Source: Bacteroidota bacterium (GTDB taxonomy: Bacteria > Bacteroidota > Bacteroidia > Bacteroidales > F082). From it: a stretch of 64,000 nucleotides of DNA. How positions within the stretch are numbered: position 1 is the first letter of the stretch; every line of letters begins with the position of its first letter. The notes beneath the pieces were generated by a model. The model made no database searches, was not told where the DNA came from, and saw only the letters and a list, made by a program, of their open reading frames with translations. Location: positions 62,001 through 126,000 of the forward strand of contig WOUZ01000003.1 in assembly GCA_009773165.1 (NCBI GenBank), in the 5' to 3' direction. The position numbers were made by a program, and so were the translations under genes. Positions 1-64,000 of this stretch are shown here, piece after piece.

Positions 1-416
1 TAAGTTGCACGATTCTTAATGAGCCAGTACCTATTGCCATCGAGCCGTTCCTTTCGAAGATCTGCGAGGTATTCCCGCTTGCTTTTTGATGGGAAAATTT
101 TAGCCAGACCTTCAGCCAGTGAGTCAACTTTCGAATTAAATGTTTGGTCATCAATTAGTTCAGAGTCAACATCCATCCTCACTTCGAAAACAGGCACTGT
201 CGTCGCCAATAATGAGCCGTCTGATGAAAGGATATTACCTCTCATTGCTTCTATCCCAAAAACCTTAATTTCTTGCTGTTCTGCCTTTGCAAGTAATTCT
301 GCTTTGAGTGATGTTTGGATATAAATAATCCTTCCAATGATAGCTATGCCAAATATTAGCATGACACTATACACAAGGTAAACCCTCCAGAGTATGTCGG
401 TTTTTGGACTAATCAT
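1..416 (-). CDS. ftsI: FtsI/PBP2-type peptidoglycan transpeptidase, N-terminal part (cut by window edge)
   Basis: Only the first 138 codons are in the window; the gene runs off position 1. The ATG at 416 overlaps the ftsL stop as ATGA. The product starts with a short cytoplasmic tail, one membrane anchor (about residues 12-34), then a periplasmic stretch with RGNILSSDGSLLATT at about 59-73, the hallmark of the class B penicillin-binding protein N-terminal (dimerisation) region. Family knowledge: FtsI cross-links septal peptidoglycan within the divisome together with FtsW and FtsL. The transpeptidase domain with its catalytic serine lies outside the window, so activity cannot be judged. Position after mraZ-rsmH-ftsL is the canonical dcw order, which makes the assignment strong; a SpoVD-like name for the same family is possible. 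Confidence 0.9.
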   Translation of the reverse strand, partial: MISPKTDILWRVYLVYSVMLIFGIAIIGRIIYIQTSLKAELLAKAEQQEIKVFGIEAMRGNILSSDGSLLATTVPVFEVRMDVDSELIDDQTFNSKVDSLAEGLAKIFPSKSKREYLADLRKERLDGNRYWLIKNRAT

Positions 417-814
417 GGCTGGTTGGTTTTTGAAATGACAATTTTCTCAACAGGATCTACCGACTCTTTGAGTCCTCTTTTCTCAAGTTTCCTTGCAATT
501 TCCGATTGTTTACTTTCATGCATTACAGCCGATTTGCCATAGATATATTCAAACTGCAGTTCCTTTATCTGCCTGTTTACCTTATCAATAGTTCTGCTGG
601 TTGCCTCGGTATAGTAGCTGTTTGCAATATAAACCAATGCCAGTCCTGCTATAAAGAGCATGAAACGTGTTTGCCTTACTGCCCAGTCGTGAGCCAAAAA
701 TTCGCCTCCCAGAACATCGAAAAAGGCTTGTGAGAAAAACTTTCTTCCCGCCGAAGTCTTTTTCTTGACCTTAACTGACTGCTGATCATCTATATGCGTT
801 GATTCCTCTTTCAT
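413..814 (-). CDS. ftsL: FtsL-like divisome membrane protein
   Basis: A 133-residue bitopic protein: a basic cytoplasmic N-terminus of about 49 residues, one hydrophobic segment (about 50-67, FMLFIAGLALVYIANSYY), then a periplasmic helix rich in charged residues (about 70-105) that looks like a coiled coil. This is the shape of FtsL, which in known systems pairs with FtsB and recruits or activates FtsWI at the septum. Sequence similarity among FtsL proteins is very low, so the call rests on size, topology and place: it sits 2 bases after rsmH and overlaps ftsI by 4 bases (ATGA), implying translational coupling. The cytoplasmic part is longer than in E. coli FtsL, as is common in Bacteroidota. 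Confidence 0.82.
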   Translation of the reverse strand: MKEESTHIDDQQSVKVKKKTSAGRKFFSQAFFDVLGGEFLAHDWAVRQTRFMLFIAGLALVYIANSYYTEATSRTIDKVNRQIKELQFEYIYGKSAVMHESKQSEIARKLEKRGLKESVDPVEKIVISKTNQP

Positions 815-816
815 CG

Positions 817-1710
817 TTATTTTTTTTCAGCAATTCGTAAGCGGGCACTGCGTGATCGGTTGTTTTCATTTGTTTCCTGCTCTGAGGGAACAATGGCCTT
901 GCGACTGATAAGTGTGAATGGACTCAGGTTATTTCCGAAAAAATCCTTTTCGGCCTCACCGGATAGTTTACCCGATCTCATAAAGTTCTTAACCATTCGG
1001 TCTTCTAATGAATGGTAGGAGATCACAACTAATCTCCCTCCGGGTTTTAAAACAGCAATACTTTGAAGCAGGAGTGATTCAAGTGCCTGCATTTCCTGAT
1101 TTACTTCAATGCGAAGAGCCTGAAAGAGTTGCGCTAAAACTTTGTTTTCTTTGCCAAACGGAAGGTGCTTTCTGATAGCTTCTTTAAGGTCGGTCGTTAT
1201 TTGAATGGGTTTTGCAGTGCGTGCTTCAACAATCGACAACGCTATGCGGTAGGCATTGTTAAGTTCACCGTAATTGGTAAATAATTTCGCCAAATCTTCA
1301 GGAGAATATGAATTTATAATATCTGATGCTTTAACCGGGTTATTCTGATCCATACGCATATCCAAATCGCCATCGAAGCGTATGGAGAATCCTTTTGTTG
1401 CAACATCAAATTGGTGGGAAGAGACGCCCAAATCAGCCAAAATCCCGTCTACTTCTTTTTGATTGTGGAGTAAAAGGAAATTTTTTAAGTATTTAAAGTT
1501 TTGAGGGATGAAGGTAAACCGTTCGTCTTCAATAACATTGCTTGCTGCATCCTGATCCTGATCAAATCCAAAAAGGTGACCGTTTTCAAGTTGAGAAAGG
1601 ATGTGTTTGCTATGCCCGCCTCCGCCAAAAGTTACGTCCACATACGTCCCGTTGGGGCGTAGGTTCAAACCTTCGACACTTTCGTGCAAAAGAACCGGAT
1701 TGTGGTACAT
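817..1710 (-). CDS. rsmH: 16S rRNA (cytosine1402-N4)-methyltransferase RsmH (MraW)
   Basis: This 297-residue protein begins MYHNPVLLHESV, typical of RsmH, and has the SAM-binding loop VDVTFGGGGHSKHIL at residues 24-38. Further family motifs are ADLGVSSHQFD (about 92-102), a GFSIRFDGDLDMRMD block, and VISYHSLEDRMVKNF near the C-terminus. Family knowledge: RsmH places N4-methyl on C1402 of 16S rRNA in the decoding centre, using SAM. Length matches the family (about 300). It lies 11 bases after mraZ and 2 bases before ftsL, in the usual dcw order, so it is almost certainly in one transcript with the division genes and under MraZ control. Confidence 0.97.
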   Translation of the reverse strand: MYHNPVLLHESVEGLNLRPNGTYVDVTFGGGGHSKHILSQLENGHLFGFDQDQDAASNVIEDERFTFIPQNFKYLKNFLLLHNQKEVDGILADLGVSSHQFDVATKGFSIRFDGDLDMRMDQNNPVKASDIINSYSPEDLAKLFTNYGELNNAYRIALSIVEARTAKPIQITTDLKEAIRKHLPFGKENKVLAQLFQALRIEVNQEMQALESLLLQSIAVLKPGGRLVVISYHSLEDRMVKNFMRSGKLSGEAEKDFFGNNLSPFTLISRKAIVPSEQETNENNRSRSARLRIAEKK

Positions 1711-1721
1711 GAACTAAATTT

Positions 1722-2177
1722 TTACAGATTAAATCCACCTAACTTTTCTTCAAGCAATTTTTCCAGACTTTCCTGATCGAGCTGAGTCAGCTGTGCTCTG
1801 TAAAGATCTTTATCCCAGATTTCCATATAGCCTGGTAATGAATTGATTACCACATCTTTATTCAGGCCTATTTCATCTATCAACTGTTTTGGAACCTGTA
1901 AGCGCTTGCTACCGTCCAGTTTTACCATACGTGCTCCTGCGTTGTATTTACGCATTAAATCAACATTGGTTTTCACAAACTGACTTAGTCCTTTCAGCTT
2001 ACGTTGAGTTTCCATCCAGTCGTTCATCGTATAAAGCTCAATGCACTTGCTAAAAAGTCCCGGACGAATGACAAATCCCTGATCCAGCAAATCACCAAGT
2101 TGTTCCTGGAAATCTGCAGAAATCATCAGACGGCCTTTCGCGTCGAGCTTGCACTGATATTCACCGATAGGATAGTT
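1722..2177 (-). CDS. mraZ: MraZ transcriptional regulator of the dcw cluster
   Basis: MraZ is a two-lobed AbrB-like DNA-binding protein that forms rings and represses its own operon in studied bacteria. Both lobes are visible: GEYQCKLDAKGRL at the start and ARMVKLDGSKRLQVPKQL in the middle. The frame stays open up to a GTG at 2234, but I choose the TTG at 2177. It gives 151 residues starting (M)NYPIGEYQCKLDAKGR, the normal MraZ length and N-terminus. The GTG at 2234 is itself part of a triple 10-bp-spaced GTGG repeat (2221-2244), which looks like the MraZ operator rather than coding sequence. Neither start has a Shine-Dalgarno match, which is normal here. First gene of mraZ-rsmH-ftsL-ftsI. 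Confidence 0.9.
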   Translation of the reverse strand, partial: NYPIGEYQCKLDAKGRLMISADFQEQLGDLLDQGFVIRPGLFSKCIELYTMNDWMETQRKLKGLSQFVKTNVDLMRKYNAGARMVKLDGSKRLQVPKQLIDEIGLNKDVVINSLPGYMEIWDKDLYRAQLTQLDQESLEKLLEEKLGGFNL

Positions 2178-2220
2178 CAAAAAATTGCGATTTAGAGTTG
2201 TAAAATTACTGCATTTTTTC

Positions 2221-2244
2221 CCACAATTCTCCACTTTTTACCAC
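2221..2244 (-). promoter_or_regulatory. Triple MraZ box (autoregulatory operator)
   Basis: On the minus strand GTGGTAAAAA, GTGGAGAATT and GTGGGAAAAA follow one another with GTGG starting at 2244, 2234 and 2224, exactly 10 bases apart. Repeated TGGG/GTGG-type boxes with 10-bp periodicity just upstream of mraZ are the known binding sites of MraZ. They lie 44-67 bases before the proposed TTG start, so bound MraZ would sit on the promoter or early leader. Confidence 0.7.
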
Positions 2245-2471
2245 CTTTTTATCAAAATGGTTACATAATTGCATTAATTAATTTCAGATTTGTCCGTATA
2301 TATCATTAAATCAGGCAGATAGAATCAAAAAAAAGTTATTAACAATTTTGTAACTACATCATTTTGACTAGGGATGAATTTGCCTTCAGTTGTAAGTGAC
2401 AGGTTTGCAAGCGAATAGCTTGTTGTCTCGACTGTAAATTTGGAATGTGGCGATATATTGAGGAATTTCAC

Positions 2472-2479
2472 TATATTTG
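2472..2479 (+). promoter_or_regulatory. Bacteroidota -7 element for the acyltransferase operon
   Basis: TATATTTG matches the Bacteroidota -7 consensus TAnnTTTG and lies 28 bases before the ATG at 2508. The best upstream TTTG (2439-2442) is farther away than the usual spacing, so the -33 element is weak. The rest of the 2245-2507 gap, shared with the divergent mraZ operon, shows no other clear feature. Confidence 0.5.
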
Positions 2480-2507
2480 TGATCAAATTTAGCTGTACTT
2501 ACGAGGT

Positions 2508-3401
2508 ATGAGTAGTGTGGAATCTGTTGATTACAGGAGAGTAATTGATGTTGAGAAGGTTATTGCGGAGAAAAATCCTGCATTAGCTAAGATAATTCCA
2601 GGTTTTATCGTCAGCTATTTAAAGAGGATCATTCATCAGGATGAAGTAAACGATTTTCTTTATTATGCCAGAGATAAATTTGGGCTCGACTTCGTTGATG
2701 CGGCCGTTGACACTTTTAAACCTGCCGTTGTAACAAAAGGAATTCATAACCTCGCCGAAACAAAGCGTATGGTTGTGGCAAGCAATCACCCTCTTGGAGG
2801 CCTCGATGGTATAGTTCTCATGCAGGCTATCGGTAAAGTTCGCCAGGATATTCAGTTTCCTGTTAATGATATTTTGTTGTATCTGACCAATTTAAAGCCA
2901 CTTTTTGTGCCAATTAACAAACATGGAAGCAATGCTGAGAATATTCGGATACTTGATGAAACTTTCAAGGGTGACGCCGTTATCAGCTATTTCCCATTTG
3001 GGTTGGTTTCACGAAAGGAAAATGGTATTATTCGCGACCTCGACTGGAAGAAAACATTTCTTGCAAAAGCAAAAAAGTTTCAACGTGATATCATACCAAC
3101 ACATATCAACGGAAGAAACTCTTCTTTTTTCTATAATCTTTCAAACTTAAGAAAAAAATTAGGTATCAAAGCTAACATCGAAATGCTTTACCTTGCTGAT
3201 GAGTTTTTTAAACAAAACAACAAAAGCATAACAATTACATTTGGTAAACCAATCCCTTATGAGGTTTTTGATAAACGTTTCACCGATAATCAATGGGCTG
3301 AAAAACTCAGGGGATTTGTTTATTTTCTTGCAGAACATCCGGATGCAACCTTCGATCCGAATGTGGATTATTTCAAAAACCAAATTGCAAAAGCCAAATA
3401 A
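2508..3401 (+). CDS. GlsA/PlsC-like O-acyltransferase (aminolipid synthesis)
   Basis: A 297-residue lysophospholipid-acyltransferase-like protein. The core motif is NHPLGGLDG at about residues 93-101, equivalent to the HX4D catalytic motif of the family but with five residues between His and Asp. A second conserved block, ISYFPFGLVSRKENG, lies near residue 160. The next gene (starting 6 bases downstream) encodes a GNAT-fold N-acyltransferase. This pairing matches the Bacteroides glsB/glsA system, in which GlsB N-acylates glycine and GlsA O-acylates the product to give glycine lipids; ornithine-lipid OlsF-type enzymes use the same two folds. I infer the same job here. The amino acid substrate cannot be read from sequence. 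Often mis-annotated as hemolysin. Confidence 0.8.
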   Translation: MSSVESVDYRRVIDVEKVIAEKNPALAKIIPGFIVSYLKRIIHQDEVNDFLYYARDKFGLDFVDAAVDTFKPAVVTKGIHNLAETKRMVVASNHPLGGLDGIVLMQAIGKVRQDIQFPVNDILLYLTNLKPLFVPINKHGSNAENIRILDETFKGDAVISYFPFGLVSRKENGIIRDLDWKKTFLAKAKKFQRDIIPTHINGRNSSFFYNLSNLRKKLGIKANIEMLYLADEFFKQNNKSITITFGKPIPYEVFDKRFTDNQWAEKLRGFVYFLAEHPDATFDPNVDYFKNQIAKAK

Positions 3402-3406
3402 ATACT

Positions 3407-4357
3407 ATGGAAAGAGTTATTGATGCAGTGCATAAAGAGCTGCTAAAGAATGAATTGACACCTGAAAAGTTTCAAAGGAATACCAATAATGGGAATAATG
3501 AAATCTATATCTTTTCGGGTGATGAAGCACCTTACCTTATGCAGGAAGTTGGCCGGTTACGTGAAATTTCTTTTCGTGACTCCGGCGGTGGCACTGGCAT
3601 GGAAACAGATATTGATGATTATGATTTTGGCGATGACGGATTCAAACAATTAATTGTCTGGAATCCTGAAGATGAAGAAATTGTTGGCGGTTACCGTTTT
3701 GTTGATTGCAAAATTTTAAAAATTGATGATCAGCGTCAGGTTCATACACCAACAGCAAAATTGTTTCATTACAGTGAGAAATTTATAAATGATTATTTAC
3801 CCTTTACAATTGAGCTGGGCAGGTCTTTTGTTCAGCCTGCATATCAACCTTCAAAAAATATTCGTAAAGGAATGTATTCTCTTGATAATCTGTGGGATGG
3901 TCTTGGTGCTTTAGCTGTTGATTATCCTGATGCAAAATATTTCTTTGGAAAAGTGACCATGTATGGTCATTTTAATAGTGTGGCCCGCGATTTTATCTTG
4001 TATTTCTTTAACCTCTATTTCCCTGATAAAGATAAACTTGTAACCCCTCATATCCCTTTGGTTTATAAAACAGATCCCAAAGAACTTGAAGCTGCTTTTA
4101 AGGGTAATGATTATGAATCTGATTACAAAAACCTTGTTCAGTTAGTCAGAGCCCGCAATGAAGGAATTCCGCCTTTGTTTAATGCTTATATGAACCTTTC
4201 ATCAACAATGAGAACCTTTGGAACTGCATTGAACGCTTCTTTTGGAGAAGTGGAAGAGACTGGTATTATAATCACTATCAATGATATATTCAGCGCTAAG
4301 AAGGACAGGTATATTCATTCCTACATTAAAGGAGAAATGCCAAAACATCACATATGA
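3407..4357 (+). CDS. GlsB-like GNAT N-acyltransferase (aminolipid synthesis)
   Basis: A 316-residue protein of the ornithine-lipid/hemolysin-like GNAT family (Acetyltransf_5 type). Recognisable family stretches are YLMQEVGRLREISFRDSGGG near residue 45, LIVWNPEDEEIVGGYRF near 80, and the middle block IELGRSFVQPAYQ near 138. Such enzymes transfer a 3-hydroxy fatty acid from acyl-ACP to the amino group of an amino acid (glycine in Bacteroides GlsB, ornithine in OlsB). The product would be the substrate of the O-acyltransferase encoded 5 bases upstream. Its last codons overlap the start of engB as ATGA, so the three genes are likely one transcript. The exact amino acid acylated is unknown. Confidence 0.8.
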   Translation: MERVIDAVHKELLKNELTPEKFQRNTNNGNNEIYIFSGDEAPYLMQEVGRLREISFRDSGGGTGMETDIDDYDFGDDGFKQLIVWNPEDEEIVGGYRFVDCKILKIDDQRQVHTPTAKLFHYSEKFINDYLPFTIELGRSFVQPAYQPSKNIRKGMYSLDNLWDGLGALAVDYPDAKYFFGKVTMYGHFNSVARDFILYFFNLYFPDKDKLVTPHIPLVYKTDPKELEAAFKGNDYESDYKNLVQLVRARNEGIPPLFNAYMNLSSTMRTFGTALNASFGEVEETGIIITINDIFSAKKDRYIHSYIKGEMPKHHI

Positions 4358-4977
4358 TAATTAAAGAAGCAACATTTGTTGCAAGTAATGCCAGGTTAGA
4401 GCAACTTCCTGCTTCAACAATGCCGGAATATGCATTTGTTGGCAGATCAAATGTTGGAAAATCTTCATTAATCAATATGATTTGTTCCCGAAAAGGGCTG
4501 GCAAAAACTTCTGGGAAACCTGGTAAAACGATTACTATCAATCATTTCATTATTAATGGCTCATGGTATCTTGTTGATTTGCCAGGTTATGGCTATGCCA
4601 AACGTTCCAAAGACGCGCGTGAAAAATGGAGCGTTCTCATGGATTCTTATCTTTTGAATCGTACTAATCTCATCACAACTTTTATATTGATTGACTCAAG
4701 AATTGAACCTCAAAAATCTGATCTTCAGTTAATGGAGTGGATGGGGGAGCATGCATTGCCTTTTGTCATTGTATTCACAAAATCGGATAAACTTGGTGCT
4801 GTGAATCTCGAAAAGTCGGTTAACACCTACAAAAAACAGCTCCTCCTTCAATGGGAAGAGCTGCCTCCTGTTATTGTTACTTCTTCTGAGCTACGAAAAG
4901 GTAAAGAAGAAATACTCGATTATATTGATTCAAATAATCAGCATTTTGATCCTTATTCCAATTCAATCAGAACGTGA
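4354..4977 (+). CDS. engB: Ribosome-biogenesis GTPase EngB (YsxC/YihA)
   Basis: A 207-residue TrmE-Era-EngA-EngB-type GTPase. The G1 loop GRSNVGKSS is at residues 30-38, the G2 region KPGKT at 55-59, G3 DLPGYGYA at about 75-82, and G4 TKSD near 145. The arrangement and length fit EngB, which is needed for 50S subunit assembly in characterised bacteria. The start overlaps the previous stop by 4 bases (ATGA). The 3' end overlaps the oppositely transcribed biotin-carrier gene by 25 bases (4953-4977), so the last eight codons of each are antisense to the other. Confidence 0.95.
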   Translation: MIIKEATFVASNARLEQLPASTMPEYAFVGRSNVGKSSLINMICSRKGLAKTSGKPGKTITINHFIINGSWYLVDLPGYGYAKRSKDAREKWSVLMDSYLLNRTNLITTFILIDSRIEPQKSDLQLMEWMGEHALPFVIVFTKSDKLGAVNLEKSVNTYKKQLLLQWEELPPVIVTSSELRKGKEEILDYIDSNNQHFDPYSNSIRT

Positions 4978-5288
4978 TTCTTTGTCACTCTGTCACCTTT
5001 TTGCACATTTACTTCTTTTACTTTCGTATCGAATGGGGACTTGATTTCATTCAACATTTTCATAGCCTCGAGAATCGCTAAGCATTCACCAGCTTTTACC
5101 TCCTGACCCGCAACCACGAATACGTCGGTCATTGTACCAGGAATAAAAGCAGTTAGAAGTCGTGGATTTAATGCAGTATAAGCTTTTCTGTTAGAATACT
5201 TTTTGGTAATAAGTGTTTGATATTCAATATTATCAATCACTAAACCGGTGTATAAACTTTCTTCACTTTCAGCTTTTTCTTTTTTCAT
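4953..5288 (-). CDS. Biotin carboxyl carrier protein
   Basis: A 111-residue protein whose second half is a complete biotinyl/lipoyl domain. The attachment motif EAMKM is at about residues 73-77, with the biotinylated lysine in the middle, preceded by VFVVAGQEVKAGECLAILEAM and followed by SPFDTKVKEVNVQKGDRV. The first 45 residues are a variable linker. It carries CO2 for the carboxyltransferase encoded 102 bases upstream on the same strand. Family context: such pairs work in propionyl-CoA carboxylase or methylmalonyl-CoA decarboxylase complexes. No biotin carboxylase or membrane decarboxylase gene is in the window, so the direction is open. The 3' end overlaps engB by 25 bases. Confidence 0.9.
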   Translation of the reverse strand: MKKEKAESEESLYTGLVIDNIEYQTLITKKYSNRKAYTALNPRLLTAFIPGTMTDVFVVAGQEVKAGECLAILEAMKMLNEIKSPFDTKVKEVNVQKGDRVTKNHVLIELE

Positions 5289-5390
5289 AGGTATCTTTTT
5301 CTGTTATACTTATTTCAGAATGATTCATTCTAACATCGTTTCGATTGACTGAATCAATCATACATTTTAGGCGCTTTGAAATGAAAAAAA

Positions 5391-6938
5391 TCAGAATGGA
5401 GGAATTCCGTGCTTTTTCATTGGAACTTCAACAATCTTATCCTTTGAAATCTCAAGAGAGTGCATGAGCATGCGACGCGTTTCAGATGGTTCAATTACTG
5501 CATCAACATAGCCATAAGCTGCAGCTACATAAGGATTTGCAAACTTCGTTTTGTATTCTTCCACTTTCTGTCTACGCATCTCCTCAGGATTCTCAGCAGT
5601 CATAATTTCCTTGCGGAAAATAATGTTTGCAGCTCCTTCTGGTCCCATAACAGCTATCTCTGCAGTTGGCCAGGCAAAAACGAAATCGGCACGTAAGTGA
5701 TTGGAACACATTGCAATATAACCACCCCCATAAGCCTTTCGCATAATAACTGTAATTTTAGGAACAGTTGCTTCTGAATAAGCATACAGCACTTTCGCAC
5801 CATGACGAATAACACCTGCATGCTCCTGATCAACACCAGGAAGATAGCCGGGAAGGTCGACCAAAGTTACCAATGGCACATTAAACGCATCACAATACCT
5901 GATGAATCTGGCAGCTTTATCAGATGAATCAACATCCAAAACGCCTGCTAACACCAATGGCTGATTTGCAACAAACCCAACAGTATCGCCATTAATACGA
6001 CCGAAACCAATTACAATATTGGCTGCAAAAAGTTCCTGAACTTCGAGAAATTCTGAATTGTCTGACAATGATTTTATGACATGCCGCACATCATAAGGAC
6101 GACGGGGATCTGTTGGTAAAATGTTTTCGATCTTAAATTCACGTGTCTTTGGTGCCTTTTTCGGAAAGCGTTCAGCTTTCTTCATGTTGTTCCAAGGGAT
6201 ATAGCTAACCAGCTCCTTGATCTGATCAAAGCACTCTTCTTCACTTTTTGAAAAGAAGTGAGCGTTTCCTGTTATCTCGGAATGCACGCGTGCACCTCCT
6301 AACTCTTCCATCGAGATTTCTTCACCTAAAACGGTTTTTATAACCTCAGGTCCTGTTATGAACATCTTTGAAATGTTTTCCACAACAAAAACAAAGTCGG
6401 TGAGGGCAGGGGAATATACCGCACCTCCTGCACATGGTCCCAGAATAACTGAGATTTGTGGGATAACGCCGGATGATTGTGTGTTACGGTAAAAAATTTC
6501 ACCATAGCCGGCAAGTGAATTAACACCTTCCTGTATACGTGCACCTCCGGAATCGTTGATGCCAATGATAGGCACTTTTAGTTTCATGGCATGATCCATG
6601 ATTTTTGTAATCTTTTTAGCATGCATCCATCCTAATGATCCTCCTGCAACAGTGAAATCTTGCGCATAAATACACACAGGATGGCCACTCAATGTACCTG
6701 TACCTGTTATTACACCGTCGCCAGGTAAATACTTTTTGTCCATGTCGAAGTCCTTTGCAGCATGCTCTACAAATAAATCATACTCATGAAATGACTTCGG
6801 ATCGAGTAGCGCAATGATTCGTTCGCGCGCAGTAAGTTTGCCGATGGATTTTTGCTTCTCGATAGCTTGCTCGCCACCACCCATCAATGCTTCGCGCATG
6901 CGTCTTTGCAAATCGCTGGTTTTCTGTTTAATACCCAT
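5391..6938 (-). CDS. Acyl-CoA carboxylase beta / methylmalonyl-CoA decarboxylase alpha carboxyltransferase
   Basis: A 515-residue carboxyltransferase with both crotonase-like halves. The first contains GINDSGGARIQEG (acyl-CoA oxyanion region) and GPCAGGAVYSPAL; the second contains the DVDSSDKAARFIRYCDAF block and VIMRKAYGGGYIAM. This pattern is shared by propionyl-CoA carboxylase beta (PccB) and methylmalonyl-CoA decarboxylase alpha (MmdA), which cannot be separated by motif alone. The frame is open to a TTG at 6986, but the ATG at 6938 (MGIKQKTSDLQRRMREAL) is the usual family start. The biotin carrier follows 102 bases downstream. In anaerobic Bacteroidota the pair usually sits in the succinate-propionate pathway; that is inference. 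Confidence 0.9.
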   Translation of the reverse strand: MGIKQKTSDLQRRMREALMGGGEQAIEKQKSIGKLTARERIIALLDPKSFHEYDLFVEHAAKDFDMDKKYLPGDGVITGTGTLSGHPVCIYAQDFTVAGGSLGWMHAKKITKIMDHAMKLKVPIIGINDSGGARIQEGVNSLAGYGEIFYRNTQSSGVIPQISVILGPCAGGAVYSPALTDFVFVVENISKMFITGPEVIKTVLGEEISMEELGGARVHSEITGNAHFFSKSEEECFDQIKELVSYIPWNNMKKAERFPKKAPKTREFKIENILPTDPRRPYDVRHVIKSLSDNSEFLEVQELFAANIVIGFGRINGDTVGFVANQPLVLAGVLDVDSSDKAARFIRYCDAFNVPLVTLVDLPGYLPGVDQEHAGVIRHGAKVLYAYSEATVPKITVIMRKAYGGGYIAMCSNHLRADFVFAWPTAEIAVMGPEGAANIIFRKEIMTAENPEEMRRQKVEEYKTKFANPYVAAAYGYVDAVIEPSETRRMLMHSLEISKDKIVEVPMKKHGIPPF

Positions 6939-7163
6939 AAATGGTTCTTTTAGATTCTGTGTTGTGCAATAAACATTGTGTATCAAATATGTAAATAAAA
7001 GATAATCAATATGTTAAGATTATAATTCGTTTATAAAAACACACTGTCCCATGCAAAAATAAATTATTTTGATATACACTCCCAATTTCTTCTGTTACTT
7101 TAAGTGATAAAAATGAAAGATCTTTTTGAGTGGGTTGACTAACAGATAGTTATTCTTGATTAA

Positions 7164-7198
7164 AAAAACATCCATTGGAATTTCCAATGGATGTTTTT
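7164..7198 (-). terminator. Strong bidirectional rho-independent terminator
   Basis: A near-perfect 17-bp inverted repeat, AAAAACATCCATTGGAA at 7164-7180 and its complement at 7182-7198, ends in T-runs on both strands. It lies 68 bases past the stop of the T9SS cargo gene and separates it from the carboxyltransferase operon. The remainder of the 6939-7266 gap is AT-rich and shows nothing else I can name. Confidence 0.85.
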
Positions 7199-7266
7199 AA
7201 GATTCCCGATTTGAAAAAAAAAATCTTTAATCCTTGTTCTTATATAGAGCTTAAATAAATTTTCGA

Positions 7267-8010
7267 CTATCGTCTGATAATCAACTTTTTACTAATAATA
7301 TTTTGATTGTCAATAAGTAGGGAGTAGAAGTATACACCTTCTTTTAATTGCTCAACTGGCAGCTGAACTTTGCCGCTTTGTTGTGTAATTTTTTGCTCAG
7401 CAAGTGATTGTCCAAGCAGGTTGAAAATTTTCACTTTGGCGTTATCAAAAGTTGTGGGCAGTTCATAATCGAAATATACAGTTGAACTTGCCGGGTTTGG
7501 ATATGCATTTCCAAATTTGATATTATCTTTCCAGGTATCAATTGAAGCTGGTGTTACTTTGAAATTGACAACAAAAGAAACACTGTCATTTGGTTCGGTT
7601 TCAATGTAAAAAACATATTCCAATGTGGTAACACCTAGTTTTCCCTGAGGAAGATAATGTCCTGAAAATGTTTCGCCAGGAGTGGTATCACTTGCAGGAA
7701 TTTCGAAAGGTGTTGGTGAAACATCCACCCAGGGAGCAAAACATTGCACCCAACAGAATTGATTTAAACTACCAGTTATTGTATCATGAGTGATACGTTC
7801 AACTAAAACAGAAACATTTCTGTCGGTATTATTTTTTACACGTGCATGCGCAACTACTTCATAAAACAGGTCGCTTGACAGTTCTCCGTTTATTTCAACT
7901 GCGGCTCCATTTTCAAGTTGCTGACCTTCATAAATAATCGAAAGTGATTGAGAATGAACTGCTACTGAAAACAGAAGCATAATTATAAATGAAAGTAATG
8001 TTTTATTCAT
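7267..8010 (-). CDS. Secreted protein with type IX secretion sorting domain, function unknown
   Basis: A 247-residue exported protein. A Sec signal peptide (MNKTLLSFIIMLLFSVAVHSQ) is followed by about 140 residues of beta-rich sequence that I do not recognise, with two cysteines near each other (FCWVQCFAPWVDVSP). From about residue 165 there is a T9SS type A C-terminal domain: FGNAYPNPASSTVYFDY, VKIFNLLGQ, and a final GVYFYSLLIDNQNIISKKL. In this family the C-terminal domain directs passage through the outer membrane by PorSS and is then cleaved or used for surface anchoring. The middle region resembles small immunoglobulin-like modules often fused to sorting domains. It stands alone between hutU and a strong terminator. 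Confidence 0.85.
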   Translation of the reverse strand: MNKTLLSFIIMLLFSVAVHSQSLSIIYEGQQLENGAAVEINGELSSDLFYEVVAHARVKNNTDRNVSVLVERITHDTITGSLNQFCWVQCFAPWVDVSPTPFEIPASDTTPGETFSGHYLPQGKLGVTTLEYVFYIETEPNDSVSFVVNFKVTPASIDTWKDNIKFGNAYPNPASSTVYFDYELPTTFDNAKVKIFNLLGQSLAEQKITQQSGKVQLPVEQLKEGVYFYSLLIDNQNIISKKLIIRR

Positions 8011-8116
8011 AGTGGTACTTTTTTTAATTTCTATTACAATTATCGTGCTAAAAATTCATTTATCTGGTTTAAAGACATTTTGACTTTGCATTTGGTTGCA
8101 TAATTACGGACTTTGT

Positions 8117-10126
8117 TTAAAAAAGTTCTGATATTAATTCATCATCAACAAAATTCGGCAGGGTAACTTTAAGTCTTGGTTCAATTTCCATCGCACGTTT
8201 AATCGCGAAAATGGCTTCTTTGTTTCTGGCCCAGCTTCTTCGCGCAATTCCATTGTTTACGTCCCAGTGAAGCATACTTTTTAAACGATCGTCACATTCC
8301 TCTGTGCCGTCGAGAACCATTCCAAAGCCTCCATTGATAACTTCACCCCAGCCAACACCTCCTCCATTGTGGATGGAAACCCATGTTGCGCCTCTGAACG
8401 CATCTCCAATAACGTTTTGAATGGCCATATCAGCTGTAAAACTTGAACCATCATATATATTGGATGTCTCACGAAAAGGAGAGTCAGTTCCGCTTACATC
8501 GTGATGATCACGTCCTAGGATCACAGGAGCTGAAATATATCCTTCACGAATTGCTTTATTGAAAGCTTCAGCTATTTTTATCCGACCTTCTGCATCAGCA
8601 TAAAGAATCCTGGCTTGTGACCCAACAACTAACTTGTTATTTTGTGCTTCATTTATCCAATGTATATTGTCGTTAAGTTGTTGCTTTATTTCCGGTGGAC
8701 ATGTCTTCGAAATATTTTCAAGTACTTGAGCAGCAATTTGATCTGTCTTCTTTAAGTCGGCTGGATCGGAAGAACTGCATACCCAGCGGAAAGGCCCGAA
8801 TCCATAATCAAAACAAAGAGGGCCCATGATATCCTGAACATAGGACGGATATTTAAAACTGCCATCGTTTTTCATTATATCAGCTTCGGCCCTGCTGCTT
8901 TCAAGAAGGAAAGCGTTCCCATAGTCGAAAAAATACATGCCATCATCACATAACCTATTGATAGCAGCTACTTGACGACGAAGACTTTCTTTCACTTTTT
9001 GCTTAAAAAGTTCTGGTTCCGCTGCCATCAATTGAACTGACTCTTCATATGTTATTCCGGCTGGATAATATCCTCCAGCCCAAGGATTGTGCAACGAAGT
9101 TTGATCTGATCCCATGTCGACAACTATTTTCCGATCAGCCAGACGTTCCCACAAATCGACAATATTTCCCAGAAAGGCAATTGAGTGTGCCTGATTTTTC
9201 TGTTGCCATAACAAAGCAGCATCTATTGCCTGATCAACGTCTGTTATTACCTCATCAACCCATCCCTGTGCGTGCCGTTTGTACGCAGCTTTGGGATTGA
9301 CTTCGGCGGTAATGCTCACAACTCCAGCAATATTACCAGCTTTTGGCTGAGCTCCACTCATGCCCCCTAAGCCTGAAGTGATAAATAATTTCATGCCACC
9401 TGTATGCTGAGGGTGGTTTTGCATTCGGGAAGCATTAAGTATAGTTATAGTAGTGCCGTGTACAATCCCTTGTGGTCCGATATACATAAATGAACCTGCA
9501 GTCATTTGGCCGTACTGCGATACCCCAAGCGCATTGAACTTTTCCCAATCATCAGGTTTTGAATAATTTGGAATAACCATTCCATTTGTAACGATCACCC
9601 TTGGCGCAGATTTGGACGACGGAAAAAGTCCCATTGGATGACCTGAATACAGAACTAATGTTTGCTCGTCGGTCATTGAGGCCAGATACTGCATACACAA
9701 AAGATACTGTGCCCAGTTTTGAAATACAGCCCCGTTGCCACCATATGTAATAAGTTCGTGCGGGTGTTGCGCAACCGCTTCATCCAAATTATTACTTAGC
9801 ATCAGCATAATAGCTGCAGCTTGTTTTGATTGGTAAGGATAATCATTTAAGGAACGTGCATGAATGGGATAATCAGGCCTGAAACGGTACATATAGATTC
9901 TACCATATGTTTGAAGTTCCTTTGCAAATTCTTTAGCAAGAATGGTATGGTGTTTTGATGGAAAATACCTTAATGCGTTTTTTAAAGCAAGTTGTTTCTC
10001 TTGGGGTGATAGAATATCTTTTCTTTTTGGGGCGTGATTTATTGTCTCATCAAAACTTTTTGGCAGAGGAAGCTCATCCGGAATACCTTGAAGAATAGCT
10101 TTTTGGAACTCATTGATACCTATCAT
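8117..10126 (-). CDS. hutU: Urocanate hydratase (urocanase)
   Basis: This 669-residue enzyme converts urocanate to 4-imidazolone-5-propionate, the second step of histidine breakdown, using tightly bound NAD+. Family motifs are plain: YGGNGAVFQNWAQYLL near residue 128, the Rossmann-type TSGLGGMSGAQPKA near 252, GSDQTSLHNPWAGGYYP near 335, and MGPLCFDYGFGPFRWVCSS near 430, which includes the cysteine/aspartate region at the active site. It is longer than the roughly 555-residue proteobacterial type, like other Bacteroidota urocanases. No other hut gene (hutH, hutI, ftcD) is within the window, so it is a solitary unit with its own promoter. The ATG at 10126 is 20 bases after a good -7 element. 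Confidence 0.96.
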   Translation of the reverse strand: MIGINEFQKAILQGIPDELPLPKSFDETINHAPKRKDILSPQEKQLALKNALRYFPSKHHTILAKEFAKELQTYGRIYMYRFRPDYPIHARSLNDYPYQSKQAAAIMLMLSNNLDEAVAQHPHELITYGGNGAVFQNWAQYLLCMQYLASMTDEQTLVLYSGHPMGLFPSSKSAPRVIVTNGMVIPNYSKPDDWEKFNALGVSQYGQMTAGSFMYIGPQGIVHGTTITILNASRMQNHPQHTGGMKLFITSGLGGMSGAQPKAGNIAGVVSITAEVNPKAAYKRHAQGWVDEVITDVDQAIDAALLWQQKNQAHSIAFLGNIVDLWERLADRKIVVDMGSDQTSLHNPWAGGYYPAGITYEESVQLMAAEPELFKQKVKESLRRQVAAINRLCDDGMYFFDYGNAFLLESSRAEADIMKNDGSFKYPSYVQDIMGPLCFDYGFGPFRWVCSSSDPADLKKTDQIAAQVLENISKTCPPEIKQQLNDNIHWINEAQNNKLVVGSQARILYADAEGRIKIAEAFNKAIREGYISAPVILGRDHHDVSGTDSPFRETSNIYDGSSFTADMAIQNVIGDAFRGATWVSIHNGGGVGWGEVINGGFGMVLDGTEECDDRLKSMLHWDVNNGIARRSWARNKEAIFAIKRAMEIEPRLKVTLPNFVDDELISELF

Positions 10127-10146
10127 ACAACATTATTTTTGAGTTG

Positions 10147-10154
10147 CAAAGGTA
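10147..10154 (-). promoter_or_regulatory. -7 promoter element of hutU
   Basis: On the minus strand this reads TACCTTTG, an exact TAnnTTTG, 20 bases before the hutU ATG. Confidence 0.6.
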
Positions 10155-10188
10155 AAATTAATCTGCTTTGGGGAATGGAAAAGAGTGG

Positions 10189-10788
10189 CTAAAACTTATC
10201 CTGAGAGCGTTTTAAAAGTTGAAAAAGAAACTCTCTGGCTCTGAAAAGTTGCGCCTTTACAGTTCCAAGAGGGAGATGCATCTTTTCAGCAATTTCTTCA
10301 TAACTCATCTCTTCGAAATAGCGCATTTCGATCATACTGCGGTAATGAGGTTTTAATTTTTCGATTACCTGCCTGACAACGATCAATTTCTGGGCATGAA
10401 TTATAGAAGCTTCGGGATCGGGCCCATTGTCGGTAAGTTGCAATGATGTTTGGTTTTTAGGTTCTCTTTCTGTTAAACTGACCGTTTGCACCTTATTTTT
10501 TCGCTGAAAGTCAATGCAGTTATTTGTAGCGATACGAAAGAGCCACGTGCTGAAACCATAATCAGGGGTGTATTGCTCCAGTCTTTTAAATGCTTTGCCA
10601 AAGGCTTCGATCGTACAATCCTCAGCATCATAAGGATTACCCGTCATTTTAAGCATTAAATAATAGACTGGTTCACGGTAATGCTGCAACAATTGCGCAT
10701 AGGCCGATTGATCGTCTTCATTTAAAGCCCGCTGGATCAGTTCAAAATCTCTCTTACCTTTTTCAGTAAGATCATGTTTTACATCCAT
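10189..10788 (-). CDS. ECF-type RNA polymerase sigma factor
   Basis: A 199-residue sigma-70 family protein with region 2 (YREPVYYLMLKMTGNPYDAEDCTIEAFGKAFK, residues about 42-73; FSTWLFRIATNNCIDFQRK at about 79-97) and region 4 (MIEMRYFEEMSYEEIAEKM, then LGTVKAQLFRAREFL). There is no region 1.1 or 3, so it is an extracytoplasmic-function type. It would direct RNA polymerase to a dedicated promoter set. Its ATG lies inside the final codons of the upstream glycosyltransferase gene (10-base overlap), implying co-transcription. No anti-sigma factor gene follows; the next gene downstream is hutU. Regulon and signal are unknown. Confidence 0.9.
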   Translation of the reverse strand: MDVKHDLTEKGKRDFELIQRALNEDDQSAYAQLLQHYREPVYYLMLKMTGNPYDAEDCTIEAFGKAFKRLEQYTPDYGFSTWLFRIATNNCIDFQRKNKVQTVSLTEREPKNQTSLQLTDNGPDPEASIIHAQKLIVVRQVIEKLKPHYRSMIEMRYFEEMSYEEIAEKMHLPLGTVKAQLFRAREFLFQLLKRSQDKF

Positions 10789-11918
10789 TTAGATGGTTTT
10801 GAAAAGGTATTAATAACCAAAAGCAATGGGTTAAAAATAATAAAAAATAGTTCAGCGAAAGGAGTAAAAGCATAATTGAACTTTTCATGAAGACGAGAGG
10901 AGCTTTTGCCAAAAATTACAATTTGATTGATATACCTGAACACAAAAAATGAAAGCGGAAATAACCAATGGATGGGCAGAAAGAAAAGCCAAACAAATGT
11001 AATATAGAAACTTAGCTGTGAAAAGGAATACAAGGCCAACTGGAATTTTAATCCGCCACGGTAATATTTACCTGTTGAAAGGTGACGGCGTTTTTGACGA
11101 ACCCAACTCTCAAAAGTAGCTTTAGGTGCTGAGACTGTAATTGATTCTCTGCTGATTTCTACAGCAGAATTTTTCTTTGTCGCAACTTGCTGAACAAATA
11201 AGTCATCATCACCGGAAGGAATATTATAATGTGCAATAAACCCTTTGTTTTCCATGAAAAGGCTTTTGGTATAAAAAAGGTTACGGCCAACTCCCATATA
11301 AGGCCTTCCTGCCAGCGCTTTTGATAAGTACAGCATGGCTATCTGTATGGTGTCAAAGTGTTGTAAAAAGCCAAGAAGTCCTTTGCCTTTTTCATATGCG
11401 CCATATCCGATAACCATTTGTTTATCATTCGTATAATTCGCTACAAAACTCTTAATCCATTGATTGGAGGTCGGCCTGCAATCAGAATCTGTTAACAGTA
11501 ACAGTTCATTTTTTGCAGATTTGATCCCTAAACTTAAAGGAAATTTTTTCCCCTGAAAAAAGTTGAGGTTTTGACGTATATGAACAATATTTAGTTTTGG
11601 TTCGTAACGAGCCAGATCTGTTATAAATTCTTCTGTCCCGTCATCTGAGGAATCGTTCACAACAACAACTTCGAAATCAGGATAGTCCTGATATAAAATA
11701 TAGGGGAGATTTTTTTCCAGATCAAGGATGGCATTACGAGCTGAAATAACAACTGAAACGGGAGGCAATTTGCTTTGATCGACTTCCTTTACGGCTTTTT
11801 TATAGAAGGCCAGACGGGAAAACAGCCCCCAATAGTATGATAATTGTATAATTAACGAAAGTGATATTATACCTAAAATGATGTAAGTGAGTAAGTTGAA
11901 GTTAAGATCTATCCACAC
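10779..11918 (-). CDS. Membrane glycosyltransferase, family 2
   Basis: An integral membrane GT2 enzyme of 379 residues. Near the start there is one membrane helix (about 8-30), then the GT-A domain: PPVSVVISARNAILDLEKNLP, VVVVNDSSDDGTEEF, LLLTDSDCRP (the DxD-like metal site) and a late IPSGDDDLFVQQVA (catalytic-base region), QKRRHLS near residue 285 resembling the Q/RxxRW motif, and two or three C-terminal helices. The frame is open to a TTG at 11951, but a minus-strand -7 element (11939-11946) lies inside that extension, so I use the GTG at 11918. The acceptor is unknown; cell-surface polysaccharide or glycolipid synthesis is likely. It overlaps the sigma factor gene by 10 bases. Confidence 0.85.
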   Translation of the reverse strand: MWIDLNFNLLTYIILGIISLSLIIQLSYYWGLFSRLAFYKKAVKEVDQSKLPPVSVVISARNAILDLEKNLPYILYQDYPDFEVVVVNDSSDDGTEEFITDLARYEPKLNIVHIRQNLNFFQGKKFPLSLGIKSAKNELLLLTDSDCRPTSNQWIKSFVANYTNDKQMVIGYGAYEKGKGLLGFLQHFDTIQIAMLYLSKALAGRPYMGVGRNLFYTKSLFMENKGFIAHYNIPSGDDDLFVQQVATKKNSAVEISRESITVSAPKATFESWVRQKRRHLSTGKYYRGGLKFQLALYSFSQLSFYITFVWLFFLPIHWLFPLSFFVFRYINQIVIFGKSSSRLHEKFNYAFTPFAELFFIIFNPLLLVINTFSKPSKWM

Positions 11919-11938
11919 GAGCCTGTTATTTGAGATTG

Positions 11939-11946
11939 CAAAAATA
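11939..11946 (-). promoter_or_regulatory. -7 promoter element of the glycosyltransferase/sigma operon
   Basis: Minus strand TATTTTTG fits TAnnTTTG and is 20 bases before the GTG at 11918. It faces away from the tgt promoter element 21 bases further on, forming a compact back-to-back promoter pair. Confidence 0.5.
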
Positions 11947-11967
11947 TCCAATCTTTGCGATTTGGAT

Positions 11968-11975
11968 TATCTTTG
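11968..11975 (+). promoter_or_regulatory. -7 promoter element of tgt
   Basis: TATCTTTG matches TAnnTTTG. It lies 16 bases before the ATG at 11992, giving a very short leader and supporting that start over longer in-frame readings. Confidence 0.55.
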
Positions 11976-11991
11976 TGCAAATTTTGATTGG

Positions 11992-13122
11992 ATGGATTTT
12001 CAAATTCAGGGGAGAGACACAAAAAGTTCGGCCAGAGCTGGCGTTATTACAACAGATCATGGCTTGATAGAAACCCCGATATTTATGCCTGTTGGTACAG
12101 CCGGAACTGTGAAAGCAGTGCACCAGCGCGAACTGAAAGATGATATTCAGGCACAGATTATTTTAGGCAACACCTATCATTTATATCTTCGGCCTGGTCT
12201 TGACATTCTTCAGGAGGCTGGAGGACTTCACAAATTTAATAACTGGAACCGGCCTATTCTTACAGACAGTGGTGGTTATCAGGTTTATTCCTTGAGTGCA
12301 CGCAGGAAACTTACTGAGGAAGGGGTTACATTTCAGTCTCATATAGATGGTAGCCGCCATCAGTTTACACCTGAAAACGTGATGGATATTCAACGAAAAA
12401 TTGGAGCTGATATCATCATGGCTTTCGATGAATGTACTCCTTATCCATGTGATTACAAATATGCTGTCACTTCAACAGCTATCACACATAAGTGGCTCGA
12501 CAGATGTATTTTACGCATCAAAGAAACAACACCCCACTACGGATACAATCAAACCCTGTTTCCTATTGTCCAGGGAAGTACCTACCGCGATCTCAGAAAA
12601 CTTTCTGCCGAAACGATTGCTTCAAAGGGCGCTGACGGTAATGCAATTGGTGGGTTATCGGTTGGCGAACCCCATGAAATAATGTATGAAATGACGGAGC
12701 TCGTTTGCAGCATACTACCCGACGATAAACCACGTTATTTGATGGGAGTTGGAACCCCTGCCAACATTCTCGAAAGTATTGCTTTAGGTATTGATATGTT
12801 CGACTGTGTTATGCCAACCCGAAACGGAAGAAATGGAATGCTCTTTACAAGCAACGGTATCATCAATATGCGAAATGAAAAATGGAAAGCAGATTTTAGC
12901 CCTGTTGATGAAAATGGCTTGCAATTTGTTGATAGTCAATATTCAAGGGCTTATCTAAGGCATTTATTTGTGGCTAAGGAAATGTTGGGAAGCATGATCG
13001 CCAGCGTTCATAATCTTGGATTTTACCTTTGGCTCGTGAAAGAGGCCAGAAAGCATATCCTAACGGGTGATTTTGCTACATGGAAGAATGAAATTACACC
13101 ACGCCTGATGCAACGTCTCTGA
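11992..13122 (+). CDS. tgt: tRNA-guanine transglycosylase
   Basis: A 376-residue TIM-barrel enzyme that swaps guanine for the queuosine precursor preQ1 at position 34 of GUN-anticodon tRNAs. Visible motifs: TPIFMPVGTAGTVKAV near the N-terminus; LTDSGGYQVYSL with the catalytic aspartate near residue 90; AFDECTPYP near 145; GGLSVGEP near 220; and DCVMPTRNGRNGMLF near 265 containing the nucleophile Asp. The usual zinc-binding CxCxxC segment of bacterial Tgt is not obvious near the C-terminus (VDSQYSRAYLRHLFVAKEML occupies that place), so the zinc site seems to be lost or altered. The frame is open to 11887, but the -7 element at 11968 favours the ATG at 11992. The next gene starts 2 bases after it. 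Confidence 0.95.
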   Translation: MDFQIQGRDTKSSARAGVITTDHGLIETPIFMPVGTAGTVKAVHQRELKDDIQAQIILGNTYHLYLRPGLDILQEAGGLHKFNNWNRPILTDSGGYQVYSLSARRKLTEEGVTFQSHIDGSRHQFTPENVMDIQRKIGADIIMAFDECTPYPCDYKYAVTSTAITHKWLDRCILRIKETTPHYGYNQTLFPIVQGSTYRDLRKLSAETIASKGADGNAIGGLSVGEPHEIMYEMTELVCSILPDDKPRYLMGVGTPANILESIALGIDMFDCVMPTRNGRNGMLFTSNGIINMRNEKWKADFSPVDENGLQFVDSQYSRAYLRHLFVAKEMLGSMIASVHNLGFYLWLVKEARKHILTGDFATWKNEITPRLMQRL

Positions 13123-13124
13123 TT

Positions 13125-14201
13125 ATGAAACTTATCGACTGGTACATTTTCAAGAAATTTATTGGAACCTTTGTTTATGCCATTTCATTGCTGATTATCA
13201 TTGTTATTATTTTTGATATCAGTGAAAACATCGAAGATTTTCTTAAAAACAATGCGCCTGTAAAAGCAATTTTACTTGACTATTACCTTAATTTCATTCC
13301 TTATTTCATCAATCTTTTCGTTTATCTTTTCACGTTTATTTCGGTAATATTTTTTACCTCTAAAATGGCTGGAGATACCGAGATTATTGCCATTTTGAGC
13401 AGCGGGATCAGTTTTTGGAGAATGCTTCGCCCGTATCTTTTTGCATCACTCTTACTTGCTTTTTTCTCAGCTTACCTTGGTAACTTTCTGATACCAAAAA
13501 CAAATGAACAGCGCCGGGAATTCAAGAATACCTATATGGAGAATCTTACGAAAGACAGAAACCGTAATATTCATCTGCAAATTGAGAAAGGGGTTTTTGT
13601 TTATGTTGAAAGTTACAATAGCGCACAACATGTTGGATACAGATTCACACTTGAAAAGTACCTCGATCAGCAACTGAAATATAAGTTGACCGGTGACCGT
13701 ATTGAACGGGACAAAGCCGATAGCATCTGGACAATTTATTCCTTTGTTGAGAGGTATATTGACAACCAAAATGAACATATAATTAAAGGTGCAAAAAAAG
13801 ATACAGTTCTTAACCTGAAAACAACGGATCTTTACGAGATAAAAGAGGATTTTGAAGTGATGAATTTTTGGGAGTTAAGAGATCATATTGCAAATGAACA
13901 GATAAAAGGGAATGATAATGTTGTTTTGTATGAGGTTGAAATGAACAAGCGATTAGCTTCTCCTGCGGCAATTCTGATACTCACCTTTATTGGCGTAGCT
14001 TTATCGAGTCGTAAAGTCAGAGGTGGTATTGGCGTTCATTTGGGAGCGGGAATCGCAATCACCTTCTCATACATTCTATTTATGCAGGTATCAACTGTTT
14101 TTGCCACGTATGGTGATTTATCGCCTGCGCTTGCAGCATGGATCCCAAATATCATTTTTGCTATTGTTGGGATATATCTTGTTAGGAAAGCTCCGAAATA
14201 G
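13125..14201 (+). CDS. LptF/LptG family lipopolysaccharide export permease
   Basis: A 358-residue YjgP/YjgQ-type protein. Three membrane helices occur in the first 115 residues (IGTFVYAISLLIIIVIIFDI; FINLFVYLFTFISVIFF; PYLFASLLLAFFSAYLGNF), then a periplasmic beta-jellyroll-like domain (about 120-275), then three helices at the end. The start MKLIDWYIFKKFIGTF and the coupling-helix region SKMAGDTEIIAILSSGIS are diagnostic. Family knowledge: LptF and LptG form the membrane part of the LptB2FG ABC transporter that pulls lipopolysaccharide out of the inner membrane. Which paralogue this is cannot be decided. It is 2 bases downstream of tgt. kdsB, an LPS-core gene, lies 2 kb downstream. Confidence 0.9.
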   Translation: MKLIDWYIFKKFIGTFVYAISLLIIIVIIFDISENIEDFLKNNAPVKAILLDYYLNFIPYFINLFVYLFTFISVIFFTSKMAGDTEIIAILSSGISFWRMLRPYLFASLLLAFFSAYLGNFLIPKTNEQRREFKNTYMENLTKDRNRNIHLQIEKGVFVYVESYNSAQHVGYRFTLEKYLDQQLKYKLTGDRIERDKADSIWTIYSFVERYIDNQNEHIIKGAKKDTVLNLKTTDLYEIKEDFEVMNFWELRDHIANEQIKGNDNVVLYEVEMNKRLASPAAILILTFIGVALSSRKVRGGIGVHLGAGIAITFSYILFMQVSTVFATYGDLSPALAAWIPNIIFAIVGIYLVRKAPK

Positions 14202-14222
14202 ACCTTCAAAAAAAAGAAATTT

Positions 14223-15740
14223 ATGCCAATTTTAAATGCAGTGATGTCATGGTTGATGCGAAAACGTATCCATCAAATTGAATTATTCATGAAATACCCG
14301 TATGAGGTTCAGGAGGAATGGTTCAGACGACTTATCCTGGCTGGAAAATCAACGGAATGGGGACGCCTGTATGATTTCAAATCTATAAATACCTATCATG
14401 AATTCACTGAAAGAGTTCCGGTAAGTGATTATGAGCAACTAAAACCTTTTATTGACAGGATGAGGAAAGGCGAGGAAAATATCCTTTGGCCTGAAGAAAT
14501 TAAATGGTTTGCCAAATCATCAGGAACGACTTCGAGTAAAAGCAAGTTTATTCCGGTAAGTAATGCCTCACTTGAAGAATGTCACTTTAAGGGAGGAAAG
14601 GATATGATCTCGCTTTTCGTGAACAACTTCCCCGATTCAGAAGTTTTTGATGGTCGCGGACTGGTTATGGGCGGAAGTCATACAATCAGTGAAATCAGCA
14701 ACACTTCCTATTATGATGGTGATTTATCAGCCATCCTGATTCAAAACTTACCTTTTTGGGTTCAGTTTTTGAAAACGCCCAACATCAACATTGCTTTGAT
14801 GGATGAGTGGGAATCGAAGATTGAGATGATGGCGCAGGAGACCATGCAGCACGATGTTACCAGTATTTCGGGAGTCCCTTCCTGGACTACGGTGCTTTTA
14901 AGAAGGATATTGGAAATCTCGGGTAAGGACAATATATCAGAGGTTTGGCCTCGTCTGGAAGTGTTTTTTCATGGTGGTGTAAGCTTTGATCCTTACCGCG
15001 AACAGTTTAAAGCCATGATCCCTTCGTCAAGAATGAATTATATGGAAACCTATAATGCTTCAGAAGGATTCTTTGGTATACAGGATTTATCCGACAGGAA
15101 TGAATTGCTTTTGATGCTGGATTATGGCATTTTTTATGAATTTATCCCAATGGAAAATATTCATGACGAGCATCCAAAAGCTGTTCAACTGGCTGAAGTT
15201 CAGTTGGGAGTTAATTACGCGATGCTTATAACAACCAACGCCGGCTTATGGCGTTATATGATTGGTGATACGGTAGTGTTTACTTCTGTCAGTCCTTACA
15301 GGTTGAAAATTACAGGAAGAACGAAAAGTTACATCAATACATTTGGAGAAGAATTGATGGTAGATAATGCTGATAAGGCCTTGAATATTGCGTGTGCCAA
15401 ATGTAAAGCTGTCATCAAAGATTACACCGCCGGACCTCATTTCTCCAAAGATAAAAAAACCGCGGCCCACGAATGGATTATTGAGTTTGAAAAACCTCCT
15501 CAGCATCTCGATTTTTTCATCGAGACGCTTGATAATGCTTTGAAATCGCTGAATTCTGATTATGAAGCAAAGCGTTATCACAATATGATCCTGATGCCAC
15601 CGATTATCCATTCAGTTGAAACAAATACATTTTACAACTGGCTGAAAAAGAAAGGTAAATTGGGTGGACAGCACAAAGTTCCAAGGCTATCCAACGACAG
15701 AAGTATTATTGACGAAATTCTTCCTCAAAACAAAGATTAG
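14223..15740 (+). CDS. GH3-family adenylate-forming acyl/amide synthetase
   Basis: A 505-residue member of the GH3 (auxin-responsive promoter) family. The ATP-binding P-loop is AKSSGTTSSKSKFIPV near residue 97, followed later by YNASEGFFGIQ (about 278) and LMLDYGIFYEFIP (about 300), matching the A4/A5 region of the ANL superfamily, and ITGRTKSYINTFGEELM near 360. Plant GH3 enzymes join amino acids to jasmonate or auxin; in bacteria the partners are unknown, and many Bacteroidota carry one copy. The start ATG at 14223 is 21 bases past the permease stop, so it may share its transcript. The real substrate cannot be read from the sequence. Confidence 0.88.
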   Translation: MPILNAVMSWLMRKRIHQIELFMKYPYEVQEEWFRRLILAGKSTEWGRLYDFKSINTYHEFTERVPVSDYEQLKPFIDRMRKGEENILWPEEIKWFAKSSGTTSSKSKFIPVSNASLEECHFKGGKDMISLFVNNFPDSEVFDGRGLVMGGSHTISEISNTSYYDGDLSAILIQNLPFWVQFLKTPNINIALMDEWESKIEMMAQETMQHDVTSISGVPSWTTVLLRRILEISGKDNISEVWPRLEVFFHGGVSFDPYREQFKAMIPSSRMNYMETYNASEGFFGIQDLSDRNELLLMLDYGIFYEFIPMENIHDEHPKAVQLAEVQLGVNYAMLITTNAGLWRYMIGDTVVFTSVSPYRLKITGRTKSYINTFGEELMVDNADKALNIACAKCKAVIKDYTAGPHFSKDKKTAAHEWIIEFEKPPQHLDFFIETLDNALKSLNSDYEAKRYHNMILMPPIIHSVETNTFYNWLKKKGKLGGQHKVPRLSNDRSIIDEILPQNKD

Positions 15741-15757
15741 GATAAGATCAAAATCGT

Positions 15758-15765
15758 TATATTTG
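15758..15765 (+). promoter_or_regulatory. -7 promoter element of the deoxynucleoside kinase gene
   Basis: TATATTTG, followed by C, matches TAnnTTTG and ends 17 bases before the ATG at 15782. Confidence 0.55.
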
Positions 15766-15781
15766 CATTAAAACTCACCTC

Positions 15782-16393
15782 ATGCATATTGCTATTTCAG
15801 GAAACATTGGCTCAGGTAAAACCACCCTTACCCGACTGCTTTCCAAACATTTTGGATGGACACCTCATTTTGAAGACGTCGAAAACAATCCTTATTTGCA
15901 TAGCTTTTACGAAGATATGCAACGGTGGTCGTTCAACCTGCAAGTTTACTTTCTCAACAGTCGCTTTCGTCAGGTGATTGAAATCCGCAACAGTGGAAAA
16001 ACCATTGTTCAGGATCGGACGATCTATGAAGATGCTCATATTTTTGCGCCTAACCTTCATTCGATGAACCTCATGTCCTCGCGTGATTTTGACAACTACA
16101 GTTCTTTGTTTGAGTTGATGAGCAAGTTTATTCAGCCACCCGATTTGCTTATCTACCTCAGAGCCTCTGTGCCTACCTTAGTAAGTCAGATTCAAAAACG
16201 CGGACGCGACTACGAAGCATCTATCAGGCTTGATTATCTGAAGCACCTTAATGAACGTTATGAGGCATGGATTTCTACGTATACCATCGGCAAATTACTT
16301 ATCATTGAGGTGGACGAGATTGACCTTGAAAAACCTGAAGATCTTAGTTACGTTATCGAAAAGGTGAATACTAACCTGCATGGTTTATTCTAG
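15782..16393 (+). CDS. Deoxynucleoside kinase
   Basis: A 203-residue P-loop kinase of the dCK/dGK/TK2-like family that salvages deoxynucleosides by 5'-phosphorylation. The Walker A GNIGSGKTT is at residues 7-15, the substrate-binding FEDVENNPYL near 31, the DRTIYED motif (ERS-like) near 79, and the lid RGRDYE near 140. Length and order match bacterial deoxyadenosine/deoxyguanosine kinases; the exact base preference is not clear. It begins 41 bases after the GH3 gene and has its own -7 element. kdsB follows after 23 bases. Confidence 0.92.
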   Translation: MHIAISGNIGSGKTTLTRLLSKHFGWTPHFEDVENNPYLHSFYEDMQRWSFNLQVYFLNSRFRQVIEIRNSGKTIVQDRTIYEDAHIFAPNLHSMNLMSSRDFDNYSSLFELMSKFIQPPDLLIYLRASVPTLVSQIQKRGRDYEASIRLDYLKHLNERYEAWISTYTIGKLLIIEVDEIDLEKPEDLSYVIEKVNTNLHGLF

Positions 16394-16416
16394 ATTAGGA
16401 TAACAATAGATTGATT

Positions 16417-17154
16417 ATGCGTTTCTTAGGAGTTATACCCGCACGTTTTGCCTCGACAAGGTTTCCTGGCAAGCCATTGATTCTCATTCATGGGAAAATG
16501 ATGATTCAACGTGTTTATGAGCAATGCCTTCGGGCGACTCTTTTATCAAAAGTGGTTGTTGCTACCGACGATGAAAGGATTTTTCAAGCAGTAAAAAGCT
16601 TTGGCGGTAATGTTGTTATGACAAGTGCAGATCATCAGAGCGGAACAGACCGATGCCTTGAAGCTTTGCAACTTATGGGTGAGTCTTTTGATGCTGTTGT
16701 GAATATTCAAGGCGACGAACCATTTATACATCCTTCTCAAATTGATCAGCTTGCTCATTTAATTCAGGTAAGTGATGCTGATATTGCTACACTCGCCAAG
16801 GCTATTGATGCGGATGAGGACCTCTTCAATTCCAATATAGTCAAGTTAGTTACTTCCGTTCAGGGCAAGGCACTGTATTTCAGTAGGCATGCAATACCAT
16901 TTCAGCGCTCAAATGCTCAGGAGTGTTGGCAACTTCATCATAACTATTTGAAACATATTGGGTTGTACGCTTATCGTTCGGATGTCCTTGCCAAGATTGC
17001 AGCACTTCCCGTTTCTTCCCTCGAAAAAGCAGAATCACTTGAGCAACTCAGATGGCTTGAAAATGGCTTTTCAATTGGTGTCGGGATAACCGAAATTCAA
17101 AATTTTGGCATTGATACTCCTGAAGATCTAAAAAAAATACCGAACTTTTTCTGA
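16417..17154 (+). CDS. kdsB: 3-deoxy-manno-octulosonate cytidylyltransferase (CMP-Kdo synthetase)
   Basis: A 245-residue nucleotidyltransferase that activates Kdo with CTP for LPS inner-core assembly. It carries IPARFASTRFPGKPL at residues 7-21, VVVATDDERI near 47, TSADHQSGTDRCLEAL near 71, VVNIQGDEPFI near 95 and ALYFSRHAIPF near 148, all standard KdsB motifs. The frame also allows a TTG two codons upstream (16411), but the ATG at 16417 gives the normal start MRFLGVIPAR. Its presence shows a Gram-negative cell that makes Kdo-containing lipid A/LPS. Confidence 0.96.
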   Translation: MRFLGVIPARFASTRFPGKPLILIHGKMMIQRVYEQCLRATLLSKVVVATDDERIFQAVKSFGGNVVMTSADHQSGTDRCLEALQLMGESFDAVVNIQGDEPFIHPSQIDQLAHLIQVSDADIATLAKAIDADEDLFNSNIVKLVTSVQGKALYFSRHAIPFQRSNAQECWQLHHNYLKHIGLYAYRSDVLAKIAALPVSSLEKAESLEQLRWLENGFSIGVGITEIQNFGIDTPEDLKKIPNFF

Positions 17155-17235
17155 TTTTTGGCGTATAATGCGTATCTTAGCAGGCTGTTTCAATAAAATG
17201 GCTGAAAGCATTTAAACGATTATTTATTAATATTC

Positions 17236-18522
17236 ATGAAGATAGCAGGTTATATAGGCGATTTACTTTTTGAGTATGAATGTGTGGTTATCCCCGGTTT
17301 AGGTGGTTTTCTTACACGTGATCATGCTGCCTATATTCATCCAATGAAGCATTATTTTAAGCCTCCTCACCGCGAAGTGGTTTTCAATCCTATGCTTCGA
17401 ACCAACGATGGCCTACTGTTGAATCATATAGCCCGGTCAGAGAAGCTAGCTTATCAGGATGCAAAATCTCGTCTCGATCGTTTCGTTTTGAAATGCCTCT
17501 CGGTGATGGACGAAGGGAAGAAAATACATTTCAGAAACATTGGCAGCATTACCTATAACAAGGAAAGACAAATCGTTTTTGAACCTGATGCAAATCAAAA
17601 TTACCTTGCTGAATCTTTCGGCTTAAGTGGTTTTGTTTCCCCACCAATCAAACGTGAGGACTTTCAAAAAAGAGTGGAAAAGGTATTTGCCAATCCACCA
17701 CGCCGGCAGGAAGAAGAGCAAAAACCGGAAACTCCAAAGAATCCAACTCCAGTAGTAGAGAAGCGCATGCTGGCCTCACACCGCCCTGGAAAGTTTAAAC
17801 GACAGCTTGTCATCGTCGGCGCAGCTGCTTCTATTTTATTTGCTGCATGGGGAGTCATGAATTACAAAACTGTTGAGTATTATTATGATCAGTACAAGGG
17901 TCATGCATCTGTTTTACCTTTCTTTTATGCGAGCCCGAATGAATATGTGATTCATCATCTTGATAAATTACCTGTCGAATCCATGATTCCATCTCAAGAC
18001 TTTACAGGTTTTATTGAAGGCTTATCGAAAGCAAAAGCAGGTATAAATGACCTCATCCCTGCAACATCTTATCAAGCAGAGATCGTTCCTGAGCCAAAAA
18101 CAGAACCTCTGACATGGAATGCAGAATCAAATGTTTTGGTTGATTCTGTTATCCCGAATGACAGTGTTGAAGAGCAAATTGAAATACCACAAATAGATAC
18201 ATTTGCTGAAGCAGTGCCTGAGCAGACAGTGGAAAAGACTGTTACACCTGTCGTTGTTGCAGCGAGTAAACCTGTTGAATCAGTCAAAAAGTATTCAAAA
18301 GAATATCATATTATTGCCGGTGCTTTCAGGGAGAAGAAAAATGCTGACAACTTAATAGAAGATTTAAAGAAAAAGAGTTTTGAAGCTGTTTATGCGGGTC
18401 AGACCTCTGGCGGATTGTGGCGCGTTTCTTATGGTATGTTTGAAAATGAGACAGTTGCCTTGCAACAACTCGATGAAGTGAAACGCAAAGAGAACAAACA
18501 AGCCTGGCTGCTTGTAATCTAA
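17236..18522 (+). CDS. HU/CCDC81-type and SPOR-domain cell-envelope protein
   Basis: A 428-residue bitopic protein. Residues 1-130 resemble the HU-like domain found fused to SPOR domains in Bacteroidota (MKIAGYIGDLLFEYECVVIPGLGGF; FNPMLRTNDGLLLNHIA). A basic linker leads to one membrane helix (about 191-208), then a roughly 145-residue low-complexity periplasmic stretch rich in Glu, Pro and Val. A C-terminal SPOR domain (about 355-428, beginning YHIIAGAFREKKNADNLI) follows. SPOR domains bind glycan strands stripped of stem peptides at the septum, so a link between nucleoid-like or cytoplasmic binding and division-site peptidoglycan is plausible but unproven. trmB starts 19 bases after it. Confidence 0.82.
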   Translation: MKIAGYIGDLLFEYECVVIPGLGGFLTRDHAAYIHPMKHYFKPPHREVVFNPMLRTNDGLLLNHIARSEKLAYQDAKSRLDRFVLKCLSVMDEGKKIHFRNIGSITYNKERQIVFEPDANQNYLAESFGLSGFVSPPIKREDFQKRVEKVFANPPRRQEEEQKPETPKNPTPVVEKRMLASHRPGKFKRQLVIVGAAASILFAAWGVMNYKTVEYYYDQYKGHASVLPFFYASPNEYVIHHLDKLPVESMIPSQDFTGFIEGLSKAKAGINDLIPATSYQAEIVPEPKTEPLTWNAESNVLVDSVIPNDSVEEQIEIPQIDTFAEAVPEQTVEKTVTPVVVAASKPVESVKKYSKEYHIIAGAFREKKNADNLIEDLKKKSFEAVYAGQTSGGLWRVSYGMFENETVALQQLDEVKRKENKQAWLLVI

Positions 18523-18541
18523 AATCAAAATATTTATTGGT

Positions 18542-19210
18542 GTGGGATCAAAGAATAAGCTGCAACGTTTTGCAGAAAACCTGACTTTTGAAAATCTTTT
18601 TCAATACAATTTCGAACAGCTGATTAACTTGCCATTTGAGTTCAAAGGCTCATGGAGTAAAAGTTTTTTTGGGAATGAAAATCCCATCGTCGTTGAACTT
18701 GGTTGCGGCAAAGGCGAATATACGGTTGGCCTCGCTGAAAAATATCCTGAAAAGAATTTCATTGGCTTCGATATAAAAGGAGCACGATTATGGAAAGGTT
18801 TAACGCTTGCCCGTGAAAAAGGCTTGAAAAATGTTGCTTTTGTTCGTACGAAGATCAATCATATCAACTATTTTTTTGAATCGGAAGAGGTTTCTGAAAT
18901 TTGGATAACCTTCCCAGATCCCCAGCCGCAGATTTCAAGGGCTAAAAAGCGCCTTACCTCACCCATGTTTCTTGAACGATACAAGGGTGTTTTACGAAAG
19001 GATGGTGTGGTTCATTTAAAAACTGATAGCCAGCTTTTATATGATTATACCTTAGAAGTCATTCAAGAGTTTTCTCTTCCGCTGATGTATCATACAGCCG
19101 ATCTTTATGCCACTGGCGACGAGATGGAGGTGAAGAGCATTCGTACCTATTATGAACAGATCTGGCTGGCCCAGGGTTTGACGATCAAATACATTCGATT
19201 CAGGTTGTAA
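18542..19210 (+). CDS. trmB: tRNA (guanine46-N7)-methyltransferase
   Basis: A 222-residue SAM-dependent methyltransferase of the TrmB family. It has VVELGCGKGEYTVGLAEKYP near residue 50, IGFDIKGARLWKG near 77, ITFPDPQPQISRAKKRLTSP near 121 (the FPDPWPKxRHxKRR-type catalytic/tRNA block) and DGVVHLKTDSQLLYDY near 155. It uses a GTG start; the N-terminus (M)GSKNKLQRFAENLTFENLFQ matches other Bacteroidota TrmB proteins, so no upstream start is needed. Its stop shares one base with the ATG of the ATL gene (TAATG), implying coupled translation of two nucleic-acid maintenance proteins. Confidence 0.94.
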   Translation: MGSKNKLQRFAENLTFENLFQYNFEQLINLPFEFKGSWSKSFFGNENPIVVELGCGKGEYTVGLAEKYPEKNFIGFDIKGARLWKGLTLAREKGLKNVAFVRTKINHINYFFESEEVSEIWITFPDPQPQISRAKKRLTSPMFLERYKGVLRKDGVVHLKTDSQLLYDYTLEVIQEFSLPLMYHTADLYATGDEMEVKSIRTYYEQIWLAQGLTIKYIRFRL

Positions 19211-19551
19211 TGAAAAGTTCCGAAAGTTTTTTTGAGAAAGTTTATGAAGTGGTTGCTCTTATACCTTTCGGAAGAGTAACTTCTTATGGAGCAGTAGCTG
19301 CTTTTCTTGGTTCAAAAGGATCATCACGGATGGTGGGATGGGCAATGAATCAGTCGCACAGCACACATAAGGCGGTACCTGCTCACCGTGTTGTGAACCG
19401 AAAAGGATTACTAACAGGTAAAGCACATTTTGGCGGTCATGAAGTTATGAAACAGCTTCTTGAAAATGAAGGGTTTATAATTGAAAATGATCAAATAGTG
19501 AATTTCAAAGAAAGATTTTGGGATCCTTCTGAAGAAATAACTGACATTTAG
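19210..19551 (+). CDS. Alkyltransferase-like (ATL) DNA-repair protein
   Basis: A 113-residue protein with the DNA-binding fold of O6-alkylguanine-DNA alkyltransferases: FFEKVYEVVALIPFGRVTSYGAVA, then SSRMVGWAMNQ with the arginine finger, then PAHRVV at residues 57-62. The normal active-site motif is PCHRV; here alanine replaces the cysteine, so it cannot accept alkyl groups. That is the mark of ATL proteins, which bind O6-alkylguanine and hand it to nucleotide-excision repair in studied species. Short length (no N-terminal Ada-like domain) agrees. The start overlaps the trmB stop by one base; the 3' end overlaps the convergent LacI gene by 4 bases. Confidence 0.92.
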   Translation: MKSSESFFEKVYEVVALIPFGRVTSYGAVAAFLGSKGSSRMVGWAMNQSHSTHKAVPAHRVVNRKGLLTGKAHFGGHEVMKQLLENEGFIIENDQIVNFKERFWDPSEEITDI

Positions 19552-20558
19552 GTTGAGCTTCTAACTACCAACTTGGTTTTGATAACCTTTTTGATTGGTT
19601 TAAATTCAACATCGTCGCCTTCCTTCAATCGTTTAAGCAACATGATGCAGGCTTCTCTTCCTAAATCGAATCCAAACTGATCAATTGTGGTAAGCTCAGG
19701 ATCACTTATAGCTGAAGATTTACTGTTTTCAAAGCCAACAACTTTTACATCTTCGGGCACACGCTTTCCTAATTCCTTTGCAGCCTTAATGATGGCAATG
19801 GCCGACATATCGTTGACAGCAAAAAACCCATCCGGAGCATCTGGCTTACGAAGAATGTCATGAGCAGTTTTTTTAGCTGTTTCATAGGTGTCGGCTAGAT
19901 GTACCAAATCGTGACGAAAAGGAATGTTGTGTTTGAGAAGGGCATCATGATAACCTGACAAACGGCTTTTCCCAATCTGCAGATTTTGAGGAGCTGCAAA
20001 ATGAGCAATTTTTTTACAGCCTTTTTCTATCAGATGGTTTACAGCGATAAATGCACCCTGATAATCATCAGCAACAACCTGATCAGCAGGTAATTCCTCA
20101 GTAGTCCTGTCGAAGAAGACCACCGGAATTTCATTGTCGATTAGTTTTTGAAAATGGGAGAAATCGTTGGTTTCTTTTGAGAAGGAAACCAAAACGCCAT
20201 CCACTCTGTTTGTTAAGACAGCCTGGGTGTTGATTACCTCACGTTTGTACGATTCGTTGGATTGAAAAACCATTACACTGTAATCGTTTTTGTATGCGAT
20301 TTCTTCGATACCGTTGATAATGGCAGAGAAAAAATAATGTTCAATTTCAGGGATGATCAGCCCAATAGTACGTGTCGAGTTGTTGCGCAGGTTAAGGGCA
20401 ATACGGTTGGGACGATACCCAAGTAGTCCGGCAAGTTCTTTAACCGCAGTCCGCGTTTTAGGACTAATATCGGGATGATCCTTGAGAGCCCTTGATACTG
20501 TTGAGGTTGATAAACCCAGCTTTGTAGCAATGTCTTTAATTGTGATCTGACGCTTCAT
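19548..20558 (-). CDS. LacI-family transcriptional regulator of the sus-like locus
   Basis: A 336-residue repressor. The N-terminal helix-turn-helix ITIKDIATKLGLSTSTVSRAL (residues 5-25) and hinge LLGYRPNRIALNLR are typical LacI; the rest is a periplasmic-binding-protein-like ligand domain (GLIIPEIEHYFFSAIINGIE; GVLVSFSKET; VPEDVKVVGFEN near the C-terminus). The frame is open 40 codons further to 20678, but that segment is not protein-like and contains the operators, so the ATG at 20558 is used. It is divergent from susC. Two TTGCAA-type operators (20633-20678) lie between them, which suggests autoregulation and control of the SusCDE genes by a sugar ligand, probably from alpha-glucan (inference). 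Confidence 0.92.
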   Translation of the reverse strand: MKRQITIKDIATKLGLSTSTVSRALKDHPDISPKTRTAVKELAGLLGYRPNRIALNLRNNSTRTIGLIIPEIEHYFFSAIINGIEEIAYKNDYSVMVFQSNESYKREVINTQAVLTNRVDGVLVSFSKETNDFSHFQKLIDNEIPVVFFDRTTEELPADQVVADDYQGAFIAVNHLIEKGCKKIAHFAAPQNLQIGKSRLSGYHDALLKHNIPFRHDLVHLADTYETAKKTAHDILRKPDAPDGFFAVNDMSAIAIIKAAKELGKRVPEDVKVVGFENSKSSAISDPELTTIDQFGFDLGREACIMLLKRLKEGDDVEFKPIKKVIKTKLVVRSST

Positions 20559-20632
20559 GTTTGTCTGATTACCGGTGTGTGTTCCAGGAAAATGTTGAAA
20601 TAATTGGATAAAGATACAACATTTACGGGTTT

Positions 20633-20678
20633 TGAAAATCGCTTGCAAAATTATTTTTTTTATTTCAATCGTTTGCAA
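20633..20678. promoter_or_regulatory. Two LacI-type operators between lacI-like gene and susC
   Basis: Two 16-bp sites share the form (arm)-TCGY-TTGCAA: TGAAAATCGCTTGCAA at 20633-20648 and TTTCAATCGTTTGCAA at 20663-20678. Their central CG pairs are 30 bases (about three helical turns) apart, suiting a repressor dimer pair on one DNA face. They lie upstream of the susC -7 box and next to a TATCTTTA sequence (20609-20616, minus strand) that could be the -7 box of the regulator gene. Confidence 0.6.
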
Positions 20679-20730
20679 TCATAAAAAGTGGAATGTTATA
20701 GTATTAACAATTTATTAAGGAAATGTTTTT

Positions 20731-20738
20731 TACCTTTG
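20731..20738 (+). promoter_or_regulatory. -7 promoter element of susCD operon
   Basis: TACCTTTG matches TAnnTTTG exactly. It implies a leader of about 80 bases before the susC ATG at 20827. Confidence 0.6.
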
Positions 20739-20826
20739 TTGGTAACAATTTTCTACAGAAATGTCAAGCAACTGATATTTCTTTTTTTTACATCACTAAT
20801 TCACTAATCACAAAAGTAAAACGCTT

Positions 20827-23793
20827 ATGAACAGATTTTTTAGGCAGTTGTTGCCCATTTTGCTGGGGTTGTTTATTACAGCTTATGCAAGTGGACAAAC
20901 AGGCACTGTCAAAGGGGTTGTCAAAGACAAGTCCACGGGTGAAACCTTGCCCGGTGCGAATGTTTTGATCAAGGGTTCGTTAACAGGAGCCTCTACCGAT
21001 TTTGACGGGCAGTTCACATTGGAAAACGTTCCGGCAGGGAATGTTACTATCGAGGTCAGTTTTGTTGGTTATTTACCATCCAGTAAAGCTGTTAATGTCT
21101 TAGCCGGACAAACACAATCACTCAATTTTGATCTTGAGGCCGATGCTGTAATACTTGAAGAAACAGTAGTTATAGGCTATGGTGTTCAAAAAAAGAGTGA
21201 CAGAACCGGTGCTGTTTCCAGCATTGATTCAAAAGATATGAATGCAGGGGTTCTCACTGACCCTATTCAGGGTATCCAGGGAAAAATTGCCGGGGTATCT
21301 GTAACTAAAAAAGGTGGTGACCCCAATGCAGGATTTGATATCAAAATCAGAGGTGCATCTTCACTCCAAACATCCACCTCACCACTTTTTGTTGTTGACG
21401 GTGTACCTGGTGTTGATGCCACAACGATTGCTCCCGAGGATATTGAATCATGGAACGTACTAAAAGACGCTTCTGCTGCAGCTATTTATGGATCACGCGG
21501 TGCGAATGGTGTTATCCTTATAACAACAAAGCGTGGCGCAACAGGCGGAGTAAAAGAAGCAACAATCGACTTTAACACCTATCTTTCTACAGATATCGTT
21601 GCTAACCGTCTTGACTTACTCAGTGCAGATCAAATAAGAGATTATGTTACAGCCAATGGATTGAATTTTCAGGATGGAGGATCAAATGTTGACTGGCAAG
21701 ATGAGATTTACAGAACAGGTGTTTCACAAAACTACAACTTCTCTATAGCTAAAGGTGATAAAAATAGCTCATATCGCGCTTCATTGTCACACCAGGATTT
21801 TAGTGGAGTTATAAAAGGATCACAGAAGAAACGTACAATCGGACGTATTAACTTAGATCAGTCGGCCTTTGATGACAAGCTGAAAATTTCAGCAGGATTA
21901 TCAGGTACATTCGAAAAGAATGACTATGTCAGCTATTCAGGTAATGGCCCTAACGATGTTCTTTATCAGGCATTTCAGCGCAATCCTACTGATCCTGTTT
22001 ATGGTGAGGATGGAAAATACTACGAAACACAACGTCAGTTTAACTACTGGAATCCACTTGCTTTAATTGACGACATTCAAAATGAGCGGGATGCCAAACG
22101 CTTTTTTGGCTTTTTAAAGGCTGATCTTGAGCTTTATAAAGGGCTGGTTGCTGGCGTTAATATTGGTTACACCCGTGACGATTATGAAAGTTTTTATTTT
22201 GAACCTTCTACAATACGCTTGGGAACATCATCAGGTTATGGAAGAAGAGCTTATGGAAATTTCGATTCTAGGGTTTTGGAAACAACTTTGCGTTATACCA
22301 ATGAGTTTGGCAAAAACAACGTAAATTTTGTGGCAGGTTACTCTTTCCAGGAAGATTTTAATACCGGATTTGCAGCTCAGGGTCAAAAGCCTTTTATCAA
22401 TTATGCAATGGCCAACGACTTAAGCATCCTGCAGACAGTCAATGCTGGTGATATTTCTTCCTACAAATCATCAAATAGGTTGATCTCATTTTTCGGACGT
22501 GGTATCTACAGCTACGACTCCAAATACTTCCTTACTGCAACCATTCGTCGCGACGGATCGTCTCGTTTTGGTGCAAATAATAAATGGGGATGGTTCCCAT
22601 CCGCATCGTTAAAATGGAATCTTGCTGCTGAAGACTTTATGAGTGATCTTGAAATGTTTAATACATTAGGACTTCGTGTTGGTTATGGGATAACTGGTAA
22701 TCAAGAGATTGGTAACTACAATGCCATTGAGTACTATGTAGCTTCCGGTAATACCATTAACTTTGAAACAGGTGAAGAAGCTATTCTGTTTAAATTTGCT
22801 CATAATGCAAACCCTGACCTTAAATGGGAAGAAAATGCAGAACTAAACATCGGTTTAGACTGGGGATTGTTTGATGACAAAGTATCAGGTTCGTTTGATT
22901 ATTTTATCAAAAACACCTATGATATGTTAGGTAACTACAGCGTGCCTGTTCCTCCATATCCGGTTGACCGTATTTGGGCCAACGTTGGAAAATTTGAAGT
23001 TAAAGGTTTTGAAATGTTTATTCAGTACTATCCTGTACGAAACAAAAATTTCGATTGGAAAACTTCAGTAGTTTTCTCAACTTACAAACAAAAAGTTATT
23101 TCGCTTTCTAACGATCAATTCAATTGGTCGGAACTACGTGAAGGTTGGCTTTCAGGTCGTGGACTTGTTGGTGACCTGAACTGGACACAGATCGTAGAGC
23201 CTGGAAAGTCATTGGGAACATGGTATATGCCTGAATATGCAGGCTTGTCTGCCGATGGTAAATTCCTTTTCCATACAGCTGCTGGTGGTGTTACCCGTAA
23301 TGTTGCTGATGCCGAACGTCGTGTTGTAGGTAGTGCACAGCCTGATTTTGAAATTGGATGGTCCAATTACATCACCTTCATGAAAAACTTTGATTTTAGT
23401 CTAAGTGTCCGTGGTGTTTATGGATATGAAATTTTCAATACCACCAAGCTTGTATTTGGAAACCCAATCTGGTTGCCAGAAATCAACGTTTTGCAATCAG
23501 CTCTGGATGAAGCTGAACGTGGTTTGAACGACAATCCTAAACTTAGCAGTTATTATCTTGAAGATGGCTCATTTTTACGTTTGGACAACCTGACATTCGG
23601 ATACAACATCAGAAATGTTGGACCAGTGCGTAACATAAGGGTTTATTTTGCCTCAAATAACCTACTTACCATTACTAATTACAGTGGAATTGATCCTGAA
23701 ATTTCTTTCTCCGGACTTTCATTCGGATTGGATCAATACAATGTTTATCCCAAAACACGCACCTTTACTTTTGGAGTTAATGTCAACCTTTAA
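20827..23793 (+). CDS. SusC/RagA-type TonB-dependent outer-membrane transporter
   Basis: A 988-residue outer-membrane beta-barrel. A signal peptide (to about residue 23, ...AYASGQ) precedes a carboxypeptidase-regulatory-like beta-sandwich (about 26-100; GVVKDKSTGETLPGANVLIKG), a TonB box region (EETVVIGYGVQ), the plug (about 120-235, with LFVVDGVPGVDA and AAAIYGSRGANGVILITTKRG) and the barrel ending in FTFGVNVNL. Family knowledge: SusC binds its SusD lipoprotein as a lid and imports oligosaccharides with TonB energy. It is followed after 12 bases by susD, then by a SusE/F-like gene, so glucan (starch-type) substrate is likely. It is controlled by the divergent LacI-type gene (inference). Confidence 0.95.
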   Translation: MNRFFRQLLPILLGLFITAYASGQTGTVKGVVKDKSTGETLPGANVLIKGSLTGASTDFDGQFTLENVPAGNVTIEVSFVGYLPSSKAVNVLAGQTQSLNFDLEADAVILEETVVIGYGVQKKSDRTGAVSSIDSKDMNAGVLTDPIQGIQGKIAGVSVTKKGGDPNAGFDIKIRGASSLQTSTSPLFVVDGVPGVDATTIAPEDIESWNVLKDASAAAIYGSRGANGVILITTKRGATGGVKEATIDFNTYLSTDIVANRLDLLSADQIRDYVTANGLNFQDGGSNVDWQDEIYRTGVSQNYNFSIAKGDKNSSYRASLSHQDFSGVIKGSQKKRTIGRINLDQSAFDDKLKISAGLSGTFEKNDYVSYSGNGPNDVLYQAFQRNPTDPVYGEDGKYYETQRQFNYWNPLALIDDIQNERDAKRFFGFLKADLELYKGLVAGVNIGYTRDDYESFYFEPSTIRLGTSSGYGRRAYGNFDSRVLETTLRYTNEFGKNNVNFVAGYSFQEDFNTGFAAQGQKPFINYAMANDLSILQTVNAGDISSYKSSNRLISFFGRGIYSYDSKYFLTATIRRDGSSRFGANNKWGWFPSASLKWNLAAEDFMSDLEMFNTLGLRVGYGITGNQEIGNYNAIEYYVASGNTINFETGEEAILFKFAHNANPDLKWEENAELNIGLDWGLFDDKVSGSFDYFIKNTYDMLGNYSVPVPPYPVDRIWANVGKFEVKGFEMFIQYYPVRNKNFDWKTSVVFSTYKQKVISLSNDQFNWSELREGWLSGRGLVGDLNWTQIVEPGKSLGTWYMPEYAGLSADGKFLFHTAAGGVTRNVADAERRVVGSAQPDFEIGWSNYITFMKNFDFSLSVRGVYGYEIFNTTKLVFGNPIWLPEINVLQSALDEAERGLNDNPKLSSYYLEDGSFLRLDNLTFGYNIRNVGPVRNIRVYFASNNLLTITNYSGIDPEISFSGLSFGLDQYNVYPKTRTFTFGVNVNL

Positions 23794-23805
23794 CATTGAA
23801 ATGTC

Positions 23806-25296
23806 ATGAAAAAAATACTAATATTATTATTGCTTTCAGTGTCCTTGCAGTTTGGCTGTACAAAACTGGATACTGAACTTTACGACAGGGTTCCACCAAC
23901 CGACTATGTGGCTGATCCTGTTTTGAAAATGAGTCCTATTTACGCGCCTATGCGCGATTTCCTCGACTGGAGCGGCTGGTGGTTTGCCAACGAAATGACA
24001 GGTGATGGCATGTGTGGACCAACCCGCGGCAGCGACTGGGATGATGGTGGAAAATGGCGTTCATTGCATCAACATACATGGGATAATAACACCGAAGCTA
24101 TTAACAGTATGTGGAGCAGGTATTACAACGGAGTAATCGAAGCCAATAAGTTTATCGAAGAACAAATACCACTTGGTGATGCTCTTCCAGTTAAGATCGC
24201 TGTTGCAAAAGCAAAGGTCTTGAGAGCTTACTACTATTATTTGTTGATTGATAATTACAAAGACGTTCCTTATGTAACCAGCTATCTGGATGCGGAAGAA
24301 ACACCAAGCAGAAACTTTCGTCAGGATATTTTTGCTAAAATCGTAAAGGACATTGAAGATGAAGCACCGATTATTCCTGCAAGTACCAGCAAAACAGGTG
24401 TTACCAAAGGATTTGCCTATTCAGTATTAGCCAGACTCTATCTGAATGCTGAAGTTTATACCGGAACTCCTCAATGGGCTAAGGCTGAGCAGTATGCCGA
24501 CAGTGTTATCCTCTTAGGACAATACGAACTTGAGTCTGATCCATTGAAACCATTTGTTACGAACAACGATAATTCTTCAGAAAACATCTTTGTTATCCCT
24601 TACGATGAAGATAAATATCAGGGTTTTAACCTACATATGCGTACACTTCATTACAACAGCAACCTTACCTATAATATGACAGCAGGCCCATGGAATGGAT
24701 TTGCAGCTATGTATGATCATTATAACAGCTATGAAGATAATGATGCACGTAAAAGTGGTTATTTCCTTGTTGGTCAGCAGTATACTGCTGATGGTGCAGA
24801 AATTACTGACCAGGGCGCAGGTGGTGAACTTTTAATATTTGATCCATTTATTCCAGCTTTAAACATGGACGCTACTTACTCAGCTGTTCAAATTCGTATG
24901 TCAGGCGCACGTGTGAAGAAGTTTGAAATAAAAGACGGAGCTAAGGATAACCTGAGCAATGATTTCCCGTTATTCCGCTATGCAGATGTATTGATGATGA
25001 AGGCTGAAGCAATGATCAGACAAGGACAAAACGGTGATGAATACATCAATCCAATTCGTGTACGTGCCGGAGTTGAACCATTTAGCGGAGCAACCCTCGA
25101 CGATGTACTCGCTGAACGTGGGAGAGAATTTTTCTGGGAAGCACACCGTCGTGGTGATCTGATTCGTTTTGGTAAATTCAACCAGGGATGGTGGGAAAAA
25201 CCTGCTTCAACTCCAGATAGAAACACATTCCCAATCCCACAATGGGCTGTTGACGCTAATCCAAGATTGGCAGATGCACCTGTTGCAATACAATAA
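23806..25296 (+). CDS. SusD/RagB-type surface glycan-binding lipoprotein
   Basis: A 496-residue lipoprotein; lipobox LQFGC puts the acylated cysteine at residue 18. The SusD fold is shown by an N-terminal TPR-like part (AKAKVLRAYYYYLLIDNYKDVPYVTSYLD, residues about 134-162) and the conserved end: LFRYADVLMMKAEAMIRQGQ, INPIRVRAGV, LAERGREFFWEAHRRGDLIRFGKF. These are textbook SusD/RagB signatures. It caps the SusC barrel and captures oligosaccharides at the cell surface. Aromatic clusters such as WSGWWFANEM (about residue 56) may help sugar binding; that is inference. It lies between susC (12 bases) and the SusE/F-like gene (54 bases). Confidence 0.95.
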   Translation: MKKILILLLLSVSLQFGCTKLDTELYDRVPPTDYVADPVLKMSPIYAPMRDFLDWSGWWFANEMTGDGMCGPTRGSDWDDGGKWRSLHQHTWDNNTEAINSMWSRYYNGVIEANKFIEEQIPLGDALPVKIAVAKAKVLRAYYYYLLIDNYKDVPYVTSYLDAEETPSRNFRQDIFAKIVKDIEDEAPIIPASTSKTGVTKGFAYSVLARLYLNAEVYTGTPQWAKAEQYADSVILLGQYELESDPLKPFVTNNDNSSENIFVIPYDEDKYQGFNLHMRTLHYNSNLTYNMTAGPWNGFAAMYDHYNSYEDNDARKSGYFLVGQQYTADGAEITDQGAGGELLIFDPFIPALNMDATYSAVQIRMSGARVKKFEIKDGAKDNLSNDFPLFRYADVLMMKAEAMIRQGQNGDEYINPIRVRAGVEPFSGATLDDVLAERGREFFWEAHRRGDLIRFGKFNQGWWEKPASTPDRNTFPIPQWAVDANPRLADAPVAIQ

Positions 25297-25350
25297 ATAT
25301 TCACTTACTAATTAAATAACCTTTTATTCACTAATCTTAATTTAAACGCT

Positions 25351-27210
25351 ATGAAAAAAATCAGTTTAAAAAAATTACTTCAAATGATGAGCATCATGCT
25401 TCTTGTGAGCCTTGTTGCTGTTTCTTGTAAAAAAGACGATCCGGAACCAGATCCGGAACCATTGGTTGAGGACGGAATCTATTTAAAAGGTGCCGGAACA
25501 GCTTTGGTTGATTTTGATACCAAAGGTCTTCTTAAAGCTACCAGAAATGAAGTAAACCAAACAGATCGCGCAAGCCTTCTTGAAATTTTCGTTGCTGTAA
25601 AAGCTGGTGCTGACGGTTTCAATATTGTCAAAGTTGCCGGTGCAACTAAGACTACTTATGGACCAGGTGCTGATTTCGTTGTAGTTGGTGAAGCCGACCG
25701 CGTTGCTGACGATCCAAAAGTTGATTTTCAACGTGGAAGCTATGCCGAGAATACTACCAAATTCACCGTACCTGTTGATGGTTTATACCATGTGGTAATG
25801 GATACTGAATTAGGTAAAATAGTCGTCGTTCCTGTTCAATACTGGGGACTTATTGGTGCTGCTACTCCAGGTGGCTGGGGAAGTGATACTCAAATTCTTC
25901 CTGCTGCATTTGATTTGAACACCATGACTTTTGAAGTTACTAATGTTGTTATGACAAAAGCTGACTTTAAATTCCGCTACTCAGGTGGCTGGAAAGTTGT
26001 TCTTGATGGCGAAGTTGATCTTGGTGGCGGTGTTGTTGGCGTAAAAGTTAACACCAATTACGGCGGTGCTGTAAATGCACTTGTTGCCGGCGGAGCTAAT
26101 ATCACCAACGAAGTGAATGGAAAATACACTGCAAAATTTGTTTGGACTTTAGGTACAGGTTATGTAGCTACACTAACCAAAACAGGTGATCTTGAAGTGA
26201 TTAACTACACCGACTATGAAATGGGTCTTGTAGGTAATGGTCTTGTTGTTGACGGTGTTCAACATAACTGGGATGTTACAACACAGATTCAAAAACCAAC
26301 AGTTACCAATGAAACCAACTACACATGGAACTTTACAGGCGTTGAAGTAACCACAGCTGGTGGCGGCTTCAAAATCCGTCAGGGACAGGACTGGAACGGA
26401 AAGAGCATCGGTTACAATGACGTTGTAATGGCTGGTCTTGCTGCTGCTGATTTCGAAACCAATGCTGATGGCAACTTCATTCCTAAAGTGGATGGCGGTG
26501 TTTATGACATGGAACTGGAAATCAATGCCGTTACCGAACTTTATACCTTCACTATCAACCCTGCTGGTGCTGCCCCTGAGATGTTTATGCTTGGCGACGG
26601 TAGTTTAGCTGGTTGGGACAATGCTGCAGCTCTTCCAATGGTTGGCGCTGATGGTATCTACTCAATCACCACAACTTTGAATGGTGCCGGAAAATACATC
26701 AAGTTCATCACTACTTTAGGTCAATGGGCTCCAATGTATGGTACTGATGCTGCAGGTACAAGCACAACAGGTAACCTTGTTTACCGTGCAACTGAAAGCG
26801 ATCCTGATCCTGCAAGTATTCCTTGTCCTGAAGTAGCTGGTTTATATACAATTACTATCAACACCAATAACCTTACCTACAACATTGCAGCTCCTTTGTA
26901 TATGTTAGGAGATGGTTGCACAGCTGGCTGGGATAACACTGCTGCATTGCCGATGTTTACTGCCGGAAATGGTGTTTATTTCCTCAACACAGCCCTTGGT
27001 GCTGGTTTGAACATCAAATTCATCACCACTCTTGGTGCATGGGAACCAATGTATGGTTATGCAACCGGAACTCCTGAAGCTGGTACTTTAGTGTATCGCG
27101 CCCCAGGTGCTGCTGATGTTCCAAACATCGTAACTCCTGCTACTGCTGGAAACTTTGTTGTTACAGCTGATATCACAAACTTAACCTATACAGTTGCAGC
27201 TGCCAAATAG
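25351..27210 (+). CDS. SusE/SusF-like surface lipoprotein with four tandem binding modules
   Basis: A 619-residue lipoprotein: lipobox AVSC with Cys26 followed by KKDD, which matches the Bacteroidota signal for export to the cell surface. The N-terminal part is SusE-like. Then four related beta-sandwich modules begin near residues 165 (YWGLIGAATPGGWGSD), 288 (YEMGLVGNGLVVDG), 412 (MFMLGDGSLAGWDN) and 516 (LYMLGDGCTAGWDN). The last two are close copies, sharing IKFITTLG(Q/A)W(A/E)PMYG. In B. thetaiotaomicron SusE and SusF, such modules bind starch through tryptophan stacking; W residues recur in each copy here. It is last in the susCD operon, followed by a terminator. Alpha-glucan binding is the best guess. 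Confidence 0.85.
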   Translation: MKKISLKKLLQMMSIMLLVSLVAVSCKKDDPEPDPEPLVEDGIYLKGAGTALVDFDTKGLLKATRNEVNQTDRASLLEIFVAVKAGADGFNIVKVAGATKTTYGPGADFVVVGEADRVADDPKVDFQRGSYAENTTKFTVPVDGLYHVVMDTELGKIVVVPVQYWGLIGAATPGGWGSDTQILPAAFDLNTMTFEVTNVVMTKADFKFRYSGGWKVVLDGEVDLGGGVVGVKVNTNYGGAVNALVAGGANITNEVNGKYTAKFVWTLGTGYVATLTKTGDLEVINYTDYEMGLVGNGLVVDGVQHNWDVTTQIQKPTVTNETNYTWNFTGVEVTTAGGGFKIRQGQDWNGKSIGYNDVVMAGLAAADFETNADGNFIPKVDGGVYDMELEINAVTELYTFTINPAGAAPEMFMLGDGSLAGWDNAAALPMVGADGIYSITTTLNGAGKYIKFITTLGQWAPMYGTDAAGTSTTGNLVYRATESDPDPASIPCPEVAGLYTITINTNNLTYNIAAPLYMLGDGCTAGWDNTAALPMFTAGNGVYFLNTALGAGLNIKFITTLGAWEPMYGYATGTPEAGTLVYRAPGAADVPNIVTPATAGNFVVTADITNLTYTVAAAK

Positions 27211-27230
27211 GCACTGAAACTGAAATTCAT

Positions 27231-27264
27231 AAAAAGGTTGTTGCAGCGATGCAGCAACCTTTTT
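27231..27264 (+). terminator. Rho-independent terminator of the susCDE-like operon
   Basis: A 14-bp stem (arms 27231-27244 and 27251-27264, one G-U pair, 6-base loop) ends in a T-run, 20 bases past the last gene. Confidence 0.88.
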
Positions 27265-27338
27265 TATTATAACTCCTCCGGCCTGTTCATTAACAAATAT
27301 TATTGTTTTGTTTGATAAGGCCAATTCCATAAAATTTG

Positions 27339-27346
27339 TATATTTG
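27339..27346 (+). promoter_or_regulatory. -7 promoter element of the tRNA-Leu gene
   Basis: TATATTTG, followed by C, fits TAnnTTTG; a TTTG at 27311-27314 is a possible -33 element with slightly long spacing (24 bases). The tRNA starts 40 bases later. Confidence 0.55.
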
Positions 27347-27386
27347 CACCCTCATTTGGAAAAAACATTTAAATGAGGATCACCAC

Positions 27387-27468
27387 GCGGATGTGGCGTA
27401 ATTGGTAGCCGCGCCAGACTTAGGATCTGGTGCCGTGAGGCGTGGGGGTTCGAGTCCCTTCATCCGCA
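27387..27468 (+). tRNA. tRNA-Leu (anticodon TAG)
   Basis: The acceptor arms GCGGATG (27387-27393) and CATCCGC (27461-27467) pair fully, with discriminator A at 27468. The anticodon stem CCAGA/TCTGG encloses the loop CTTAGGA, giving anticodon TAG (reads CUA, and by wobble other CUN codons). There is a long variable arm (TGCCGTGAGGCG region), as expected for a class II tRNA, and a TTCGAGT T-loop. The 3' CCA is not encoded. Confidence 0.96.
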
Positions 27469-27477
27469 CTAACTTCA

Positions 27478-27511
27478 AGCCGGATTAGCAATAATCCGGC
27501 TGAATGTTTTT
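27478..27511 (+). terminator. Hairpin with GCAA tetraloop between tRNA-Leu and tig
   Basis: A perfect 10-bp stem (AGCCGGATTA 27478-27487, complement 27492-27501) closed by a GCAA (GNRA) tetraloop is followed 4 bases later by six T residues (27506-27511). It is 9 bases past the tRNA and 38 before the tig ATG, so it probably ends the tRNA transcript or processes the tRNA-tig message. Confidence 0.65.
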
Positions 27512-27539
27512 TAACAATTTTCAGCAAAATTTATCACAC

Positions 27540-28913
27540 ATGCAAGTTAACAAAGAGCAGACTGGCGAAGTTTCAGCTTCTATCGAAATCAGAATAGGCA
27601 AGAACGATTACGAACCTGAAGTAAATAAGGCACTTAAGGACTATCAGAGTAAGGCTGTCGTTCCAGGTTTCAGACAAGGAAAAGTACCATTCGGTATCGT
27701 AAAAAAGATGTATGGAAACGCCATGCTGGCGGAGCAGGTGAATAAACTCGTTTCTGATTCATTGAACAACTACATCAAAGACAATGATTTACGTATTCTT
27801 GGTTACCCTTTATCAGATGTTGAACGTACAGGTACCATTGACTTTGATTCAAATGATGAATTTAGTTTCTATTTTAATGTGGCAATAGCTCCCGAATTGG
27901 ATATTAAACTCGAAGATATTCAGGTTACTTATCCCAAAGTTAAGGCCGACCCAATCGAAATCCAAAAGACAATTGATAAATTGTTGACAGATTATCCTGA
28001 AGTTACGTATCCTGAGACCTATCAGCAAGGCGACGCTCTTGAGCTGAGATCAACACAAGCTGATGATAAAGGCAATGAAGTTGAAGGTGGATATCAGGCA
28101 ACAGTAATGGTAGATTCAACAGATATCGCGAGCGATGCTGTTCGTCAGAAACTCGAAGGTCAGGTGCTTGGCGCTGAGCTTATCCTCAATTTTAGCGAAG
28201 TATTTGGTGATGATGAAAAAGTTATCAAAGCTTTGAAACTGAGTGATGAGGATAACCACCTTATCCATGCCGATTTTAATGCGGTAATTGACGAAATAAA
28301 ACGTACTGAACCTGCAACTTTGAATGAGTCGTTCTTTGGCAGAATTTTCCCTTCTGAAACGATTGACTCAGAAGATGAGTTCAGAAATCGTATCGGCCAG
28401 GAAATTGAAAAGCAACTCGAATCACAGTCCGATTATTTTGTTTACAGCCTTGGCCTCAAGCAATTGGTTGACGAAACTCCGATGAAGTTTGATGAGGCTT
28501 TCATGAAACGTTGGATTGTTGATAACTCAAACGGTGAAATCTCTGCAAGTGAGATTGAAAACACATATGGTGACTTTGAAAAATCAATGCGTTATCAATT
28601 GATTGAAGATGAATTGTCGTCGAAATACCCTGAACTCCTTGTCAAAAAAGAAGAAGTTCGTCAGTATGTTGCCAACTATTTCTTTGGCCAAATGCAGATG
28701 GAAAAAACGGAAGATATGGAAAAAATGCTGTCATCTACCATCGACTCAATTCTAAAGAATAAGAAAGAAGAAGACAAAATTATCAGACAACTACGTGAAA
28801 ATAAAATGGTTAGACTTTTTAGAAGTAAGTTGAATCTTGTTGAACAGGAAATGACTGCAGAAGAGTTTAAATCATTGGTCACAAAAAACTCAATGGAAAT
28901 TACAGAAGAATAG
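27540..28913 (+). CDS. tig: Trigger factor
   Basis: A 457-residue ribosome-associated chaperone. The N-terminal ribosome-binding domain holds VVPGFRQGKVPFGIVKKMYG (about residues 40-59), which includes the GFRxGKxP signature. A divergent central region follows (about 140-240; the FKBP-like domain is poorly conserved, as is common in Bacteroidota), then a long helical C-terminal domain. The frame is open to 27504, but the ATG at 27540 (MQVNKEQTGEVSASIEI) is the family start. clpP follows after 3 bases and clpX after that: the widespread tig-clpP-clpX order links folding with proteolysis. The upstream hairpin and tRNA promoter may also feed this operon. Confidence 0.93.
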   Translation: MQVNKEQTGEVSASIEIRIGKNDYEPEVNKALKDYQSKAVVPGFRQGKVPFGIVKKMYGNAMLAEQVNKLVSDSLNNYIKDNDLRILGYPLSDVERTGTIDFDSNDEFSFYFNVAIAPELDIKLEDIQVTYPKVKADPIEIQKTIDKLLTDYPEVTYPETYQQGDALELRSTQADDKGNEVEGGYQATVMVDSTDIASDAVRQKLEGQVLGAELILNFSEVFGDDEKVIKALKLSDEDNHLIHADFNAVIDEIKRTEPATLNESFFGRIFPSETIDSEDEFRNRIGQEIEKQLESQSDYFVYSLGLKQLVDETPMKFDEAFMKRWIVDNSNGEISASEIENTYGDFEKSMRYQLIEDELSSKYPELLVKKEEVRQYVANYFFGQMQMEKTEDMEKMLSSTIDSILKNKKEEDKIIRQLRENKMVRLFRSKLNLVEQEMTAEEFKSLVTKNSMEITEE

Positions 28914-28916
28914 ACG

Positions 28917-29591
28917 ATGAATAACGAATTTAAAAAATACGCCACCAAACATCTTGGCATCAACAGTCTGGGTTTGGATCGTTACAGCAAAGCCGTAACA
29001 GGCTATATCTCACCCACAATCATAGAAGAAAGGCAACTGAATATTGCTACAATGGATGTTTTTTCCCGCCTGATGATGGACAGGATCATTTTTTTGGGTG
29101 TTCCTGTTGATGATTATGTGGCTAATATTATTCAGGCGCAGCTTTTGTTCTTAGAGTCGGTTGATTCACGCCGGGACATCCAGATTTACCTTAACACTCC
29201 AGGTGGATCGGTTTATGCTGGATTGGGAATTTATGATACAATGCAGTACATCAATCCTGATGTGTCAACTATCTGCACAGGAATGGCCGCTTCAATGGGT
29301 GCTGTGCTCTTATGCGCAGGAGCCAAAGGCAAGCGTACAGCTTTGAAACATTCAAGAATTTTGATTCACCAGCCGATGGGTGGTGCGCAGGGACAGGCTT
29401 CAGATATTGAGATTACTGCCCGTGAGATTCAAAAACTGAAGAAAGAGTTGTACGACATCATCGCACATCACAGCGGACAGCCATATAAACGTATCTGGAA
29501 GGATTCCGATCGTGACTATTGGATGACTGCCGAAGAGGCCAAAGAGTATGGCATGATTGATGAAATTCTGATTAGGACAAAAGCATCCTAA
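28917..29591 (+). CDS. clpP: ATP-dependent Clp protease proteolytic subunit
   Basis: A 224-residue serine protease with the full triad: Ser126 in TGMAASMGA, His151 in [10 protein letters not shown] and Asp200 in DRDYWM. The segment [11 protein letters not shown] and the oxyanion region [11 protein letters not shown] are also conserved. The N-terminal extension of about 25 residues before the core is longer than in E. coli and may contain a cleaved propeptide. ClpP tetradecamers degrade proteins unfolded by ClpX, whose gene begins 3 bases downstream. Confidence 0.97.
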
Positions 29592-29594
29592 ACG

Positions 29595-30839
29595 ATGGCA
29601 AAAAAGAAAGATGTATGTTCTTTTTGTGGTAGTTCACGCACGGAGGTACGCTTGCTTATCTCGGGCTTAGATGGTTATATCTGTGATCAGTGTGTGGAGC
29701 AGGCCAATACAATTCTCAGGGAAGAATTGTTGGTGTCGAACCAAAAAGGAGCAGCTTCAAAATCTGAATTTAAAGTACTAAAACCGCTTGATATCAAGAA
29801 CTTTCTTGATCAGTATGTTATTGGACAGGATGAGGCGAAGAGGATATTGGCAGTGGCCGTATATAATCATTATAAACGTATAGATCAGGCTGTTGCTACA
29901 AAAGCTAAAGATGATGTTGAGATTGAGAAGTCAAATATCATTCTTGTTGGTGAGACAGGTACCGGAAAAACCTTACTTGCCCGCACTATCGCACGCATGT
30001 TGCATGTGCCGTTTGCAATTGCTGATGCAACAGTGCTTACCGAAGCCGGATATGTGGGCGAAGATGTTGAAAGCATCCTTACCCGCCTACTTCAGGCTGC
30101 TGATTATGATGTGAAAGCAGCTGAGAGAGGTATTGTTTTTATTGACGAAATCGATAAAATTGCACGTAAGAGCGACAATCCGAGCATCACACGTGATGTA
30201 TCGGGTGAAGGAGTGCAACAGGCATTGCTGAAACTTCTTGAAGGAACGATTGTGAATGTCCCTCCACAGGGAGGAAGAAAGCATCCTGAACAAAAAATGA
30301 TTCAGGTGGATACCAAAAATGTTCTCTTCATTGCAGGAGGTGCTTTCGATGGCGTTGAACGCATCATTGCTGCCCGACATCATACCAATGTTGTTGGATA
30401 TGGTAAGGATAAAAAAGATCAGGTCGACAAGGATAACTTGTTGCAGTATATCTCGCCTGCCGACTTGAAAAAATTCGGTTTAATACCTGAGATTGTTGGG
30501 AGGCTGCCCATTCTGACTTATTTGCATCCGCTCACCCCGGAAACGATGAAGCGTATCATTACTGAGCCGAAGAATGCTTTGGTAAAACAGTTTGTCCGCT
30601 TGTTTGAAATGGATGGAATCAAATTGATCATTGAGCCGGAAGTGTTTGATTATATTGTTGAAAAATCCATCGAATTCAAATTGGGAGCCCGCGGACTTCG
30701 TGCCATTTTTGAAGCAATTTTGACGGATGATATGTTTGAGATGCCTTCACAACACGAAGTGAAAGAGTTGGTTGTCACAAAAGCGTACGCCGAAGCAAAG
30801 TTCAGCAAGACAGGTCTTTCAAAACTTAAAGTTGCATAG
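29595..30839 (+). CDS. clpX: ATP-dependent Clp protease ATP-binding subunit ClpX
   Basis: A 414-residue AAA+ unfoldase. The zinc-binding domain has four cysteines at residues 8, 11, 30 and 33 (CSFCGSS, ICDQC); Walker A GETGTGKT is at 119-126 and the Walker B-type IVFIDEIDK near 180. The pore loop follows the GYVGED segment, the IGF-type loop region is short and near residue 265, and sensor and C-terminal small domain are intact ([21 protein letters not shown]). It unfolds tagged substrates and feeds them to ClpP. It is last of the tig-clpP-clpX run, followed by a strong terminator. Confidence 0.97.
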
Positions 30840-30863
30840 ATCAGCTTGATACAATAGAATAAC

Positions 30864-30895
30864 AGCCGATCAGAAGTGTGATCGGCTTTTTTTTT
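30864..30895 (+). terminator. Rho-independent terminator after clpX
   Basis: AGCCGATCA (30864-30872) pairs with TGATCGGCT (30879-30887) around a 6-base loop and is followed by nine T residues. Confidence 0.9.
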
Positions 30896-31001
30896 GAATA
30901 GGTAATTGAAGGAAAATTGGGTGGCACAATTGTTGATATTTTGGAACGTCAAGCAAGAAGTGCTTCAACAAATTTTCAATTTTGATCAGTTCGTAACGAT
31001 T

Positions 31002-31613
31002 ATGACAAAAATCATCCTTTCTGGTTTACTTTTTTTGGCGGGTACAACGGTATTCTCTCAGGAAATTGTTACGGGTAAAATACCCGTGCACAGAACAGAT
31101 TCGATTGTTGTTTTTGCAAAAATCGTTGGTAACGACACCATCCCCCTTGTTCAGTTACCTGAAGTTCCGGTGTATGCGATGCGGTTGTTTGATACCCGCA
31201 GGGATATCCGACGGATCGAAAAGATGATTTACAACGTGAAAAAGGTGTATCCATATGCCCGCCTTGCAGGTATTAAACTTCGCCAATACGAAGCGATGTT
31301 ACAGGCTGCATCTACCGATAAGGAACGAAAAAAAATAATGAAAAAGGCTGAAGATGAGATCAATGAGCAGTTTGGAGCTGAGCTTCGTGACTTAACATTT
31401 ACCCAGGGAAAGATCCTTATCAAGCTTATTGACAGGGAGACTAAAGCAACATCATACACCTTACTCAAAGATTTGAGGGGAGGAGTTACGGCATTTTTTT
31501 ATCAGGGATTTGCACGCATCTGGGGCTACAATTTAAAAACCGAATACGATGCTCAGGGCGAAGATGAACTTATCGAGACCATCGTTTTAATGATTGAAAA
31601 CGGTCAGCTGTAG
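31002..31613 (+). CDS. DUF4294 family exported protein
   Basis: A 203-residue protein of the Bacteroidota-specific DUF4294 family; function unknown. A signal peptide (MTKIILSGLLFLAGTTVFSQ) comes first. The conserved core follows: VYAMRLFDTRRDIRRIEKMI, VKKVYPYARLAGIKL, then EDEINEQFGAELRDLTFTQG, ILIKLIDRETKATSYTLLKDL and FARIWGYNLKTEYD. The frame is open to 30906, but the ATG at 31002 gives a clean signal peptide. The converging MATE gene ends 4 bases past its stop. The dense basic/acidic helices suggest a periplasmic or outer-membrane-associated role; nothing more can be said. Confidence 0.8.
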   Translation: MTKIILSGLLFLAGTTVFSQEIVTGKIPVHRTDSIVVFAKIVGNDTIPLVQLPEVPVYAMRLFDTRRDIRRIEKMIYNVKKVYPYARLAGIKLRQYEAMLQAASTDKERKKIMKKAEDEINEQFGAELRDLTFTQGKILIKLIDRETKATSYTLLKDLRGGVTAFFYQGFARIWGYNLKTEYDAQGEDELIETIVLMIENGQL

Positions 31614-31617
31614 TAAG

Positions 31618-32949
31618 TCAAAGAGAAGAATGCCTCCATTTTCCTTTCAAAAGGTAAAGAAGCGAAAACGATGATAAAAGGACTCCGTAAAGAATTTCTG
31701 CCGTCCAGGCAATTGTGACACCACCACCAAGGTAGTTCACCACAACCAAAACATAGAACAGGTAAAGAAAGAGCACCGCTATCTCAATCACAAACGAGAT
31801 GTTCGTCTTTCCCGTTCCCATCACTCCGTTGAACAAAACAAAGCCCGTTGCGAGAAATACTGCTCCAATATTGACGACTCTTAGCACAGGCACGCTCATA
31901 CTTATCAGCTCCTGATTGTCGGTGTAGATACGTATAAGTGCTTCGGGAACAAACAGGCTCAGGATTACCAGACCAAATACTCCGGAGGTAGTCATGATAA
32001 CAATCCTTTTCAGCAACAGGAATACAAAGGCCTCTTTTCGCATACCGATAAGGTAGCTGACCATCGAGTTGGCGGCCGATGCAAAGCCCCAGATGGGTAT
32101 CATCAACACGATATAGACACTTCTGATGATGTTGGAAACTGCCAAGGCATGCTCTCCAAGTTTCTCAACAATGAGGAAAAAGGCAAACCAAACTCCCAGC
32201 GAGAGGAAGTTTTGTACCATGATTGGTGAAGATAATTTGAAGTTCCTGTAGAACAATTCCTTGTCGAAACCCTCGAAAACAAACAGGTGATATTTCTTAT
32301 GGTGCTGATGGTAAATGACATATACAATAAGAAATGCAAGTGCAACTCCTTCTGCAATTGTTGAGGCTATGGCTGCACCTTCAAGGCCCATTTGAGGCAT
32401 TCCTAATTTACCGAAAATAAGTCCGTAATCCAGCACGATGTTTATACCTGCCATGACGAGTGTGCTCCAGGTGATGACCTTGGTTTTTGCTATCCCGATA
32501 TAAAACGACCTGAAAAGAATCTGACCGAAAACGAAAAATATTCCCGGCATGCGGTATTTTAAAAAGGCTACCGAGGCTTCGAAAATGCTGTCACTTTCTA
32601 TTACCGCCCTGAGTATGGGTGTCGAGAAAAAGTACAAAATGAAAAAAGCGACAAACGACAAAGGCAGCATAAAATACAGGGCGTGGTCAAAGGTCTTGCC
32701 GATAAGGTGACTGTTACCTTCGCCATGACGCCGGGAGATAATGATTTGAGTGCCGGTTCCGAAACCTAAGGCCAACATAAACAGCACAAAATAAAACATC
32801 CCGCCAAGTGCAGATGCTCCAAGCTCCACCTCGCCAACCCGGCCTAAAAAGGCGGTGTCAGTAACGTTAATAAGATTTTGGGCTACGCTTCCCAGGATAA
32901 TAGGGTAGGCTATACTCCAGATGCGCTTGTAAGAGATGTTTACTTCCAC
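31618..32949 (-). CDS. MATE-family efflux transporter
   Basis: A 443-residue, 12-helix multidrug and toxic compound extrusion protein. It begins with the typical IWSIAYPIILGSVAQNLINVTDTAFLGRVG (helix 1-2), and a matching motif recurs in the second half (SSPIMVQNFLSLGVWFAFFLIVEKLG), reflecting the internal two-fold repeat of MATE/NorM proteins. Such pumps export cationic drugs using Na+ or H+. The substrate is not readable. It is transcribed divergently from the SDR gene at 33072 and has its own -7 element. Confidence 0.92.
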   Translation of the reverse strand: MEVNISYKRIWSIAYPIILGSVAQNLINVTDTAFLGRVGEVELGASALGGMFYFVLFMLALGFGTGTQIIISRRHGEGNSHLIGKTFDHALYFMLPLSFVAFFILYFFSTPILRAVIESDSIFEASVAFLKYRMPGIFFVFGQILFRSFYIGIAKTKVITWSTLVMAGINIVLDYGLIFGKLGMPQMGLEGAAIASTIAEGVALAFLIVYVIYHQHHKKYHLFVFEGFDKELFYRNFKLSSPIMVQNFLSLGVWFAFFLIVEKLGEHALAVSNIIRSVYIVLMIPIWGFASAANSMVSYLIGMRKEAFVFLLLKRIVIMTTSGVFGLVILSLFVPEALIRIYTDNQELISMSVPVLRVVNIGAVFLATGFVLFNGVMGTGKTNISFVIEIAVLFLYLFYVLVVVNYLGGGVTIAWTAEILYGVLLSSFSLLYLLKGKWRHSSL

Positions 32950-32966
32950 TAATTTTAAATTGGGTG

Positions 32967-32974
32967 CAAAGGTA
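32967..32974 (-). promoter_or_regulatory. -7 promoter element of the MATE gene
   Basis: Minus strand TACCTTTG followed by C is an exact TAnnTTTG, 17 bases before the ATG at 32949. Confidence 0.55.
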
Positions 32975-33071
32975 CTTGAAAGTTCGATGTATTCTGATTT
33001 CGATAATAAAGCATTTTTTTGTTGAGGTTAAACAATTGGGCATACGAACTGTTATAAATAAAACTCAAATA

Positions 33072-33986
33072 ATGAAAATCATCATTGCCGGAGCGACTGG
33101 TTTGATAGGAGAAGCGCTTGTCAAGCGGTTAACTGGAAAGCATGAGCTGGTTATTATCACCAGAAACGTGCCTGCTGCCAGAAAAAAATTCATGGGCGCG
33201 GGAATTCATTTTGCCGACTGGCATCAGCCGCCTTCGCATTTGGCCGCCCTCCTTGAGGGTAGCAAGGTGCTTATCAATCTTGCGGGTACAGGCATTGGAG
33301 ATGCGCGTTGGACCGAAAAACGTAAAGAAGCAATTCTTTGGAGTCGCGTGCAAACGGTAGAGGCATTGCATAAGCTGCTCAAAGCCGCTGAAATAAAACT
33401 TGACACTGTTATACAAGCTTCAGCGATAGGTTATTATGGCTTTGATGATGACAAAGCTTTTACTGAAGTTGATGAGGTTGGAACAGGATTTCTGGCTGAA
33501 GTCAGCTATAAATGGGAGCTTGCTGCTGCAGGTCTGAAGGAAATAACAGAACGTTTGGTTGTCATAAGGTCGGGGGTGGTGCTGTCGGAGAATGGCGGTG
33601 CGCTGCCAAAGATGGTGTTGCCTTTCCGGTTTTTTGCCGGAGGAAAGATAGGCAGCGGAAGCCAATGGCTCTCATGGATTGATATTGAAGATGAGATTGA
33701 GGCGATCTTGTTTTTGCTCAACAACACACAAAGCAACGGCGTTTATAACCTGGTTTCTCCAAGGCCGGTGCAGCAATATCAAATGGCCCATGCAATAGGC
33801 AAGGCTATCGGACGGCCTTCTTTGCTTCCGACCCCTGCTTTCGCTATCAAAATGGCTCTGGGCGAAATGGGAAACGAGCTGTTGCTGAAAGGCACGAAAG
33901 CCTCCCCTAAACGGTTAGTTGAAGATGGGTTTAAATTTCATTATACCGATGTTAAAGAGTCGCTCAATGACAGATTAAGAAAATGA
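33072..33986 (+). CDS. TIGR01777/YfcH-type SDR epimerase-like protein
   Basis: A 304-residue atypical short-chain dehydrogenase. The Rossmann dinucleotide loop GATGLIG is at residues 7-13, NLAGTGIGDARWTEKRK near 75 is the diagnostic family stretch, and SAIGYYG near 120 holds the tyrosine that would be catalytic in typical family members. The end (PTPAFAIKMALGEMGNELLLKGTKASPKRL) is the DUF1731 domain. Biochemical function is not established; some members are linked to cell-division septum placement. The frame is open to 32964, but the ATG at 33072 starts right before the Rossmann loop. The next gene overlaps by 4 bases (ATGA). Confidence 0.88.
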   Translation: MKIIIAGATGLIGEALVKRLTGKHELVIITRNVPAARKKFMGAGIHFADWHQPPSHLAALLEGSKVLINLAGTGIGDARWTEKRKEAILWSRVQTVEALHKLLKAAEIKLDTVIQASAIGYYGFDDDKAFTEVDEVGTGFLAEVSYKWELAAAGLKEITERLVVIRSGVVLSENGGALPKMVLPFRFFAGGKIGSGSQWLSWIDIEDEIEAILFLLNNTQSNGVYNLVSPRPVQQYQMAHAIGKAIGRPSLLPTPAFAIKMALGEMGNELLLKGTKASPKRLVEDGFKFHYTDVKESLNDRLRK

Positions 33987-34450
33987 AGCAAAAGCTAAGA
34001 GTGGGAGATACGATTCCTGTTTTCAAGTTGCAGGATCAGAATGGAGAATGGGTTGACTTAAAAGATTTTATCGGGTTAAAGAAATTGGTGATTTATTTTT
34101 ACCCTAAGGACGATACACCTGGCTGCACCAAAGAAGCATGCAGCTTCAGCGATCAGTTCGAAGATTTTAAAGCAGTGAACGCCGAAGTTTTTGGCATCAG
34201 CGCTGATGATGTGAGTTCACATAAAAAGTTTGCTGAGAAATACCGCCTGAGTTTCCGGCTCTTAAGCGATGGTAACAACGAAGTTAGGAAACTCTTTGGC
34301 GTACCGTCTGATTTGTTCGGACTGCTGCCGGGGAGGGTAACTTATGTGGTAAACCTGGAAGGTAAACTCATCTATCAGTTTAACTCTCAGCTTAATGCGG
34401 AAAAACATGTTTCCGAGGCGTTGCAAAAATTACAGCAAGATGCTTTATAA
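33983..34450 (+). CDS. bcp: Thioredoxin-dependent peroxiredoxin (Bcp/PrxQ)
   Basis: A 155-residue peroxiredoxin that reduces hydroperoxides. The active site is DDTPGCTKEAC with peroxidatic Cys48 and a second cysteine five residues on (Cys53), the atypical two-cysteine PrxQ pattern. LSDGNNEVRKLFGV and RVTYVVNLEGKLIYQF complete the fold. It overlaps the SDR gene by 4 bases upstream and the convergent 34445 gene by 6 bases downstream. Confidence 0.93.
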   Translation: MKQKLRVGDTIPVFKLQDQNGEWVDLKDFIGLKKLVIYFYPKDDTPGCTKEACSFSDQFEDFKAVNAEVFGISADDVSSHKKFAEKYRLSFRLLSDGNNEVRKLFGVPSDLFGLLPGRVTYVVNLEGKLIYQFNSQLNAEKHVSEALQKLQQDAL

Positions 34451-35041
34451 TACTTTATGCAGCGAAATGCGCAAATTGGCCTCAAGCATTTTCCGGTGAT
34501 AGCGTTCCCATGTGGTAGGAATGATGGAATGAAGCTTTAACTCCGGTGTTATCCCGAGTTCAAATTTTTCACCCAACCTAAAACGTTTTTGAAGGAACAG
34601 ATTAAATCCTACTCCGGTTTGCAAGTCAAACCCATCTCGAACGGGATTGAGCTCTATTCCCAGAAAAGGGCCGAGTCCGAAATTAAACCTGTAACGAAGC
34701 TCCCTGCTGTAATTCAGCGGAACTGTCAGCAGCGAAACAATAATTGGTTCAGTACTATGTTGTTCCATCCCATAACCATCAATCCAGGAAGAATTGTAAC
34801 TGTAATGGCCAAAATCAAGTCCGGTAAGGAAGCTGTTGCGTCCGTTTTTTAGATGATAACCTACTCCTATGATGTAACCACTCTTTGACTCATAGCTGGC
34901 AGAACCAACTAACTGAGCAAAACTAATGGGTATCGCATCGGCAATTGAAACATGCAGATCGACAGCATGTTCTTTCTGGGCTTGAATAGTCAAACTTGCT
35001 GCTAAGCAAAAAACCAGGCTAAACGTAATAATCTTATACAT
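34445..35041 (-). CDS. Predicted outer-membrane beta-barrel protein, unknown function
   Basis: A 198-residue exported protein: signal peptide MYKIITFSLVFCLAASLTIQAQ, then alternating hydrophobic/hydrophilic strands with glycine-aromatic turns (YIIGVGYHLKNGRNSFLTGL; FNFGLGPFLGIELN; ELGITPELKLHSIIP) that look like a small eight-stranded outer-membrane barrel. There are no enzymatic motifs. The frame is open to 35089, but the ATG at 35041 gives the signal peptide. It is oriented against bcp with a 6-base overlap at the ends. A lipid or structural role is guesswork. Confidence 0.65.
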   Translation of the reverse strand: MYKIITFSLVFCLAASLTIQAQKEHAVDLHVSIADAIPISFAQLVGSASYESKSGYIIGVGYHLKNGRNSFLTGLDFGHYSYNSSWIDGYGMEQHSTEPIIVSLLTVPLNYSRELRYRFNFGLGPFLGIELNPVRDGFDLQTGVGFNLFLQKRFRLGEKFELGITPELKLHSIIPTTWERYHRKMLEANLRISLHKVL

Positions 35042-35150
35042 CACTTTGCTTTTTCTTGTCAAGATGAAATTACCGGTCAATGGTTGCAAAAAAAAACTAT
35101 TTCCAGTTTTAGTACATTTAATGCGGTTAACTAAGATTTTTTAACATTTT

Positions 35151-35174
35151 ATTGAACATTTATCTTCGTTCAAT
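35151..35174. promoter_or_regulatory. Inverted repeat upstream of the MerR/B12 gene
   Basis: ATTGAAC (35151-35157) and GTTCAAT (35168-35174) form a 7-bp inverted repeat with a 10-base spacer, 33 bases before the ATG. The half-site GTTCAAT resembles repeats upstream of the ECF sigma gene at 38459, so it may be an autoregulatory operator. Confidence 0.4.
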
Positions 35175-35207
35175 GTTTACTACTCACTATTTTACTATCA
35201 TAAAACT

Positions 35208-36095
35208 ATGTCATCATATTCAATAAAAGATTTGGAACGCCTAACCAACGTCAAGGCGCATACGATAAGAATTTGGGAGAAACGTTACGCTATTGTTGAT
35301 CCCGACAGGTCGGATACCAATATCAGGTTTTATACCGATGAAGACCTGAAGCGTTTGCTGAATATTTCAATTTTAAACCGACATGGAATAAAGATTTCGA
35401 AAATTGCCGGCATGAGCACCAGCGAGCTCAACCAAAAGATCATGGAGGTCATTCGTCCGGAATCCGATTATTTAAGTCAGATTGAGAGTTTGGTGGTGGC
35501 AATGATCGAGTTAAACGAAGATCGTTTCGAGAAAATTCTCAACCAAAGCATCATCAAAATTGGGTTTGAAGACACCCTTTATCATATCATTTATCCGTTT
35601 TTTGAGAAGATTGGCATTCTCTGGCAAACAGGAACGATCAATCCCGCTCAGGAACATTTTATTTCTAACCTGATACGCATGAAGTTATGCGTAGCCATCG
35701 ACAGCTTGCCTGCGATTCATGATCCGAAAGCAAAACGCGTAATCCTATTTCTTCCTGAATGGGAGTTGCACGAAATTGGCCTGCTGACATATTATTACCT
35801 TGCCCGCAAGCATGGCTTTAAAGTGATTTATTTAGGACAAAATGTACCCATGTTCGACCTGTTTTCTGTTGCTCATAGTGTTGAACCTGATTTGATTGCG
35901 ACCTATTTTGTTTCAGCAGTGACACTTCCTGAGATGAAGAAGTATATCATGTTACTATCAGAGCATTTTAATTCAAAACAATTGTTTGTTAGCGGTATTC
36001 AGGCAGCGAATATCAATTTTGAATTACCGGAAAATGTACGCACAGTTTCCAGTGCAATGGAGTTTAAGCGTTTTCTGAAGGCGCACTCCAACTAA
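35208..36095 (+). CDS. MerR-family regulator with B12-binding domain (CarH/LitR-like)
   Basis: A 295-residue regulator. The N-terminal MerR winged helix is YSIKDLERLTNVKAHTIRIW (residues 4-23) with the wing at about 40-50. A four-helix segment with Trp139 and Glu149-His150 (the W-x9-EH motif of CarH) follows. A cobalamin-binding Rossmann domain carries ELHEIG (186-191), the ExHxxG motif that holds the B12 cobalt via histidine. In Thermus/Myxococcus CarH, adenosylcobalamin-bound tetramers repress DNA and light breaks them. All key residues are kept here, so cobalamin binding and light response are likely, but not shown. Its upstream region has an ATTGAAC/GTTCAAT inverted repeat. The acyl-CoA ligase follows after 87 bases. 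Confidence 0.9.
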   Translation: MSSYSIKDLERLTNVKAHTIRIWEKRYAIVDPDRSDTNIRFYTDEDLKRLLNISILNRHGIKISKIAGMSTSELNQKIMEVIRPESDYLSQIESLVVAMIELNEDRFEKILNQSIIKIGFEDTLYHIIYPFFEKIGILWQTGTINPAQEHFISNLIRMKLCVAIDSLPAIHDPKAKRVILFLPEWELHEIGLLTYYYLARKHGFKVIYLGQNVPMFDLFSVAHSVEPDLIATYFVSAVTLPEMKKYIMLLSEHFNSKQLFVSGIQAANINFELPENVRTVSSAMEFKRFLKAHSN

Positions 36096-36182
36096 AGCCA
36101 TTTATTTACAGAATAAGTTAAGGGAAAATTGCCTGTCAAAAATGCATTTTCGTTAACTTGCAGCCCTAAATAAGGGTATTTC

Positions 36183-38105
36183 ATGCAACGTACTGTAATT
36201 CAACTGCTGCGGGATGCGGCTCGCCGATTTTCAACATCACCATATCTGAGTCAAAAATCGGATGATGGGTGGTTTACGCAATCATTCTCTGATGTGCTGG
36301 AGAAATCTTCCCATTTCGCATTGGCTTTGCTGGAACATGGCTTTCAGTTCAACGACAGGATAGCTCTGCTGGCCGAAGGTAGAAACGATTGGGTGATAAC
36401 GGAGTACGGAATATTGATGGCAGGTTGTGTGAATGTGCCACTGTCGATAAAACTGTTGCCTGAGGAAATCCATTTTCGTATTGATCATGCCGATTGCAAA
36501 GGGTTGATTGTTTCGGCCAATACGATTGAAAAAGCACTCCTTAGTGTTAGTCAGGAGCAACTGAGGCGGCTGAAGATTATTTTTATGGATGAGGATCTGA
36601 CACCTTATTATAAACTTCTAAATGAAAAAGGCATTGATTTAGATTCGGTCCTCATAATGAGTGAGTTGTATGCGCAGGGCAAAAGTATGCCTGCTTCAGC
36701 TCTATCAGAAGTGGAAAGCAAAATAAAAGAAGATCAGGTTGTTACGATTTCTTATACCTCCGGAACAACAGGAAATCCAAAAGGAATCATGCTTACACAT
36801 ATGAATTATTATGCCAATAGTTCGGATGCAATGCAATTTTTTGATGTTCAGCAACGCGACCGCCTGTTGATCATTTTACCGCTCGACCATTCATTTGCCC
36901 ATACAGTTGGTATTTATGCAAGTGCTGTCAAAGGCTTGTCGATTTATTTTGTTGATGCCCGCGGGGGAAGTAAAAATGCCTTGAAAAATATTCCAATCAA
37001 CCTAAAAGAAGCAAACCCACATTTTATATTAACTGTTCCTGCTCTTACCGGAAATTTCATGTCGAAAATGAAAGATGGAGTGGCGGCAAAAGGCGGGTTG
37101 ATAAAGAAAATATTTGATTCGGGATTGAAAGCCGGAATTGAAATAAAAGGTAATGGATATCATAAGGTTAAAGGTGTAGCACTCCAGAAAAAGATTATTT
37201 ATTGGCTTGCCTACCAATTGATATTTAAGAAACTTCAGGGTGTTTTTGGTAATAGTATCCGTTTTTGCGTTGGAGGAGGAGCTTTGTTGGATATTTCGCA
37301 ACAGCAGTTTTTTTCGGCAGTTGGAGTTCCTGTTTTTCAAGGTTATGGCCTCACTGAAGCAACGCCAATTATTTCAGCCAATACCCCCGGAACTTATAAA
37401 TTGGGTACATCGGGCAAAGTTATTCCCAATGTGGAATGCAAAATTATTGACGGAGCAGGCAACGAACTTCCTGTCGGAAAGAAAGGGCAGATTATTATCC
37501 GTGGCTACAATGTGATGAAAGGTTATTACCTGAATGAGCATGCTACCAGCGAATCGATCATTGATAACTGGTTGTATACAGGAGATTTAGGGTATTTTGA
37601 TGAGGATGGTTTTCTGGTTGTTGTTGGAAGGGAGAAAGCCTTGCTGATTTCGGCTAATGGCGAAAAATATTCTCCGGAAGGGGTTGAAGAGGCAATTATT
37701 AATTGCGCTGAATACATTCAACAAGTGATGGTTTATAACGATATGAAACCTTATACCGTGGCTGTTGTGACCCTTGTTGAAGATAAAATCAGACGATTAA
37801 TTGCACAACAGGTGTTGAGTACACCTGAAGTGCTTATTCGGCTGATTGAACAGGATATCCAACGTTTTAAATCACATCCTGCCTATAAAGACCAATTTCC
37901 TGAGATCTGGATTCCAAGCTCTTTTGTAATTGCAAATGAAGTATTTACAGAGCAGAACCTGATGATCAACTCAACCCTGAAAATGGTTCGGCATAAAGTA
38001 CTTGAGAATTACAGAACCCCTGTAGAGGCACTCTTTAGTCAGGACGGCTTTAAAAGTAGCAATGCACATAATCTAGGTGTTGCCGAAAAGTATTTCGTTA
38101 AGTAG
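36183..38105 (+). CDS. Long-chain fatty-acid--CoA ligase (AMP-forming)
   Basis: A 640-residue ANL-superfamily enzyme. The P-loop TISYTSGTTGNPKGIMLTH is near residue 188, YGLTEATP near 394 and YTGDLGYFDEDGFLVVVGR near 462, all standard for bacterial FadD/FAA1-type ligases. It activates long-chain fatty acids to CoA thioesters for degradation or lipid synthesis. It contains about 50 extra residues in the central part (near 300-350), common in bacterial FAA1-like proteins. It follows the MerR gene by 87 bases; whether they share a transcript is unclear. Confidence 0.93.
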   Translation: MQRTVIQLLRDAARRFSTSPYLSQKSDDGWFTQSFSDVLEKSSHFALALLEHGFQFNDRIALLAEGRNDWVITEYGILMAGCVNVPLSIKLLPEEIHFRIDHADCKGLIVSANTIEKALLSVSQEQLRRLKIIFMDEDLTPYYKLLNEKGIDLDSVLIMSELYAQGKSMPASALSEVESKIKEDQVVTISYTSGTTGNPKGIMLTHMNYYANSSDAMQFFDVQQRDRLLIILPLDHSFAHTVGIYASAVKGLSIYFVDARGGSKNALKNIPINLKEANPHFILTVPALTGNFMSKMKDGVAAKGGLIKKIFDSGLKAGIEIKGNGYHKVKGVALQKKIIYWLAYQLIFKKLQGVFGNSIRFCVGGGALLDISQQQFFSAVGVPVFQGYGLTEATPIISANTPGTYKLGTSGKVIPNVECKIIDGAGNELPVGKKGQIIIRGYNVMKGYYLNEHATSESIIDNWLYTGDLGYFDEDGFLVVVGREKALLISANGEKYSPEGVEEAIINCAEYIQQVMVYNDMKPYTVAVVTLVEDKIRRLIAQQVLSTPEVLIRLIEQDIQRFKSHPAYKDQFPEIWIPSSFVIANEVFTEQNLMINSTLKMVRHKVLENYRTPVEALFSQDGFKSSNAHNLGVAEKYFVK

Positions 38106-38113
38106 ATTAGCTC

Positions 38114-38450
38114 GTTCAATCTGTTTGCTTCTGTCTGATTTCCTTTTCCTTTTCTACCCGTTTTTACATCTGGGTAAATGCCATTTGTTTAAACTTTTGT
38201 TGAAGTATCTCAACATATAGAAGGATTTATTTGCTCAGTTTACACAGTTTGTTTAACAATTTGCCCTTCAAAATCTACTAATCACATACATTTTGTTCAA
38301 CAAAACATATTTTGAATGATTTTTGTTATTATTTATAGTATTGATAAACAGATGTATAAGGTTTTTTAAGAATATTTTGTTTAATTATTTTGCAAAAAGG
38401 CTTGACAAAACTAATTTCTTGTTTAACTTTGCATCATAAACATTAAACAA
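38114..38450. promoter_or_regulatory. Cluster of TTGTTYAAY repeats upstream of an ECF sigma gene
   Basis: The 353-base gap between the acyl-CoA ligase and the sigma gene holds no gene but a series of related 9-base words: TTGTTTAAA at 38185, TTGTTTAAC at 38249, TTGTTCAAC at 38293 (centre of the palindrome TTTTGTTCAACAAAA, 38291-38305), TTGTTTAAT at 38377, TTGTTTAAC at 38419 (overlapping the -7 box) and its reverse at 38442-38450, with GTTCAAT at 38114. TTGTTTAACAA at 38249-38259 is nearly palindromic as well. I infer operators, possibly of the MerR/B12 protein, because its own upstream region carries GTTCAAT repeats. Confidence 0.45.
38402..38431 (+). promoter_or_regulatory. Promoter of the ECF sigma gene at 38459
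   Basis: A -33-like TTGAC at 38402-38406 is followed, after 17 bases, by TAACTTTG (38424-38431), an exact TAnnTTTG followed by C. The leader would be about 20 bases. The -7 box overlaps one TTGTTTAAC repeat, so a bound repressor would occlude it. Confidence 0.65.
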
Positions 38451-38458
38451 AAAATATC

Positions 38459-38968
38459 ATGACAGCAATCGAATTCAACTATAACCTCACGGCAATGCAA
38501 AAGTATCTTGAAGTATTTGCCAAACAACTTACCGGTAACGAAGATGATGCAAAAGACCTCTTGCAGGAAACTTTCCTGAAGGCACTGGTGAATCGTGACA
38601 AGTATGTAAACCAGAATAATTTCAAAGCCTGGGTTTATACCATCATGAAGAATATCTTCATCAATAATTACCGCAGGGCAAAAAAGTCAAAGACATTCAT
38701 TGACCAATCAGATAATTTATTCCATATCAATTCGGTAACTAACGATACAGAGTTTAATCCCGAGTCGATCATTGCAACCAAGGAATTAACAAAAGGAATT
38801 GAAGCTCTCGATAAGGATTTCCGTCGTGCCTTCGATATGTACAACGACGGATTTAAGTACAAAGAAATAGCTGATGATTTAAATCTTACGATTGGCACTG
38901 TCAAAAGCAGAATTTTCTACAGCAGAAAAAAACTAATGGAAAATCTGAAGGAATATCAGCCGGTATAA
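38459..38968 (+). CDS. ECF-type RNA polymerase sigma factor
   Basis: A 169-residue two-domain sigma factor. Region 2 is LEVFAKQLTGNEDDAKDLLQETFLKAL (residues about 14-40) with FKAWVYTIMKNIFINNYRR; region 4 is FDMYNDGFKYKEIADDLNLTIGTVKSRIFYSRKKL near the end. There is no anti-sigma gene next to it. The family type is the one often found near MerR/B12 regulators and light- or stress-linked genes in Bacteroidota; such a MerR gene is 2.4 kb upstream (inference). The promoter contains operator-like repeats. A terminator follows at 39069-39098, so the methionine operon is separate. Confidence 0.9.
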   Translation: MTAIEFNYNLTAMQKYLEVFAKQLTGNEDDAKDLLQETFLKALVNRDKYVNQNNFKAWVYTIMKNIFINNYRRAKKSKTFIDQSDNLFHINSVTNDTEFNPESIIATKELTKGIEALDKDFRRAFDMYNDGFKYKEIADDLNLTIGTVKSRIFYSRKKLMENLKEYQPV

Positions 38969-39068
38969 TCTCCATATTTGTTTAATAATGTTTTTTAAAA
39001 GCTAAACAATGAGTTGAAGAACTTTCAAGCTGATCGGATTTTAAATGTTTATAAATATAGTGTTTCAT

Positions 39069-39098
39069 AAAAGCCCAATGATGTTGGGCTTTTTTTTT
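39069..39098 (+). terminator. Rho-independent terminator after the ECF sigma gene
   Basis: AAAAGCCCAA (39069-39078) pairs with TTGGGCTTTT (39084-39093) around a 5-base loop, with T residues to 39098. It isolates the methionine-operon leader from upstream transcription. Confidence 0.88.
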
Positions 39099-39106
39099 GA
39101 CTGTGG

Positions 39107-39135
39107 TTGGTAATTAAAAAAAAGTTGTTTCTTTG
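39107..39135 (+). promoter_or_regulatory. Candidate promoter of the methionine operon leader
   Basis: TTG at 39107-39109 and TTTCTTTG at 39128-39135 (one mismatch to TAnnTTTG, followed by C) are 18 bases apart. Transcription would start near 39142, a dozen bases before the first leader ORF. Confidence 0.45.
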
Positions 39136-39153
39136 CAGTCTCAAAAATAGAAA

Positions 39154-39207
39154 ATGAAATTAACAGCAATGAATATGATGTCCATGATGATGCAGGAGCG
39201 ATCCTGA
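39154..39207 (+). CDS. Methionine-rich leader peptide 1 (attenuator)
   Basis: A 17-codon ORF encoding MKLTAMNMMSMMMQERS, with 7 methionines, six of them within residues 6-13. The next structure is a rho-independent terminator (39241-39273). The sequence CTGACGTGG (39204-39212, overlapping the TGA stop) can pair with CCCCGTCAG (39246-39254), which includes the 5' arm of that terminator: eight pairs with one mismatch. A ribosome stalled at the Met codons leaves this arm free (antiterminator forms, read-through); one that reaches the stop covers it (terminator forms). This is classical ribosome-mediated attenuation, responding to Met-tRNA, ahead of methionine-pathway genes. Too short for ordinary gene finders. 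Translation itself is not proven. Confidence 0.8.
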   Translation: MKLTAMNMMSMMMQERS

Positions 39208-39240
39208 CGTGGAATCATATTGATATGCAAAATATATATG

Positions 39241-39273
39241 AAAACCCCCGTCAGAAATTGGCGAGGGTTTTTT
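39241..39273 (+). terminator. Attenuator terminator 1 of the methionine leader
   Basis: AAAACCC-C-CGTC (39241-39252) pairs with GGCG-A-GGGTTTT (39260-39271): eleven pairs, one C-A mismatch, a 7-base loop and a T-run to 39273. Its 5' arm is also the 3' arm of antiterminator 1. Confidence 0.82.
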
Positions 39274-39292
39274 GTTTTAAGCAAACGAAGAA

Positions 39293-39385
39293 ATGAAAAA
39301 ATACAGCTTGAATTCAGTAATGACAACAATGAAATCTATGTCGGATATGATGTGGATGTGTGTTTTATTGCAGAAGCCAGGCTGA
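39293..39385 (+). CDS. Methionine-rich leader peptide 2 (attenuator)
   Basis: A 30-codon ORF whose product has methionine at positions 1, 10, 13, 16, 19, 20 and 22 (core MTTMKSMSDMMWM) and ends LLQKPG. Its last codons TTGCAGAAG (39368-39376) and AGGCT (39379-39383) are perfectly complementary to CTTCTGCAA (39415-39423) and AGCCT (39410-39414): a 14-pair antiterminator with a two-base bulge that uses up the 5' arm of the terminator at 39409-39445. A ribosome stalled for Met-tRNA upstream frees this arm; one at the stop codon covers it. The peptide is unrelated to leader 1 apart from Met content, but the layout is the same. It lies 80 bases before metY. Confidence 0.82.
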   Translation: MKKYSLNSVMTTMKSMSDMMWMCVLLQKPG

Positions 39386-39408
39386 GAATAAATATTTAAT
39401 AACCAGTT

Positions 39409-39445
39409 AAGCCTCTTCTGCAAATTGCCGGGGAGGTTTTTTTTT
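39409..39445 (+). terminator. Attenuator terminator 2 of the methionine leader
   Basis: AAGCCTCTTC (39409-39418) pairs with GGGGAGGTTT (39430-39439), including three G-U pairs, followed by T residues to 39445. It is 20 bases before the metY ATG and competes with antiterminator 2. Confidence 0.8.
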
Positions 39446-39464
39446 ATCTAATAAACTAACAATT

Positions 39465-40736
39465 ATGTCACATTATCAATTTGAAACAGAAGCACTTCAT
39501 GCAGGTCATGATACAACACGCACCGAAGGAACTCGTGCAGTTCCAATCTATCAGTCAACATCATATGTGTTTAAAAGTGCAGAGCACGCTGCTAATCTTT
39601 TTTCTTTGGCTGAGTCAGGATTTATTTATACAAGGCTGAATAATCCTACCAATGATATATTGGAGCAGCGGCTAACAGCACTGGATGGAGGCATAGGATC
39701 AGTGGTTTTTGCGAGTGGTGCAGCCGCTATAGCAACAACATTACTTACCCTTTTAAAGAATGGAGATCATATCGTTGCTTCTTCGCATTTATATGGAGGA
39801 ACCTGGAACTTGCTTCAGGTGACGTTGCGGAGATATGGAATCCATACAGATTTCGTTGATCCAATAGATCCTGAGAATTTTAAGAAAGCTATAAAGGAAA
39901 ACACAAGGGCTGTTTTTATCGAGACCCTTGGTAACCCAAAGTTGAATCTTCTTGATATTGAGAAGATTGCTGATTATGCGCACGAAGCAGGTGTTCCTTT
40001 GATTGTAGATAATACAGTAGCCACACCCTACTTATGCAAACCTATTGACTTTGGTGCGGATATTATTGTTTACTCATTAACAAAATATATTGGCGGACAA
40101 GGTACTTCATTAGGTGGTGCAGTAGTTGATTCCGGCAAGTTCAATTGGTCGAATGGAAAATTTCCTGAGTTCACCTCTCCCAATCCAGGATTTCATGGAT
40201 TGGTATTGACAGAAGCTTTGGGTCAAGCGGCTTTCATTGCAAAACTACGTCTTGAAGGCTTGCGGGATCTTGGGGCTGCTGCCAGTCCGTTCAACACTTT
40301 TCAATTAATACAAGGCTTAGAAACTTTGCCTCTTCGCATCATCCGACATTCAGAAAATGCCCTTAAACTTGCGCAGTGGCTCGGGCAACATCCTGCTGTT
40401 GCATGGGTGAATTACCCGGGATTGCCAACCCATCCTACCTATCACCTGGTTGAAAAATATCTTCCTTTGGGACAAAGTGGATTACTAACATTTGGACTTA
40501 AAGGTGGTTATGAAGCAGCATGCAAGGTTGTCAATACCACAAAACTTTTCTCGTTGCTTGCCAATATAGGTGATACCAAGTCGCTGATCATTCACCCGGC
40601 CAGCACTACACATCAGCAATTGTCAGACAGCGAACAACTTGCATCAGGTGTAACACCAGATCTTATCCGTGTTTCTGTAGGAATAGAAAACATCAACGAC
40701 CTGATCACAGATCTGAATAACGCAATCACCGCCTAA
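39465..40736 (+). CDS. metY: O-acetylhomoserine sulfhydrylase
   Basis: A 423-residue PLP enzyme of the Cys/Met-metabolism family. The PLP lysine is Lys207 in VYSLTKYIGG; the start FETEALHAGHDTTRTEGTRAVPIYQSTSYVF, ASGAAAIATTLLTLLKNGDH (cofactor phosphate region) and the long insert after the lysine (KFNWSNGKFPEF) match O-acetylhomoserine (thiol)-lyases rather than cystathionine synthases. It turns O-acetylhomoserine and sulfide into homocysteine. It leads the operon metY-metX-aspartokinase/homoserine dehydrogenase (gaps of 10 and 13 bases) and lies directly behind two methionine attenuators. A separate methionine synthase would be needed elsewhere. Confidence 0.93.
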   Translation: MSHYQFETEALHAGHDTTRTEGTRAVPIYQSTSYVFKSAEHAANLFSLAESGFIYTRLNNPTNDILEQRLTALDGGIGSVVFASGAAAIATTLLTLLKNGDHIVASSHLYGGTWNLLQVTLRRYGIHTDFVDPIDPENFKKAIKENTRAVFIETLGNPKLNLLDIEKIADYAHEAGVPLIVDNTVATPYLCKPIDFGADIIVYSLTKYIGGQGTSLGGAVVDSGKFNWSNGKFPEFTSPNPGFHGLVLTEALGQAAFIAKLRLEGLRDLGAAASPFNTFQLIQGLETLPLRIIRHSENALKLAQWLGQHPAVAWVNYPGLPTHPTYHLVEKYLPLGQSGLLTFGLKGGYEAACKVVNTTKLFSLLANIGDTKSLIIHPASTTHQQLSDSEQLASGVTPDLIRVSVGIENINDLITDLNNAITA

Positions 40737-40746
40737 AACCTTTTTT

Positions 40747-41784
40747 ATGTCTAGGAGTAAGAATCTGAAGTTTCATAGCCAACAGCAATTTCAATCCTTC
40801 AATGGTACGTTGTTTCCTGAGCTTGTCTTATCATATGAAGTTTTCGGACCAGCGTTGGAAGAGAAAAAGCCGGTTGTTTTGGTGTGTCACGCACTTACGG
40901 GCAATTCAACAATCACCGGTGAGAAGGGTTGGTGGAATGATCTGATAGGAGAGGACAGACTCATTTCGTTATCAAAATTTACCGTAATTGGAATCAATAT
41001 TCCCGGCAATGGTTATCATTCGGATGAAAAAGCCACCTATGCTCAATACAGAAATTTAAACGTCAGGGATATTGCAAAACTTTTTGTAAACCTTTTGCGG
41101 GAAATTGGAGTAAGTCAGCTGTTTGTAGCAATAGGTGGTTCGTTAGGTGGCGGTATTTGTTGGGAAATAGCAGCCACATTTCCCGATTTTGTTCAAACAA
41201 TAATACCAGTGGCTACCGACTGGAAAGCGACTGACTGGGTGCTGGCACACAACAAAGTTCAGGAACAAATTTTGATACACTCCTCTGATCCACTGCACGA
41301 TGCGCGTATGATGGCCATGATGTTCTACAGAACACCCGAATCGTTAAAGATGAAATTTGACAGAAGTATTAATCCTTCCAATGGATTGTTTAACATTGAA
41401 ACCTGGCTATTGCGCCATGGGGAAAAACTAAGAAATCGCTTCAATCTTGATGCATATCTTTTGATGACACATTACCTTAGTTCGCTGGATATTGGTAAAG
41501 ACAGGGGAGGGTTTCAACAGGTGGTTTCGCTTATAAAGGCGCGTGTGATTATGATAGGGGTTGATTCCGATTTGTTTTTTCAGCCGGCCGAAAACAAAGA
41601 TACAGTTGCTGTTATGAAACAGAATGGTTGCGATGCGAGTTACCGGGAAATAGTTTCAATTCATGGTCATGATAGCTTCCTGATTGAATTCGGGCAACTT
41701 ACCAATCTGCTGCAAGATGTTTTCCATGAGAGTGATCAGCTTGAAAAATCAGAATATTCCAATTATTGCGAATCAATATTATAA
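40747..41784 (+). CDS. metX: Homoserine O-acetyltransferase (MetX family)
   Basis: A 345-residue alpha/beta hydrolase-fold acyltransferase. The nucleophile elbow is GGSLGGG with Ser132; VVLVCHALTGNS (about 43-54) is the oxyanion-strand region; aspartate in GVDSDLFF (near 281) and histidine in IHGHDSFLIEFG (near 316) complete the triad. It moves acetyl from acetyl-CoA to homoserine, feeding MetY encoded just upstream. Some MetX-like proteins use succinyl-CoA or serine; the pairing with metY favours the acetylhomoserine role. It starts 10 bases after metY, and the bifunctional kinase gene starts 13 bases after it. Confidence 0.92.
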   Translation: MSRSKNLKFHSQQQFQSFNGTLFPELVLSYEVFGPALEEKKPVVLVCHALTGNSTITGEKGWWNDLIGEDRLISLSKFTVIGINIPGNGYHSDEKATYAQYRNLNVRDIAKLFVNLLREIGVSQLFVAIGGSLGGGICWEIAATFPDFVQTIIPVATDWKATDWVLAHNKVQEQILIHSSDPLHDARMMAMMFYRTPESLKMKFDRSINPSNGLFNIETWLLRHGEKLRNRFNLDAYLLMTHYLSSLDIGKDRGGFQQVVSLIKARVIMIGVDSDLFFQPAENKDTVAVMKQNGCDASYREIVSIHGHDSFLIEFGQLTNLLQDVFHESDQLEKSEYSNYCESIL

Positions 41785-41797
41785 GAGAATTAAAAGC

Positions 41798-44200
41798 ATG
41801 AAAGTCTTAAAATTTGGAGGTAAATCGCTGGCTAATGGCGCTCCCCTTGAAAGCACATTACAGATTATTGGATCGGCGGCACGATTATCGAAAATTTTTG
41901 TTGTTTTATCAGCACGCGCTGATGCCACTGATATTCTTGAAAAAATGATTCACATGGCTGCTTCAGGTGATGATTATCAGCAAGAATTTGATGTGTTTTT
42001 TAATTATCAGGTGGCTCACACACCGCAACTTAACCTGGCTGACGAACGGTATTCCATAGGCAGAATGCTTGAAGGTGTGGCGCTTTTAGGCGAGTATTCG
42101 TTAAAGATTAAAGATCAGTTGCTTGCTTATGGAGAGCTGATCAGCTGCCGGACTGTAGTGCATCTTTTACAGGAAAGAGGTCATAAAGCACGCTTTGTCG
42201 ACGCACGTAATTTGATAAAAACAGATCAGAAATATGGATCAGCACAAGTTCTTCATGAGCTTTCCCGCGAGAACTTTCAAAGCTTTTTTGCTGATAATGA
42301 ACCTGGTACTATTGAGGTTGTTACAGGTTTCATAGGCTCAAACCTTAACAACCAAACAACTACTTTAGGGAGAAATGGTAGTAATTATACGGCTACACTT
42401 GTTGCAAGTTTTCTCGAAGCCTCTGAAGTTCAGAACTGGACCAATGTGAATGGGTTATATACCGCTAATCCCTCTATTGTTCCTGATGCGCAGATAATAA
42501 GGCACTTGTCGTTCAGGGAGGCCAATGAGCTGGCCAATTTCGGGATGCATATTCTACATGCGAAAACAATACTGCCGCTCATCGAAAAGAAAATCCCTAT
42601 TCGGATTTTAAACTCCTTTAATCCTGGTGATCCGGGGACATTCATTGATGAGGAAGGCGATGGTAAAGGAATAAAAGCAATTTCTGCCATTCAGGATGTA
42701 GCGCTTGTAAGTATGGAAGGGAGGGGCTTGCTTGGAAAGGTTGGCATCGACGGGAGAATTTTCAGTGCGCTAAGCGCTGCCGGTATCAGTGTGAGAATTA
42801 TTTCACAGGCTTCCTCCGAACGGGGTATTGGTTTCATAATTGATGCGGAGCATGCAAAGCTGGCATCAAAGGCCTTGAATCAGGAGTTTTACAAAGAAAT
42901 TGAACTTCAGGATATTAATGATATAACGATCAATAAGGAAGTCGCAGTGATTTCCATCATAAGCAGAAATCTGCAGTTTCTCGATATCGCTTACAGCTCC
43001 TTAAACAGAAATAACATCAAGCCAATTTTGATGGCAAATACCATTAACGGGGATCATATCTCATTGGTTGTAAGTAAGCAACAAATGCGTAAAGCTGTCA
43101 TTATTATCCATGGTCACATTTTTGGTGCGACAAAGAGATTGAATGTCTTTCTGTTTGGCAAGGGTAATGTTGGGAAAACCCTGTTAAATCAACTTGTGAA
43201 GTCGAAGGTCAGGATTAAAGAACGTCGTGGGTTATTGATTAATATCTTTGGAATATGTGATTCAAAAAAGCTGCTGTTACGTTCACATGACCTGGGAGAA
43301 AAATGGCTTGAAACACTCGAAAAAGAAGGTGTAACAGAATACTCAATTGATGATATCTTTAGTTATATTTCGAAGCAACACCTTGAAAATGTTGTTGTTG
43401 TTGATAATACTGCAAGTGTGAAACTGGCAGAAGACTATCCGCGTTTTATCCAGAATGGATGTGATATCGTCGCTTCCAATAAGCATGCAAATACCTTTGA
43501 GATGGGTTGGTACAACACATTTCGGGAGCAATTGCAGAACAACCACCGGCAGTTTTATTATGAAACGAACGTAGGAGCTGGCTTACCTTTGATTGATACC
43601 ATCAAACTGCTGCATGCATCAGGCGATTTTATTTATAAAATTCGTGGAGTTTTCTCAGGTTCGTTAAGTTATATCTTCAATAAATACTCTGAAAGCAAAC
43701 TGCCATTTTTTTCTGTTTTGAAGGAAGCCATTGAAAAGGGATTAACCGAACCCGATCCTCGGGAAGATTTGTCTGGTAAAGATGTTGGGCGAAAACTCCT
43801 GATTTTGGCCCGTGAGCTCGATTTGAGCGTCAATTTTCGTGATGTTCATATCGAAAGTCTCATCCCGAAATCTCTGAGAAAAGAAATGACAAAAGAAGAA
43901 TTTGTGACTCATTCGGAGGAACTTAACACCTGGTTTGAGTCGATAAAGGAAAAACTTGATCAGCATGAAGTTCTTCGGTATGTTGGGGAATTGGATTCGG
44001 TTACGGGTCGACTGGAAGTAAAACTGGATCGTATCTCTTCCAAATCTGATCTGGGATCACTCAGTGGGGCGGATTCAATTTTTGAGATTTACACCGAAGC
44101 ATATGGTGAACATCCACTGGTTATTCGAGGAGCTGGAGCTGGCGCTGAGGTAACTGCAAGGGGCGTTTTTTCTGATTTACTTCGTCTGTCAACAGTGTAG
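41798..44200 (+). CDS. thrA: Bifunctional aspartate kinase / homoserine dehydrogenase
   Basis: An 800-residue fusion. Residues 1-290 are the aspartokinase (KFGGKSLANG at 4-13; TTLGRNGSNYTATLVA near 190), about 300-450 hold ACT regulatory domains (VALVSMEGRGLLGKVGIDGR), and from about 455 there is the NAD(P) Rossmann start of homoserine dehydrogenase (NVFLFGKGNVGKTLL), then ASNKHANT, NVGAGLPLIDTIK and GVFSGSLSYIFN. It makes aspartyl phosphate and reduces aspartate semialdehyde to homoserine, the MetX substrate. Gene placement suggests a MetL-like isozyme committed to methionine; threonine inhibition cannot be judged. The frame is open further upstream, but the ATG at 41798 precedes the conserved KFGG. 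The IS element follows 44 bases after its stop. Confidence 0.94.
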   Translation: MKVLKFGGKSLANGAPLESTLQIIGSAARLSKIFVVLSARADATDILEKMIHMAASGDDYQQEFDVFFNYQVAHTPQLNLADERYSIGRMLEGVALLGEYSLKIKDQLLAYGELISCRTVVHLLQERGHKARFVDARNLIKTDQKYGSAQVLHELSRENFQSFFADNEPGTIEVVTGFIGSNLNNQTTTLGRNGSNYTATLVASFLEASEVQNWTNVNGLYTANPSIVPDAQIIRHLSFREANELANFGMHILHAKTILPLIEKKIPIRILNSFNPGDPGTFIDEEGDGKGIKAISAIQDVALVSMEGRGLLGKVGIDGRIFSALSAAGISVRIISQASSERGIGFIIDAEHAKLASKALNQEFYKEIELQDINDITINKEVAVISIISRNLQFLDIAYSSLNRNNIKPILMANTINGDHISLVVSKQQMRKAVIIIHGHIFGATKRLNVFLFGKGNVGKTLLNQLVKSKVRIKERRGLLINIFGICDSKKLLLRSHDLGEKWLETLEKEGVTEYSIDDIFSYISKQHLENVVVVDNTASVKLAEDYPRFIQNGCDIVASNKHANTFEMGWYNTFREQLQNNHRQFYYETNVGAGLPLIDTIKLLHASGDFIYKIRGVFSGSLSYIFNKYSESKLPFFSVLKEAIEKGLTEPDPREDLSGKDVGRKLLILARELDLSVNFRDVHIESLIPKSLRKEMTKEEFVTHSEELNTWFESIKEKLDQHEVLRYVGELDSVTGRLEVKLDRISSKSDLGSLSGADSIFEIYTEAYGEHPLVIRGAGAGAEVTARGVFSDLLRLSTV

Positions 44201-44239
44201 TCATTGGTTATAAAAGATCACATAATCTTGCACACTACC

Positions 44240-44244
44240 TAATA
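44240..44244. repeat. Target-site duplication of the IS (left copy TAATA; right copy 45282-45286)
   Basis: TAATA directly abuts both outer ends of the inverted repeats, as expected for a 5-bp staggered insertion. It is AT-rich and short, so taken alone it is weak, but the position is exact on both sides. Confidence 0.65.
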
Positions 44245-45281
44245 ACCTGAGTTCGATATAAGCAAATTGCTAAAAAAGAGTAAGTTGACCATTGTTGTTT
44301 ACCGTTTCGTACTTATTACTGGGCTTTTTAGGTAGGAATGAATAGGCTAACAATCCTGAAATCATATTAGAAATGAAATTGGCAAAGCTTCTATGCCTAG
44401 AGTGCTCGATCTGACAAATATTTTTAAGTTCATCGTTAACTGTCTCTATTATAGATCGTTTCCTTAGCATTATTTTATCATAAATCGACATAAATTGATT
44501 TTTCATATTATTTCTGATGCCTGTGATAAGATGTATTCCATCAATGAAAAGGTTCTCGAATAGCTTTTGTGAAATGTACCCTTTATCAGCAAACAGTTTT
44601 CCTGCAATTTTTTTCAAGAAATTGAAGTCTTGCAATGGCTGTCTATCGTCCACGTTTCCAGGCGTAATTACAAATTCGATAACTTCACCTTTATCATTAA
44701 TTACGATATGTAGTTTAAAACCAAAGAAATAGCCCATTGTTGACTTGCCTCGTTGAGCAATATCTTTGAATACTTTGTGGTTAAAAATTCGTTTATTCTT
44801 ACAAGCGCTCACGGCAGTTGAATCAACAAATGAAATACCCGTGCTTTTGCCAAGGCGCATTGTCTTCAAGAATATGGTCATAGGCAATAACGCCTTTTGC
44901 TGAAGTTCAACAAACCTATTGTAGGATACTGTTTCAGGAAAATAATCTATCAGATGTTTTTGTACATAATTGATATAGAAATGCTTAAGGTTTCGATATC
45001 CTCCTAAATGAAAGGCTATTAATATGGTAATTACTTCAGCGTCGTTGAGCTTTGAGGGTTTATTTCGGTGCTTTTTGCCATCAGCTTCAGGTAATTGGTG
45101 TCCCGCCATTACTTTATAAAATTCCTTGCAGAATTCATCTGCTAAATAGAAAATTTCAACTAAATTTGAGCTCTTAACATAAGGATTGATTTTGTAATGA
45201 TTTGTATTTCAACACTATATTGATACAAAACAATCCTTATTGTTTTACATTCCTGTTAAATTTCTTATGTCGAACTCAGGT
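44245..45281 (-). mobile_element. IS982-family insertion sequence, complete with target duplication
   Basis: A 1037-bp element bounded by about 24-bp imperfect inverted repeats starting ACCTGAGTTCGA (left 44245-44268; right 45258-45281, about 20 of 24 matching), and flanked by the 5-bp direct repeat TAATA (44240-44244 and 45282-45286). It carries one transposase gene on the minus strand, as in the IS982 family. It sits between the methionine operon and the dnaA terminator and breaks no recognisable gene. Near the right end AAGGATTG (45181) and CAATCCTT (45231) form an extra inverted repeat upstream of the transposase. The intact ends and target duplication imply a fairly recent insertion. Confidence 0.88.
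44270..45109 (-). CDS. IS982-family DDE transposase (start codon uncertain)
   Basis: A 279-residue transposase read from the first in-frame ATG. The DDE domain shows GISFVDSTAVSACKN (first Asp), GYFFGFKLHIVINDKGEV, LFADKGYISQKLFE (second Asp) and RSIIETVNDELKNICQIEH (Glu). Upstream of the ATG the frame stays open for 33 more codons and encodes NLVEIFYLADEFCKEF, the usual N-terminus of this family, yet contains no ATG, GTG or TTG before an in-frame stop at 45209-45211. So the true start is either a rare codon (ATC/ATT) or has been mutated, and this copy could be poorly expressed. The stop is just inside the left inverted repeat. Confidence 0.85.
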   Translation of the reverse strand: MAGHQLPEADGKKHRNKPSKLNDAEVITILIAFHLGGYRNLKHFYINYVQKHLIDYFPETVSYNRFVELQQKALLPMTIFLKTMRLGKSTGISFVDSTAVSACKNKRIFNHKVFKDIAQRGKSTMGYFFGFKLHIVINDKGEVIEFVITPGNVDDRQPLQDFNFLKKIAGKLFADKGYISQKLFENLFIDGIHLITGIRNNMKNQFMSIYDKIMLRKRSIIETVNDELKNICQIEHSRHRSFANFISNMISGLLAYSFLPKKPSNKYETVNNNGQLTLF

Positions 45282-45390
45282 TAATAATATTCAACGGATG
45301 TGCTCATTATAATTTTTCATTCACATTAGTTGCAGGCGCTGTTTCGTTTCGAATTAGTTTCTGATAATGGATTTATAGATTGGCTGCATG

Positions 45391-45423
45391 AAAATAAAAA
45401 AGCCTGTGAAAGAATCACAGGCT
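45391..45423 (-). terminator. Rho-independent terminator of dnaA
   Basis: AGCCTGTGA (45401-45409) pairs with TCACAGGCT (45415-45423) around a 5-base loop; on the minus strand it is followed by a T-rich run (45391-45400). It lies 38 bases past the dnaA stop. Confidence 0.85.
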
Positions 45424-45460
45424 CAGTCTTTTATGTGTATGGCTTCTTTCGAAGGAAGAC

Positions 45461-46897
45461 TTACTGAATTATTTTTTTATCAATTTCAATGGCATAGCCT
45501 CTGAATTGTTTATCGGTATCAATAAGATTGGCAATTGTTTTACATGCATGTAAAACGGTAGCATGATCTTTATTACCGCATTGTAATCCGATGGTTGCAA
45601 GTGAAGATTTGGTATGTTTCTTTGAGAAATACATAGCAACTTGCCTGGCCTGTACAACTTCGCGCTTACGTGTTTTAGCATGAATCTGATCAATAGGTAA
45701 TCCAAAATAATCGCAAACAATTTTTTGAATGTAATCGATACTGATTTCTTTCGTGGTGTTTTTAACAAATTTGTCGATCATCTGACGGGCAAGATCCATG
45801 GTGATGGATTTCTTGTTGAGCGATGATTGTGCGATTAGTGAAATAAGAGCGCCTTCCATTTCACGAACACTGGAAGTAATTGAGTTTGCAAGGTAATCGA
45901 TCACATCACCAGGAACGGTGATGCCGTCGCTGTATAACTTACGTCGTAGGATGGAAACACGTGTGTCTAAATCCGGCATTTGAAGATCAGCCGAAAGTCC
46001 CCATTTGAAACGTGACAACAGCCTGGGCTCCAAACCTTTGAGTTCTACCGGAGGTTTGTCGCTCGTAATAACTAATTGTTTTCCGCTTTGATGTAAATGA
46101 TTAAACACATGGAAAAAGATATCCTGTGTTTTCTCTTTTCCTGCCAGAAACTGTACATCATCAATAATCAATACATCAATCATTTGATAAAAATGCACAA
46201 AATCATTTTGATTGTTGTTGCGAACCGACTCGATGTATTGATTTATAAACTGTTCGGTTTGAACATATAATACCGTTTTGTCAGGAAAATTTGTTTTTAC
46301 CTGCAGACCTATGGCATGAGCCAGATGTGTTTTGCCCAAACCCGTTGGGCTGAAAATGAGCAAGGGATTAAAGGCAGTTTTACCTGGATTTTCAGCGACA
46401 GCCCAACCAGCAGAACGTGCAAGACGGTTACACTCGCCTTCAATGAAATTATCGAAGGAGTAACTTTCAACAAGCTGTGATTCAACCTTGATTTTCTTCA
46501 GCCCGGGAATAATGAAGGGATTAGGGATGTCTTTTGAAGTGCCACGATTCAAATCAAGTGGCATAGAAACATAGGGATTTTTAGTAGCTTTATGATTACT
46601 TGTAGGATAACTGATCGACAACGGACCTGTTGGGCCATTGTGACTGTCCATAATGATGCTGTATTCAAGACGGCCGTCGGGACCAAGTTCTTTTTTTATC
46701 GTCTTTCGGAGCAAAACAATATAGTGCTCTTCAAGCCATTCGTAAAAGAACTGACTGGGCACCTGAATTGTCAGAACATTATTCTCTAATTTAATGGGGA
46801 CAATGGGTTCAAACCATGTCTTGAAACTCTGCATATGAATGTTATCCCTAATTACATTCAAGCAGTTTTCCCATACTTCTACATACTTTCTCTTCAT
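45461..46897 (-). CDS. dnaA: Chromosomal replication initiator DnaA
   Basis: A 478-residue AAA+ protein. Domain I opens with VWENCLNVIRDNIHMQSFKTWFEPI; domain III has Walker A SPTGLGKT at 183-190, Walker B DVLIIDDVQF (241-250) and sensor II ITSSVREMEGAL; domain IV ends with the DnaA-box-binding CGNKDHATVLHACKTI (about residue 445). It opens the replication origin. The start is ATG at 46897 (MKRKYVEVWENC). The gene is alone, closed by a terminator; its upstream 234-base gap is AT-rich and has origin-like features. Confidence 0.97.
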   Translation of the reverse strand: MKRKYVEVWENCLNVIRDNIHMQSFKTWFEPIVPIKLENNVLTIQVPSQFFYEWLEEHYIVLLRKTIKKELGPDGRLEYSIIMDSHNGPTGPLSISYPTSNHKATKNPYVSMPLDLNRGTSKDIPNPFIIPGLKKIKVESQLVESYSFDNFIEGECNRLARSAGWAVAENPGKTAFNPLLIFSPTGLGKTHLAHAIGLQVKTNFPDKTVLYVQTEQFINQYIESVRNNNQNDFVHFYQMIDVLIIDDVQFLAGKEKTQDIFFHVFNHLHQSGKQLVITSDKPPVELKGLEPRLLSRFKWGLSADLQMPDLDTRVSILRRKLYSDGITVPGDVIDYLANSITSSVREMEGALISLIAQSSLNKKSITMDLARQMIDKFVKNTTKEISIDYIQKIVCDYFGLPIDQIHAKTRKREVVQARQVAMYFSKKHTKSSLATIGLQCGNKDHATVLHACKTIANLIDTDKQFRGYAIEIDKKIIQ

Positions 46898-47131
46898 TCC
46901 TCTTTGAAAATCAATCAGTTAATATAAAATTAACACAAGCCCAACAAACCATTTCAGTAAAGATGCTGATTTCTACTGCTTTATATGTAAAATGATTTGT
47001 TATTTAGTTTTCAACAAAAATGAATGAAAAAAAGTTAAGAAAAAAGTTTTTTTACTATTGATTTTTAAAAAAAATCATCATATATAAGATGCCTCACATT
47101 ATGTGAGTTTTATGTGTTGAAAACCAGAATC
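46898..47131. other. AT-rich dnaA upstream region, possible regulatory/origin element
   Basis: This gap between yigZ and dnaA holds two oppositely oriented TTTTCAACA words (47008-47016 and, reversed, 47115-47123), which differ from a DnaA box (TTWTNCACA) by one base, flanking a very A/T-rich tract (about 47025-47080). A perfect CTCACAT/ATGTGAG palindrome sits at 47093-47107. It could be DnaA autoregulation or part of an origin; without strand-skew data I cannot decide. Confidence 0.3.
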
Positions 47132-47746
47132 TTAAATAGAATAGAGAAAATTTACCTTAATACCATAAATCTGCTGGAATCGCTCAATGACCCTATTTAC
47201 CTGAGTTTTTCGACACCGCAACTCCAGATAACAATCAATTTCAAAACGTGTTAAGGTAGGTTGAAGTTGCTCTTCTTTCAATATACGCATCACTTCATTC
47301 ATCAAGGGATAGGTAAAATGGATGGAATAAACATCATCAACCGTACATTCAACTATGGTTGCTACCTGAAGTGCTTCACGGGCTGCAGTTTTGTAAGCGT
47401 TAACTAATCCGCTGACACCCAGTTTTATGCCTCCAAAGTAGCGCACTACTACTACAAGAATGTTGGTCAATTCAGCAGAATAAATTTGATTGAGGATGGG
47501 TTTCCCGGCACTACCCGATGGCTCTCCGTCGTCATTTGACCTGAAATTTTTCTTATCAGCTCCCAACACGTATGCATAGCAATGATGTCTGGCATCGAAA
47601 TACTTCTTGCGAATGTTTAGCAACTGTTCTTTAACTTCATCTTCCGAAAAAACAGGAATGGCAACTGCGATAAATTTGCTCCCTTTTTCTTTATACATCC
47701 CTTCCGCAGGGCTGCTAATTAAATAATAGGTGTCGCTGGCTGTCAT
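47132..47746 (-). CDS. yigZ: YigZ/IMPACT-family protein
   Basis: A 204-residue protein with the N-terminal UPF0029/IMPACT domain (KGSKFIAVAIPVFSEDEVKE; DARHHCYAYVLG; NDDGEPSGSAGKPIL near residue 75) and a C-terminal DUF1949 domain (IHFTYPLMNEVMRIL). E. coli YigZ and the eukaryotic IMPACT (GCN1-binding) share this fold; the bacterial role is uncertain. Its ATG overlaps the end of the EamA gene by 4 bases, so the pair is co-transcribed. Confidence 0.92.
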   Translation of the reverse strand: MTASDTYYLISSPAEGMYKEKGSKFIAVAIPVFSEDEVKEQLLNIRKKYFDARHHCYAYVLGADKKNFRSNDDGEPSGSAGKPILNQIYSAELTNILVVVVRYFGGIKLGVSGLVNAYKTAAREALQVATIVECTVDDVYSIHFTYPLMNEVMRILKEEQLQPTLTRFEIDCYLELRCRKTQVNRVIERFQQIYGIKVNFLYSI

Positions 47747-48597
47747 CCTAATGAAATAAGGATTATGGCGATGATGGCTAGTAAAATCCCTGATTGATTA
47801 ATCAGACTTAGTTTTTCGCCAAAAAGGGTGTATTCAGCAAAAGCTGCTAAAGTCACTACGCCTATATTTATAAGAGGAAACATTACAGAGCTATCAAAAA
47901 AATCCATGCTTCTGAACATAAAATAAGTAGATGCGAAATTAACCAGACCAAGAAGTAAACCCGCCAACATGCTCTTAATATTAGGTTTCACGGTCTGTTT
48001 TAAAATTCTAATAACAAGTATTGTTGATCCTATTATCATGGAAATGAAGAAGATAACAGCTAATAGAAGAAATAGATCGTTCTTGAGAAAATTAAAATCG
48101 GTAAATTTCATGAGTAGGTCGTTCGATCCTGCTCCTAAAAAAATGAATAATGGTAGCAAAATCGTTAGTGAATTCAATTTCTGATCAGGTCCCTTTTTAA
48201 AAGTGAGGTAAAAAGCTGGCAAAGCTACAGCAATGCCAAGGATTTTTAAAAAAGTAGCCGACTCTCCAAAAAGAATGAATCCACCAATGACAGGGATAAT
48301 TACCGACATACGACTTGCCACTGCCGTGACAGCAACACCGGCTTTTTGTGATGATAATGCAAAAAGAAAAAACACACCAATAAAAAGAAATCCCAGAAGA
48401 ATAGAGATGGGCAACCACGATTTTGAAGCTATGTCACCAAAGGATGCCGGTCCCTCATAGGCAGCATATCCAACAGCAGCTGCCAAAAGATAATTAGCTA
48501 CAATCGCCTGAAGGTTATCTACTTCCCACTTTTTGAAATAACGAAAAAGGATAAGAATAGAGGTGCTAAATAGGATTGCTAAAATGAGGTAAACCAT
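47743..48597 (-). CDS. EamA/DMT-family membrane transporter
   Basis: A 284-residue protein with about ten hydrophobic helices, the two-EamA-repeat (drug/metabolite transporter) layout. Examples: MVYLILAILFSTSILILF at the start, LPISILLGFLFIGVFFLFAL, MSVIIPVIGGFILFGE (the conserved end of repeat 1), and VTLAAFAEYTLFGEKLSLIN in repeat 2. Family members export or import amino acids, nucleotides or metabolites; nothing shows which. The frame is open to 48837, but the ATG at 48597 follows a good -7 element by 13 bases. It overlaps yigZ by 4 bases. Confidence 0.88.
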   Translation of the reverse strand: MVYLILAILFSTSILILFRYFKKWEVDNLQAIVANYLLAAAVGYAAYEGPASFGDIASKSWLPISILLGFLFIGVFFLFALSSQKAGVAVTAVASRMSVIIPVIGGFILFGESATFLKILGIAVALPAFYLTFKKGPDQKLNSLTILLPLFIFLGAGSNDLLMKFTDFNFLKNDLFLLLAVIFFISMIIGSTILVIRILKQTVKPNIKSMLAGLLLGLVNFASTYFMFRSMDFFDSSVMFPLINIGVVTLAAFAEYTLFGEKLSLINQSGILLAIIAIILISLG

Positions 48598-48610
48598 AGT
48601 ATGCTTTTTG

Positions 48611-48618
48611 CAAAAGTA
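48611..48618 (-). promoter_or_regulatory. -7 promoter element of the EamA-yigZ operon
   Basis: Minus strand TACTTTTG followed by C is an exact TAnnTTTG, 13 bases before the ATG at 48597. This supports that start over the longer reading. Confidence 0.6.
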
Positions 48619-48736
48619 CAAATCGTAAGCTATAATGTAGCATTCACCGAACGGAATTAAATCAACAAATTTTTTGTTTGGTGTAACATTTTTTTGATCT
48701 GTTGCGTCAAATGACCAAATGTTAAAAATTAATATC

Positions 48737-50299
48737 ATGAAATCACAAATGAAAAAACACTTTCTGCTTTTGATCGCTGTTGTTTTTGCAGCAGGAACTT
48801 CCTTAATGGCACAGAAATCAGGTAATGGCAATATCACTGGAAAAACTTTTGAAGTTGCTTCTTTTACCGGTATTGATATAGGTGGAGCAATAAAGGTTCA
48901 ATATACACAGGCCGACGAATCCCGTGTATATTTCGAAACAGATGAAAACCTGATGGATCAGGTAAAGATCGAAGTGAAGGAGGGCATTCTGCACATCGCT
49001 GTTTCCAATATCAAGAACGCAGCAAAACTTTCAGCTACTGTTACTTCGCCAATGCTTCATTCCCTTGATGCTTCTGGAGCATCATCATTTGAAGCTGGAA
49101 ATGAAATACAGACTGATCATTTTAGATTGGATGCAAGTGGAGCTGCAAAAGTATCATTAAGCATCACTACGGATCTTCTGGAGTCTAATTTGTCAGGGGC
49201 AAGCAAAGCTAGTGTCAGCGGTTATGCAGTTACTCATAACAGTGAATTAAGTGGTGCATCAAAACTTTCAGCAAAAACACTCGAAACAGAAACAACTGAC
49301 ATCTCAGCAAGTGGTGCAAGCGATGCCTGGATTTCGGCCAAACAACTCAAGCAAAGTCTAAGTGGTGCTGCCAAAGTAAACTATGAAAAGGAACCCCTAA
49401 CTGTGGATGGTGATGAAGAAAGTATTGTTATAAAAACCTATGAATCAGATAATGGCGATACCGTTAATGTGAATGTTGGAGGTGTGAGAGTTCAGGTGAT
49501 CGATGGCGATTCAACAGTTGTTGTTGTAGGATCACGCAGAATTGTTGTGGACGAAAAAGGAAGTGTGAACATCACACGGGAAAAGACGCACAAATTTAAC
49601 GGGCATTGGGCAGGTATTGAATTAGGTGTCAACGGGTTACTTACTTCTGATTTTAATATGAGCTATTCAAACGGTCTTGAATTTTTGGATCAGCGAATGG
49701 AAAAAAGCATCAATGTAAACCTAAACTTTTACGAACAAAACATCCCTTTGAATAAAAGCGGAACAGTAGGTTTAGTGAGCGGACTCGGTTTAAGCTGGAA
49801 TAACTACCGTTTTGCCAACAATGTGATGCTTGTAAACGAAAACAATGAGTTCAATGGGTATTATATGGAAGGTGTGAATGTTAAGAAGAGCAAACTGGTG
49901 AATACCTACCTGACCTTACCATTGTTTCTTGAATTTCAGACGAACTCAACAAGAAAAAAAGAAAGCGCACATATCGCTGTTGGGGTAGTTGGTGGCTGGA
50001 GATTCAGCACTCACACCAAAATTTATTTCCTCGAAGCAAATAAAGAATATCAACTTAGAGATCCTTTGACTGGAATCCTGCAACCTGAAATCATGAGATC
50101 TCCATCGTCTACTGGTCGCAATATCGTTAAGGATTTCAACAGCTTCCAGCAAAGTCCTTTTAAATTGGATGCAAGTGTACGTGTTGGTTGGGGCATCGTG
50201 AACCTTTATGCTACCTATGCTTTAACACCTATGTTTGTAAAGAACCGTGGACCTGAGCTTTACCCATTTTCTGTGGGAATCACGCTCAATGCATGGTAG
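48737..50299 (+). CDS. DUF2807 beta-helix protein fused to an outer-membrane barrel
   Basis: About 520 residues. A signal peptide (KKHFLLLIAVVFAAGTSLMAQ) is followed by a DUF2807 (head GIN) domain, residues about 30-230, with the recurring turn SGAS/SGAA (LDASGASSF, LDASGAAKV, NLSGASKAS, ELSGASKLS, SASGASDAW, SLSGAAKVN), a right-handed parallel beta-helix. Then a linker (GDTVNVNVGGVRVQVIDG) and, from about 280, alternating strands ending ATYALTPMFVKNRGPELYPFSVGITLNAW, an outer-membrane beta-barrel of the PorT/OmpA-like kind. Whether they act as adhesin and anchor is unknown. Three in-frame starts (48719, 48737, 48749) exist; all keep the signal peptide. A terminator follows. Confidence 0.8.
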   Translation: MKSQMKKHFLLLIAVVFAAGTSLMAQKSGNGNITGKTFEVASFTGIDIGGAIKVQYTQADESRVYFETDENLMDQVKIEVKEGILHIAVSNIKNAAKLSATVTSPMLHSLDASGASSFEAGNEIQTDHFRLDASGAAKVSLSITTDLLESNLSGASKASVSGYAVTHNSELSGASKLSAKTLETETTDISASGASDAWISAKQLKQSLSGAAKVNYEKEPLTVDGDEESIVIKTYESDNGDTVNVNVGGVRVQVIDGDSTVVVVGSRRIVVDEKGSVNITREKTHKFNGHWAGIELGVNGLLTSDFNMSYSNGLEFLDQRMEKSINVNLNFYEQNIPLNKSGTVGLVSGLGLSWNNYRFANNVMLVNENNEFNGYYMEGVNVKKSKLVNTYLTLPLFLEFQTNSTRKKESAHIAVGVVGGWRFSTHTKIYFLEANKEYQLRDPLTGILQPEIMRSPSSTGRNIVKDFNSFQQSPFKLDASVRVGWGIVNLYATYALTPMFVKNRGPELYPFSVGITLNAW

Positions 50300-50321
50300 A
50301 AAAAAAGAATAAAATTAACCG

Positions 50322-50348
50322 AAAGGCAGGCTCGTCCTGCCTTTTTTT
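50322..50348 (+). terminator. Rho-independent terminator after the DUF2807/barrel gene
   Basis: AAAGGCAGG (50322-50330) pairs with CCTGCCTTT (50336-50344) around CTCGT, with T residues to 50348. Confidence 0.88.
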
Positions 50349-50349
50349 G

Positions 50350-50365
50350 TTGCAACCCTTTGCAA
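50350..50365 (+). promoter_or_regulatory. LacI-type operator candidate upstream of the amylase gene
   Basis: TTGCAACCCTTTGCAA is a 16-bp arm-N4-arm site with the same TTGCAA arm as the susC operators, and 13 of 15 bases agree with the 20666-20680 site. The centre is CCCT rather than NCGN. It lies 53 bases upstream of the -7 box at 50418. Confidence 0.45.
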
Positions 50366-50417
50366 CTTAAAAACCCTTAAAAGTTGAGTTTTACTCCTTT
50401 TTTCAAGGAAATTTGCT

Positions 50418-50425
50418 TATCTTTG
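50418..50425 (+). promoter_or_regulatory. -7 promoter element of the amylase gene
   Basis: TATCTTTG is an exact TAnnTTTG, with 25 bases between it and the ATG at 50451. Confidence 0.6.
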
Positions 50426-50450
50426 ATACCTTTACTTAAACTTATCCCCC

Positions 50451-53273
50451 ATGATACGTAATTTCATTCTCTCCACCCTAATCTTACTTGGCTTTTATAG
50501 TAATATCTCAGCTCAGCTAATTTCGGCCAACCCCGTTTTTCCTACAGATCAAAATGAGGTGGTCATTACTTTTGATGCCTCAGAAGGAAATGCCGGTTTA
50601 GCCGGTTTTACAGGTGACGTTTATGCACATACTGGTGTTATAACTTCCAATAGTACAAGCGGTTCCGACTGGAAGTATGTCGTTGCCGGCTGGACGACAA
50701 ATTTGCCAAAAGCAAAAATGACCCGCATTGCTCCTGATCTTTACACCTTAACCATCGGCCCAAGTATTCGTGAATATTATGGTGTGCCTCAGAATGAAAC
50801 TATTTTACAGATGGCCTTCGTTTTCCGAAGTGCTGGAGCAGTAGGAGGCTCAGTATTGGTTGGAAAAACGGATCAGAATGGAGATATTTATTACACCGTA
50901 TACGAAGAAGGCCTTAATGTGATTTTTATTCAGCCAACCGACCAGCAGGTATTAGCCGAATCAGGAGAAACGATTGAATTCAATGTTGCATCTATCGATG
51001 CCGATTCAACCGCATTATATGTGAACAATCAATATGTCGCCGGAACAAGTTCATCACTAATCAATTATGATTATGTGGCAACCCAAACAGGGCTGTTTGT
51101 AGTTAAAGCTACAGCCTTTGGGACAGAGAGTTCCTTGTCTGATTCAGTACTACTCTTTGTGAGACCAGCAGTTACGGTTGAAGCAGTTCCTGCAGGCGTA
51201 ATAGATGGAGTGAATTATATAAGTGAATCAAGTGCCATTATCTCGCTTTTCGCTCCCGATAAAAACTATGTATTTGTTATTGGTGATTTTAACGACTGGC
51301 AGCTCGATAACTCTAACTATATGAAACGTAGTCCTGATGGGCAACGTTATTGGGTTCAGTTAGATAACTTAACTCCCGGACAGGAATATGCCTATCAGTT
51401 TTTAATTGACGGATCGTTGCGTGTTGCTGATCCTTATACGCACAAAATTCTTGATCCATGGAATGACCATTGGATTCCTGACTTTAATTATCCCAACCTG
51501 AAACCATATCCAGCAGGCAAAACGAGTGGGATTGTTTCTGTTCTCCAAACCAATCAGGTGGAGTATGTATGGCAGAATGAAGCGTTTACACCCCCTCCTC
51601 CGGGCGAGTTAATCATTTATGAATTGCACATTCGCGACTTTGTTGCATCTGAAAGTATCAAAACCGTGAAGGATACCCTCGACTATCTTCAACGATTGGG
51701 TGTAAATGCTATCGAACTCATGCCGATAAACGAATTTGAAGGGAATGACAGCTGGGGCTACAATCCTGCATTTTATTTTGCTACCGACAAAGCCTATGGA
51801 ACAATCAATGACTACAAGGCGTTTATCGACGAATGCCACAGCAGGGGAATGGCGGTTATTATCGATATGGTTTTAAACCATTCTTTTGGTCTTTCTCCTT
51901 TGGTGCAGATGTATATGGGCACTAACGGACAGCCAGCTGCCAATAGTCCATGGTATAATCAAACATGTCCTCATGAACCTTATTGCTGGGGTTATGATTT
52001 CAACCATGAAAGTATTCATACTAAGGACTTTATCGACAGGGTAAATGCATTTTGGATCGAAGAGTTTAAAGTTGATGGATATCGCTTTGATTTTACAAAA
52101 GGTTTTACAAACCGTACCGGTATGAATGATACATATGATGCCACACGAATTGCTATTTTAAAACGTATGGCCGACCGAATCTGGGATATTAATGATAAAG
52201 CCTATATAATTCTTGAACATTTTGCACCAAATACGGAGGAAAAGGAATTGGCTAATTATGGAATGATGATCTGGGCCAACCTGACACATTCCTATAATCA
52301 GAGTACGATGGGATATCCTGCTGATTCGGATTTTTCATGGATTTCATATGTAAAACGCGGCTGGACTAATCCACATGCTGTTGGATATATGGAAAGCCAC
52401 GATGAAGAACGACAGATGTTTAAAAATATCAAATATGGAAACAACAGCAATTCAGCCCACAATCCCCGAAACCTGAATATTGGAGTTAAGAGAAATGCTG
52501 CGGCTGCATCCATGTTTCTTTTGGTGCCCGGTCCCAAGATGATTTGGCAATTTGGAGAACTTGGTTATGATTTTGGTATAAATCATTGTCCTGATGGTAC
52601 TTATAGCAATGATTGCCGCACAAGTCAGAAACCGGTGCGATGGGATTATCAGCAGGATTGGAATCGTAAATTACTCTTTAACTATTACAGTAGCTTGATA
52701 GCTTTAAGGAAATCGCATGAAGTTTTTACTACCGCAGATTTCTCTATCAATGCAACTGCAATAACCAAAATGCTCTACCTGAATAATGAAGATATGTCAG
52801 TTACAGTTTTGGCGAATTTCGATGTGGTGGCAAAAAATATTATTCCCGGATTTAAAAAAACGGGAACATGGTATAACTACTTTGGTGGCGACTCGTTGGA
52901 GGTTACAGATGTTAATGCTCAAATTTACCTGAATCCAGGAGAGTTTAGGGTTTACACCGGCAAAAAGCTGAATACTCCTGATTTTGTTGGACTTGACGAA
53001 GCCGGACAAGGTCCTGAAGCAGGTATGATGGTTTATCCAAATCCTGCACAGCATGAAGCGGTGATTCAACTCGACATAACAACAGCCGGCCTTTATAGTG
53101 TTGAAATTGTGAATGCCTATGGACAGATTGTTGAAAAAGTTTTTGAAGGGAAGCTACACCAGGGTTCGGCACATATCAATCTGAATGATCTAAGCCGTTT
53201 TGAAGCAGGTTTGTATTTCATCCGTCTTGATACAGGAACAAGATACGTAACACAGAAGTTGATTATCAACTAA
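50451..53273 (+). CDS. Secreted GH13 alpha-amylase with T9SS sorting domain
   Basis: A 940-residue exported glycosidase. The order is: signal peptide (to about residue 21, ...NISA); an N-terminal beta-sandwich; an Ig-like segment (about 170-240); a CBM48-like module (YVFVIGDFNDWQ near 276); and the GH13 (beta/alpha)8 barrel from about 385. Conserved regions are DMVLNHSFG (about 472), GYRFDFTKGF with the nucleophile Asp (about 546), IILEHF with the acid/base Glu (about 587) and MESHDEER with the stabilising Asp (about 651). The C-terminal T9SS sorting domain contains MMVYPNPAQHEAVIQLD. It should cut alpha-1,4-glucan outside the cell. Together with the SusCDE-like locus it would feed oligosaccharide import; a shared LacI-type operator supports this (inference). 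Confidence 0.94.
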   Translation: MIRNFILSTLILLGFYSNISAQLISANPVFPTDQNEVVITFDASEGNAGLAGFTGDVYAHTGVITSNSTSGSDWKYVVAGWTTNLPKAKMTRIAPDLYTLTIGPSIREYYGVPQNETILQMAFVFRSAGAVGGSVLVGKTDQNGDIYYTVYEEGLNVIFIQPTDQQVLAESGETIEFNVASIDADSTALYVNNQYVAGTSSSLINYDYVATQTGLFVVKATAFGTESSLSDSVLLFVRPAVTVEAVPAGVIDGVNYISESSAIISLFAPDKNYVFVIGDFNDWQLDNSNYMKRSPDGQRYWVQLDNLTPGQEYAYQFLIDGSLRVADPYTHKILDPWNDHWIPDFNYPNLKPYPAGKTSGIVSVLQTNQVEYVWQNEAFTPPPPGELIIYELHIRDFVASESIKTVKDTLDYLQRLGVNAIELMPINEFEGNDSWGYNPAFYFATDKAYGTINDYKAFIDECHSRGMAVIIDMVLNHSFGLSPLVQMYMGTNGQPAANSPWYNQTCPHEPYCWGYDFNHESIHTKDFIDRVNAFWIEEFKVDGYRFDFTKGFTNRTGMNDTYDATRIAILKRMADRIWDINDKAYIILEHFAPNTEEKELANYGMMIWANLTHSYNQSTMGYPADSDFSWISYVKRGWTNPHAVGYMESHDEERQMFKNIKYGNNSNSAHNPRNLNIGVKRNAAAASMFLLVPGPKMIWQFGELGYDFGINHCPDGTYSNDCRTSQKPVRWDYQQDWNRKLLFNYYSSLIALRKSHEVFTTADFSINATAITKMLYLNNEDMSVTVLANFDVVAKNIIPGFKKTGTWYNYFGGDSLEVTDVNAQIYLNPGEFRVYTGKKLNTPDFVGLDEAGQGPEAGMMVYPNPAQHEAVIQLDITTAGLYSVEIVNAYGQIVEKVFEGKLHQGSAHINLNDLSRFEAGLYFIRLDTGTRYVTQKLIIN

Positions 53274-53281
53274 CGATATTC

Positions 53282-53316
53282 AAAAAAGAGGCTGATAAAA
53301 TCGGCCTCTTTTTTTT
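53282..53316 (+). terminator. Bidirectional rho-independent terminator between amylase and lipoprotein genes
   Basis: AAAAAAGAGGCTGA (53282-53295) pairs with TCGGCCTCTTTTTT (53301-53314), including one G-U pair, with T-runs on both strands. It serves amylase on plus; the minus lipoprotein gene stops at its very edge. Confidence 0.85.
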
Positions 53317-53704
53317 AATTTATTTGTTGCTGACATTGGTCAATACCCACATAGGTTGAGTCAGCAGCTTCTGCCGAAAAGCTTACTTTTACTGCGCCTT
53401 CAACAACAGTAACCACTGCTTTTACCCTGGGGAGCGCATTTCCAAAAAAGTTGAGTGTAACTTCTGATGGGATTACCGGATCTTGCAACGTGACTTCGCC
53501 TTCCACGCCCTGATATGTCCATGAGCTTACCTTATATTTACCCTCACCTTCGATTTTGTAGGTGACAACAATGGTGTCGCTGTCAATATCATGCTGAATG
53601 GTTTGTAAACTGCAGCTCATATCTTCCACCACAACTTCATCTTCACAGGAAGGGAGTGTAAATGAAAGCAGAAACATTAAAACTATGTAAACGGGATACT
53701 TCAT
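53315..53704 (-). CDS. Small lipoprotein, unknown function
   Basis: A 129-residue protein with a lipoprotein signal: MKYPVYIVLMFLLSFTLPSC, the acylated residue being Cys20, followed by the acidic EDEVVVED expected for surface-exported Bacteroidota lipoproteins. The mature part is beta-rich with cysteines at about 31 and 124 that could pair. I recognise no family. It ends the OsmC-thioesterase-lipoprotein run, 2 bases after the thioesterase gene. Confidence 0.7.
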   Translation of the reverse strand: MKYPVYIVLMFLLSFTLPSCEDEVVVEDMSCSLQTIQHDIDSDTIVVTYKIEGEGKYKVSSWTYQGVEGEVTLQDPVIPSEVTLNFFGNALPRVKAVVTVVEGAVKVSFSAEAADSTYVGIDQCQQQIN

Positions 53705-53706
53705 TG

Positions 53707-54087
53707 TTAAAACTGTGACATAAACTTTTGACTATCAACAACAACTCTGGTATGAGTGCCATGGCCCACCAGTAGCTCATCGTCCCAAACAGAAACATCA
53801 AAAACTATTTTTCGGCCTTGAACCTCAATAACGCGACTTTCGCAACGCAGATGATGTCCAACAGCGGAAGCCCTGAGGTGTTTTATGTTAACTTCTGTGC
53901 CAACACTTGTCATGCCTTCAGGTAAGTACATGGCAATACTCTTTAGTGCGGTTGTTTCCATAAGGGCAATCATTGCAGGAGTGGCATAAACATCAACGTT
54001 TCCCGATCCATAGCGCCGTGCGGTTGAATGTTCGCTCACTGTTTCCTGTTGCTCCCCTTTCAACCCCTTAGTGATGATAGAATCCAT
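53707..54087 (-). CDS. Hot-dog thioesterase (FlK-like family)
   Basis: A 126-residue hot-dog-fold protein. Family motifs are VDVYATPAMIALMETTALKSI (about residues 31-51), TSVGTEVNIKHLRASAVGHHL and FDVSVWDDELLVGHGTHTRVVV. This matches the fluoroacetyl-CoA thioesterase FlK-like clade, in which Thr/Glu/His residues (here Glu44-Thr45 and His76-type positions) hydrolyse short acyl-CoAs. The physiological substrate is unknown. It starts 2 bases after the osmC-like gene and is followed 2 bases later by the lipoprotein gene. Confidence 0.85.
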   Translation of the reverse strand: MDSIITKGLKGEQQETVSEHSTARRYGSGNVDVYATPAMIALMETTALKSIAMYLPEGMTSVGTEVNIKHLRASAVGHHLRCESRVIEVQGRKIVFDVSVWDDELLVGHGTHTRVVVDSQKFMSQF

Positions 54088-54089
54088 TG

Positions 54090-54500
54090 CTAATCTATAA
54101 AATGTAAATGAACATCTTGTTTCAGATCAGGATGAAGGCTCATGGCCACAGGGCACGTCTTGGAAATTATTTCAAGAATTTTTTTGTGTTTTGCACTATA
54201 GCTTATCTTAGGAAAAATAATGTTTATGCCAATTCCTGCTATTCTGCGGGGATTCGATTCCATAGTTTTTGATACTGAAGCTTTTACTCCGTCAATGCTG
54301 AATCCATGTTCGCGGGCTGCAATACCCATGATTGTCAGCATGCAGCTTGCTAATGATGCTGAAACCAAATCCGTTGGTGAAAAAACTTCGCCTTTGCCAT
54401 TGTTATCAACAGGAGCGTCGGTAAGTACAACGGTGCCTGATGCCAGGTGAGTCATTTCGGTTCGTAAATCCTTTGTGTAGTGAACATTAAAGTGTGCCAT
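54090..54500 (-). CDS. OsmC/Ohr-family peroxide-reducing protein
   Basis: A 136-residue OsmC-fold protein: the first conserved cysteine is in LASCMLTIMGIAA (about residue 53) and the second in KTCPVAMSLHPDL (about 117), the pair used for thiol-based hydroperoxide reduction. FSPTDLVSASLAS is the typical core. The frame runs upstream to 54569, but the ATG at 54500 sits 15 bases after a -7 box. It heads the three-gene operon with the thioesterase and lipoprotein. Confidence 0.9.
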   Translation of the reverse strand: MAHFNVHYTKDLRTEMTHLASGTVVLTDAPVDNNGKGEVFSPTDLVSASLASCMLTIMGIAAREHGFSIDGVKASVSKTMESNPRRIAGIGINIIFPKISYSAKHKKILEIISKTCPVAMSLHPDLKQDVHLHFID

Positions 54501-54515
54501 GGAAAATAATTTGTG

Positions 54516-54523
54516 CAAAATTA
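54516..54523 (-). promoter_or_regulatory. -7 promoter element of the osmC-like operon
   Basis: Minus strand TAATTTTG followed by C, an exact TAnnTTTG, ends 15 bases before the ATG at 54500. Confidence 0.55.
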
Positions 54524-54549
54524 GTGATGTTATGGATGTAAAAGTAAAG

Positions 54550-54579
54550 AAAAAAGCCCTCCGATTCACATCGGAAGGC
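54550..54579 (-). terminator. Rho-independent terminator of the small Lys/Cys-rich gene
   Basis: A 10-position stem (54556-54565 with 54570-54579, one mismatch, 4-base loop) is followed on the minus strand by six T residues (54555-54550). It ends the 54615-54845 transcript ahead of the osmC-like operon. Confidence 0.75.
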
Positions 54580-54614
54580 CCAAACCAAATTAAAACAAAA
54601 CGTTAGGATGAGTA

Positions 54615-54845
54615 TTATTTCTTCTCTTCTGTTTTTTTATCGTCGCATTTTTCAGCTTTCTTTTCGTTGCAGCAACTTTTCTTTGTTGTGCATTCTGACT
54701 TCTTTTTCTTGTCGTCTTCTTTCTTTTTGTCATCGTCCATGCGAACCATTTCAACGCCGGTTGTAGAAGCGATTACTGATTGAAGGCTGCTTGTTCCTAA
54801 AGCAACGAATGTGAAGAGAGCGATTGTTAAGGCTAATTTTTTCAT
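54615..54845 (-). CDS. Small exported Lys/Asp/Cys-rich protein, unknown function
   Basis: A 76-residue protein. A signal peptide (MKKLALTIALFTFVALGTSS, cleaved near residue 26) is followed by a strongly charged mature part built of DDDKKKEDDKKKK and a four-cysteine segment SECTTKKSCCNEKKAEKCDD. Low complexity makes homology searches unhelpful. The cysteines could bind metal or form disulfides in the periplasm; that is a guess. It has its own -7 element (54875-54882) and terminator, so it is a real transcription unit. It lies divergent from a histidine kinase gene. Confidence 0.7.
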   Translation of the reverse strand: MKKLALTIALFTFVALGTSSLQSVIASTTGVEMVRMDDDKKKEDDKKKKSECTTKKSCCNEKKAEKCDDKKTEEKK

Positions 54846-54874
54846 AGTGATTATTTCTTTAATTTTTTGTTCAC

Positions 54875-54882
54875 CAAAAGTA
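54875..54882 (-). promoter_or_regulatory. -7 promoter element of the small Lys/Cys-rich gene
   Basis: Minus strand TACTTTTG is an exact TAnnTTTG, 29 bases before the ATG at 54845. Confidence 0.55.
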
Positions 54883-54967
54883 TATCAACCACACAGCCCT
54901 TGTTGTTAATGTGAGGTTAAATCCTGTTAATGATACGTTAAATGTTTAAAAAGATGGATTGTGTTCG

Positions 54968-54975
54968 TACTTTTG
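54968..54975 (+). promoter_or_regulatory. -7 promoter element of the two-component operon
   Basis: TACTTTTG followed by C, an exact TAnnTTTG, 18 bases before the ATG at 54994, inside the longer in-frame reading that begins at 54961. Confidence 0.6.
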
Positions 54976-54993
54976 CTTGGTAAAAATCTGATT

Positions 54994-56310
54994 ATGACTG
55001 TAAAAAAGATCAATATCCTTATAGCGGTCGCTTTAATTTCTTTGCTTGGCGTTGTTGCGATGCAGGTTTATTGGGTGCAAAATGCCATACTATTAAAGGA
55101 AGAGCAGTTTAACAGGAGCGTTGGTATCGCTATGAAGACGGTGCTAAACCGTATTTTGGAATTGAATACAGATAATACCTTGCGGCAAATTGCAATGAAT
55201 CAGCCCTGCCTGGATGAGAAAACAGATGTTACAGATGTTATCCCGCAAAAGTTGCTCGATTCGTTGATACGAATGGAATTTAAGTGTTTGAAAGTTACCA
55301 AGGGCTTTGAATACGCCATATATAATAAGGTGAATAATCGTTTTGCACTTGGTAATTATGCTGTATACAAAGATGAAATTATTTCTTCGGAGTATCAGCA
55401 AAGTGTTGAAGCGCTCTTCAAACCGGGGTCATACTATTTTTCAATTTATTTTCCTCAGAAAAAGTCGGGCGTACTCATGCAACTAATTGGTTGGATGCTT
55501 CTTTCGGCTCTTTTTCTTTTGGCTGTTGTAATGAGTTTCTGGCTCACTATCCGCACTGTTTACTTACAGAAGAAATGGTCTGAGATGAAAACTGATTTCA
55601 TAAATAATATGACACATGAGTTTAAAACACCTATTTCAACGATAGCTGTGGCCTCAGAAATGTTATTAAATGAAGAGATTCAGCAGGATAGTCAACGCAC
55701 GAGAAAATATGCTGCAGTTATTTTAAGTGAAAATAACCGGTTAAAAAATCAGGTTGAACAGGTTCTTCAGAGTGCTATCCTTGAAAAGGGAAGTTTAAAA
55801 ATACGCTTTAAAGAAACGGATATGCATCGTCTAATTCACCAGACGATAGATAACTTTCAGTTTCGGATGCACGATACCAGAGGCCTGATACTCTCTGAAT
55901 TGAAAGCATCAGAATTTGTAATTCCTGCCGACCGGCATCACATAGCCAACGTGCTCGCAAATTTGATCGACAATGCAATCAAGTATTCTTCCGGACCACC
56001 GAGGATAAAAATCAGTACTACAACCTTGAAGAATTCGATTGTTATCGACATCGATGATGCAGGAATCGGCATAAGCAAAGAAGATCAGAAACATATTTTT
56101 AAAAATCTTTACCGGGTGCATACAGGTGATTTACATGATGTAAAAGGATTTGGAATAGGACTATTCTATGTTCAGAAAATCATTGAAATGCATGGCGGAC
56201 AAGTTGAATTGGACAGTGAACCAGGCAAAGGTTCAACATTTAGATTAATTTTGCCATTAAAAAGCAAACAGGAGGTTGAGAATGAACACGAAAACGACGG
56301 AATCCATTAA
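54994..56310 (+). CDS. Sensor histidine kinase
   Basis: A 438-residue membrane kinase. Membrane helix 1 (about 6-24), a periplasmic sensor of about 130 residues with two cysteines, helix 2 (about 160-185), then the phospho-acceptor helix with His208 in NNMTHEFKTPISTI, N-box NLIDNAIKYS, G1 DDAGIGIS and G2 GFGIGLFYV. It should phosphorylate the OmpR-type regulator encoded by the overlapping next gene. Signal unknown. The frame is open to a GTG at 54961, but a -7 element lies within that stretch, so ATG 54994 is chosen. Confidence 0.93.
   Translation: MTVKKINILIAVALISLLGVVAMQVYWVQNAILLKEEQFNRSVGIAMKTVLNRILELNTDNTLRQIAMNQPCLDEKTDVTDVIPQKLLDSLIRMEFKCLKVTKGFEYAIYNKVNNRFALGNYAVYKDEIISSEYQQSVEALFKPGSYYFSIYFPQKKSGVLMQLIGWMLLSALFLLAVVMSFWLTIRTVYLQKKWSEMKTDFINNMTHEFKTPISTIAVASEMLLNEEIQQDSQRTRKYAAVILSENNRLKNQVEQVLQSAILEKGSLKIRFKETDMHRLIHQTIDNFQFRMHDTRGLILSELKASEFVIPADRHHIANVLANLIDNAIKYSSGPPRIKISTTTLKNSIVIDIDDAGIGISKEDQKHIFKNLYRVHTGDLHDVKGFGIGLFYVQKIIEMHGGQVELDSEPGKGSTFRLILPLKSKQEVENEHENDGIH
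56271..56276 (+). promoter_or_regulatory. Strong Shine-Dalgarno site for the response regulator gene
   Basis: AGGAGG at 56271-56276, 5 bases before the ATG at 56282, lies inside the kinase coding sequence. Such sites are rare in Bacteroidota and fix the start here. Confidence 0.7.
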
Positions 56311-56998
56311 ACTTTTATTGGTTGAAGATGACGCAAACTTATGCATGGTTCTTCAGGATTACCTTGAGCTGATGCATTATGACGTTATTGTAGCGAACGA
56401 TGGGGAAGAAGGGCTTCTGAAATTTAAGCAAAACGATGTGAAATTGTGTTTGCTGGATGTTATGCTTCCACGTATGGATGGTTTCACACTTGCGACAGCA
56501 ATCAGGGAATTAAACGCTCAGCTTCCTATTATCTTCTTAACAGCCAAGTCATTAAAAGAAGATAGACTCAAAGGATTTGCTCATGGGTGCGATGATTATA
56601 TTACAAAGCCATTCAGTACCGAAGAACTTAACATGCGCATTAAAGCCATCTTGCGTCGGTGCATCCGCGATTTTTCAAGACCGGAATTGAGTGAGCAAAA
56701 AGTGTTTTCATTTGGTAATTTCACGCTTGATACCCATAATCTCACCCTTGTTTCGCCTTTGAATCTGCACAACCTGACAAAAAAAGAAGCCTCCCTTCTT
56801 AGAATGCTTTACTTGAATAAAAACAAGGTGTTGGCACGTGACCTCGTACAGAAAAGCGTTTGGGGCGAAACAGATTATTTCGTGAGCCGTAGCATGGATG
56901 TTTTTATTGCACGTTTGCGCAAGTACTTGAAAGATGACCCATCTATTAATATCACCAATGTCCATGGGGTGGGTTTTATGCTGGAAGTTCCTGAATAA
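56282..56998 (+). CDS. OmpR-family response regulator
   Basis: A 238-residue regulator. The receiver domain has acidic residues in LLLVEDDANL (11-20), the phospho-acceptor Asp59 in CLLDVMLP, and IFLTAKS (about 83-89) with the conserved Thr and Lys. A winged-helix DNA-binding domain (about 140-238) has LTKKEASLLRMLYLNKNKV and DVFIARLRKYLKDDP, ending NVHGVGFML. It starts 29 bases before the end of the kinase gene, at an AGGAGG site, giving translational coupling. Target genes are unknown. Confidence 0.95.
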   Translation: MNTKTTESIKLLLVEDDANLCMVLQDYLELMHYDVIVANDGEEGLLKFKQNDVKLCLLDVMLPRMDGFTLATAIRELNAQLPIIFLTAKSLKEDRLKGFAHGCDDYITKPFSTEELNMRIKAILRRCIRDFSRPELSEQKVFSFGNFTLDTHNLTLVSPLNLHNLTKKEASLLRMLYLNKNKVLARDLVQKSVWGETDYFVSRSMDVFIARLRKYLKDDPSINITNVHGVGFMLEVPE

Positions 56999-57128
56999 CA
57001 AGTGAATCACCCGATTAAAGTTTGAGTAATATCTTAAAATTCCACTTGAATAATTTTACCTGTTTTTTAAACTGATGTTGGATAGCTAATTATTAAAATC
57101 ATCTGTTAACCTAACTAATTAAACTCAC

Positions 57129-57542
57129 ATGACAAAAGAGACGAAGCAAATGAGTGCTATCATTTTACTAACGGTACCAACAATAATCTATGGTGGTAAT
57201 TTTCTGCTCGGTTTATTAAGTGGCGATTATCAGGAGCTTGCACTTACTCCTTTTCAATTGGCGATGTTTCGTGCGGGTCATGCACATGCAGGAGTACTTG
57301 TGATGTTGGCGTTGGTAGTCCAGCTTTTTATTGAGCATAGCTCGCTGAAAGGCAAAATGGCATGGAGTGTCAGGGCAGGTTTTCCTTTAGCTGCTATTTT
57401 GGTGAGTGGAGGTTTCTTCGCAGCTGCAGCAGGTGAGGGTAGAACCGAACCAAATGCTTTTATAGCCATCTTGTATGCCGGGATGCTTGTGCTCACTGTT
57501 TCGCTTGTGCTGTTGGGAATAGGATTGCTTCGCGATAAATAA
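57129..57542 (+). CDS. Four-helix membrane protein with HAH motif, unknown function
   Basis: A 137-residue protein with four hydrophobic helices (about 7-31, 47-67, 80-102, 110-133) and the motif FRAGHAHAGVLVML at about residues 47-60, where two histidines one residue apart lie at the start of helix 2. This HxH in a membrane helix could hold a metal or haem, but no known family is evident to me. The gene stands alone between the two-component operon and the terminator of the oppositely oriented ROK gene. Confidence 0.65.
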   Translation: MTKETKQMSAIILLTVPTIIYGGNFLLGLLSGDYQELALTPFQLAMFRAGHAHAGVLVMLALVVQLFIEHSSLKGKMAWSVRAGFPLAAILVSGGFFAAAAGEGRTEPNAFIAILYAGMLVLTVSLVLLGIGLLRDK

Positions 57543-57569
57543 AAAAAGAGGTACCGAAACGATACCTCT
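57541..57569 (-). terminator. Rho-independent terminator of the sugar transporter/ROK operon
   Basis: A 10-position stem (57547-57556 with 57560-57569, one mismatch, 3-base loop) is followed on the minus strand by seven T residues (57547-57541), 43 bases past the ROK gene stop. Confidence 0.78.
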
Positions 57570-57611
57570 CACAATCAATCAGGAAACAAGATCCCCCCTT
57601 TCCAAGATCAA

Positions 57612-58598
57612 TTAATTCAACTGTTTTTCTAACTCTTTGTAAACAAGGGCACTTGCTCCTACAATAGCAGCATCACCAGCCTTGAGTTGAGATGGTAGAA
57701 CTTTTACTTTATTCTTAAAGATAGGCAATAGATGCTGTTCCATGCTGTCAATGGTGGGCCTGAAAATGTAGTTTCCTGCAGCAGTAGGACCGCCAAAGAG
57801 GAAAATAGCTTCCGGACTCAGATGATGAATTGTATTGGCAAGACCCAGGCCAAGCCAATTACCAGTCAATTCAAATACTTCCTGAGCAACACGATCGCCC
57901 CCTTCAGCAGCATCAAAAATCATTTTTGAATCAAGGTCGTTAAAGGATTTTGAGGCAAGCGGACTGTTAACGGCATTGTATTTTGTGATGAGTTCAAAAG
58001 CAGTGCGTTTCATGCCGGGAGCTGAACAATAAGCTTCTAAGTGTCCATATCCGCCGCATCCGCATAAGCGCCCACCTGAAACAATCGTTGTATGTCCGCA
58101 TTCACCGGCAAAGCCATCTGACCCATAGACCAGGTCGCCATTCACAACGATTCCACTTCCAACGCCGGTTCCAAGGGTGTAAACAACAAAATTTTTCATC
58201 CCCTTTGCGCCTCCATAAATCATTTCGCCAATAGCTGCTGCATTAGCATCATTGGTGATTGCAATTGCTTTAAGTTCAGGAAAGTTGGTTTCGAGCAACT
58301 TAACCAATGGAATCACCCCTTTAAATGAGAGGTTGGGAGCATGTTCAATATTCCCGGTATAATAATTTGCATTGGGGGCCCCAATGCCAATACCTAAAAT
58401 TTCAATCTCTGGATTAAGTTTTTTAACCGAATTGAGCAACTCTCTGATTGCGCCAGTCATTTCATCCACAAAAAGTGAGACGTTTCCATGCGAAGGTGTT
58501 GCAATACTGTCTTTTACAAGTACATTACCTTCACGATCAACAACTCCAATTACGGTATTGGTTCCTCCAATATCAATTCCAATCGCTACTTTTTTCAT
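57612..58598 (-). CDS. ROK-family sugar kinase (probable glucokinase)
   Basis: A 328-residue ROK kinase. The ATP-phosphate loop is IDIGGTNTVIGVVD (residues 8-21), the catalytic region is ITNDANAAAIGE (about 114-125), and the zinc-binding CGCGGYGHLEAYCS motif (about 173-186) includes the histidine and three cysteines. This mix is typical of bacterial glucokinases, although N-acetylhexosamine or fructose kinases look alike. It follows the FucP/GluP-type transporter by 22 bases, so an imported hexose is phosphorylated at once. Glucose from the SusC/amylase system is a likely source (inference). Confidence 0.9.
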   Translation of the reverse strand: MKKVAIGIDIGGTNTVIGVVDREGNVLVKDSIATPSHGNVSLFVDEMTGAIRELLNSVKKLNPEIEILGIGIGAPNANYYTGNIEHAPNLSFKGVIPLVKLLETNFPELKAIAITNDANAAAIGEMIYGGAKGMKNFVVYTLGTGVGSGIVVNGDLVYGSDGFAGECGHTTIVSGGRLCGCGGYGHLEAYCSAPGMKRTAFELITKYNAVNSPLASKSFNDLDSKMIFDAAEGGDRVAQEVFELTGNWLGLGLANTIHHLSPEAIFLFGGPTAAGNYIFRPTIDSMEQHLLPIFKNKVKVLPSQLKAGDAAIVGASALVYKELEKQLN

Positions 58599-58620
58599 TA
58601 TAATATTAATTATTTAATTG

Positions 58621-59964
58621 TCACGCTTTACGAATAGTGCTTCCGGCAACAGCATAGTAGAAGATGTATAAATAACAAATCGCCGGAACAACAAATGCCC
58701 ATGTGTAACCTAAACTGTCAGCAACAAAACCCATTAGCGGAGGAATGATAGCACCACCAAGAATCAATGCATTTATAAGGCCTGAAGCACCACTAAGTTC
58801 ACCTTTGTCAAGATCCTTAACTGCAAGAGAGAAAATGTTAGGGAACATAATGGAATTAAATAATCCAATTGAAATAATCGTCCAAAGAGCAACTGAACCT
58901 GTTGTGAAAATGGTTGCAATATCGAGCATTGCTGCAACAAGAGCAAAGATTGCAAGTGTTTTTGCAGCTTTTCCCTGTCCAATTTGCATAATGATAAAGT
59001 TCACCAAAGCGATGGCGGTGAAGATCAGTCCGATGTTCCAATTCCATTCAGTTACAAACGACCCGGAGATAGCAGCAAGTAATAAAACGGGAATGGCATA
59101 AGTCATTTTCTTCGAAGTAGGCATATCGGAGAACATAAACGATCCGAAGAAACGTCCAACCATAGCACCTCCCCAATAAATGGCAGCATAGGTTGATGCT
59201 TCCTGTGGTAACATCCCCAAGCTGTTTTTCAAATAGTTAACGATAAGGCCTGCATTACCAACTTCAGCACCAACATACATAAAGATCGCAATAGCACCTA
59301 AGACCACATGAGGACGGTTCCAAATACTTTTCTTTTCACTTTTCTCTGATTTGATAACCGGAAGCTTGATGGTGAAAATGGCAACTGCAACAAGCAAAAC
59401 GATCACTCCCATGATAATGAATGGAAGAGGAACGCGCTCAGCAGCAACGGCGGCATCTGCAGGGAATTGCAATCCTTTAAAAATAGCTACAGAAATTAGC
59501 CAGGGAGCAATCATGGTTGCAATGGAATTTAAGGCCTGTGTTAGGTTCAAACGACTGGAAGCTGTCGATTCGGGTCCAATAGCTGTAACGTATGGATTAG
59601 CTGCTACCTGAAGAAATACAACTCCGGTTGCTAAAACAAATGTTCCCATTAAAAAGATAGGAAAAGATGGCATGTTGGCAGCAGGTATGTAAATGAAACT
59701 TCCAAGAGCCATTAAAATCAACCCGGCAATAACAGTCCATTTGTAACCTATTCTGTCGATAAGTCTTCCGGTTGGAATTGACATAAGAGGATAAGCGATA
59801 AAAAATGCAGACGAAAGAAGCTGTGCATTAAATTCCGACAACCCAAAAATTTCCTTAACGGGAGCACTCAACGTTACAATGAATGTTGTTGCAAACCCGA
59901 AGATGAAGAAAATGGCACCGAAAACCGACATGCCAACTACCATAGTATTGTTCTTCTGGCTCAT
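58621..59964 (-). CDS. Sugar MFS transporter, FucP/GluP family
   Basis: A 447-residue, 12-helix major-facilitator protein. FATTFIVTLSAPVKEIFGLS at the start and FLQVAANPYVTAIGPESTA (about 125-143) with SSRLNLTQALNSIATMIAP are signatures of the fucose/glucose-galactose:H+ symporter family. It imports a monosaccharide with protons or sodium. The ROK kinase gene follows after 22 bases. A -7 element (60017-60024) is about 50 bases upstream of the ATG. Sugar identity (glucose, galactose or fucose) is not decidable here, though the ROK partner favours glucose. Confidence 0.92.
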   Translation of the reverse strand: MSQKNNTMVVGMSVFGAIFFIFGFATTFIVTLSAPVKEIFGLSEFNAQLLSSAFFIAYPLMSIPTGRLIDRIGYKWTVIAGLILMALGSFIYIPAANMPSFPIFLMGTFVLATGVVFLQVAANPYVTAIGPESTASSRLNLTQALNSIATMIAPWLISVAIFKGLQFPADAAVAAERVPLPFIIMGVIVLLVAVAIFTIKLPVIKSEKSEKKSIWNRPHVVLGAIAIFMYVGAEVGNAGLIVNYLKNSLGMLPQEASTYAAIYWGGAMVGRFFGSFMFSDMPTSKKMTYAIPVLLLAAISGSFVTEWNWNIGLIFTAIALVNFIIMQIGQGKAAKTLAIFALVAAMLDIATIFTTGSVALWTIISIGLFNSIMFPNIFSLAVKDLDKGELSGASGLINALILGGAIIPPLMGFVADSLGYTWAFVVPAICYLYIFYYAVAGSTIRKA

Positions 59965-60016
59965 AAGATAGAGATTAAGTTTGTATAAAAAGTGAAGCCC
60001 TTTTTCTAAAGGTTAA

Positions 60017-60024
60017 CAAAAATA
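60017..60024 (-). promoter_or_regulatory. -7 promoter element of the sugar transporter/ROK operon
   Basis: Minus strand TATTTTTG matches TAnnTTTG, with 52 bases before the ATG at 59964. Confidence 0.5.
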
Positions 60025-60171
60025 CAAATTTATCTAAACCGTTTCACTTTCTTGATTTTTTTCTGGCACGCCCAAAAATCACTTCTGAGTTTTGTTTTTT
60101 AGTGCGCTTTTATTGCTAATTTAGTTTTCGCTGCCGCTCGAAAAACGAAAAATTTCAATGGAATAAGTCAC

Positions 60172-60179
60172 TACTTTTG
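60172..60179 (+). promoter_or_regulatory. -7 promoter element of the flippase gene
   Basis: TACTTTTG followed by C matches TAnnTTTG, 17 bases before the ATG at 60197. Confidence 0.55.
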
Positions 60180-60196
60180 CATCGAAAACATTTTCA

Positions 60197-61687
60197 ATGG
60201 GCAAAATTAAAGATCAAACCATTAAGGGCTCTATCTATTCCTATCTTGGTGTCGGATTGGGTTTTATCATCTCCGGTTTGGTGCTTCCCAAGCTTTTAAC
60301 CACAGGCGAAAATGGTTTGCTAAACCTGCTACTTGCTTATTCAAGTCTGTTTGCTCAATTCGCTACCCTTGGATTCGGCAATGCTACTGGCAGACTTTTT
60401 TCGTGGTTCAGAGACGAAAAAAGCAATCATCATGGATTTATTGGTTTGATATTGCTTGTTGTGCTTGTGGGATTCTTGTTGTCGCTTTCTGCATTTTTTA
60501 TTCTCAAGCCTGAGATCATCAGCAAAGGAATTAAATCTTCCAGCCTTTTTGCAGATTACATCACTTTCGTAATACCACTCATTTTTTTTAATCTCCTTTA
60601 CCTTTTACTTGATGTTTATTTTAAAATGCTTTACAAAACCATTGTAGGCACTTTTTTGAAGGAGTTTCTTTTAAGGATTTTAATTCTTGTTGCTTTACTG
60701 CTTTACTTTTTGGAGGTGCTTAGCTTCAGGGAGTTTATCATTGCATATGTAGTTGCCAATTCTTTGCCGGCTGTTTTTCTTTTTATTTATCTGATATATC
60801 AGGATGGACTCCGGTGGCGGCCTGAATGGAGGTTTATTGACAGAAACATGGCAAAATCGCTCATTAACATGAGTTTTTACGGCATTGTTGTTGGCTTTTC
60901 GAGCGTGATGGTTTTGTCAATCGACCGTATTATGATCGACCGTATGGTGGGAATTGAAGAAACTGGAATTTACTCAATCACTTTTTTCTTTGGAACTTTG
61001 GTTGTTATTCCGGCACGGTCTTTACGCAAAATCGCAGGAACAATGCTTGCTGAGGCCTGGAAACAAAACGACATGAAGGTAATTCGCGAGATTTATTCAA
61101 AAAGCATTGTAAATCAACTTATTATAGGAGTTTTGATTTTTGTTGGCGTTTGGTCAAACATTCATAATGTATTCGAAATCCTTCCACAGGAATATGAAAG
61201 AGGTAAATGGGTAATTTTCTTTGTTGCATTAACCGGACTGATCGAAATGAGTTCGGGTGTAAGTGAGATTTTAATTCAAACTTCCAGGTATTACCGTTTT
61301 AGTGCCGTCCTAAATACGCTCTTTCTGATTTTTGTGGTTGCTTTTAATTTTTTATTTATCAGCCAGTATGGACTGGTTGGGGCTGCAATTGCTAATGCAG
61401 TGGCTTTCGTTTTAAATAACACAATTCGTTATTGGTTCATTTATAATAAGTTCGGGTTAAAACCCTTTAATCTTACTCATGTCTTTGTGCTTTTTATCGG
61501 CTTGGCTGTTTATGCAGTTATTCAGTTAATTCCACCCTTCACGCACTACATTTTGGATATTGCTATTCGAAGTAGCCTGATAACTTTGTTCTTCGTTTCT
61601 GTCGTCTATATTTTTAAACTTTCCCCCGACCTGAACCAAAGTATTCAAAGTGTTTTGCGTCAGCTAAGACTTTTTATTAAGGTTTAA
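60197..61687 (+). CDS. Wzx/RfbX-type polysaccharide flippase (MVF superfamily)
   Basis: A 496-residue membrane protein with about 14 helices, the shape of lipid-linked oligosaccharide flippases. Its start IKGSIYSYLGVGLGFIISGLVLPKLLT is the usual polysaccharide-biosynthesis protein N-terminus, and the C-terminal half has the typical QYGLVGAAIANAVAFVLNNTIRY block. It would move undecaprenyl-linked O-antigen or capsule units to the periplasmic face. It has its own promoter. Its end overlaps the convergent glycosyltransferase by 24 bases. The presence of a GT4 enzyme next door suggests a surface-polysaccharide role. Confidence 0.87.
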   Translation: MGKIKDQTIKGSIYSYLGVGLGFIISGLVLPKLLTTGENGLLNLLLAYSSLFAQFATLGFGNATGRLFSWFRDEKSNHHGFIGLILLVVLVGFLLSLSAFFILKPEIISKGIKSSSLFADYITFVIPLIFFNLLYLLLDVYFKMLYKTIVGTFLKEFLLRILILVALLLYFLEVLSFREFIIAYVVANSLPAVFLFIYLIYQDGLRWRPEWRFIDRNMAKSLINMSFYGIVVGFSSVMVLSIDRIMIDRMVGIEETGIYSITFFFGTLVVIPARSLRKIAGTMLAEAWKQNDMKVIREIYSKSIVNQLIIGVLIFVGVWSNIHNVFEILPQEYERGKWVIFFVALTGLIEMSSGVSEILIQTSRYYRFSAVLNTLFLIFVVAFNFLFISQYGLVGAAIANAVAFVLNNTIRYWFIYNKFGLKPFNLTHVFVLFIGLAVYAVIQLIPPFTHYILDIAIRSSLITLFFVSVVYIFKLSPDLNQSIQSVLRQLRLFIKV

Positions 61688-62716
61688 GTATTGGCTTTCG
61701 ACTGCCTTTTCAAGGCCTTTTTGACGAATTTTACAAGTGAACCGAGGTAGAATCTGTTGTTGAATTCTTGTTATTTTCGAAGTTTCCACATTCATAGCCT
61801 GGACTATCTGGATTTTCGCCTCTGTAACTGATAATGTATCGATTGTCAAAGCCTCGCTTTCATACAATAATTCTTTAGTTCCTCCAAAATTATAACCAAT
61901 TGGAAAACAGCCTGCTGCGATACCTTCAAGTAATGCTAAGCCAAAGGCTTCATGCCGCGAGAATTGACAAATTAAGCTACTGTTTTGCAACATATTTTGA
62001 AGTTTGCTATGTGCAACAGGTCCAATTATTTTAAGATTTGAGGGGGCTTTTTTTGCACAGAATTCATACGCTTCTCCACTCAGGCCTACAATAGTAAAAT
62101 TGAGTTGAGGTATAGCTCGTGCAACTTCAATAAAAAAATCTACTCCTTTAATATAGAGTGTTTTTTCACGGCTGGCTAGGCAAACAGTTATCACATCTAT
62201 TGCCCTTGGGCTGGTTTTTGCGATCAATGAATCTGGCTCAAAGCAATTATAAATGATCTGCGATTTTGAACCTAAATGTGTTGAAACGTTTTTAAAGAGT
62301 GCCTCTGCAGTAAATTGACTCACAGGCAATAAGAGGTTTGCGTATTTTGTTGTAAGCCAAACACTTAACCTGCCAAATAGTTTGGTTTTTGTCCCATATT
62401 TGTATTTTGGCACATATGCTGCATCAACTCCGCCAATAACTATAATGCTTTTTTTATGAAAAAGTCTACCTAAAATAACAGGTATTACTGCATGAAAATC
62501 GGCAAACCAAATGTAAATCACATCATGCTTCGAGATGTTTCTTAGGAGAAAGAGTAACAATTTTATTAGTTCTCGTATAACTCCCAGGCCTTTAATTGTC
62601 CGAAGTAGATATGTGTCGATGGTGAATTTTTCCGATAGCAGCATTTCATCCCTCCGGATAAAAGAAGAGTTTAAATGTTTTATGAACAAAACCCTTGTTT
62701 TTTTGCTTTCACTCAT
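61664..62716 (-). CDS. Glycosyltransferase family 4
   Basis: A 350-residue GT-B enzyme. An N-terminal domain (VLFIKHLNSSFIRRDEMLLS; IYIWFADFHAVIPVILGRLF) and the GT4-type C-terminal donor-binding domain with SREKTLYIKGVDFFIEVA, FTIVGLSGE and FSRHEAFGLALLEGIAAGCFPIGY, which contains the E-x7-E nucleotide-sugar motif. There is no signal peptide or membrane span, so it is probably peripheral at the cytoplasmic membrane. Donor and acceptor are unknown. Its ATG overlaps the end of the YihY gene by 8 bases. Confidence 0.88.
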   Translation of the reverse strand: MSESKKTRVLFIKHLNSSFIRRDEMLLSEKFTIDTYLLRTIKGLGVIRELIKLLLFLLRNISKHDVIYIWFADFHAVIPVILGRLFHKKSIIVIGGVDAAYVPKYKYGTKTKLFGRLSVWLTTKYANLLLPVSQFTAEALFKNVSTHLGSKSQIIYNCFEPDSLIAKTSPRAIDVITVCLASREKTLYIKGVDFFIEVARAIPQLNFTIVGLSGEAYEFCAKKAPSNLKIIGPVAHSKLQNMLQNSSLICQFSRHEAFGLALLEGIAAGCFPIGYNFGGTKELLYESEALTIDTLSVTEAKIQIVQAMNVETSKITRIQQQILPRFTCKIRQKGLEKAVESQYLNLNKKS

Positions 62717-63680
62717 TCTCCGGCAAACTATGTGTTAAAGAATTTATGGGGTGAATTGAACCTGATTTTGCTTTTGCGATGCTTACGTTTAACTCGAACC
62801 CAATCATCAGGATAAATGCATTGAAAAACAGCCAGATCAAAAAGATTATAAGAGTACCAATTGATCCGTACAAGGCGTTATAGTTCGAGAAATTGGTTAT
62901 ATAATAATTAAACCCAAGAGTACCAAGAATCAATAATGCAGTGGAAAGAATAGATCCCGGACTGAAAAAATGATATTCTTTTCGGCGTGCAGGCCCAAAA
63001 TAATACAAAAACGAAACGCTGAAAAAGGTTAATGCCAGCGTAATAATCCATTGTATTATTTCAAGAAGAATAACAGTGAAATCACTGGCTACAAGTCGTT
63101 TAAGGATCATCCAATCAATAAAAGTGCTACCCATAGTTATGAGAGCAATGGCCAAAACAACAAGAAAAGAAAGTACTACCATCAAAAAGATCGCAATCAA
63201 GCGTTGTTGAATCCATGTTTTCGTTTCAGTGATATGCCACGACCCGTTAAAACCATCAATTATCGCACTGATACCGTTCGTACTAAAAATAAACGTTAGT
63301 AAAAAGCTTAACGAAAGCAGTCCGGAGTTCTGTTTTGTGACGATCTCAAAAATCGTTTTTTCTACCATTACATACGTGTCCGGAGGAATAATTTCGGCGA
63401 ACAGATCGAGTAACGATGTTTGGAAATTTGCAATAGGGATGTATGGAATAAGGGTGAAGATAAAAAGTATGAAAGGAAAAATAGCCAGAAAGAAACTGAA
63501 TGCAATAGCCGCAGCACGAACTGAAATAGATCCTTTGAATAGTCCATTTATAAAAAATACCAGAACATCATAAAGTGGAACTCCTTCAAAACCTGGAAGT
63601 ACGATTTTACGCAAAACCTCAACGAACCGATCACGCCAGGTGATATACTTCCGGATATGATGTTGTTGAATGATTTTCAT
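62709..63680 (-). CDS. YihY/BrkB-family membrane protein
   Basis: A 323-residue membrane protein with about six helices. YihY-family markers are RAAAIAFSFFLAIFPFILFIFTLIPYIP (about 56-83), the first helix with conserved small residues, and GILSTALLILG, NYYITNFSNYNALYGSIGTLIIFLIWL in the second half. Once named RNase BN, the family is now an uncharacterised transporter or membrane-integrity group. It overlaps the following glycosyltransferase gene by 8 bases, so they are co-transcribed. The 63681-63814 gap upstream shows no clear promoter or RNA. Confidence 0.9.
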   Translation of the reverse strand: MKIIQQHHIRKYITWRDRFVEVLRKIVLPGFEGVPLYDVLVFFINGLFKGSISVRAAAIAFSFFLAIFPFILFIFTLIPYIPIANFQTSLLDLFAEIIPPDTYVMVEKTIFEIVTKQNSGLLSLSFLLTFIFSTNGISAIIDGFNGSWHITETKTWIQQRLIAIFLMVVLSFLVVLAIALITMGSTFIDWMILKRLVASDFTVILLEIIQWIITLALTFFSVSFLYYFGPARRKEYHFFSPGSILSTALLILGTLGFNYYITNFSNYNALYGSIGTLIIFLIWLFFNAFILMIGFELNVSIAKAKSGSIHPINSLTHSLPENE

Positions 63681-63814
63681 GCTTTAAAGTTCAATATGCC
63701 TTAAAAATAAACGAAATAAATTGGATTTAAAAAAAGATTCCTTTGTGAAACTAAGAGATCAACGAACAGGTTTAATTCTTTGGTAAGTTTGATTTCTTTT
63801 AGGTGATTAATTGG

Positions 63815-64000
63815 CTAGACGACAGCACGCAGACTCATGTCGAGGCTTTTAATTTGATGTGTTAAAGCACCAACTGAGATGAAATCAACACCTGTTTCAG
63901 CATATTCCCGCAGCGTTTGTTCAGTGATGCCTCCTGAAGCTTCGGTTTCAAACTTTCCGTTTATGATTTTGATAGCATTCTGAAGGTTGGCTGGACTAAA
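63815..64000 (-). CDS. nadC: Quinolinate phosphoribosyltransferase (NadC), C-terminal fragment at window edge
   Basis: The last 61 codons of a minus-strand gene that enters from beyond 64000. The reading is ...FSPANLQNAIKIINGKF, then ETEASGGITEQTLREYAETG and VDFISVGALTHQIKSLDMS, ending at TAG 63817-63815. EASGGI and GVDFISVGALTH are the phosphate-binding end of NadC, which makes nicotinate mononucleotide from quinolinate and PRPP in NAD synthesis. The truncation is due to the window, not the gene. Confidence 0.88.
   Translation of the reverse strand, partial: FSPANLQNAIKIINGKFETEASGGITEQTLREYAETGVDFISVGALTHQIKSLDMSLRAVV

Follow-up and report, generated by a model that had tools for sequence, protein, structure and literature searches.

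Two methionine-rich leader peptides with terminators precede metY in a Bacteroidota bacterium and probably act as attenuators in series

Organization of the metY locus

In the window (the whole stretch of 64,000 nucleotides that was analyzed, whose numbering is used throughout), the interval from a sigma-factor gene to metY holds two short, methionine-rich open reading frames, and an intrinsic terminator lies behind each of them. The features of the locus, in order, are as follows.

39107-39135, plus strand: putative Bacteroidota-type promoter, with TTG at 39107-39109 and a -7-like box, TTTCTTTG, at 39128-39135
39154-39207, plus strand: leader ORF 1, MKLTAMNMMSMMMQERS, with 7 Met in 17 residues counting the start
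39166-39229, plus strand: predicted protector (1:2) hairpin of unit 1, formed by the Met codon run and the stretch around and after the stop codon (from folds)
39204-39212, plus strand: predicted antiterminator 5' arm of unit 1, overlapping the stop codon (from pairing, codon spacing and folds)
39240-39272, plus strand: intrinsic terminator hairpin of unit 1, followed by a T run; the antiterminator uses the same 5' arm, 39246-39254
39293-39385, plus strand: leader ORF 2, MKKYSLNSVMTTMKSMSDMMWMCVLLQKPG, with 7 Met in 30 residues
39368-39383, plus strand: predicted antiterminator 5' arm of unit 2 (from pairing, codon spacing and folds)
39409-39439, plus strand: intrinsic terminator hairpin of unit 2, followed by a T run; the antiterminator uses the same 5' arm, 39410-39423
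39465-40736, plus strand: metY, O-acetylhomoserine sulfhydrylase (TIGR01326 above cut-off; PF01053)
40747-41784, plus strand: metX-like homoserine acyltransferase (best models TIGR01392/PRK00175, below cut-offs; PF00561)
41798-44200, plus strand: bifunctional aspartokinase/homoserine dehydrogenase, thrA-like (PRK09436 above cut-off; PF00696, PF00742)

A preliminary description, made from the letters of the window, had named the downstream genes metY, metX and aspartokinase/homoserine dehydrogenase; the first and third names stand above model cut-offs, and the metX assignment is a best-model match below them. By eye, a transposase-like ORF (44270-45109, minus strand) lies directly downstream of the operon and may be related to the operon's patchy occurrence. 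The same description's two Met-rich ORFs with a terminator after each were confirmed by direct reading. With six internal Met each, the leaders rank first and second among the 1544 window ORFs of 10-40 amino acids, a count reached by none of 64,151 ORFs of that length from 30 first-order Markov shuffles. As a ribosome-mediated attenuator requires, an intrinsic terminator sits between each leader and metY; a simpler terminator scan listed that of unit 1 and lacked that of unit 2. At the gathering threshold, Rfam models match the window just once, at a tRNA far from the leaders, and a T-box before metY was rejected since no Rfam T-box matched the window at that threshold.

The -7-like box lies 18 nt before the leader 1 ATG and was identified by what we take to be the Bacteroidota promoter consensus; a sigma-70 scan returned no promoter at 39107-39135. 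The box is kept in the two other loci of the genus (L002 and L003), and TAnnTTTG occurs 5-22 nt before the leader 1 ATG in L138, L139, L005, L111, L112, L031, L144, L148 and L164, but was not found so placed in L004 or in most loci of family f124. One promoter-like box precedes unit 1 in the window and the two units follow in order.

Over the whole genome, an ATGATG-run pattern occurs at 27 places; the detector described below found an ORF with a hairpin at five, one being the metY leader itself, and the other four were rejected by eye as not leader-like, among them L209, which is the end of a coding frame with that frame's terminator. The genome may hold other Met leaders beyond this pattern.

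Predicted alternative folds of the two units

The end of each leader had been proposed to pair with the 5' arm of its terminator, and these arms were recovered in both units. In unit 1, CTGACG at 39204-39209 plus GG at 39211-39212 pairs with 39246-39254, a pairing equaled by 12 of 200 mononucleotide shuffles and thus marginal on its own. The pairing of unit 2, 39368-39383 with 39410-39423, comprises 14 pairs with a 2-nt bulge inside and was equaled by none of 200 shuffles of the leader end.

The last Met codon starts 14 nt before the antiterminator arm in leader 1 and 12 nt before it in leader 2, and the footprint of a ribosome is taken to end about 15 nt past the P-site codon. When we constrained the folds accordingly, a ribosome held at the last Met codon gave the antiterminator and one held at the stop codon gave the terminator, in both window units. 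The folds and the codon spacing thus agree with the earlier proposal that a ribosome at the stop codon covers the arm and one stalled at Met codons frees it. With the stalled ribosome, the unit 2 antiterminator persists at full length (-20.3 kcal/mol). In unit 1 the terminator wins at full-length equilibrium even with a stalled ribosome, and in ribosome-free folds it wins in 45 of the 46 units collected below, so timing, that is the order of synthesis, must decide.

Ribosome-free folds also place the arm in an upstream pairing, the protector, with probability 0.93 in unit 1 and 0.75 in unit 2, which matches the classic trp scheme; among the units of relatives the same folds give a mixed picture. 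An element without a protector, in which failed initiation would amount to read-through, was ruled out by the strong protectors of both window units.

Occurrence among relatives

We searched upstream of metY with a detector that takes an ORF with at least 3 internal Met, or with 2 Met and 4 Met plus Cys, and a terminator within 110 nt. It returned 46 units, which belong to 28 metY loci of a single MetY clade; 18 of these loci are tandem. No unit was detected at 50 metY loci outside this set, at another 15 from the phylum or at the 11 remaining loci of the clade (SAM-I or unassigned), and Markov-shuffled upstream regions gave a unit in 1 of 224 and no tandem. The attenuator loci include those of the window's genus (L002, L003) and family (L004, L138, L139), other families of the order (L005, L111, L112, L113) as well as L031 from a Flavobacteriaceae genome and family f124 of the class. 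Within the window's family few genomes have the metY of this clade (6 of 173 at E 1e-155), which suggests that operon and leader were transferred or lost together.

Across these loci the in-frame Met codon runs, the terminators and the cognate arms are kept despite divergence, a favourable outcome of the check that the preliminary description had named for the metY upstream regions of related Bacteroidota. ATG falls by frame as 236:3:8 over all 46 leaders, a bias partly built in because detection needs in-frame Met; shuffled ORFs passing the same Met rule give 58:9:10. In 29 units from 16 loci, Met is placed 12-35 nt before the arm and kept there while the peptides diverge: at its peak, 18-23 nt upstream of the arm, Met makes up 41 of 58 codons (0.71), and from 5 nt before the arm onward its share does not exceed 0.07.

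These data bear on whether the ORFs might be incidental to a metabolite riboswitch of an undescribed kind. Several paired elements and the presence of SAM-I at the same place in relatives would suit such a riboswitch, yet there is no Rfam match, the frame bias exceeds that of the shuffled control, and relatives differ widely in leader sequence and spacing; we regard this explanation as highly improbable, the least credible of those weighed here.

That only one unit answers to methionine, the other being a decaying duplicate or a constant damper, deserves more weight, although we think it unlikely. One detected unit only is present at 10 of the 28 loci, the pairing and covariation of unit 1 are the weaker, and in L138 a promoter-like box lies 4 nt before the second leader, so that the units may not always be in series. 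On the other side, both units occur in a kept order in several families, and they differ in their endings, KEIYAK-like in unit 1 leaders and LxYYPN-like in unit 2 leaders. These distinct shared endings indicate that the pair is old and no fresh duplicate.

Many leaders of f124 carry Cys too, e.g., MKTIANSMMMCCEMMQMCIPNCCYQK (L140) and MKNNNKMCCMMMMCMCAPP (L144), and leaders rich in both Met and Cys codons lie upstream of metY in L140-L150, L152, L154, L155, L157 and L164. MetY uses reduced sulphur, which makes it plausible from these codon runs that such leaders are joint sensors of both sulphur amino acids.

Some further elements were seen near these leaders. By eye, L161 has a possible weak leader, MKSTSFCMWMTKQKSFWSLTIT, before a terminator at about -150 to -85 from metY, which the detector did not report. 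In L140, L145 and L157 a small ORF of about 50-60 residues, with a common SLLFxxYxxEEE-like end (by eye), lies between attenuator and metY at about -260 to -70.

Cognate pairing and covariation

Leader ends pair with their own terminators far more strongly than with permuted ones. The energy comparison over all 46 units gave -13.92 kcal/mol for cognate pairs and -9.68 for permuted ones, with 0 of 20,000 permutations as low. A subset of 29 units of 16 loci, hand-picked from the 28 for diversity, gave -14.73 versus -9.89 (again 0 of 20,000), the 12 omitted being f124 loci, several of them weakly paired. Among these 29 units, 6 have their own terminator as the best of all partners, because relatives have arm motifs in common. 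Taken unit by unit, mononucleotide shuffles were as strong in no more than 10 of 200 cases for 30 of the 46 units; the 16 others are mostly from f124 and include L111 unit 2 (108 of 200) and f124 loci L143 (114), L145 (81), L140 (71) and L149 (68).

Compensatory changes in the terminator and antiterminator arms, named beforehand as a check, were found in unit 2 and are weak in unit 1. We used two alignments, A1 with 8 of the 18 tandem loci and A2 with 11 of the 28 loci, both with structures from L004. The unit 2 antiterminator is paired in 72 of 72 cells over 8 loci, with 3 of 9 pairs changed on both sides and a covariation of 0.298, compared with 0.149 after shuffling (the observed value was reached in 1 of 500 shuffles) and no more than 0.083 after sliding. 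Within the window's genus, too, pairs of unit 2 change on both sides (T-A to G-C against L003 and against L002), with one broken cell in L002. For unit 1, 88.3% of cells are paired, one pair is changed on both sides and 49 of 500 shuffles covary as highly; its six core pairs are invariant in the genus and hence uninformative.

TnaC senses tryptophan in the ribosome tunnel, and the leaders might likewise be arrest peptides that sense free Met, SAM or homocysteine, the pathway offering several candidate ligands for short peptides with recurring endings. Away from the arm, however, the peptides have little in common beyond Met, and their conserved endings are encoded by the very stretch that forms the RNA arm, whose bases co-vary, so we consider arrest peptides very unlikely. 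An effect of the leaders on translation or RNA decay, with termination not the target, seems similarly improbable. L113, where the hairpin is strong but the T run poor (by eye), would fit such an action; against it, detected units end in a hairpin with a T-rich tail, which is the detector's own rule, and the leader arm competes for the terminator and not for the metY start.

Exchange with the SAM-I riboswitch

Textbook accounts of methionine genes feature SAM riboswitches, T-boxes and repressors, and the preliminary description had called SAM riboswitches the usual device here. SAM-I lies upstream of metY in 10 of the clade's 11 non-attenuator members for which upstream sequence was at hand and, within the fetched stretch, in 14 of the 15 further loci of the phylum (some 760 nt away in L238). 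Of 12 other-clade loci scanned with 1.5 kb of flank (L006-L015, L114 and L115), 2 have it (L013 and L014), and in G005 and G010 it sits just past that flank, about 1.6 kb upstream. None of the 28 attenuator loci has SAM-I upstream of metY. A SAM riboswitch before the metY of the window was rejected, RF00162 having no match upstream of metY in the window or in L001. Within the MetY clade, attenuator and SAM-I thus exclude each other upstream of metY (28 versus 10 loci), and L161 is the clade's single locus with neither. On a MetY tree that leaves out row L006, and whose named members place the loci in the phylum, the attenuator label needs 6 changes, at least 4 of them forced by well-supported branches, and SAM-I needs 3 (at least 2), which indicates that the two replaced one another more than once.

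At the level of whole genomes, SAM-I is present in 27 of 30, and the three without it at cut-off (G051, G132 and G123) all carry the attenuator. A search near metF in G132 found no leader; G051 also has no MTHFR match. The genome of the window has one SAM-I, 116 nt before metH-metF, and SAM-I likewise precedes metH in L191, L192, L193 and L196. With SAM-I on metH-metF and the attenuator on metY, SAM and Met-tRNA would be sensed at different steps in one genome, SAM apparently at methyl transfer and Met-tRNA in the branch that makes homocysteine.

Other riboswitches of the pathway occur nearby in some relatives. L031 has SAM-I just after metY (4381-4493, plus strand) and SAM-II upstream on the opposite strand (2495-2554, minus strand), which with its tandem Met leaders makes three sulphur sensors within about 2 kb. 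SAM-II also precedes metK-like genes in L195 (7844-7947 and from 8007 onward), where they are divergent from metY, and in L192 (6735-6794).

Proposed mechanism

From the anatomy, its conservation, the codon-to-arm spacing, the cognate pairing and the exchange with SAM-I, all read from sequence, we propose that metY-metX-thrA is controlled by two ribosome-mediated transcription attenuators that are placed in series and respond to charged tRNA-Met, a reading to which we give a probability of roughly 0.88. It supposes that the leaders are translated, that ribosomes stall in them, that read-through is coupled to stalling and that both units lie on one transcript. The element has every testable feature of an attenuator except that protectors are not universal and that unit 1 covariation is weak.

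When methionine suffices, the ribosome would reach the stop codon of each leader and hide the antiterminator arm, and the terminator would form. When Met-tRNA is short, the ribosome would stall in the ATG run, whose final codons precede the arm by about one footprint. The stalled ribosome would open the protector hairpin, and the freed arm would capture the 5' half of the terminator, letting RNA polymerase read on. Read-through into metY would need passage of both units. A shortage of Met should lower initiation too, in which case the protectors of the window would favour termination and could blunt the response.

More tentatively, and at somewhat less than even odds, the observations may combine into a two-stage sensor of sulphur amino acids. 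The read-throughs of the units would multiply, and the homocysteine operon would open only under a shortage of elongator Met-tRNA, or of both Met- and Cys-tRNA in some relatives. SAM-I on metH-metF would meanwhile monitor the opposite end of the cycle, and the cassette would be old in the MetY clade, travel with the operon and swap with SAM-I at the same promoter region.

Relation to known systems and significance

The attenuators of trp, his, thr and ilv operons have a run of product codons in the leader ORF, protector, antiterminator and terminator hairpins, and codons placed one footprint before the arm. The metY leader units share this anatomy, with a predicted protector in both units of the window and a mixed picture for protectors elsewhere; what is new relative to the trp/his type is the amino acid, methionine (with Cys in some relatives), the doubling into two full units in series with one and the same codon, and the phylum. 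SAM-I (RF00162) before metY shares place, gene and pathway with the attenuator, but it is a SAM aptamer, whereas the metY leader has no aptamer and its signal would be tRNA charging.

The comparisons that follow draw on portions of the cited papers. According to a comparative screen, which itself adds Firmicutes, earlier leader-peptide systems come from Proteobacteria and Actinobacteria (PMC2965389). Leader-peptide attenuation has been suggested in Bacteroidota for Flavobacterium psychrophilum (PMC9723704) and Bacteroides thetaiotaomicron (PMC7366714); like the metY leader, these cases have short ORFs and structured leaders before operons, in F. psychrophilum amino-acid operons. The main-text passages of both papers name no methionine leader, and the F. 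psychrophilum supplements may list a Met case. The nearest tandem precedent is Salmonella mgtCBR (PMC3641672), with two short ORFs in one leader serving as attenuators in series, but there the ORFs answer to different signals, ATP and proline, whereas both metY leader ORFs have the same codon run.

The nearest Met leader is in Streptomyces lividans, where the leader peptide metL before metNIQ has been proposed to sense methionine (PMC8079986); unlike the metY leaders, as far as that part of the paper goes, it has few Met in 29 residues, is leaderless and lacks a typical terminator, and it is a single unit before transporter genes in another phylum. Mycobacterial cys operon leaders (PMC1262725) resemble the metY leaders in having runs of sulphur amino acid codons before sulphur genes, but carry Cys only, and in the portion drawn on no conserved terminator was found; the same portion reports no conserved RNA structure upstream of methionine operons of Actinobacteria. 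Our search of the literature, mostly as abstract openings and exclusive of supplements, found no methionine leader with terminator and antiterminator.

A full doubled methionine leader-peptide attenuator would extend the classic mechanism by one amino acid, one architecture and one phylum. Its clade is a natural comparison, in which metY follows SAM-I in some genomes and runs of Met or Met/Cys codons in others, and one genome would use both sensors, at two ends of the pathway. Methionine also poses a peculiar problem: its shortage would stall elongation, yet translation of the leader cannot begin without it, which makes the meaning of 'no translation' directly testable. If the units multiply, the tandem leader would be a simple natural circuit for a steeper response.
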